DNA of 32,414 bases, taken from contig QBVC01000042.1 of the NCBI GenBank assembly GCA_003058495.1, positions 1 to 32,414 on the forward strand, written 5' to 3'. The translations under genes and the position numbers were made by a program. The DNA is from a gamma proteobacterium symbiont of Ctena orbiculata (lineage in GTDB: Bacteria; Pseudomonadota; Gammaproteobacteria; Chromatiales; Chromatiaceae). The notes beneath the pieces are model-generated. The model was not told the DNA's origin. It did no database searches and saw only the letters and a list, made by a program, of their open reading frames with translations. This document shows, piece by piece, positions 1 through 32,414 of the stretch (its first letter is position 1; every line of letters starts with the position of its first letter).

Positions 1-1
1 A

Positions 2-307
2 CCCCGGGTGCAATCCAGGATCGATTTCAGGCAACAATACCTGGCCGAGCTATTGGCCAAGATTGAGGCGAACAAGTACTACCCCACCGTTGCCCGGCGC
101 AGAAACATCGAAGGAAAGATCGAGGTAAGCTTCAGGCTTGCCTGCGACGGCGAGGTCACGGAGTTGAAGATCAGCGGTCGCCACAGCCTGCTGCGAAAGG
201 CAGCGGGCAAGGCCATCAATGCCGCACAACCGCTGCCCGAGCCACCTTCCCAGGTCGAATGCCCGCTGCCGGTCAACTACGCCATGGCCTATACCCTGGA
301 TAATTAG
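2..307 (+). CDS. TonB family protein, C-terminal end (partial at left edge)
   Basis: The reading frame is open to the left edge, so only the C-terminal ~101 residues are visible; the GTG at 8 is unlikely to be the true start. The visible part matches the TonB C-terminal domain: a YLAELLAKIE helix, then YYP, an R-R-x-x-I-E-G-x-I-x-V-x-F strand, a D-G-x-V-x-x-L-x-I-S-G strand, L-L-R-K-A-A helix and a final P-L-P-E-P-P turn. In the family this domain contacts the TonB box of outer-membrane receptors and passes on proton-motive-force energy from ExbB/ExbD in the inner membrane. The proline-rich linker and N-terminal anchor lie outside the window, so the partner receptor cannot be judged. The gene ends with TAG about 70 bp before the stop of the convergent oxidoreductase gene. 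Confidence 0.85.
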   Translation, partial: PRVQSRIDFRQQYLAELLAKIEANKYYPTVARRRNIEGKIEVSFRLACDGEVTELKISGRHSLLRKAAGKAINAAQPLPEPPSQVECPLPVNYAMAYTLDN

Positions 308-365
308 TGTACTCCCTTCCAGGTCAAGTGGCAGATCGTCTAACCATTGCCTCAATGACTTCGAG

Positions 366-384
366 AAGTTTTGAGTTTTAAGTC
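366..384. repeat. Short GTTTTGAG-type intergenic repeat, overlapping a stop codon
   Basis: The stretch reads AAGTTTTGAGTTTTAAGT and shares its core AGTTTTGAGTTTT with the inverted repeat arms at 7181-7195 and 7307-7321. It lies between the convergent tonB-like and oxidoreductase genes and covers the TAA stop of the latter (378-380). It is probably a member of the same dispersed repeat family; a role in transcript ends is only a guess. Confidence 0.4.
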
Positions 385-1358
385 AATGTGATAACGATTG
401 ATCCCAGCCTTTGTTCCGACTCCACTCTGTGATGGGCCTCCACGGCCTCTTCCATTGGGTAAATCCTGTCGACCGTTGGTCTTATTTCGCCCGCTTCAAT
501 CATCTCCTTGAGGCTGTTTAATTCCTCTTCGGTTTCTCCGGCAAATGCAAACATCGCCCGTTTGTCACTGAATCTCGAGACCATGATCGACCTCAACATG
601 TCCGAGACGCGGGGGTTTGCCATCAGGTAACGCCCGTTTTTGTTGAGCAGCTCGATACACTTCCTGAAGGGAGTTTCAGCGACCATGCTGAAGATCACAT
701 CATAGCTTTGACCAGTTGCGGTGAAATCCTCCCGGGTATAGTCGATGAAGTGGTCGGCGCCTATTTCACGCAGCATCTCCTCCTTGATGCCGCTGTCCAC
801 CGCGGTCACCTCCGCACCCATCGTCTTGGCTATCTGCACGCCGAAGGTACCGATACTGCCGCCGGCACCGTTGACCAGTACCCGCTCTCCCGGTTCGATC
901 CCGGCCTTGCGCATGAAGTGGAGTGCATTCAAACCACCCAGGGGCACCGCCGCTGCCTCGGCATAGCTGATATTGCCGGGCATTCGCCCCAGGGTGTAGT
1001 GCTGTGGCAGGGTTAAATACTCGCCATAGGCTCCCAATCGCAACTTGGTCGAACCGAAGAGAGAATCCCCCTTGCTGAATCTCGTTACATCTTTACCGAC
1101 AGCCTCAACCTCGCCTGCGAAGTAGCCTCCGAGTATCCTTTTTCTGGGTCTGAACAGCCCCAGCATCACTCTCAATGTGGGCATAAACCACTTCACCTGG
1201 AAATCGAAGCCGCGCATTTCGCAATCGGCCTTGGTGGCCTCGGCGGCACGCACCCTGATCAGGAGTTCGTCATCCCCGGGTATGGGCGGGACAACCTCCT
1301 CGACATGGAGCACTTCGGGTGGGCCGTATTCGGAATAGACGACAGCTTTCATGTTCAT
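378..1358 (-). CDS. Zinc-free MDR family NAD(P)-dependent oxidoreductase (quinone oxidoreductase-like)
   Basis: A 326-residue medium-chain dehydrogenase/reductase. The N-terminal GroES-like domain begins MKAVVYSEYGPPEVL, and the Rossmann domain has the nucleotide-binding VLVNGAGGSIG loop near the middle. The cysteine cluster of the structural zinc site and the catalytic zinc ligands of true alcohol dehydrogenases are not visible, which places it with the quinone oxidoreductase/enoyl reductase-like branch acting on an unknown carbonyl or enone. I chose ATG 1358, which has GGGGA six bases upstream; an in-frame ATG further upstream (1409) would add 17 residues running into a repeat. It is the last gene of a minus-strand run but is separated from the VOC gene by a 158-bp inverted-repeat element, so it may have its own promoter. 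The substrate cannot be inferred. Confidence 0.88.
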   Translation of the reverse strand: MNMKAVVYSEYGPPEVLHVEEVVPPIPGDDELLIRVRAAEATKADCEMRGFDFQVKWFMPTLRVMLGLFRPRKRILGGYFAGEVEAVGKDVTRFSKGDSLFGSTKLRLGAYGEYLTLPQHYTLGRMPGNISYAEAAAVPLGGLNALHFMRKAGIEPGERVLVNGAGGSIGTFGVQIAKTMGAEVTAVDSGIKEEMLREIGADHFIDYTREDFTATGQSYDVIFSMVAETPFRKCIELLNKNGRYLMANPRVSDMLRSIMVSRFSDKRAMFAFAGETEEELNSLKEMIEAGEIRPTVDRIYPMEEAVEAHHRVESEQRLGSIVITLT

Positions 1359-1381
1359 TGCAAATCCCCGGGTGATTATCA

Positions 1382-1539
1382 GTCCGCAAATGAACGCGAA
1401 TGAACGCAAATATCCATGAGTTTGATAGCGCGTTCTTTGATATTGATTGGACTGATCATGTGATTGGCGATAAAAGCTTTATTGACAGGCTCTTACCTAG
1501 ATATTAACAATCAAATCTTATTTGCGTTCATTTGCGGAC
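1382..1539. repeat. MITE-like element: inverted repeat with an internal 10-bp duplication
   Basis: The right arm at 1520-1539 is a perfect reverse complement of the left arm at 1382-1411, apart from one extra 10-base unit (GAATGAACGC) in the left arm, which reads as a tandem duplication. The arms enclose ~108 bp of AT-rich DNA with no open frame. It sits between the VOC and oxidoreductase genes, just upstream of the latter. The structure fits a small non-autonomous element or a dispersed palindromic repeat. No target-site duplication could be assigned with confidence. Confidence 0.6.
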
Positions 1540-1563
1540 TTTTTTAATAACCAAACCTGAGCA

Positions 1564-1926
1564 TTACTCAACAACCAGATGGATGACGTTGTTTGGGCCA
1601 CTCAGCCAGAATCCCTTGAATCCTTCCGGCAGCGGCTCGATCTCGTCTCTGATGGCGCACCCCTGCTCAGCCAGATAGCGTTTCGCCGCTTCAGCATCCT
1701 CTGTCTCTATCTCCAACCATACCTCTGACTGGCTCAGCCCGGCGATCCTGTCGATCCAAAGATTCTTGTCGCCGAAAGCGAAGGTCACCGACTCGAACGG
1801 ATCCGGTGAATCGGAGGGTATCCGCTGTAAGCCAAGCAGCTGTTCATAGAACAGCACTGTTTTCTCATATTCGTGAGATGGCACTTTTATGGCGATATTC
1901 CTGCCAGCCTTGAAGGTTGGTTTCAT
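1564..1926 (-). CDS. VOC family (glyoxalase/bleomycin-resistance fold) protein
   Basis: A 120-residue protein with one full VOC unit. The N-terminal strand is AGRNIAIKVPS, followed by a helix with Y-E-x-T-V-x-F-Y-E-Q-L-L-G-L, and the C-terminal strand is GFWLSGPNNVIHLVVE. Family members use a βαβββ module for metal-dependent chemistry or for binding small molecules. The metal ligands are not convincingly conserved here: the usual first-strand H/Q position is I or A and the terminal glutamate is followed directly by the stop, so catalysis is uncertain. The ATG at 1926 has a strong AAGGAG five bases upstream. It lies 67 bp downstream of the gamma-glutamylcyclotransferase gene on the same strand, and the pairing with a glutathione-related enzyme is suggestive only. 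Confidence 0.82.
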   Translation of the reverse strand: MKPTFKAGRNIAIKVPSHEYEKTVLFYEQLLGLQRIPSDSPDPFESVTFAFGDKNLWIDRIAGLSQSEVWLEIETEDAEAAKRYLAEQGCAIRDEIEPLPEGFKGFWLSGPNNVIHLVVE

Positions 1927-1993
1927 GGCGTCTCCTTCCCTAGCGCGGCTTGCTTCAGATGGATTTTATGTCTTGTTAAAAATATAGGTGGGA

Positions 1994-2512
1994 TTAGCCA
2001 TGACTCAAGCACGATTCCGGTTGTTCATAGATGGCCATTTCAAGGGCGTGGCGTTGAGGGTCGGGGTCCACCCTAGATGCGACCCGCCGCAGTCTGCCGA
2101 TATAGGCCGGCGGCAGCTGGTATTCCAACGCACCCGCCATGACATGGTGTTTATACCAATGAAACGGCTGCAGGGTTTTATCTATGGATGTGGCATAGTA
2201 GGTGTAGGCGGCCATCGTCCTCTCATGAGGGGTGGTGAGTTCAACCCCTTTCACCTCGTATCCCTTCCCCAACCCCTCTATCCGATCCAGCACCGCCCTG
2301 TCTGCCTTTGAGATTTCGTAGACGACCCCGATCACAACCTGGTTGTCATTCTTCGTCTCAAAGGCATCACACTTTGCCGAACCGTCCCGGCTCCTCTTAT
2401 GGAAAATCAACTCATGGCCGTGCAGTGCCGCGGTGGTTATATATTCTGCTGCCGGCACCCGACTCAACAGCCTCCGGCTTGACATGTTGGATCCATAGGA
2501 AAAGTAGAGCAT
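1994..2512 (-). CDS. Gamma-glutamylcyclotransferase (AIG2/GGCT-like) family protein
   Basis: A 172-residue protein opening with MLYFSYGSNM; Y-G-S-N is the hallmark substrate loop of the GGCT fold, and Glu-79 in D-R-I-E-G-x-x-x-G-Y is the expected catalytic acid. Family members convert gamma-glutamyl amino acids or glutathione breakdown products to 5-oxoproline in the cytoplasm. ATG 2512 places the YGSN motif at its usual distance from the N-terminus; the frame extends to a TTG at 2551, but neither start has a strong ribosome-binding site. It follows apbE by 99 bp on the same strand. Exact substrate specificity (GGCT, ChaC-like or other) cannot be decided, although the lack of ChaC features argues against ChaC. 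Confidence 0.85.
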   Translation of the reverse strand: MLYFSYGSNMSSRRLLSRVPAAEYITTAALHGHELIFHKRSRDGSAKCDAFETKNDNQVVIGVVYEISKADRAVLDRIEGLGKGYEVKGVELTTPHERTMAAYTYYATSIDKTLQPFHWYKHHVMAGALEYQLPPAYIGRLRRVASRVDPDPQRHALEMAIYEQPESCLSHG

Positions 2513-2611
2513 GGTCTCGACCCGGGACTCACGAAGACGCTGACTCTCCAAGTCTAGATGATGGAGATCGGTTGTGCCGTTATACGCGTTCCGTCCGCTG
2601 CCGACGGCGAT

Positions 2612-3550
2612 TCAAAAACGCAGCCAATATCTGACCTCCTGACCCTTCAGGAAGGCCTCGGCGTCTTTTCCTTGCAACAGGGCGAAGGTGGCCAATATCC
2701 CCGCCTCGGTGCAGGTGTTCGCGGCAACGGTTGCCGACCTGGGTGCATGGGCAACGGGCCAGCCCGTTTTGGGATTCAACACATGACCGTAACGCCGGCC
2801 GTCCCGCAGCAGATAGCGGCGCGCGTCACCACTGGTGGCGAGTGCGCCCTTGCTGATTTTCAGCACCGCCGTGGCGGTATTCAGGCGGCCGGGATCCTCG
2901 ATCCCGATCGACCAGACCCCACACCCTCCGCGGCGTCCGTTGGTGTTGATATCGCCACCGAAATTGACCAACAGGCACCGCTCTGTCAGTTGTTGCAGCT
3001 GCAGCAGCACCCTGTCGACAGCATACTCCTTGCCGATACCGCCGAAGTCGATCTCCATGCCCTCCGGCAGGGTGAGGTAGGGAGGCGACCAGCCGACCCG
3101 ATGCCAGCCGACGAGAGGCAGCAGGGCCTCGACAGCGGCGGCGTCAGGGACGGCGCTGCCACCGTCGAAGCGCCAGGCACGGCGCAAGACCCCTGAAGTG
3201 ATATCGAACAGACCATCGCTCAGCTGCCAGCACTGCCGGGCGAAGTCGACCAGCTGGGCCACCTCGGCATCCACTTCGATGGCACGGCCCTGGCTGTTGT
3301 TGATCCGATGGATGATGTTGTCGTCGCGGTAACGGCTGAATTTCCGTTCGATGCGCCAGGCTTCATCCGCCGCACGCTGCAGCAGCTTCCATGCCAGCGC
3401 CTCTTCATCGACCGCCATGAAGAGCTCGCAGGGGCTTGCCATCGCCTGAAAGGATCCCCGCCAATAGCCCTCTGCCGCCTCAAGGGTCAGTGGTCCCCGG
3501 CGTTTTTTGTATCCCGTCTCAATTGCCGCTGTTGCTGAAGGCCTGTCCAT
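2612..3550 (-). CDS. apbE: ApbE-type FAD:protein FMN transferase, leaderless, with altered metal motif
   Basis: A 312-residue ApbE family protein. Recognisable motifs are FSRYRDDNIIHRIN (~71-84), DFGGIGKEYAVD (168-179), NFGGD (196-200), TSGDARRY (239-246) and GHVLNPKTGWP (255-265). ApbE moves FMN from FAD onto a Thr or Ser of a target protein. Two things are odd. The N-terminus (MDRPSATAAIE) has no signal peptide or lipobox, unlike typical periplasmic ApbE lipoproteins. In the usual E-A-D-x-x-x-T metal-binding motif the Asp is Gly-284 (EAGILAT), while Thr-288 is kept. ATG 3550 has AGAGGA at a normal distance; an upstream in-frame codon at 3628 would overlap the DUF3570 gene and still gives no leader. 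It is the last gene of the TlpA–DUF4266–DUF3570–ApbE set, so the DUF3570 protein is its most likely target. Confidence 0.88.
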   Translation of the reverse strand: MDRPSATAAIETGYKKRRGPLTLEAAEGYWRGSFQAMASPCELFMAVDEEALAWKLLQRAADEAWRIERKFSRYRDDNIIHRINNSQGRAIEVDAEVAQLVDFARQCWQLSDGLFDITSGVLRRAWRFDGGSAVPDAAAVEALLPLVGWHRVGWSPPYLTLPEGMEIDFGGIGKEYAVDRVLLQLQQLTERCLLVNFGGDINTNGRRGGCGVWSIGIEDPGRLNTATAVLKISKGALATSGDARRYLLRDGRRYGHVLNPKTGWPVAHAPRSATVAANTCTEAGILATFALLQGKDAEAFLKGQEVRYWLRF

Positions 3551-3587
3551 CTGCCGTTCCTCTGCGACCACAATCGATCGGTGGCCG

Positions 3588-4871
3588 TTAAAAGTTGTAA
3601 CTGAACTGAAGAATGATTGCCTCCACATCCGGGAAGAGTTCCATCTCGCTCAAGATGCCGGGGGCGTCGCTGTCCTTACCGTCTCCGCTTTGCAGATAGT
3701 ACTCCAGACGCAGGCTCATCTCCTGCTCATTCGCCAGCTTTAACCCATATTTGAGTCCAACTGTGATGCCGGTCAACTCTCCGAGCCGGTAATCCGCGGA
3801 AGCAAATTCAGGAAGGGCCTCCCCTTGGCGGAAAAACCGCTGATAGAAGTCGGCCTCGCTCTGGCTGTAGTAACGGAAATGGGGTTCGAGAAAATGGCTG
3901 GGATTGAACATCCAACGATAGCGAAGATCGATGGTGTGGGAGGTAATGTCCCAGTCGTCCGTATAGAAACGGTAGGAGAGATCGAGAATGTCCCGGCTGA
4001 AGTGGTGCTTCAACTGCCAATAGAGCCCATGTTTCAAGCGGGAATCGGGGCGATTTTCATAGCGATAGTCCAGCGGGCGACCGTCGCTTCCCACCAGGCT
4101 GATGATCTTGAAAGGGTCGGTGAGATAGCCGCTGGCATCACTCAGGGAATAGCTCAACTGCATCACCGTCTGCCGACTGATCACCTGGGTGACGCCGAAG
4201 ATCAGATCCACCGTGGTCTTGCTATCCTCCCCGTCCTCCCGGGTCGCATCGAAAGCTTGGTCGAAACCGGCCTGACCGCGGTCGATTACCATACTTGAAA
4301 ACGGGATGGGTATATCGCCGTCCGGGCTGATGGTGTCATTGGCCACCGATAGTCCGGCGCTGAGGGTGGTGTTGCGTTTGTTGAAATCCCGGGAGATGGA
4401 GGCGTTGAGGCTCAGCGAAAGGTAGTCATATTCGGTGGAGAAATTGGCCCCGAAGCTGGTTTTGTAGTCCCGATTGAGCGGCTGATCCCACTGGCTGCTC
4501 AGGGCGACACGAAAGTCCTTGAAGGTATCGTCCAGGGGTGTCTCATCCGCATCGGTGGTATAGGTCCCCTCCCCGGAAGGCCGGGTAAAGGTCTGGGGTT
4601 GATCGCTTGGCGTCGCTCCGTTCGCCGATGCGCCGGTCAAGGCATCGAGCACCATCTTCAGACTCAGCTTTCGCTCATCGCCAAAATCCCGTTGCGCGGT
4701 CATCACCGGTTCGATGGCACTGACCCGGTCGGCCTCGGAGTAGTAGAGAATCGCGCTGTCGAAATCCCAATCCCCCTCCTTGGCAGCGACCTCGGTCCCC
4801 TGCACGCCCAGCAGACTGCAGGTCGCCGCGGTGAGCGCGGTACGAATCTTCTTCTGCTTGTTCAATTGCAC
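3588..4871 (-). CDS. DUF3570 outer-membrane beta-barrel protein with a flavinylation-like motif
   Basis: About 427 residues. A basic N-terminus (QLNKQKKIR) and hydrophobic stretch (TALTAATCSLLG) form a Sec signal peptide. The rest alternates aromatic/polar strands (e.g. SLRLEYYLQSGDG, HTIDLRYRWMF) and ends in F-S-Y-N-F, the C-terminal aromatic signature used by the BAM complex, so an outer-membrane barrel is well supported. I recognise the family as DUF3570. Just after the N-terminal region lies D-A-L-T-G-A-S (residues ~76-82), then N-G-A-T, which resembles the D-x-x-S/T-G-A-T/S motif modified by ApbE in FMN-bind domains. The GTG at 4871 was chosen because GGAGG lies six bases upstream; the gene overlaps the DUF4266 end by 10 bp, implying translational coupling. 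Its biochemical function is not known to me. Confidence 0.85.
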   Translation of the reverse strand: MQLNKQKKIRTALTAATCSLLGVQGTEVAAKEGDWDFDSAILYYSEADRVSAIEPVMTAQRDFGDERKLSLKMVLDALTGASANGATPSDQPQTFTRPSGEGTYTTDADETPLDDTFKDFRVALSSQWDQPLNRDYKTSFGANFSTEYDYLSLSLNASISRDFNKRNTTLSAGLSVANDTISPDGDIPIPFSSMVIDRGQAGFDQAFDATREDGEDSKTTVDLIFGVTQVISRQTVMQLSYSLSDASGYLTDPFKIISLVGSDGRPLDYRYENRPDSRLKHGLYWQLKHHFSRDILDLSYRFYTDDWDITSHTIDLRYRWMFNPSHFLEPHFRYYSQSEADFYQRFFRQGEALPEFASADYRLGELTGITVGLKYGLKLANEQEMSLRLEYYLQSGDGKDSDAPGILSEMELFPDVEAIILQFSYNF

Positions 4872-5083
4872 CCGCAACCTCCGCCGGCAAAACTGCGCCC
4901 GCCGCTCGAGGCCTCTTTGCTGAAATAGATATGGTCGTCCAGTCCCGCCTCTATCGGATCAGCAATCAACTGCATCTCCGGTTTTGCGAGGAGATCCCGC
5001 TCCCAGGGTTCGACCCCAAGATTCGCGCAACCCCCAAGCAACAACAAGGCAGCAACAAATATCGGGGCCGCTATTGATGTCAT
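4862..5083 (-). CDS. Small DUF4266 lipoprotein with C-terminal GGGCGCN motif
   Basis: A 73-residue protein. A hydrophobic leader ends in the lipobox L-L-G-G-C, predicting a lipid-anchored N-terminal Cys. The mature part carries W-E-R-D-L-L-A-K-P-E-M, then HIYFSKEASSGGR and the C-terminus GGGCGCN. This tail and the KEASSGG segment match the pattern I know for DUF4266 proteins. Two closely spaced C-terminal cysteines could bind metal or form a disulfide handled by the adjacent TlpA protein; that is inference. ATG 5083 has GAGAG eight bases upstream but leaves a leader without basic residues. An in-frame TTG at 5098 would add MRVSS and supply an Arg, so the start is not fully settled. It overlaps the DUF3570 gene by 10 bp. 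Confidence 0.82.
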   Translation of the reverse strand: MTSIAAPIFVAALLLLGGCANLGVEPWERDLLAKPEMQLIADPIEAGLDDHIYFSKEASSGGRSFAGGGCGCN

Positions 5084-5237
5084 ACTACTAACTCTCAAAT
5101 GAAAGGCTGTGTGTCGGAGCTGATTAAGAACCCGGATTAGAGCAAAGAATTCTTAACACTTGCTTAAATACCATGATTCCATTGGGTGTAAATGATTTGT
5201 AATATGCAGGGAAGCGTGGACCGCCCGCACGAACCCG

Positions 5238-5726
5238 CTACAGCAGGTTCAGCAGATTCCGGATCTCCTGCTCCCGAACCCCCTCCTCGGAATGGAAAAA
5301 TCCGATATGAGACTTGAGGATACGTCCCTGTTCATCGATCAGAAAGGAGGCCGGCATCCCTTTCAGGCCGTACTGGCTGGCGACCCTGCCCTCGGGATCG
5401 AATGCGATGGTGAACTCTGCCTGGTTGCTGTTGAGAAATGCCTCGGCCAGTGCATGATCCTTGTCGAGATTGATCGCAATCACCCGCAGACCACGAGACC
5501 CGTACTTGGTCTGCATCTGATTCATCCAGGGGAACGAGGCCCTGCAGGGTTCGCACCAGGAGGCCCAGAAGTCGAGCAGTACAACCTTGCCCTTGAACTC
5601 ATTCAGGGTGACGCTGGCACTCACACCCTGGAGCGAGAAATCGGGCGCCGGCGGATGGTCGTTGCCTGCCTGAAGCGATCCGCTGCAGAAGAGGTAGATA
5701 AAAAAAAGACAAAATAGACGTTTCAT
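5238..5726 (-). CDS. TlpA-family periplasmic thioredoxin-like protein
   Basis: A 162-residue protein with a signal peptide (MKRLFCLFFIYLFCSGSLQA) and a TlpA/ResA-like thioredoxin fold. The active site is W-C-E-P-C (Cys-58, Cys-61) within LDFWASWCEPC, and the cis-proline loop is GMPASFLID. Family members reduce disulfides or maturation intermediates in the periplasm, for example on cytochrome c or CuA-site proteins. ATG 5726 has AAGGAG upstream and puts the signal peptide at the N-terminus. Another in-frame ATG at 5762 overlaps the stop of the oxidase-like gene (ATGA) but would bury the leader behind 12 residues. The gap to the oxidase gene is 32 bp, so the two are very likely co-transcribed. 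The DUF4266 gene follows 154 bp downstream on the same strand. Confidence 0.92.
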   Translation of the reverse strand: MKRLFCLFFIYLFCSGSLQAGNDHPPAPDFSLQGVSASVTLNEFKGKVVLLDFWASWCEPCRASFPWMNQMQTKYGSRGLRVIAINLDKDHALAEAFLNSNQAEFTIAFDPEGRVASQYGLKGMPASFLIDEQGRILKSHIGFFHSEEGVREQEIRNLLNLL

Positions 5727-5758
5727 TGCGCATCCGCTCCTTATTCCTGTACCGTTTT

Positions 5759-7138
5759 TCATACCCGTGGCGTTCTTGCCGTCAGGAAGACACGCAACAT
5801 CAGCCAGACAAAGATAATCCCTCCGATCACTGCAAGCAAGCCACCGATCCCCATCACACCCATGGCCAGCTTGGCCGAGAGGGAATCCAATCCCTGTGCG
5901 GCCCCCGCCGTCTTGCGCTGGATCCCCATGGCACCGGAGATCGCCAATCCGATGATGTGCAGCAGCTGTCCACTGCCGTAGATCCAGGGCTGCAGTTCCG
6001 CCAATCGACCGCTGACCGGTGGATACCCCAGCCTTGGAAGCAGCAGATAGGCCAATCCCATCAGCCCCATGGTGACCCCTACGATGGAGCCATGGTAGTG
6101 GGCCGGTATGATGGTATTGATCCCGGAGATGAAGAGGGCGATCGCGCCACCGCAGAAGAAGAGCAGCATCGACATCCAGAGGCTTCGACGCAGGGGTCTC
6201 TGCGCTGCCTCTGCAGGCTTCGCACGCATCAGGCCGATCAGGATCAGAATACCCACCGGCGTCACTGCCAGACCGCCGCCATACTGCATCAATTGGGTGA
6301 AAGCGGTTCTCGACTCAATGGTGACAGTCTGGTGCAGCATGTAGATCACCGGCACCAGCAGCACCGGCGCGATACCGAGAATCAACAGCCAGAAATACCA
6401 GCTTGAGCGGCCAGGCAGGGCTACACCGCTATGGAGGGCAAGCCAGATCCAGGCCAGCATGATCAGCTGGGTATAGGCAAACTGCAGGGTGTGTCCCGCC
6501 CCCCAGAAAAGGTACTCATAGTAGTTCTGGCCGCCCACCTCGGGCGGAATCTGCAGCCAGGCCGTGACGAGTGCGCCAAGGGAGACAAGGAAGGCCAGGG
6601 CGACGGTGGATCCCGCCAGGCTGGGGAGGTGGGAAGGGCTTGTCGACAGGCCCCGGCCCGCACTCAGACCAGGCAGCGATTGCAGCGCGATACCGACGGC
6701 AAAGAGACCCAGCATGAGAAAAAAGAGGGGCCTTTGCAATACCGGCACATAGTTGTTCATCAATGGCGAACCGTCACCGATAAACGCCGACAGGGCTAGC
6801 CCCAGGGTGCCTGTCAGTGCCATAAGAAACGCCGGTTGCTGCATCCCGGTCAAGCCCGAGTCTGATCGGGCATTCAGGCACCAGACCACCCCTGACATGG
6901 CGAGGAACCAGATCAGCACCGATTGATCGACGTGGACCACCAGGGCGGTACGGAAAAAGTCGACCCAGGGAAAAAAGGCCTCGCTGCCCGGGGTGCGCGA
7001 GAGTACCAGCAGCAGGGCGAAGAGACCCGCCAGGCCCAGCGCCAGCACCCCCAACTGCAGCCACTTCACCACCAACCCGCGCTGTCTCTGCCCGGGGGTG
7101 GGGATGCCTATTGCCGCACTGTCATCGATTGAGATCAA
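5759..7138 (-). CDS. Divergent heme-copper oxidase subunit I-like membrane protein
   Basis: A 459-residue, roughly twelve-helix integral membrane protein. Heme-copper oxidase landmarks are His-69 in helix II (VVHVDQSVLIWF), the helix-VI motif FWGAGHTLQF (His-216) and the helix-X pair in PAHYHG (His-347, His-349). These would supply two heme axial ligands, a third heme ligand and one copper ligand. In helix VII, where canonical enzymes have adjacent His-His copper ligands, this protein reads MLHQTV (His-269 only). No subunit II, III or cytochrome c gene lies alongside. It is therefore related to subunit I (often auto-named cbb3-type), but whether it reduces oxygen or nitric oxide is open. It is divergent from heme A synthase and SCO genes, which suggests a link to heme-copper biogenesis, and it heads the TlpA/DUF4266/DUF3570/ApbE run. 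Confidence 0.8.
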   Translation of the reverse strand: MISIDDSAAIGIPTPGQRQRGLVVKWLQLGVLALGLAGLFALLLVLSRTPGSEAFFPWVDFFRTALVVHVDQSVLIWFLAMSGVVWCLNARSDSGLTGMQQPAFLMALTGTLGLALSAFIGDGSPLMNNYVPVLQRPLFFLMLGLFAVGIALQSLPGLSAGRGLSTSPSHLPSLAGSTVALAFLVSLGALVTAWLQIPPEVGGQNYYEYLFWGAGHTLQFAYTQLIMLAWIWLALHSGVALPGRSSWYFWLLILGIAPVLLVPVIYMLHQTVTIESRTAFTQLMQYGGGLAVTPVGILILIGLMRAKPAEAAQRPLRRSLWMSMLLFFCGGAIALFISGINTIIPAHYHGSIVGVTMGLMGLAYLLLPRLGYPPVSGRLAELQPWIYGSGQLLHIIGLAISGAMGIQRKTAGAAQGLDSLSAKLAMGVMGIGGLLAVIGGIIFVWLMLRVFLTARTPRV

Positions 7139-7161
7139 AATTCACACCCCAGTGTCTAGAA

Positions 7162-7321
7162 CTGTTAGTTTTGAGTTGTTAGTTTTGAGTTTTGATTGGA
7201 TGGGTTCGCTTCGCTCACGACTCATTTGGTTCTTTCCTATTCTGATATTTCCACAAAGGAATGCGCAAGGAACGGCCAATGGTAGATCGAGGGTTGTCCC
7301 GTCAACTCAAAACTCAAAACT
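7162..7321. repeat. Inverted-repeat element with GTTTTGAG arms
   Basis: AGTTTTGAGTTTTGA at 7181-7195 is a perfect reverse complement of 7307-7321, with 111 bp between. The left side carries an additional upstream copy of the unit TGTTAGTTTTGAG (from 7163), so the arm is partly duplicated. The same core occurs at 366-384. The interior has no gene. It resembles a small non-autonomous element or paired dispersed repeats. Confidence 0.55.
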
Positions 7322-7367
7322 TGTCAGTAGTTTCCACGATTCTCACTGCCTTCTCCACAATGCTGAA

Positions 7368-7383
7368 CATGTTATGTAACATG
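7368..7383. promoter_or_regulatory. Palindrome CATGTTA-TG-TAACATG, candidate operator
   Basis: Two perfect 7-bp arms separated by TG lie about 50 bp upstream of the TATAAT box before the heme A synthase gene. That is about 70 bp upstream of the expected transcription start, a typical activator distance. It does not match the FNR (TTGAT-N4-ATCAA) or CRP consensus, so the regulator is unknown. Confidence 0.4.
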
Positions 7384-7432
7384 ATTCATGTCTGTCCCGG
7401 CATCTGGTGCGGACCTGTCCCGCCGATCCAGT

Positions 7433-7438
7433 TATAAT
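7433..7438 (+). promoter_or_regulatory. Candidate -10 box for the ctaA–SCO operon
   Basis: A perfect TATAAT lies 136 bp upstream of the ctaA start. No good -35 hexamer is present at 16-18 bp, so this is either a weak promoter needing an activator (see the palindrome at 7368-7383) or a chance match. Confidence 0.35.
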
Positions 7439-7573
7439 CGATGCGGCAGGCCAGGCTCGAGGATGAAGCGTCATTGGTGACCGGCTTATCCTGTCCAGGC
7501 GTGATCATAGGGCCATATCCACTCCCGCTCAAAGGCCTTTTCTGTTAGTGACTGTGAGAGGATTGAGGAAACC

Positions 7574-8596
7574 ATGCGGAATCATGCCCAATCACCCTTC
7601 CCCCACCAATACCGCCTGGCCGTGATCACCTGCCTGCTGGCCTTCTGCGTCGTCCTGGTGGGGGCCTATGTACGGCTTTCGGATGCGGGGCTGGGCTGCC
7701 CGGACTGGCCGGGCTGCTATGGCCGGATGCTGGTGCCCACCGACGCCACGGCGGTTACAGAGGCAAACCTGAGCTACGCCGACCGTCCCCTGGATCACGC
7801 CAAGGCCTGGAAAGAGATGGCTCACCGCTATCTCGCCGGCGGCCTGGGACTCGCCATCCTGCTGCTTGCGATCCTCGCATGGCGAGGCAGGCGCTATTTC
7901 AATCAACCGCTGATGCTGCCCATGCTGTTGCTGCTGCTGGTGCTGTTTCAGGCCGCCCTCGGGATGTGGACCGTCACCCTGCTGGTAAAACCATTCATCG
8001 TCACTGCCCATCTGCTCGGTGGATTCGCCACCTTTGTGCTGTTGGGACTGCTGGTACTCAAACTGCGCCCGGTCGGTACCTTTCACGCCCTCGACACCTC
8101 CAGTTCGCAGCGCTGGTGGATACGCATCTCGCTGGTGATTCTCCTGCTGCAGATCTCCCTGGGGGGTTGGACCAGCACCAATTATGCCGCCCTGGCCTGC
8201 ACCGAGTTTCCCACCTGCTATGCCGGCTCCTGGTGGCCCGAGATGGATTTCAGCGAGGCCTTCGTGCTGTGGCGGGGCCTTGGCGTCAACTATGAATACG
8301 GGGTACTCGAAAACAGTGCGCGGACCGCGATACACATGAGCCACCGCATCGGCGCCCTGATAACCGTCATCACCCTGGGCCTGTTGGCCTGGTACCTGAC
8401 TCGCCCCGGCTCTTCACCCTTGCTGAGAAGACTGGGCCTCGCCCTGTTGCTGCTGCTGGCGCTGCAGGTCACCCTCGGAATCAGCAATGTCCTGGGCCAC
8501 CTTCCCTTATCCATCGCAGTGGCTCACAATGGAGGCGCCGCCCTTCTGCTGCTGCTTTTGGTGACCCTGATCTGGATATCGAGAAGCCGTGAATAA
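7574..8596 (+). CDS. ctaA: Heme A synthase, COX15/CtaA family
   Basis: A 340-residue, eight-helix inner-membrane protein formed of two similar four-helix halves. The expected heme-ligand histidines are visible in both halves: MAHRYLAG (His-84) and TAHLLGG (His-146), then HMSHRIGA (His-254/257) and VAHNGG (His-318). Two external-loop cysteine pairs are present: G-C-P-D-W-P-G-C (Cys-42/48) and C-T-E-F-P-T-C (Cys-209/215). Both pairs are features of the class that carries out oxidation of the heme O methyl group to heme A. The ATG at 7574 is preceded by GAGG at a good distance. The stop overlaps the GTG start of the SCO gene by 8 bp, so the two are translationally coupled. No heme O synthase (CtaB) gene is in the window. 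Confidence 0.93.
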   Translation: MRNHAQSPFPHQYRLAVITCLLAFCVVLVGAYVRLSDAGLGCPDWPGCYGRMLVPTDATAVTEANLSYADRPLDHAKAWKEMAHRYLAGGLGLAILLLAILAWRGRRYFNQPLMLPMLLLLLVLFQAALGMWTVTLLVKPFIVTAHLLGGFATFVLLGLLVLKLRPVGTFHALDTSSSQRWWIRISLVILLLQISLGGWTSTNYAALACTEFPTCYAGSWWPEMDFSEAFVLWRGLGVNYEYGVLENSARTAIHMSHRIGALITVITLGLLAWYLTRPGSSPLLRRLGLALLLLLALQVTLGISNVLGHLPLSIAVAHNGGAALLLLLLVTLIWISRSRE

Positions 8597-9263
8597 CAAG
8601 CCGACAAACGCAAACGACTCCCCGCGCTCGGTCAGCCTGGCGCTGCTCGGCCTGGCGGCTGTCGCCGCGGGAGTGATTGCCTGGTACCTCACATCATCCA
8701 GGGATTCGATGCCGCCGGTCGGTCAACCGCTGCAAACCGAGCAGGCGCTGCTGATGCCTGAATTCAGGCCGCTAAAACCCTTTTCCCTTACCACCCACAA
8801 GGGCGCTGACTTCGACAATCAAAGCCTGCTGGGACAGTGGACATTCATCAGCTTCGGCTATACCCATTGCCCCGATATCTGCCCCACGACGATGTCGATG
8901 TTTGCGGAGATGCATAATGAAATCCAGCTGCAGGAGCCTGTTGAACCCTACCAGGTCGCCTTCGTCTCGGTCGATCCCGAACGCGACAGCCCGCAGCGCC
9001 TGGCCGAGTACGTCAGCTACTTCGATCCCTCGTTTCTCGGCATAACCGGGCCGGAGGAGGCACTGCAGGCGCTGACCAAGCCGCTGGGCGTTCTGCACAG
9101 GCGGGTCGAGACGGAGGATAGTGCGATGGGCTATGTCATGGATCACTCCGCATCCATTTTTCTGCTCGATCCCAAGGGGCGTTTTCATGCCTATTTCAGC
9201 CCTCCCCACGACGCAGAGAAGATGGCGAGAGACTTTATGGCCATCAGCAACCGATCGCCATAA
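8589..9263 (+). CDS. SCO1/SenC family copper chaperone protein
   Basis: A 224-residue protein with one N-terminal membrane anchor (~15-34) and a periplasmic thioredoxin-like domain. The copper-binding set is intact: Cys-94 and Cys-98 in H-C-P-D-I-C and His-186 in M-D-H-S-A-S. The FVSVDPERDSP loop typical of SCO proteins is also present. SCO proteins deliver copper to the CuA site of oxidase subunit II or reduce its cysteines. It starts at a GTG overlapping the ctaA stop by 8 bp, so the pair forms an operon. Its natural target, a CuA-bearing subunit II, is not encoded in this window. Confidence 0.94.
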   Translation: MNNKPTNANDSPRSVSLALLGLAAVAAGVIAWYLTSSRDSMPPVGQPLQTEQALLMPEFRPLKPFSLTTHKGADFDNQSLLGQWTFISFGYTHCPDICPTTMSMFAEMHNEIQLQEPVEPYQVAFVSVDPERDSPQRLAEYVSYFDPSFLGITGPEEALQALTKPLGVLHRRVETEDSAMGYVMDHSASIFLLDPKGRFHAYFSPPHDAEKMARDFMAISNRSP

Positions 9264-9284
9264 TCCAGATATCAGGAGAGATCG

Positions 9285-9584
9285 ATGAATAACGTCCTAA
9301 AGGGTAGATGCTGGAAATGCGCCGGTGAACTGGAGGCGGTCGATTACGGACGTGAAACCAACTGCCGCGCCTGCGGCAAGCCGACCCGGGTCTGCCGCAA
9401 CTGCCGATGGTATGCCCCGTCCCGCCCCAATCAGTGCGAAGAGCCGATGGCGGACCGGGTCATGGAGAAGGAGCAGGCCAACTTCTGCGGTTACTTCGAA
9501 CCCACCGCGGATCCGCTGGGCAGTGACTCCGGCCAGTCCCAGGATGACCTGCGCCAGGCGGCAGAGGACCTGTTCAAGTCCTGA
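9285..9584 (+). CDS. Eight-cysteine zinc-ribbon-like protein of unknown function
   Basis: A 99-residue soluble protein with no leader. The cysteines fall in pairs, C-W-K-C (9/12), C-R-A-C (27/30) and C-R-N-C (37/40), followed by single Cys-50 and Cys-68, enough for two tetra-cysteine zinc (or other metal) sites. The tail is acidic and glutamine/serine rich (SDSGQSQDDLRQAAEDLF). It begins with an AGGAGA ribosome-binding site 21 bp after the SCO stop, so it is probably the third gene of the ctaA–SCO operon. I recognise no named family. The context suggests a role tied to oxidase assembly or its regulation, but the sequence does not show one. Confidence 0.85.
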   Translation: MNNVLKGRCWKCAGELEAVDYGRETNCRACGKPTRVCRNCRWYAPSRPNQCEEPMADRVMEKEQANFCGYFEPTADPLGSDSGQSQDDLRQAAEDLFKS

Positions 9585-9593
9585 TTGCCGAAC

Positions 9594-9628
9594 CCAGGGC
9601 CCCGGCCTGGAGTCGGGGCTGTCCGACT
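9594..9628. terminator. Two GC-rich hairpins between convergent genes
   Basis: CCAGG/CCTGG (9594-9598 with 9606-9610) and AGTCGG/CCGACT (9611-9616 with 9623-9628) form adjacent short stems in the 48-bp gap between the zinc-ribbon gene and the convergent pentapeptide gene. No T-tract follows, so a bidirectional terminator role is only possible. Confidence 0.3.
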
Positions 9629-9632
9629 TCCG

Positions 9633-10709
9633 TTATTGATCTGCAGGACCAGCCAGCCCCTTGGCCCCTTCGAGAACATTGCCTTTGAGATCGACACCCT
9701 CGAGGCTTGCCTCCCGCAGGTTCGCCTTACGCAGGTTGCAGCGTACGAGGCGGGCACCGGTGAAATCGGCGCCGTAGAGATTGGCCCCCTCCAGATCGGT
9801 ATACTCCAGTTGCGCCTGACGAAAGCTGGCCTGCTTCAGATTGGCGCCGTTAAACCGCACCCGGGAGATCTGCGCCCGGGAAAAATCCACGCCGATGAGG
9901 TTGCCGCTGAGTTCGAGCCCCTGGAGTACGGCCCCCTCCAGCTTCGCCCCGTTAAGCCTGGCGCCGTGCATCCTCGCCCCCTTGAAACTGGCATGACGCA
10001 GGTCCGCATCGACAAATGCAACCTTCTTCAATTCCGCATCGACGAACAGGGCATTTTTCAGGTCACTGCCGCCAAGATCGGCCTTCAGCAGCCTGGCTCC
10101 GGTGAAATCGATCCCCTGCAGGTCGAGTCCCGAGAGTCTTGCCATTCGCAGATCGGCCCGTTTGAAACTGACGCGGGCGAGATCGGCGGCAGTGGAGAGA
10201 TCGAGCCCGCGCAGGTTGGCCCTGTCGAGGACCGCGCCAGCCAGGCGGGCACCCTCGAGCCTGCCGCCCAGGAGTGATGCGGATTCCAGGTTGGCGCCGC
10301 TCAGATCGGCGCCAGAGAGATCCGCCCCCTCCAGATTGGCCTGGCTCAGATTCGCCCCGCTCAGATCCGCCCCGCTCAGGTTGGCGCGGCTGAATCTTCC
10401 CCGGGTGAGATCCTGTCCCTTCAGTGATGCGCCCTGCAGATTGGCGCGACTGAAGCTCGCACCGGCCAGGCTGGCGCCTTCCAGGCGAGCCCCGCGCAGA
10501 TCCGAGCTGTAGAGCATGGCATTGTCGAGTTGCGCACCGATGAGGTCAGCGCCGCTCAGGTCCAAATTCCGCAGGTCGGCCTGTCTGAGATCGCACTTCT
10601 GACAGCTTTTCGTTTCCACTAGCTGATGCAGGGCCTGTTCACTTGCCGAAAGCCGGGCGGCGATCAGGACGAAAATGAATCCAGCCAGGATAGATATGAT
10701 ACGGACCAA
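9633..10709 (-). CDS. Exported pentapeptide-repeat protein
   Basis: A 358-residue protein. The N-terminus (MVRIISILAGFIFVLIAARLSASE) is a signal peptide or anchor, followed by C-Q-K-C. From about residue 39 to 345 there is an almost unbroken series of A(D/N)LxX pentapeptides (e.g. ADLSGANLSQANLEGADLSG), near 60 units or about 15 coils of a right-handed quadrilateral beta-helix. Repeat units around 190-250 are the most degenerate, which may mark a bulge or interface. Family members act as scaffolds; the DNA-mimic (Qnr) role is unlikely for an exported protein. The start is a TTG at 10709 with a GGGGGAG tract very close upstream, an unusual initiation region. A 16-bp perfect palindrome lies 11-26 bp upstream. 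It converges on the zinc-ribbon gene, and no partner gene is adjacent. Confidence 0.85.
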   Translation of the reverse strand: MVRIISILAGFIFVLIAARLSASEQALHQLVETKSCQKCDLRQADLRNLDLSGADLIGAQLDNAMLYSSDLRGARLEGASLAGASFSRANLQGASLKGQDLTRGRFSRANLSGADLSGANLSQANLEGADLSGADLSGANLESASLLGGRLEGARLAGAVLDRANLRGLDLSTAADLARVSFKRADLRMARLSGLDLQGIDFTGARLLKADLGGSDLKNALFVDAELKKVAFVDADLRHASFKGARMHGARLNGAKLEGAVLQGLELSGNLIGVDFSRAQISRVRFNGANLKQASFRQAQLEYTDLEGANLYGADFTGARLVRCNLRKANLREASLEGVDLKGNVLEGAKGLAGPADQ

Positions 10710-10719
10710 CGCTCCCCCT

Positions 10720-10735
10720 TCTGATTCGAATCAGA
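10720..10735. promoter_or_regulatory. 16-bp perfect palindrome upstream of the pentapeptide gene
   Basis: TCTGATTCGAATCAGA is a perfect palindrome located 11-26 bp before the TTG start. It could be an operator or an mRNA hairpin near the ribosome-binding site. The core TTCGAATC also occurs in tRNA T-arms, but no tRNA fold is present here. Confidence 0.4.
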
Positions 10736-11255
10736 TGTTTTATAAGAACTCTTGAACAGTCAGGATAATTTTTTTATTTCAATCGAAAAGCATTATGCAC
10801 GAATATCCGAATACTAAACCTATTTCCCTGCGTCGGATATTACCTTTTAGAGGTAGGGCCATGGGCCATGGATGGTCCGTAGTCGTTTTGCTTTACGAGG
10901 TGCAGATAGGGTTAAATTTGACTCAATGAACGCTCCAGACCGCGTGGGAGAAAATGACCAGGGCATTGAGCGCAGGCCCCTGCGATGCCCCGGAAATCTT
11001 GCGATCTACAGTTAAATGTTCTAAAAATGAAGCCAGTTCATTTTTTCCGCCGTCACAGGGATGCTTGCCGGTATGGAACAGAACCGACTTGGTTGATCCA
11101 TGCATGATAGCTTTTCTCGCCATGCGGAGAATTATCCTATATTAGCATGGATATCAGGTGGTTCCGGTTAATGCCCGGAAATTTCCTGGCCCGCCTGTTT
11201 CCAGGATCACGCAACGCCTTCTCGATCATCTCATAACGTCTGGTCACTGACTGTC
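10736..11255. other. 520-bp region without a recognisable gene
   Basis: The left part is AT-rich and is probably the promoter region of the pentapeptide gene. A perfect 9-bp inverted repeat (AATATCCGA at 10802-10810 with TCGGATATT at 10833-10841) is followed directly by a small hairpin TACCT/AGGTA (10842-10856) and a GGGCCATGGGCCATGG run. Two overlapping short frames (10923-11123 minus, 10954-11145 plus) show no family resemblance and no ribosome-binding site, and I do not call them genes. Confidence 0.55.
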
Positions 11256-11486
11256 ATGCGTAACTGTAGGGAAGATATGATATTGGAATTTCATGCCGTT
11301 AATAAAGATCGCTGGAACGATTTCAAAGAACTCTTTGAATGCAGAGGGGGACCACACAATTGTCGGTGTATGGCATGGAGAACCAATGAAAACAAGAAAT
11401 TTGTTCCTGGCAAATCAGGAAAAAAGCAGTCTATCAAAAGACGTGTTAGCGCCGCTTCGCCATGCATTTTGCCGCGGCCGATGTAA
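11256..11486 (+). pseudogene. Truncated 5' fragment of a GNAT-family acetyltransferase gene
   Basis: The frame reads FHAVNKDRWNDFKELFECRGGPHNCRCMAWR, then S-G-K-K-Q-S-I-K-R-R-V-S-A. This matches the N-terminal ~65 residues of a GNAT subfamily whose members carry L-F-E-x-R-G-G-P-x-x-C-W-C-M-x-W-R and then continue into the acetyl-CoA-binding core. Here the resemblance stops at about 11451 and the frame ends soon after in unrelated residues. The whole acetyl-CoA-binding part is absent, so it cannot be active. An Arg also replaces the usual Trp in the C-x-C-M motif. The breakpoint falls just before the small lipoprotein gene, which suggests a past insertion or deletion junction. Initiation could be at 11256 or 11277. 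Confidence 0.55.
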
Positions 11487-11518
11487 TGCGTTATAGGCGA
11501 AAGGAGGTTTTACCAGCC

Positions 11519-11845
11519 ATGTGCAAATCACCCTACCAAATCATTGCGCTGACCACGATTTTACTGTCGGGTTGCGCGAATCAGTACTCGCTGACCAAGG
11601 AGGAGATGGCGATACAGAATCGCGCCGATGCTGTCGTCTCGAACGTTCTTTTCGAGCATGAGCTCGATGAAATGGCCTCTTACAACGTGCGCAAAGATGG
11701 TTTCCTGGTGGTGAAATTCGCGAAATCGGTGCCTTCTCGGAAGTACACGCAAGTGGTCGAGATTCTCAGATCCAGTCCCGATATCAAGGGTGTTCGCGCA
11801 GAGCAGGGAGGGCGGGAGGTCTGCAAACTCACCGGTTATCGCTAG
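11519..11845 (+). CDS. Small lipoprotein of unknown function
   Basis: A 108-residue protein. The leader MCKSPYQIIALTTILLSGC ends in the lipobox L-L-S-G-C, predicting a lipid-anchored protein. The mature part is mixed alpha/beta, with a charged helix (LTKEEMAIQNRADAVVSNVL) and strands near FLVVKFAK and IKGVRAEQ, and no motif I can name. ATG 11519 has AAGGAGG upstream, with a rather long 11-base spacer; the frame extends further upstream into the GNAT remnant but without a leader. It stands alone between the broken GNAT gene and the convergent GGDEF/EAL gene, so context says little about its role. Confidence 0.72.
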   Translation: MCKSPYQIIALTTILLSGCANQYSLTKEEMAIQNRADAVVSNVLFEHELDEMASYNVRKDGFLVVKFAKSVPSRKYTQVVEILRSSPDIKGVRAEQGGREVCKLTGYR

Positions 11846-11853
11846 CTGAGCGC

Positions 11854-11896
11854 GTTTAAAGCCCTGGCAGTTGCTGAATTCAGCGATATTTTAAAC
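11854..11896. terminator. Nested palindromes between convergent genes, possible bidirectional terminator
   Basis: An outer inverted pair GTTTAAA (11854-11860)/TTTAAAC (11890-11896) encloses a perfect 12-bp palindrome GCTGAATTCAGC (11873-11884). It lies in the 45-bp gap between the lipoprotein gene and the convergent GGDEF/EAL gene, overlapping the latter's stop. A terminator role is plausible but not proven. Confidence 0.35.
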
Positions 11897-14800
11897 CTGC
11901 AGTAGCTCGTTTTCCGAACATAGAAGACACTTACGGAAACTCTCCGCATCGCAAGGACGCGCAAGATAAAAGCCCTGGTAGATAAGAGCCCCGTATTTGG
12001 CGAGATAGTCGAACACCGCTTGATTCTCGACCCCCTCCGCGACGGTTTCCAGGCCGATCTGCCTGGCGAGGGCGATGATCGCATCCACCAGGGCCGCGTC
12101 ATTGGGGTCATCCAGGATATCGCGGACGAAGGAACGATCGATCTTGATCTCGTCGACCGGCAGTTGTTTCAGATAGGCCAGGGAGGAGTATCCGGTACCG
12201 AAGTCGTCGATGGAGAAGTTCACACCAAGCTGCTTCAGATGATTGATCCGCGCTACCGTCTCTTCGTAATCCTCGAGCAGAACACTTTCGGTCATCTCCA
12301 GGGTAAGCCATGAGGGATCGGCGCCGGTATTGCCGAGGGCGCGTTCGATGCCATGGATGAAATTCTGCTGTCTGAACTGCAGCGCGCTGACATTGACGGC
12401 GATACGCACATCCCGCAGGCGGGGGTAGCGGCTGTGCCAGGCCTTGTATTGAGTGAGCGCCTGGTGCAGCACCAGGTCACCCAACTCAAGGATCAGACTG
12501 CTCTCTTCCGCCTGGGGGATGAAATCCCCGGGCATGACCAATCCAAGGGTGGGGTGGTCCCAGCGTATGAGCGCCTCGATCCCAGCGAGCCGTTTCTCCG
12601 CATCGAACTGGCCCTGATAGAAGAGACAGAGTTCATTGTTCGGTATCGCCTGGCGCAGCTCATTCAGTGTTTTGAGGCGCTCGTCCGCGGCGCGCTGCAT
12701 ACTGGGGAGGAAGAATCGGACCGCGTTTCGTCCCGACTCCTTGGCGCGATACATGGCGGTATCGGCCTGCCGCAGGATATCGTCGGGGGTCTCCTCGGAA
12801 GCCGGAAATATCGCGATACCGATACTGGTCGTGATGTGCAGGTCGTGCCCGTCCACGCTGTAGGGTTTGATCATTTCATGGCGGATCTTGTCCGCCAGCA
12901 GTTGCACTTCACTCGCGGTCTCATCGGGATCCTTTTCGAGCTGAGGCATCAAGATGACAAACTCGTCGCCGCCGAGGCGAGCCACGGTGTCCTCGTCACG
13001 AATCACCGAACGCATGCGCTTGGCGACCTGTCGCAACAGGTTGTCTCCCACCGGATGCCCCAGCGAGTCGTTGATGTTCTTGAAGTTATCCAGATCGAGA
13101 AACAGCACCGCCGCCTTGTGTTGGTGGCGGCGGCTGCGCGCCAGCGCCTTTTGCAGGCTGTCGAGGAACATGCGCCGATTGGGCAGATCGGTCAGCGCAT
13201 CGTAGCTGGCCTGATAGGCGATCAGCTCCGATGCCCGCAGCTGCTCGGTTACATCCTCGCACATCAGCATATAACCGGCGAACTCCTGGTTCTCCTGGTA
13301 GATCGGGGAGATCCGGGCATCGACATGATGCAAACCGTCGCTGCGATTCATATCCAGGGTGAAACGATACTCTCCATCCTCTCTCGCCCGCTGCAGGCCA
13401 AACAGGTTGCGCTTGCCATCCACTCCCCGGGCGCGGTGAATATGCAACAGGTTGACGCCAACCGCCTTGTCCGCGGGCATGCCGAAGATATGCTCCGCGC
13501 TGTGATTGTAGTACTGGATGTATCCTTCGGGATCAGTTGCGATGATCGCCACCCGCTCGGATGAGCTCAGGATCCCGTCGAGATAGGCAGAGTTCTGCTT
13601 CAATGCCTTTTCGATCTGCTTGATCTCCATGATGTCGCGCCAGATGCAGTAGAGGGCGCGTCCTCCGTCATAGGGTATGCGGGTCAGCGATACTTCAACC
13701 ATCAATTGGCTGCCGTTTTGCAGGAGATATTCCCATTCGAAGCGGCGATACCCCTGTTCCATGGCAAGCTCGATCATCTCGGAGGCCTTTTGCCGGGAGC
13801 TCTGACCGTCGGGCTGCCTTTGCGGAGCCATCGCCAGCAGATTCACTCCCAACATACGTTGCTCTTCATCGAACCCGAGGGTACGGGCGGCTGCCCGGTT
13901 CGCCATGACGATCTGGCCGTCGACGATTAGCGCCATGGGATCCTCCGACATCTCGAACAGGCGCCGATACTTCTCCTCGTTCTCCCGTAACAAGGCCTCT
14001 GCCCTATACTGCTCGGTGGCGTCCTGCACCGTGCCGATCAGCCGACCCGGTTCGCCCTCCCTGTTCTCCACCAGCCGAATCGTCTCTTGCATGACGAGTT
14101 CGCGGCCGTCGCACAACTTGAGATGGTGGATCTGCTCGAGGCCCTGCCCACGCTTGCCCACCTCCGCCAGGATTGCTTCAAGTAGCTGTTCCCTGGTATC
14201 GCTGTGACCTTTCTTGAATAGACCAAGACCATCCCTGTCATCCTCCATGCAGATCTCACTGAGGATCTTCAGGCCTTTGGAGCGGCGAAACTTACCTGTC
14301 TCCAGATCCCATTCCCAACTGCCCTGTCTCGCAACCCGCTGGGCCTCATCCAGACTCTGCTTGGCTCGCAGGGCGATTTTCGCCTGCTGCCTCGATTTAA
14401 TTGCATGCTGCCGGATGAGGAGATTTTTTCGCGCCAGCACGCCCTGGAAACCGACGGCGGAGATCAGCAGCAGCCCCAGCAAGATATAGAGAGAGCCCAA
14501 AATCACCCGTCGATAGCGCTGATAGAAGGTTTCCGGGGGATTCAGCAAGGTGGCTATGTCCCGGATGTGCGCCGGAAGCTCCAGTCCATGCCTGGCGAGC
14601 TCCCGGTGATCGATCAGGTATTCGTTCGGACTCTCGGTTATCGGCGCCGGCACTACCCCTTCATTCAGATAGCGAATCAACAGTCCCGCTGCTGCGGCAC
14701 CCTGACCTCTGCTGGAGGTGACATAACCGCCGAGCACACCCTCGAGGACATAGGCATCCTCCATACTGACGATCAGGCGATGACCGCTGTCGGCGATGCG

Positions 14801-15538
14801 GCCGATGGTCTCCTGCAAGGTAAGGATGTTGCCGCTGCGATCCCGGACCTGGCCCAGGGTGGTGAGAAACAGATCACTGTCAGGATAGTGCGAGAGGGCC
14901 TCGAGAATCTCCTCTATATCCTCGCTGGCGATGAACGCTATCCTGGATGAGGAGAGATCGCTCAGTGCTTTACGGATCTCCCGCTGGATGGCCTGGTAGG
15001 TTCGCGAGGCATCGCCTATCACCACCAGATCGCCTGTGTTGTGATCCATCTCCGCCAGGAGTTCAAGATTCGGCATGATCTCCTTGTGTTCGATAACCCC
15101 GGTGATATTCTCTCCCCGAATCCGCTGCAATACCTGCTGATCGTTGACACCGGAAAAGAATACCGGGCTTTGCGGAAACAGGGTGGAGAGCTGGCGTGTG
15201 GTGAATCCGAGCGCATTATCGTCCGTGACATAGATGGCGGTCGGCTTGAAATCGCGGTATTTAACCCTCAGGTAGTCGCTGAACGCGCTGATGTATTCCG
15301 GTGTCAGGCTGATACGCTTGGTGTCGAGATACTCGGTCTCGATCACCACCTCACCGGCGTGACCATCCCTCAAGGCCTCCACAAACCCCCTGTGCTCGCC
15401 CCGGGTCCAGGGATATTCCTGGCTGTAGGAGTGGATGATCAGGATCCGCGTATTTGGGTCCGCTGCAGCTGATGGAGCGCCCGACAACCAGAATAAAAAA
15501 AATACTACAGTTAAATATCCGTATCGAAAACTCAACAT
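11891..15538 (-). CDS. Periplasmic-sensor/PAS/GGDEF/EAL c-di-GMP signalling protein
   Basis: About 1215 residues from ATG 15538, which puts the signal sequence [20 protein letters not shown] at the N-terminus; an in-frame ATG at 15598 would add 20 polar residues. In order: a periplasmic binding-protein-like domain of the ABC substrate-binding type ([29 protein letters not shown]; ~30-335), one membrane helix (~343-363), three PAS domains (~405-780), GGDEF and EAL. R-L-G-G-D-E-F is intact at ~856, with an RxxD inhibitory site five residues before it, as expected of an active, feedback-inhibited diguanylate cyclase. The EAL domain keeps EALIRWDHP (~988), [23 protein letters not shown] and E-T-V-A-E-G-V-E, so phosphodiesterase activity is likely too. 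The periplasmic ligand is unknown. It is divergent from mfd with a 153-bp gap. Confidence 0.93.
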
Positions 15539-15691
15539 AAGGCTTCTATCGGTTGGCCAGCCGGATTCTTGAAATGGATCGGATAGAATATCACCCATCC
15601 TATCCTGAATTCGGCGTGTCGAATGTCAATAAATCCCATTGGGGATTGACCCTACGCCGGTGAGATGTGAGACTCGCCAGCTTTTCAATCC

Positions 15692-18600
15692 ATGCCATCA
15701 GACTTGCACCAAATGCCCAGAGAACCCGCGCAATTATTCTCACCTTTCAAACCAAAACTGCCCCGGGCAGCGGAGGAACGGCTGCAATGGGGCGGTCTTC
15801 ACGGCTGCAGCGCGGCGTTGGCGATCGCCAATGCCGCCAGCGCCTACGAGGGAGTCTTGCTGGTGGTGACCCATGATGTGCAGTCCGCAACCCGGCTGGA
15901 GCGTGAACTGGGCTTCTTTCTCGCGAGTGAGGATCTGCCAGTGGTCAATTTCCCGGATTGGGAGACCCTGCCCTACGATCTCTTCTCGCCGCTGCCTGAA
16001 CTTATATCCCAGCGTCTGCTGACCCTCTACCGGCTGCCGCAGATGCAGCGGGGACTCCTGATCGCACCCGTCTCCACCCTGATGCAGCGCCTGGCTCCGC
16101 AGCATTTTCTCGACGCTCACTGCCTGATAATCGAGCGCGGTCAACGCATCGATATCGATGAGACCCGCCGACGCCTCGAGCAGGGCGGTTATCAATGCGT
16201 CTCCCAGGTCTTTTCCCATGGTGAATTCGCGGTCAGGGGATCCCTGATCGACATCTTTCCGATGGGCAGCCGGCTTCCCTATCGCATCGATCTCTTCGAC
16301 GACGAGGTCGATACCATCCGCACCTTCGATCCGGAAAACCAGCGCTCCCATGACAAGGTGTCGCGCATCGAAATGCTGCCCGCGCGGGAGTTTCCCATGG
16401 ATGAAGCGGGTATCAACCGCTTTCGTCGCAACTACCGCGCCCGGTTCGAGGGGGATCTGCAGCAGAGCCTGATCTATCAGGATGTCTCCGATGGCCGCAT
16501 ACCCAGCGGCCTGGAGTACTACCTGCCGCTCTTCTTCGAGGAGACCGCAACCCTGTTCGACTACCTGCCGCAGCGGCACATGGTAGTCGAGCTGGCGGAG
16601 GTGAGAGACCAGGCCGCCAGCTTCTTCGCCGCCGTGCAGGAGCGCTTCGAGGAGCGGCGTCACGATATCGAGCGTCCGTTGCTGCCACCCCGGCAGCTCT
16701 TTCTCAATGCGGATGATCTGGCCTCCCATTTGAACACAGGGAACTCGGTCACCCTCTCCCAACACGAAATCCCATCCAGGAGTAAGGGCTACGCCGATAT
16801 CGTCAACTTCGACACCAAACTGCCACCTCCTGTCGCCTTCCAGGCGCGGAGCAGGGATCCCGCCTCCGCCCTGCGGCGCTTCCTCGACGAAAGTCCGCTG
16901 CGGGTGCTCTTCATTGCCGAAGGCGCCGGCCGGCGGGAGATGCTGCTGGGAACACTGCGTGATCTCGACATCGAACCCAGGGTGGTCGAAGGCTGGGACG
17001 GCTTCCTCAACAGCGACATCGGGATCGGTCTCTGTGTCGCGCCGATAGAGCAGGGATTGTGGCTGGACCGGCCGGGTATCGCCCTGATCACCGAAACCCA
17101 GCTCTATGGCGAGCGGGTGCGCCAGGAGCGGCGGCGGCGCAAGGCGAGTCAGGACCCCGAGCAGATCGTGCGCAACCTCACCGAGCTGCACATCGGGGCA
17201 CCGGTGGTGCACGAGGATCACGGCGTGGGCCGCTACCGGGGACTGCAGACCCTCGACGTGGGGGGGATGGAGACCGAGTTTCTGACCCTGGAGTATGCCC
17301 GGGGAGACAAGCTCTACGTACCGGTCTCCTCGCTCCACCTGATCAGCCGCTATGCCGGCGCCTCCCCGGAGAATGCCCCGCTCCATCGCCTCGGCGGCGA
17401 TCAGTGGGAGAAGACGAAGCGCAAGGCCGCTAAACAGATTCGCGATGTGGCCGCGGAGCTGTTGGAGATCTACGCCCGCCGCGCCGCCCGGCAGGGTGTG
17501 GCCTTTCCCGCGCCCGATGACGAGTACCAGGCCTTTGCCGCATCCTTCGAGTTCGAGGAGACCCCGGACCAGATGCAGACCATCGACGCTGTGGTGGAGG
17601 ACATGGTCACAACCCAGCCGATGGACAGGGTGGTCTGCGGCGATGTCGGTTTCGGCAAGACCGAGGTGGCGATGCGTGCCGCCTTCATGGCGACCCAGGG
17701 CAACAGGCAGGTCGCGGTGCTGGTGCCGACCACGCTGCTGGCCCAGCAACACTATCAGAATTTCAGCGACCGCTTCGCCGACTGGCCGGTGAAGGTCGAG
17801 AGCCTGTCGCGCTTTCGCACCGGCAAGCAACAGCAGCAGGTCATCGATGGACTGGGCATGGGTACCGTCGATATCGTGGTCGGCACTCACAAACTCCTCT
17901 CCCGGGAGATCAAGTTCAAAAACCTCGGCCTGGTGATCATCGACGAGGAGCACCGTTTCGGGGTGCGCCACAAGGAACGCCTCAAGGCCCTGCGCAGCGA
18001 GGTCGACCTGCTGACCCTTACCGCCACCCCCATACCCCGCACCCTCAACATGGCGATGTCGGGTATGCGCGATCTCTCCATCATCGCCACGCCGCCGGCG
18101 CTGCGCCATCCGGTCAAGACCTTTGTCAGCCAATGGAACGACAGCCTGATCATCGAGGCCTGCCAGCGCGAGTTGAAGCGCGGCGGCCAGATCTATTTCC
18201 TGCACAACGAGGTCGATACCATCGAAAACATGGCGCAGCGGCTAGAATCGCTGCTCCCCGGGATCCGACTGCAGATCGCCCATGGCCAGATGCGCGAGCG
18301 TGAACTGGAAGGGATCATGCGCGATTTCTATCACCAGCGCTTCAGCCTGCTGGTCTGCACCACCATCGTCGAAAGCGGCATCGACGTCCCCAGCGCCAAT
18401 ACCATGATCATCAACCGGGCGGATAAACTGGGCCTGGCCCAGCTGCACCAGATCCGCGGCCGCGTCGGCCGATCCCACCATCGCGCCTATGCCTATCTGC
18501 TGACGCCGCCGCCGGGCAGCATGACGGCCGATGCCAAGAAGCGCCTCGAAGCCATTGAATCCCTCGAGGATCTGGGCGCCGGTTTCACCCTTTCGACCCA

Positions 18601-19192
18601 CGACCTGGAGATCCGGGGTGCCGGCGAACTGCTGGGCGAGGAGCAGAGCGGACAGATTCAGGAGATCGGTTTTTCCCTCTATACCGAGCTCCTGGAGCGG
18701 GCCGTCGCCGCGCTCAAGGCCGGCAGACAGCCGGAGCTGGACAGGCCACTGGATCACGGCACCGAGATCGAACTCAACATCCCTGCCCTGCTCCCCGAGG
18801 ACTATCTGCCCGACGTCCATTCTCGCCTGGTGCTCTACAAGCGCATCGCCAGCGCCAGGGACGAGGGAGAACTCCGGGAGCTGCAGGTCGAGATGATCGA
18901 CCGCTTCGGCCTGCTGCCGGATGCGACCAAGAATCTCTTCGCCATCACCGGGCTCAAGCTGCGCGCCCACCCCCTGGGAATCCGCAAGATCGAGGCCGGC
19001 CCCAAGGGTGCGCGGCTGTTGTTCGAGGAGTCCCCCGATCTAGACCCCGCCAGGCTGATCGGACTGATTCAGAGCCGCCCCAATACCTACAAGATGGATG
19101 GGGGGGATAGACTGCGCTACCTAGCCGACCTGGAAGCGCCTGAGCGGCGGGTTGAAAAGATACACAGCCTGCTCGATACCCTGACAGCCTGA
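15692..19192 (+). CDS. mfd: Transcription-repair coupling factor Mfd
   Basis: 1166 residues, close to the usual ~1150. The N-terminal UvrB-like module includes [14 protein letters not shown] and [17 protein letters not shown]. The RNA polymerase-interacting region follows ([18 protein letters not shown]), then a RecG-like translocase with Walker [10 protein letters not shown] (~650), the D-E-E-H box (~750), [11 protein letters not shown], and [18 protein letters not shown], and finally the C-terminal TRCF domain. Mfd pushes stalled RNA polymerase off damaged DNA and recruits UvrA. The start is uncertain: neither ATG 15692 nor the in-frame ATG 15713 has a clear ribosome-binding site. It is followed on the same strand by csiV, a linkage also known from Pseudomonas. 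Confidence 0.97.
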
Positions 19193-19235
19193 GGCCATCG
19201 ATGTGTTCTCCCGCTGTTCGGGGCATTCGGTGCGG

Positions 19236-19315
19236 GTTTCCACGCCCCTGCGGGGGGCTCACAACCGCTCTTGCCGAGCTGTGCCATGCATTCCCACCCT
19301 GGAGCCCGGCATGGC
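19236..19315. repeat. 80-bp REP-like palindromic repeat, copy 1 (degenerate)
   Basis: The stretch runs from GTTTCCACGCCCCTGCGGGG through to ATGCATTCCCACCCTGGAGC and aligns along its full 80 bp with the copy at 20214-20293. The inverted ends are more degraded here than in copy 2. It lies between mfd and csiV. Confidence 0.6.
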
Positions 19316-19363
19316 CGGTTGCGGAAACCGGCACTGGGTCTCTCAGCTGCGCAATCCGATGGA

Positions 19364-19369
19364 TATAAT
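19364..19369 (+). promoter_or_regulatory. Candidate -10 box upstream of csiV
   Basis: A perfect TATAAT lies 38 bp before the csiV start. No convincing -35 hexamer sits 16-18 bp upstream (19341-19346 reads TCTCAG), so this is tentative. Confidence 0.35.
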
Positions 19370-19406
19370 GGTAGGCTTGCGTACCAACAACAGGCTAGGT
19401 TTTCCA

Positions 19407-20177
19407 ATGAGATCGATGCGGGTTAGATATAACACTCTGCTACTCTGCTCCCTGCTGCTGCAGCCTTTTCTGCTGCAGGCCGAGGATGCCGCCGGGGAGA
19501 GCGCACCGCCCTGGTACCAGTTCGAGGTGCTGGTCTTCGAACGCATTGCCCCGGGGGCGGGCTCCACCGAAGGCTGGCCCGACGATCCGGGCAGGCCCGA
19601 CTCGAGCAACGCAACCTGGTTTTCCAAGGGCGATCCGTTGAAGGGAGGCAAACCCGTCGCCTTCCGTGCGCTGCCCGCCGAGGAGAGGTCGCTGAGCGGC
19701 GCCTGGGGTCAGATGCGCAGATCCCGGGACTACCGCCCTCTCTACCATGTGGCGTGGCGTCAGCCGGTGGATCATCCCGACAAGGCCAAGCAGATCTACT
19801 TCTCGCTGCTCCCCGCGGACGGGGGTCAGGCCTCCGATTTCAACCCGCCGAAGCTGGAGGGTGTGCTGAAATTGAGCATCAAGCGCTATCTCCATCTGGA
19901 TGCGGATATCGTGCTGCATAGGCCCGCCGCTGCGGGTGATCCCCGGGCGAATCAAGGCAGCTACGGCTTCGCACCCCGCTTCAGACACTATCGCATGCAG
20001 CACAGCCGACGCATGCGCAGCGGCAAGCTCCACTACATCGACCATCCGGTGATCGGCCTGCTCGCCGTTGCTGAGCGCTACGTACCGCCAGAGCCGGAAC
20101 CCGTCGAGACGCCGATCCCGGTACCTACGATTGTGCCCACGGATAGACCGACCCCGGCTCCGCCTCAGGGGCAATGA
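19407..20177 (+). CDS. csiV: CsiV family exported protein
   Basis: 256 residues. The leader is MRSMRVRYNTLLLCSLLLQPFLLQA, followed by W-Y-Q-F-E-V-L-V-F-E-R (36-46), the hallmark opening of CsiV proteins. The C-terminal part contains RRMRSGKLHYIDHPVIGLLA and ends in a proline-rich tail (PEPEPVETPIPVPT). CsiV was described in Vibrio cholerae as a peptidoglycan-binding periplasmic protein that stimulates LpoA/PBP1a during exposure to D-amino acids; that role is borrowed, not shown here. The position right after mfd supports the family call, because the same neighbours occur in other gammaproteobacteria. ATG 19407 has AGGT upstream and begins the leader; the frame extends upstream through the repeat at 19236-19315 but not as plausible protein. 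Confidence 0.85.
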   Translation: MRSMRVRYNTLLLCSLLLQPFLLQAEDAAGESAPPWYQFEVLVFERIAPGAGSTEGWPDDPGRPDSSNATWFSKGDPLKGGKPVAFRALPAEERSLSGAWGQMRRSRDYRPLYHVAWRQPVDHPDKAKQIYFSLLPADGGQASDFNPPKLEGVLKLSIKRYLHLDADIVLHRPAAAGDPRANQGSYGFAPRFRHYRMQHSRRMRSGKLHYIDHPVIGLLAVAERYVPPEPEPVETPIPVPTIVPTDRPTPAPPQGQ

Positions 20178-20213
20178 CGAATGCCTCATAGGGTGGATGT
20201 TTGTAATTTGCTA

Positions 20214-20293
20214 GTTCCCATGCTCCTGCGTGGGGACTCATAACCCGCCTTAATTAACCTGTCGTATGCATTCCCACACTGGAGCGTGGGAAC
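20214..20293. repeat. 80-bp REP-like palindromic repeat, copy 2
   Basis: GTTCCCATGCTCCTGCGTGGGGA at the left end pairs imperfectly with TCCCACACTGGAGCGTGGGAAC at the right end (about 19 of 22 positions). The full 80 bp aligns with 19236-19315. It lies between the convergent csiV and pqiC-like genes and could form a transcript-end stem. The GTTCCCACGCTCC-type palindrome is a familiar dispersed element in gammaproteobacterial genomes. Confidence 0.65.
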
Positions 20294-20335
20294 GAGGGAC
20301 GCCCTTGGCGGCTGGATCTTTCTGCCTGCAGAAGC

Positions 20336-20353
20336 GGTGCGGCGAGCCGCATC
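20336..20353. terminator. GC-rich hairpin abutting the end of the mla operon
   Basis: GGTGCGGC (20336-20343) pairs with GCCGCATC (20346-20353) directly after the stop of the lipoprotein gene (read on the minus strand). There is no U-tract in the minus-strand reading, so it may be a stabilising 3' stem or REP-like hairpin rather than a classic terminator. Confidence 0.35.
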
Positions 20354-20968
20354 CTACGGCTGTTTTGCTTCGCCTATCGCCGCGGCAATCCGCTGCGCGA
20401 GCTGCCCTATGACACGACTTGACGCCGCCACGCCGGCGTCGATGCCCGTACCCGTAATCGGCTCCTCGAGCACAAGCTGCTGCATCTCCACCAGTCGCCT
20501 CTCTTGGGCCTGGATCAGACTCCAGCTCAGCTGCAGCCAGACTCTGTCGCCTTCGCGGTCGAAGCGGGTAATCTTCATGACCACTTCGTAGTCCGGCCTC
20601 AAGCTGCCGTGCCAGGGGTAGGAAACCACCTGCATATCATCAAGCCTTCGCCTGACAAGGTCGGTGAGCAGCTGGACTATGTTCTCCTTCAGGGAGCCTG
20701 CCCAGTGGTCGAACTCATGCAGCTGCAGGCGGTGAGGCGACTGACGCTCGATGATTTGCGGACGGTCCAGATAGTCGGCCAGGGTGATCGGTCCGATAGC
20801 GATCAGCTGTTGACCCGTGCGGGGCTTCAAAGAGACGGCATCAGCCCTGTCGAGATGCGCGTCGAGTCGATAAAAGCGTGTCGGTTGCGAGGGTCCGGCG
20901 CAGCCGTGGAAGAGCTGGGAAAGCAACAGTGCGAAGATCGCAGTTCGTACTCGGGTCGAATATGGCAT
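20354..20968 (-). CDS. ABC-type transport auxiliary lipoprotein (PqiC/YmbA-like)
   Basis: 204 residues. The leader ends at L-F-H-G-C, a slightly unusual lipobox with His at -2, followed by a soluble domain opening with RFYRLD and containing IGPITLADYLDRPQIIER, the characteristic strand-loop of the PqiC/YmbA family. In PqiABC this lipoprotein sits at the outer membrane and meets the MCE tunnel. The ATG at 20968 overlaps the mlaD stop (TGATG), and GGGGG lies upstream inside the mlaD end, so translation is coupled. It takes the place of the MlaC shuttle in this operon; no mlaC or mlaB gene follows. Confidence 0.87.
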   Translation of the reverse strand: MPYSTRVRTAIFALLLSQLFHGCAGPSQPTRFYRLDAHLDRADAVSLKPRTGQQLIAIGPITLADYLDRPQIIERQSPHRLQLHEFDHWAGSLKENIVQLLTDLVRRRLDDMQVVSYPWHGSLRPDYEVVMKITRFDREGDRVWLQLSWSLIQAQERRLVEMQQLVLEEPITGTGIDAGVAASSRVIGQLAQRIAAAIGEAKQP

Positions 20969-21978
20969 CACTGTTTCCCCCTCAATAAGGCCTCAGGATG
21001 GCGCTCCAGATACTCGGACATCAGACGAATCGATCTTGCCGCCGCACCCAGTTCACGCAGGGTGACCGAGAGTTCGGTCATCAGCGGTGAATCCTGATTC
21101 AGCATCCTGTCCGCCGAGGAAGCCGCCGATCCGAGTTGGGTGAAGGTGGCCTCGCCGCCGGCCATGGTCCGCTCCCAGCTGGTGAATGCCTCTGCCAGCC
21201 TGCCTTCCGTCTCCGCAATCAGCTGCTGCGACTGGGTCGCGGTCCTGGTTATCTCGGTCATCATCTGCTGTGCGTCCGCGAGGGTATTGACACTGCTGTC
21301 GATCAGCTGAGGTGCAACTTTATGCAGTTGTTGGGTAACGCTGTCGAGGCGGTAGATTATCTGGATCAAGGAGTCCTTCAAGCGCGTCAACTCCCCGCTG
21401 GCGGCCATCTGGTCGATGTTATCGAGGATCTCCGAGAGCCTCTGGGTAATCCGTTCGATGGGCACGGCCTCAAGCGCGGTGGCGAACTTCTCCATACTCG
21501 ACTGGATTGTCGGGATCTCCGGGTATTCGGCTTTGGTGCTGACCAGCCGGATCGGGGTGTCGGGATGAAAATCGAGTTCTATCTCCAGTTTTCCGGTAAC
21601 CAGGCTTTGCAGATTGAGCCTCGCTCGCAGCCCCTGTCTGATCAGATCGTCCAACCCTATCAACACCCCGCTACCGGTATGCACGCCATCGATTCCGACC
21701 CTGGCGTCGTCGATGCCGATGATTACGGGTATCCTGAATTCCTGACGCTGTTTGTAATAGGTAATTGACATCGACTCGACCTTGCCTACCCTGACACCTC
21801 GAAAATTGACCGGCGAGCCGACCTGAAGCCCTTTGACATCGCTCTCGAAAAAGAGAATAAATCGGGTGGACTGGTGTGTCAGACCGCCATCGGAGAGGAA
21901 AAAGATCGCGCCCAAACCCAAGCCCAGGGTAGCCAGTACGAAGAGACCGATGAGCGTGGGACTGACCTTTGACTGCAT
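20968..21978 (-). CDS. mlaD: MCE-domain lipid-transport protein (MlaD-like)
   Basis: 336 residues. One N-terminal membrane helix (LIGLFVLATLGLGLGAIFFL) is followed by one MCE domain (RFILFFESDVKGLQVGSPVNFRGVRVGKV … GLRARLNLQSLVTGKLEIELDF; ~38-145). The ~190-residue C-terminal region is mostly helical with coiled-coil character. Canonical MlaD is ~180 residues, so the helical extension is more like PqiB/LetB or YebT-type tunnel proteins with a single MCE ring. MCE proteins form hexameric rings that pass phospholipids between the membranes. It lies 5 bp after mlaF and overlaps the lipoprotein gene by one base. Confidence 0.9.
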   Translation of the reverse strand: MQSKVSPTLIGLFVLATLGLGLGAIFFLSDGGLTHQSTRFILFFESDVKGLQVGSPVNFRGVRVGKVESMSITYYKQRQEFRIPVIIGIDDARVGIDGVHTGSGVLIGLDDLIRQGLRARLNLQSLVTGKLEIELDFHPDTPIRLVSTKAEYPEIPTIQSSMEKFATALEAVPIERITQRLSEILDNIDQMAASGELTRLKDSLIQIIYRLDSVTQQLHKVAPQLIDSSVNTLADAQQMMTEITRTATQSQQLIAETEGRLAEAFTSWERTMAGGEATFTQLGSAASSADRMLNQDSPLMTELSVTLRELGAAARSIRLMSEYLERHPEALLRGKQ

Positions 21979-21983
21979 GGCAT

Positions 21984-22784
21984 TCAGCCTCCCGTGGTTG
22001 AACCGGCATCCGCGCCCCGGGTCAGAAACGCCTGCACCCTGGAATCACTGCTGCCTCGAAGCAGTTCGCCCGGGTCTCCCTGGGCGATCATGGTTTTGCA
22101 TTCCGCATCGAGAAATACCGAGTTGTTCGCGATGGCGAAGATACTCGCCAACTCATGGGTAACCACCACGATCGTGGTACCCAGACTCTCGCTCAGCTCG
22201 ATGATCAGGTCATCCAGCCGCTTGGCGCTGACCGGGTCAAGCCCGGCCGAGGGCTCATCGAAAAGGAGCAGCTCCGGATCGAGGGCCATGGCGCGGGCAA
22301 GGCCGGCCCGCTTCTGCATGCCGCCGCTGATCTCGGCGGGATAGTAATCCTCAAACCCCTTTAGCCCGACCAGGGAGAGCTTATAGGAGGCCAACTCGTG
22401 CGCCTGTGACGGCGAGAGCTCGGTATAGGTTTCAATGGGCATGGAGACATTCTCCGCCAAGGTCATGTTGGTCCAGAGCGCGCCGCTCTGGTACAGCACG
22501 CCCATTCTGCGCATCAATCCCATCCGCCGCTCCCCGTCCAGCTGCCAGAAGGAGTCGCCATGGTAGAGGATTTCACCCTTCGCCGGTTTCATCAGGCCGA
22601 TCAGGTGACGCAACAGGGTACTTTTGCCGCAACCGCTGCCACCCATAATGATGAAGATGTCTCCCTGGCGGATGGTGAAGCTGAGGTCGCGCTGGATGAC
22701 AAAATCACCATAGGCCATGGTCAGCTCCCTGACCTCGATATGGGGTGCCGCGGAACGGCTTGGCATGGGCGCATCGATGGACAT
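21984..22784 (-). CDS. mlaF: ABC transporter ATPase of the MCE/Mla lipid system
   Basis: 266 residues with all ABC ATPase motifs: Walker A G-G-S-G-C-G-K-S-T, the Q-loop LYQSGALWTNMTLAENV, signature I-S-G-G-M-Q-K-R, Walker B LLLFDEPSAGLDP and switch VTHEL. The Q-loop segment LYQSGALWTNMTL and MQKR are distinctive for MlaF. It powers phospholipid movement with the MlaE permease in the inner membrane. It starts 3 bp after mlaE and ends 5 bp before mlaD, so it is clearly part of the operon. Confidence 0.95.
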   Translation of the reverse strand: MSIDAPMPSRSAAPHIEVRELTMAYGDFVIQRDLSFTIRQGDIFIIMGGSGCGKSTLLRHLIGLMKPAKGEILYHGDSFWQLDGERRMGLMRRMGVLYQSGALWTNMTLAENVSMPIETYTELSPSQAHELASYKLSLVGLKGFEDYYPAEISGGMQKRAGLARAMALDPELLLFDEPSAGLDPVSAKRLDDLIIELSESLGTTIVVVTHELASIFAIANNSVFLDAECKTMIAQGDPGELLRGSSDSRVQAFLTRGADAGSTTGG

Positions 22785-22787
22785 GGC

Positions 22788-23918
22788 TCAGATCCCCAGC
22801 TGATTGAAGATCAGGGTTGTAATGGCGTCCCAAATCACGATCAGCAGGATCGCCGTTACCATCGCCGATGTGGTGGCATGTCCGACGGCCGATGAATTTC
22901 TGCCGCTCTGCAGCCCGCGCAGACAGCCGGACATGGCGATCACGATGGCGAACAGCAGGCTCTTTATCATGCCGCTGGCCAGATCGCTCCAGCCGATTGA
23001 ATCCCGGGTCTGAATCAGATACTCGATCAAGGAGATGTCGAGTATCGAGATACCTACAAGCAGGCCGCCGAAGATCGCCAGGGCGTCAGCCCAGAGGGTG
23101 AGCAGCGGCAGCATGATCAACAGCGCCAGGAACCGCGGCAGCACAAGAAAATCCACCACTGAGATACCGAAGGTCTTCAACGCATCGATCTCGTTGTTGA
23201 CCTGCATCGTGCCCAGCTGGGCGGCATAGGCCGATCCGGTGCGGCCCGCCATGATGATGGCGGTCATCATCGCCCCCATCTCTCTTACCGATCCCAATCC
23301 GACCAGATTGGCGACATAGATCTCGGCCCCGAACATCTGCAGCTGGACGGCGCCGACGAAGGCCAGCACCGCGCCAACCAGCACTCCGATCAGGCTGACA
23401 ATGGGTAGGGCGTCCGGGCCGGCCTGCTGCAGAAAGTGAAGCAGATCGATGCGTCGAAAGTTCGCCCGGCCTCTGAGCAGCCGCAGAAAGGAGAGCACCA
23501 GCTCGCCGGCGAATTCGGTGAACCCCACCGATTCCCGCCATGCCGCAAGCGTCGTTTCGCCGATGCGATAGACCCAGGAGCGCTGCTGCAGGCGTCGCCG
23601 GGCGCCCTTACGCTCCGGGACCTCCCCGGCGAGTTTAAGCAGCCTGCGGACCCCTTCAGGCAAGCCCTCCGTATCGAGATGCAGTTCATGCTGCCGGGTA
23701 AAATCGAGCAGATGCTGCAGCAGATTGAGAAACTGACTGTCCCAGCGAACCAGCTGTCCGGTATCGAGGGAGATTGCCTCGAGACCCGCGTGGGAGCGCA
23801 ACTCCTGTTTCAGGCGATGCCAGTCGTAGGCGATCTCGTGCAGTGTCCAGGCGCCCTTGAATGCCAGCACCGCCCTGCTCTCCGATGGATATGAGATTGT
23901 CAGTGAATCATCGAGCAC
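22788..23918 (-). CDS. mlaE: MlaE-family permease with N-terminal STAS-like domain
   Basis: About 376 residues. The N-terminal ~90 residues form a STAS-like domain (RAVLAFKGAWTLHEI … ISLDTGQLVRWDSQFLNLLQHLL). A linker follows, then the MlaE permease with GAVLAFVGAVQLQMFGAEIYVANLVGLG, REMGAMMTAIIMAGRTGSAYAAQLGTM and NNEIDALKTFGI, all typical. In the E. coli system the STAS protein MlaB is separate; here it is fused to the permease, explaining why no mlaB is found. GTG 23918 has GGAAA eight bases upstream; a TTG at 24014 would add 32 poorly conserved residues. It is the first gene of the operon, divergent from the response-regulator gene with a 287-bp gap. Confidence 0.9.
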   Translation of the reverse strand: MLDDSLTISYPSESRAVLAFKGAWTLHEIAYDWHRLKQELRSHAGLEAISLDTGQLVRWDSQFLNLLQHLLDFTRQHELHLDTEGLPEGVRRLLKLAGEVPERKGARRRLQQRSWVYRIGETTLAAWRESVGFTEFAGELVLSFLRLLRGRANFRRIDLLHFLQQAGPDALPIVSLIGVLVGAVLAFVGAVQLQMFGAEIYVANLVGLGSVREMGAMMTAIIMAGRTGSAYAAQLGTMQVNNEIDALKTFGISVVDFLVLPRFLALLIMLPLLTLWADALAIFGGLLVGISILDISLIEYLIQTRDSIGWSDLASGMIKSLLFAIVIAMSGCLRGLQSGRNSSAVGHATTSAMVTAILLIVIWDAITTLIFNQLGI

Positions 23919-24205
23919 GTATAGGTTTCCAGTTGGTTTTGGCGTATCTTCGTAAATGAACCAGTGCTGCGGTAGAAATATCAACCCCGCGCCTTTCGAG
24001 GTAATGCTCAACAACTCATGTTTACAAATGCGGGGCCGCTAAAGGCGTAGGCTTAGCTGCTAGTGTACATCAGGCGTAAAATTGTCACATTTATGTTTTG
24101 TAAAAATTGGGGAACATCCGATCAATTGCCGGGTTTCCGGATAAAACGCCAAGCCTGCGGCTGATCGCGTCATTCGCATATCAACAACAAATTTCGGTAG
24201 ATACT

Positions 24206-25945
24206 ATGCCAACAATCTCATTGCAACCTCAAAATAACGGCAGTGCGCTCATCGTCGAGGATGAAGTAACGAACCGCATGATACTCAAGGCGTTGTTAAA
24301 AAAACGCGGTTACAATGTGATTGAGGCGGAAAATGGTGTTGAGGCAATCCAGCAATTCAGGGAGCACGCCCCGGACCTCATTTTCATGGATGTGATGATG
24401 CCGGTCATGGATGGCTATGAAGCGGCCGGCGAGATCAAGCAGCTGGCCGGCGATCAGTTTGTCCCCATCATTTTTCTCACCGCCATGTCCGATGAAGAGG
24501 CCCTTGCCCGCTGTGTCGAGGTGGGCGGCGACGATTTTCTCTCCAAGCCCTACAGTTTTACCGTCCTCTCCGCCAAGGTGAAGGCCATGGAGCGCATCCG
24601 CACCCTGCATCGTGACACCCGCATGCTCTACAGCCGCATGCAACGGGATCAGGAGATAGCGGAACAAGTGTTCAGCAATGCGGTAGTGGCCGACAACGTG
24701 GCCCTCGATCAAATCCACAGCCTGCTGAAACCGGCCAGCGTATTCAGCGGCGACCTGATGCTGACGGCATTTGCCCCATCCCAGGATCTGCATGTCCTGC
24801 TCGGTGATTTCACCGGCCATGGATTGGCCGCCGCTCTCGGTGCGCTGCCAACCTCCGAGGCCTTTCGTTCCATGACGGCAAAGGGTTTCGCGCCGCAGCA
24901 GATACTCTCGGCAATCAACAACAAACTGCACAACCTGCTGCCTACCGGGATGTTTCTGGCTGCCCAGTTCGTCAAGGTCGACCACAAGCTCGATCATATC
25001 TCCATCATCAATTGCGGTATGCCGGACTGTTACCTGATCGAGAGAGGGAGCATGAACATCAAGCATCAGATCGTTTCTGAATCCCTGCCCTTGGGCATAG
25101 CCCCGGATATCGACTTCAAGGAGAGCTTTCACCACCTGCGTGTAGACGAGGGAGACCGGGTAATTCTTGCCTCTGACGGGGTCACCGAAGCCCGCAATCC
25201 GGAGGGTGAGCTGTTCGGCCAGGAGCGCTTGATCGCGGCGATCAACAACAAACAGAGGAGCCACACCCATATCCTGGAGGGTCTCGCCGAGGATTTGGAA
25301 TCTTTTTGCCAGCAAGCCCCGCAGGACGATGATATCAGTGTTGTCGAGGTGCCGCTGATCCAGGAACTGTTGCCGGCACCGGATTCGGCAGCACCCCATG
25401 TGGTCAGCAGCGGCGATATGCCGCCCAACCTCTTTACCCATGCGCATCCCGACTGTGTCGAGTTTCAACTCCTGCTATACGGCACCCAACTGCGCCAGGC
25501 CGACCCTGTACCCATACTGATCAACTACATTCAGGAAACAGCCGGTCTGCACGAACATCGACGCCCGCTGTTCACCATTCTCACCGAACTCTATATCAAT
25601 GCGCTGGATCACGGCGTGCTGCAATTGGACTCCCTGCTTAAACAGGGGGAAGACGGTTTTACCAACTATTTCCAACAGCGGGAACAGCGCCTGGAGGCGT
25701 TGACGGATGGAAAGATCCGTGTTGCCTTGAGAATTCACCAGGACAGCGATGGCGGGTATATTGTCATAACAGTGGAAGACAGCGGCCATGGGTTCGATTT
25801 CACGACCCTGTCCCGGAGCGCGGCAAACGAGACGCTCTACAGCGGCCGCGGTCTGCTGTTGGTCAATTCGCTGGTTAAACAGCTTCGCTTTTTTGAGCCA
25901 GGCAACAAGGCGGAAGCGGTTTACGTATGGGATAATACCCTGTAG
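24206..25945 (+). CDS. Response regulator–PP2C phosphatase–HATPase fusion (RsbU/RsbW-like)
   Basis: 579 residues. A receiver domain (10-125) has phospho-acceptor Asp-62 in F-M-D-V-M-M-P-V-M-D-G, Thr-92 and Lys-114. A SpoIIE/PP2C domain (~170-385) keeps the metal-binding motifs S-G-D (181-183), G-D-F-T-G-H-G (200-206) and L-A-S-D-G-V-T-E (321-328). The C-terminal GHKL ATPase (~430-579) has the N-box ELYINALDHG, E-D-S-G-H-G-F and Y-S-G-R-G-L. Such fusions set the phosphorylation of a STAS anti-sigma antagonist: the phosphatase removes the phosphate and the kinase adds it. No stand-alone STAS protein or sigma factor is nearby. ATG 24206 has only a weak ribosome-binding site. The gene is 30 bp before the kinase gene on the same strand, suggesting co-transcription. 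Confidence 0.93.
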   Translation: MPTISLQPQNNGSALIVEDEVTNRMILKALLKKRGYNVIEAENGVEAIQQFREHAPDLIFMDVMMPVMDGYEAAGEIKQLAGDQFVPIIFLTAMSDEEALARCVEVGGDDFLSKPYSFTVLSAKVKAMERIRTLHRDTRMLYSRMQRDQEIAEQVFSNAVVADNVALDQIHSLLKPASVFSGDLMLTAFAPSQDLHVLLGDFTGHGLAAALGALPTSEAFRSMTAKGFAPQQILSAINNKLHNLLPTGMFLAAQFVKVDHKLDHISIINCGMPDCYLIERGSMNIKHQIVSESLPLGIAPDIDFKESFHHLRVDEGDRVILASDGVTEARNPEGELFGQERLIAAINNKQRSHTHILEGLAEDLESFCQQAPQDDDISVVEVPLIQELLPAPDSAAPHVVSSGDMPPNLFTHAHPDCVEFQLLLYGTQLRQADPVPILINYIQETAGLHEHRRPLFTILTELYINALDHGVLQLDSLLKQGEDGFTNYFQQREQRLEALTDGKIRVALRIHQDSDGGYIVITVEDSGHGFDFTTLSRSAANETLYSGRGLLLVNSLVKQLRFFEPGNKAEAVYVWDNTL

Positions 25946-25975
25946 GTTCTCGCTCAAGGCGCCAAGTTTACAAAT

Positions 25976-27169
25976 ATGGCAAAGACACAGGTATTCGACC
26001 AGTCGGACAATATCAGGACGCCCTTTCTCAGGGGTATACTGACGCGCTCGCTCACCGATGCCGGGCTGGCCTTTGAAACAGCCTATAGGCTTTCATCCGA
26101 CATTCGGGAACAAATCAACAGTGTTGACGAGATAACCACAGACGAGTTGCGGCGCCTTGTCACCTCCGAACTGAAGAAGCTGGATGAAAAGGAGGTTCTG
26201 GAAAACTACGAGGCCGTCAATCCTGCGGTCACCAAGATAATGGTGCGGGATCGCAAAACCAATCTGACTCCCTTTTCCAACATTCAGCATCGCCGCAGCC
26301 TGGAATCCAGTGGACTGGGTACGGACAAGGCGGCCTATATAACACAAAACGTCTACATAGAGCTGGCTGAATCCCATCAGGACGCCGTGGACAGCAAAGA
26401 GGTTGGAAGATTGACCTATGAAAAGCTGAGGCGACACTACGGCAAGGAGGCTGCGAAGCGCTACCTGGTATGGGTTGACTACACCCACACCCAACGCCCC
26501 CTGATACTATTGATCGGCGGCACTACCGGCTGCGGCAAGAGCACGATCGCAACGGAAGTGGCCCATCGACTGAACATCATACGCACCCAATCCACCGACA
26601 TGCTCAGGGAGGTCATGCGTATGATGGTGCCGGTCAAGCTTCTTCCCGAGCTGCATACCTCCTCTTTCAACGCCTGGCGCAAGATTCCCGGTTCGAGCGA
26701 ATCCAAGGAGCCGCCCGAAGAGAGGATGATCCACGGCTACATTCATCAGGCCGAGCTGGTATCGGTTCCCTGCGAAGCCGTAATACAGCGCGCATTGAAC
26801 GAACGGGTATCCCTGATTCTCGAAGGCGTCCATGTCTCGCCTGTGTTGGTGAAGCGCTTCAGAGAGGAGAAGAACGCGGTCATCGTGCCGATCATGCTGG
26901 CGGTTCTTAAGCAGGACAGGCTAAAGCACCAGCTGAAGGACCGGGGGGTCACCGCCCCGGAGCGAAATGCGCAGAGTGACTATCTCTCGAATTTCGAATC
27001 GATCTGGATGCTGCAATCCCACCTGCTATCCGAGGCGGACAACAACGCCATACCAATCGTTGCCAACGACGACAGGGACAAGACCACGGATCGCGTTATG
27101 CGCTCCATAATCGAGGTGTTGCAGAAGAGCTTTCATGCTAAGGTTGAAGACGTTTTCGGCACAGACTAA
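25976..27169 (+). CDS. 2-phosphoglycerate kinase-like protein with tandem ATP-cone-like domains
   Basis: 397 residues. The C-terminal half is a P-loop kinase of the 2-phosphoglycerate kinase family: Walker A G-G-T-T-G-C-G-K-S-T (181-190), STDMLREVMR shortly after, and LILEGVHVSP. The N-terminal ATP-cone (~4-80) reads FLRGILTRSLTDAGLAFETAY with ITTDELRRLVTSEL. Residues ~88-167 repeat the same pattern (FSNIQHRRSLESSGLGTDKAA … LTYEKLRRHY … AAKRYLVW) and look like a second, diverged cone. In methanogens this enzyme makes 2,3-diphosphoglycerate, precursor of the cyclic solute; a bacterial role is not established to me. ATP-cones sense ATP or dATP. ATG 25976 is preceded by no strong ribosome-binding site. 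Confidence 0.82.
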   Translation: MAKTQVFDQSDNIRTPFLRGILTRSLTDAGLAFETAYRLSSDIREQINSVDEITTDELRRLVTSELKKLDEKEVLENYEAVNPAVTKIMVRDRKTNLTPFSNIQHRRSLESSGLGTDKAAYITQNVYIELAESHQDAVDSKEVGRLTYEKLRRHYGKEAAKRYLVWVDYTHTQRPLILLIGGTTGCGKSTIATEVAHRLNIIRTQSTDMLREVMRMMVPVKLLPELHTSSFNAWRKIPGSSESKEPPEERMIHGYIHQAELVSVPCEAVIQRALNERVSLILEGVHVSPVLVKRFREEKNAVIVPIMLAVLKQDRLKHQLKDRGVTAPERNAQSDYLSNFESIWMLQSHLLSEADNNAIPIVANDDRDKTTDRVMRSIIEVLQKSFHAKVEDVFGTD

Positions 27170-27211
27170 GCAGCCCGCATTTCACCCCCGACGACCCCGG
27201 AGAGCCAACAC

Positions 27212-28486
27212 TTGCTGACAACCCAGAAAGGCGTAATGATCATCCTTGACGGACTTGGCGATCGGGGCATTCCCGCTTTTGGCGGCAAGACGCCGCTTGA
27301 GGCGGCGGAGACGCCAAACATGGACAGGTTGGCCAGCGCCGGGCAGTGCGGCCTGGTCGATCCGCTCTTTCCCGGCATGCCTGTAGGCACTCACACCGGA
27401 ATCTGTCTGTTGTTCGGGCTCTCCAAGCAGGATACGGTGAAGCTCGCGCGAGGCCCCATCGAGGCAACGGGAGTGGGCTTGAACAGCAACGACCAGGCCC
27501 TCTATTTCCGCTGCAACTTCGCCACCCTGAAAAAACACGAGAACGGCTACGACATAATCGATCGCAGGGCGGGTCGCATCAACAGCGGCACCGAGGCACT
27601 CGCCACTGCAGTGGGCACGATTGACTTGGGTGACAGCATCACCGCCAGCCTCCATCCTGCCACACAGCACCGGGTGGTGCTTCAACTCGAAGGCAACCGC
27701 CTCTCCCATGACATCTCCAATACCGATTCAGGCAACCAATACAGAACAAAGGGCCTCCTTCCCTGCCTTGCCAACGACCCATCCGACGACATTGCGGTTA
27801 AAACAGCCGGGGCGGTGAATCGGTTGATGGACATCGTTTACCAGAGGCTGTCCCAGCATCCGCTGAATCGAGAGCGAATCGAAAACAACCTGCCCCCCGC
27901 CAACGGCATCATCTGCAGGAGTCCGGGGAGACTGCCCAAGGTCAAGCCCCTGCTGAATCAACTCAAGCTCAGGACCGCCGTGATATCCGGCGAACGCACG
28001 GTGCTCGGGCTTGGAGAACTGCTCGGTTACGACCTTTTCGTGAAGGACAGCTTCACCGCCAGCCAGGACACGGATCTGCACGCCAAGGTAAAAACCGCGA
28101 TGGAGGCGCTTGAAGATCACGACATGGTCTATCTGCACATCAAAGCCACAGACATCCATTCCCATGACCTCGACCCGACAGGCAAATGCGATATTCTGGC
28201 GAAGATCGATGACGCGATCACCCCGCTGATCAGCGATTCGCTGGTGATAGCCGTTACCGCCGATCACTCCACCGACACCAATACCGGCCGTCATACCGGC
28301 GACCCCATACCCAGTCTTATCTATAACCCCAGGGGCAGAGTGGACGGCTGCACGGCATTTTCCGAACTTGCCTGCAGCAGCGGCGGCATGGGCCGAATCA
28401 ACAGCAGCGGCTTTATCATGACCATGCTGGATCAGATGAACCTATTGGAAAACTTCAGGCCTAAAGACAGTGATTTCATCGCCTGA
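27212..28486 (+). CDS. ApgM-like (archaeal-type) phosphoglycerate mutase homologue, Thr in place of nucleophile Ser
   Basis: 424 residues of the alkaline phosphatase superfamily, closest in pattern to archaeal-type cofactor-independent phosphoglycerate mutase: ILDGLGDRGIPAFGGKTPLE, TPNMDRLASAGQCGLVDP, GPIEATGVGL, IKATDIHSHDLDP and ADHSTD … RHTGDPIPS. Metal ligands are visible (Asp-13, Asp-314, His-318, Asp-351, His-352, His-361). Where ApgM has P-G-S-D-T-A-H with the nucleophile Ser, this protein reads V-G-T-H-T-G-I, putting Thr-60 there and changing neighbours. Thr nucleophiles occur elsewhere in the superfamily, so it may be active with altered chemistry. It starts at TTG 27212 behind GGAGAG, 42 bp after the kinase gene, so the two are probably co-transcribed and may act on the same metabolite. 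Confidence 0.84.
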   Translation: MLTTQKGVMIILDGLGDRGIPAFGGKTPLEAAETPNMDRLASAGQCGLVDPLFPGMPVGTHTGICLLFGLSKQDTVKLARGPIEATGVGLNSNDQALYFRCNFATLKKHENGYDIIDRRAGRINSGTEALATAVGTIDLGDSITASLHPATQHRVVLQLEGNRLSHDISNTDSGNQYRTKGLLPCLANDPSDDIAVKTAGAVNRLMDIVYQRLSQHPLNRERIENNLPPANGIICRSPGRLPKVKPLLNQLKLRTAVISGERTVLGLGELLGYDLFVKDSFTASQDTDLHAKVKTAMEALEDHDMVYLHIKATDIHSHDLDPTGKCDILAKIDDAITPLISDSLVIAVTADHSTDTNTGRHTGDPIPSLIYNPRGRVDGCTAFSELACSSGGMGRINSSGFIMTMLDQMNLLENFRPKDSDFIA

Positions 28487-28517
28487 GCCAAACAGCCCGA
28501 TAATCACGGCACCATGC

Positions 28518-28546
28518 CTGACAAGTCCGTCTGCCGAATCTATAAT
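28518..28546 (+). promoter_or_regulatory. Strong sigma-70-type promoter for ppk1
   Basis: CTGACA (28518-28523, 5 of 6 matches) and TATAAT (28541-28546, perfect) are separated by the optimal 17 bp. The expected transcription start is near 28553. This separates ppk1 from the upstream genes and excludes the in-frame TTG at 28546 as a start, since it lies inside the -10 box. Confidence 0.7.
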
Positions 28547-28599
28547 TGATAGATTATGGATTCGATGAATCTCCGACCAATCTAGTTAATGCCAATGCC

Positions 28600-30815
<2,216 letters not shown>

Positions 30816-30825
<10 letters not shown>

Positions 30826-32084
30826 GCGTCGACCGGGACCTCGTCGTCCTCGTCCACCGCGATCTTCTGCAGGACGACCTGGTGGATACGGCGCGATGAG
30901 GCATCCTGCACATGCACCTCGAAACCGTCGAGTTCGAACTTTTCGTCTTTTTCAGGAATCCTTTCCGTGTGCTCGAGCAGCCAACGGTTGATGGTATCGG
31001 TGGGCTTGCCGGGTATATCCATACCGTAATGCTCCTCAACGACGCGCAGTTCCGCGGTTCCCTGCACCAGCACCTTGCCCTCGCCCAGCACCATCAGCTC
31101 GTTGGGTTTTTCATCGCTTTCGTCGTATATCTCACCGACCAGCTCCTCCAGCATATCCTCCAGGGAGACCACCCCGAGCATGGCACCGTGCTCATCCACC
31201 ACCACTGCCAGGTGGATGCTCTTGGACTTGAGGGTGCGTATCAACTCGTCGATGGTGGCGTTGGATGGGGTGTAGAGGGGTTCCTGGCCGAGCTCCGAGA
31301 TGGAGACATCCAGTTCTCCGGATGCGATGTTCTTGATCATGTCGCGCAACAGCACCATGCCGATGATCTCATCCGGGTCCTCCTTGTAGAGCGGAATCCG
31401 CGAGTAGCCCTCCTGCATGATCTCCGGTAGCACATCCCGCAGGGTGCGCCGGCCATCGAGGCGAAACACCTGCCTGCGCGGTGTCATGACATCCTCGGCC
31501 TTCAGATCGTTGAAGTTGAAGATGCGCTCGATCATCTCCCGCTCACCGGTATCGATCACCCCCTCTTCCTCGCCATGCTCGACCAGGGTGATCACCTCGT
31601 GCTCCGTCACCAGGGGATCATCCATCGCCTTGGTCGAAGATTGAATCCAGTTGGTTATCTGCAGAAATATCCACACCAGCGGATAGATGACACGCATGAA
31701 ACCGAAGATTATCGGGGAGATGAACAGCGAAATCCGCTCTGAAAAACGGGTCGCCAGGCTCTTCGGGGTTATCTCGCCGAATACCAGAATCAGGATGGTC
31801 AGAACACCCACGGCGATGCCGGGTCCGGTACTGCCAAAGTAGTCGGTGGCGATGACCGTAGCCATCGCGGACGCTGCGATATTGACCACATTGTTGCCGA
31901 TCAGAATGGTGATCAGCATTCGGCTGGGGTCTTTTTTCAGCAGATAGAGGGCATGAGCCCCCCGTCTACCCTCCTTGTACAATGCCTCCGCACGAGCCAT
32001 CGATAGGTTTATCAAGGCGGTTTCTGAACCAGAAAAAACGCCGGAGAGCACCAGCAACAGCGCCAGAATGAGGTAACTTTCCAC
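30816..32084 (-). CDS. CNNM/CorC-type membrane protein (DUF21–CBS–CorC_HlyC)
   Basis: 422 residues. The N-terminal DUF21/CNNM region has about four membrane segments, including VLSGVFSGSETALINLS (conserved S-G-S-E-T-A) and ILVFGEITPKSLATRFSE (G-E-I-x-P-K). A CBS pair follows (~205-320; MTPRRQVFRLD, YSRIPLYKEDPDEIIGMV, SIHLAVVVDEHGAMLGVVSLEDMLEELVGEI), and then a CorC_HlyC domain (~335-415). Relatives bind Mg-ATP at the CBS domains and take part in magnesium export or homeostasis; the old hemolysin name is misleading. The start is GTG 32084 with no obvious ribosome-binding site, but it gives the canonical short N-terminus. It converges on ppk1 with a 10-bp overlap of the coding ends, which may allow 3' transcript interference. 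Confidence 0.93.
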
Positions 32085-32193
32085 GAAGTGTCTATATTAG
32101 TTTCGCCAGCTATGGCCCAGTAGATGATTATTACTGTTAAGCCATTGAATCACAAGGGCAGTATAAAAGTATATAATATTTCCATGATATTTC
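32085..32193. other. AT-rich upstream region of the CNNM/CorC gene
   Basis: 109 bp with several TATAAA/TATAAT-like stretches near 32163-32180 and no open frame. No -35/-10 pair with correct spacing could be assigned on either strand. With the remnant at 32194-32400 it makes up the gene-free right end of the window. Confidence 0.4.
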
Positions 32194-32400
32194 ATGACTC
32201 GATGGAACCCCCTTCGGGAGGCCGCTATATTTAAGATGTTCGACTCCATCAGTACGTATAATCAGCATAGACATTATAAACGGAGGCTGAAAGGGTTTCC
32301 GCACCTCGCTCCCGTGGATTTCGGAAAGGAGCAACACCTCACATTAACCGCTAGGGGGGTCTCTGCACCATGCCTCAGGCAGCCAACACTTTTAACTTGA
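32194..32400 (+). pseudogene. Probable IS3-family transposase C-terminal remnant
   Basis: The frame contains FDSISTYNQHRHYKRRLKG followed by L-A-P-V-D-F-G-K-E-Q-H and then L-T-A-R-G-V-S. IS3-family transposases end in a similar string: F-x-x-I-x-x-x-Y-N-x-x-R-x-H, a short loop with G, S/A-P-V-D-F-E and a final L-T-x-x-G-V. No catalytic DDE domain lies upstream, and the spacing between Tyr-Asn and the P-V-D-F motif is a few residues too long, as expected in a decayed copy. The match is by eye over about 45 residues, so it could be coincidence. It lies upstream of the CNNM/CorC gene at the window edge. Confidence 0.42.
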
Positions 32401-32414
32401 CGCACAGATAGATG

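Follow-up and report, generated by a model that had tools for sequence, protein, structure and literature searches.

In a gamma proteobacterial symbiont of Ctena orbiculata, an exported DUF3570 protein bearing a flavin-attachment motif is encoded beside an ApbE flavin transferase in which no export signal can be recognised. On which side of the inner membrane such an enzyme would modify such a target, and where the flavin would then reside, is the question raised by this locus. The stretch of DNA analysed, referred to here as the window, comprises 32,414 nucleotides (GenBank assembly GCA_003058495.1, contig QBVC01000042.1). The relevant features, in order of transcription along the minus strand, are as follows.

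5759..7138, minus strand: COX1-like (heme-copper oxidase subunit I-like) protein, 459 aa (Pfam PF00115, a weak match of 46 bits)
~5238..5726, minus strand: exported TlpA/ResA-like thioredoxin with WCEPC (Pfam Redoxin/AhpC-TSA; PDB 3gl3, E 1e-44)
~4862..5083, minus strand: DUF4266 small lipoprotein with the C-terminus GGGCGCN (Pfam PF14086, 80 bits; lipobox LLGGC assigned by eye)
3588..4871, minus strand: DUF3570 protein, predicted outer-membrane barrel, 427 aa, GTG start (Pfam PF12094)
about residues 1-30 of DUF3570, minus strand: predicted signal peptide
4626..4646, minus strand: D-A-L-T-G-A-S motif, DUF3570 residues 76-82, with Ser82 (codon 4626-4628) as predicted FMN acceptor
4611..4622, minus strand: N-G-A-T, DUF3570 residues 84-87, at the place after the first motif, not [ST]GA[ST]
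2612..3550, minus strand: ApbE (FAD:protein FMN transferase), 312 aa, without signal peptide (Pfam PF02424, 222 bits, E 1e-65)
2783-2785 and 3026-3028, minus strand: codons of the conserved ApbE His and of the Glu of K-E-Y, respectively

The GTG start codon of the DUF3570 gene at 4871, GTGCAATTGA, falls inside the last codons of the DUF4266 gene (TGC AAT TGA), suggesting coupled translation. The apbE gene follows with its ATG at 3550, 37 bases past the DUF3570 stop codon, exactly as an initial sequence-only reading of this DNA had stated. Related loci were compared in a set of 80 close ones, kept from 174 confirmed, and 102 loci were used for neighbour counts. TlpA is present in 70 of the 80; the TlpA/ResA-like protein of the window, whose start was picked by eye as the second ATG, is a probable periplasmic thiol donor. 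The GGGCGCN tail is kept in 78 of 79 DUF4266 matches, a conservation that may partly stem from two overlapping reading signals, and overlap between the last DUF4266 codons and the DUF3570 start codon was seen in many loci. Scanning for promoters and terminators told us little, with 1 promoter-like site where 1.9 were expected.

Beyond the four operon genes, the commonest neighbour is a two-component pair, recognised by eye at varying places in 46 of the 102 loci. Sixteen loci have a cupredoxin gene and 14 have a permease gene with weak likeness to EfeU (23 bits, cut-off 255), for the most part in Alteromonadales, and neither was seen beside the window operon; cytochrome b561 was counted in 9 Shewanella loci and DsbD in 7 loci. 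The COX1-like protein is a doubtful member of the DUF3570 system: neighbour clustering found it near the operon in 6 of the 102 loci, every one of clam-symbiont type, and it has no relative at 1e-3 in PDB sequences. In these six loci, COX15/CtaA and SCO1 genes stand on its other side. Elsewhere in the window, positions 9633-10709 encode a long protein with pentapeptide repeats whose N-terminus resembles a signal sequence; four neighbouring symbiont loci have it as well.

Flavinylation of a DUF3570 protein by an ApbE has been described by Meheust et al. 2021 (PMC8238504), the only paper in the searched literature in which DUF3570 and DUF4266 were found. Expression of the Chlorobium luteolum DUF3570 protein with its ApbE in E. 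coli gave flavin fluorescence, and flavinylation was abolished only after serine was changed to alanine at both sites, two conserved [ST]GA[ST] sites being given there for DUF3570. The same study describes clusters of ApbE, DUF3570, a thioredoxin-like protein and DUF4266, some including DsbD and 316 lacking it, and points out the C-terminal CxC of DUF4266; its main text contains neither the word barrel nor porin, and "outer membrane" occurs once, in connection with siderophore transporters. With the DUF3570 "DsbD systems" as presented there, the window shares DUF3570, ApbE, a thioredoxin-like protein and a DUF4266 protein with C-terminal CxC. It differs in having one full motif instead of two sites, in the absence of a DsbD gene beside the operon (the single DsbD_TM match of the genome lies on another contig, C15), and in an ApbE without export signal, a feature absent from the consulted parts of PMC8238504. 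Whereas flavinylation of DUF3570 by its ApbE was shown in that work, for the window protein it is predicted from sequence.

The sequence-only reading had proposed covalent flavinylation of DUF3570 by the neighbouring ApbE. This proposal is supported by the C. luteolum experiment at the level of the family and by the sequence features of the window protein, the second site excepted; it was right in kind, and was already published for the family rather than new. The NqrC and RnfG FMN-bind proteins, which are served by a periplasmic ApbE, share D-x-x-[ST]-G-A-[ST], with FMN on the last residue, but the window DUF3570 has no FMN_bind match, is barrel-like, and has its enzyme predicted on the opposite side of the membrane. 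In keeping with the remark that no FMN-bind protein is encoded nearby, the three FMN_bind genes of the genome are all located on other contigs.

The window protein matches PF12094 with 507 bits (cut-off 25; E 3.8e-152; profile match 3-427 of 427). Its D-A-L-T-G-A-S stretch, first noticed in the initial reading, is borne out by the sequence and follows the definition of the ApbE flavinylation motif, D-x-x-[ST]-G-A-[ST] (PMC12052999); composition predicts 0.005 such motifs in a 427-aa protein, compared with the one present. Across 16 divergent DUF3570s (alignment A1, the window and 15 hand-chosen loci), the stretch ranks 2nd of 421 seven-residue segments and Asp76 is invariant. Across 63 close DUF3570s (alignment A3, the window and 62 of the 80 loci, the 18 left out including three of the four motif variants), it ranks 13th of 391. 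The motif is exact in 75 of the 80 close loci (71 TGAS, 3 TGAT and 1 SGAS), the first piece of the split frame of L060 standing outside this count, and S or P replaces its A in four loci (TGSS in L074 and L099, TGPS in L108, SGPS in L092). Conservation of the motif in DUF3570s next to apbE, which had been suggested as a check, was thereby confirmed. A second [ST]GA[ST] right after the first site is absent from all 79 relatives scored; NGAT occupies this place in the window, and sequences ending in V are the commonest there (58 of 75 counted). With one [ST]GA[ST] motif in 76 of the 80 frames, none in 4 and two in 0, the idea of a second flavin site was rejected for the DUF3570 branch of the window.

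ApbEs are mostly periplasmic lipoproteins according to PMC12052999, and the consulted portion of that source mentions a single cytosolic ApbE from bacteria, the Klebsiella enzyme acting on a soluble fumarate reductase, besides trypanosomatid fusions. The window ApbE begins with MDRPSATAAIETGYKKRRG; the ApbE fold is reached within ~32 residues, and no hydrophobic stretch precedes it. Export signals were scored as the best 10-residue hydrophobic stretch following any start codon that could be used ahead of the domain, a crude, home-made hydrophobicity rule rather than SignalP, using a cut-off of 1.9 and a laxer one of 1.2, the latter quoted as well because 1.9 misses 15 of 79 DUF3570s. ApbEs were designated linked when a DUF3570 frame lay within 3 kb in the locus. 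Among the 88 distinct linked ApbEs (90 rows minus 2 truncated repeats, two further linked matches having been dropped as short), none reaches 1.9 and three reach 1.2. The partner proteins provided positive controls: signals were recovered in 79/79 DUF3570s at 1.2 and 64/79 at 1.9, and, at 1.2, in 77/79 DUF4266s and 61/70 TlpAs (9 missed). The signal contrast between ApbE and its partners inside the same operons is large.

Sixty-nine ApbEs were classed as unlinked, most of them from loci with just 1.5 kb of flank. Five of these are signal-less and of the linked type, and 56 of the other 64 pass at 1.9 and 1.2 alike; the eight that fail comprise one truncated protein, five ApbE-like proteins that are short and score low, and two more (L145, L171). 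A separate group, seen in several of these genomes, is made up of short ApbE-like proteins that score low, lack a signal peptide and read LLGTFVE or LLGTLVE close to their start (L220, L228, L229, L230, L154). The two other ApbEs of the window genome, both on other contigs, carry signals.

The signal-less enzymes also belong together by descent. In a tree of 147 rows, all 89 linked rows used, which may include truncated repeats, fall on one branch together with two of the relocated ApbEs described below (support 97). A more careful tree of 104 rows sets 37 signal-less ApbEs (35 hand-chosen from 95 rows, plus 2 new ones) apart from 67 signal-bearing ones with support of 100/100. The column after the conserved Lys holds Glu (K-E-Y) in 93/93 signal-less rows, again possibly with truncated repeats among them, and Gly (K-G-Y) in 56/56 signal-bearing rows. 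The conserved ApbE His is found in all 149 aligned rows, including 93/93 of the window type. A Cys in MASPC is conserved in 88 of 93 rows of the signal-less type. The motif, the operon, the lack of a recognisable ApbE export signal and the ApbE clade are established at the level of sequence.

Neighbour statistics for DUF3570 and ApbE, also suggested earlier as a check, show that 70 of the 80 loci contain an ApbE; of the ten that do not, five run into a contig end, judging by locus length. Three loci with a long flank and an operon without apbE (L046, L048, L049) come from genomes that encode an ApbE of the signal-less type elsewhere (L150, L224 and L152); no DUF3570, DUF4266 or TlpA match was found within about 3-5 kb of these relocated genes. 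L066, which has no adjacent ApbE, counts against this pattern: the sole ApbE that its genome yielded is truncated and belongs to the exported clade. L084 shares its assembly with L091, whose operon is complete. The cytosolic-type ApbE/DUF3570 pair was found in marine Gammaproteobacteria, including Shewanella and lucinid clam symbionts. The locus closest to the window (L037, 94 per cent identity) belongs to a gamma proteobacterial symbiont of Ctena orbiculata, and L038-L041 and L043 represent more clam symbionts, some of them Candidatus Thiodiazotropha.

The location of the DUF3570-paired ApbE, lacking an export signal, looks new. The ApbE/fumarate reductase pair of Klebsiella pneumoniae, as described in the part of PMC12052999 consulted, has in common with the window the lack of a signal peptide on the enzyme and an action in the cytoplasm, the latter predicted for the window; its target remains cytoplasmic, whereas that of the window is a predicted outer-membrane protein bearing a signal peptide. 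The literature search found no report of a cytosolic ApbE with an exported target, with passages checked solely in PMC8238504 and PMC12052999.

A cytosolic partner is not a property of all DUF3570 proteins. A search of 198 Nitrospirota genomes, the phylum of L098, gave DUF3570 matches in 25, over the cut-off in 23. When partners were surveyed in 22 stretches from 18 Nitrospirota genomes and 3 plasmid loci, 13 had an ApbE, and 11 of these 13 are signal-bearing (that of L263 lies ~3 kb away), those of L262 and the Vibrio locus L284 being without signal. On this evidence the notion that all DUF3570 partners are cytosolic was rejected; since DUF3570s of other branches use exported ApbEs, cytoplasmic flavinylation is not required for the fold. 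DUF3570s beside signal-bearing ApbEs carry S-S-A-S in 5 of 10 cases. On contig C23, the window genome itself encodes a second DUF3570 (SSAS) with a signal-bearing ApbE ~22 kb off on the same contig. The genome may thus run both arrangements.

The second DUF3570 type occurs in a large gene stretch in L129, L214 and L215 (the genome's own C23), and similarly in L134-L138 and L213. This stretch includes a large lipoprotein with two CxxCH (hydrazine-synthase-alpha-like in L137) and small outer-membrane barrels; in most cases a signal-bearing ApbE lies 7-23 kb off, and the motif reads SSAS, SGAS or SNAS. In the stretch of the window genome there are also genes that by eye resemble the ExbB/ExbD type.

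The features of DUF3570 are mostly consistent with a predicted outer-membrane barrel. The mature protein is cysteine-free in 63/63 rows, the last residue is aromatic in 75 of 80 frames (65 F, 9 W, 1 Y), and averaged hydrophobicity alternates over much of the chain. Sixteen strands could be placed by hand on one alignment, with inner turns of 3-6 residues, outer loops of 2-38, and a parity that is the same counted from either end. Relatives differ most in length in the outer loops; as exceptions, the inner turns after strands 12 and 14 vary, and two outer loops are short and constant. A DUF3570 profile searched against PDB sequences yielded no informative match, the best being a designed protein at E 0.21. 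In this hand-set topology, Ser82 would lie just past strand 3, where a long outer loop begins, with conserved polar residues around it. Sixteen positions were located in total (the 12 invariant and three of the five near-invariant positions of A1, together with Ser82), and all lie in an outer loop or within the 40 per cent of a strand nearest the outside, suggesting an FMN pocket at the outer mouth. The suggestion that a "periplasmic N-terminal part" carries the flavin does not fit this placement, in which the motif spans the end of strand 3 and the beginning of the loop and so forms part of the outer mouth of the barrel. Overall, the sequence-only reading, in which the missing ApbE signal peptide did not figure, is partly supported; that DUF3570 carries electrons to the outer membrane or across it, which it also put forward, is something we infer.

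The reading that we prefer, with a probability of roughly 65%, is that TlpA, DUF4266, DUF3570 and ApbE constitute a flavinylation operon in which a cytoplasmic ApbE attaches FMN to DUF3570 before export, the flavin finally residing at the outer mouth of the barrel. ApbE would use cytoplasmic FAD to place FMN on Ser82 of the new, unfolded DUF3570 precursor. The flavinylated precursor would then be exported by Sec, on the assumption that covalently bound FMN can pass SecYEG, and be inserted and folded by Bam as a barrel of ~16 strands, with FMN at or in its outer mouth. Electrons would probably arrive through a periplasmic thiol chain of DsbD (from the other contig), TlpA and the Cys-x-Cys tail of the DUF4266 lipoprotein, a path suggested by gene content and by the model in the consulted part of PMC8238504, and would pass from FMN to an outer-membrane or extracellular acceptor. 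Iron as that acceptor would suit the cupredoxin and weakly EfeU-like permease genes near some relatives. It is in this sense that we infer the order of flavinylation and export, the topology, the electron path and the acceptor.

The location of the reaction is where an alternative weighs most. DUF3570 could instead be flavinylated in the periplasm, either by one of the two signal-bearing ApbEs encoded in the window genome or by the window ApbE itself, exported by an unrecognised route. The prevalence of periplasmic lipoproteins among ApbEs (PMC12052999, as consulted) and the signal-bearing ApbEs that adjoin DUF3570s of other branches speak for this account. It nevertheless appears unlikely, given that the signal-less ApbE is co-inherited with the window type of DUF3570 in 88 linked cases, that the three checked genomes with an apbE-less operon keep a signal-less ApbE elsewhere, and that the open frames hold no signal-like stretch upstream, save in the three ApbEs with a weak signal at 1.2. 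Cytoplasmic flavinylation is consistent with the C. luteolum experiment: the relevant passages of PMC8238504 describe cloning similar to that of signal-truncated DUF2271 constructs and recovery from the cell pellet under denaturation. This evidence is at the level of the family, not of a particular ApbE type.

Two further explanations dispense with flavinylation of the window barrel. The signal-less ApbE might modify another, cytoplasmic protein, leaving the DUF3570 motif of this branch unused, much as the cytosolic Klebsiella ApbE modifies a soluble cytoplasmic fumarate reductase (PMC12052999, as consulted). We regard this as quite improbable, because few parts of DUF3570 are as well conserved as the motif, no neighbour family beyond the four operon genes exceeds 46 of 102 loci, and the C. 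luteolum ApbE and DUF3570 function as a pair in the experiments seen in PMC8238504. The D-x-x-T-G-A-S stretch might also be a structural element of the barrel that resembles a flavin motif by accident, a view to which the frequent, non-canonical S-S-A-S in members beside exported ApbEs and the S or P in place of A in four close relatives lend something. Set against the chance expectation of 0.005 per protein, the adjacency of DUF3570 and ApbE, and the loss of C. luteolum flavinylation upon the Ser-to-alanine change at both sites (PMC8238504, same experiments), such an accident is the most improbable of these accounts. Flavinylation of the DUF3570 precursor by a cytoplasmic ApbE is retained as the preferred reading.

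Extended beyond the window, this reading would make the entire signal-less ApbE clade cytoplasmic: it would flavinylate an outer-membrane barrel before export, and FMN would cross SecYEG on the unfolded chain to end at the cell surface, a generalisation whose prospects we consider evenly balanced. Existing descriptions place the flavinylation of exported proteins in the periplasm and link it to where ApbE resides. For the family as a whole, flavinylation is known from earlier work; what we think merits pursuit is the pairing of a cytosolic ApbE clade with a barrel that is exported. A cytosolic enzyme with an outer-membrane barrel as substrate makes it testable whether a flavinylated chain passes Sec and Bam, and whether a flavin at the outer mouth moves electrons across the outer membrane without haem. 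If the reading is true, FMN would sit at the surface, out of reach of any periplasmic ApbE, and these bacteria would possess a haem-free flavin outlet at the Gram-negative outer membrane for which no export of FAD is needed.
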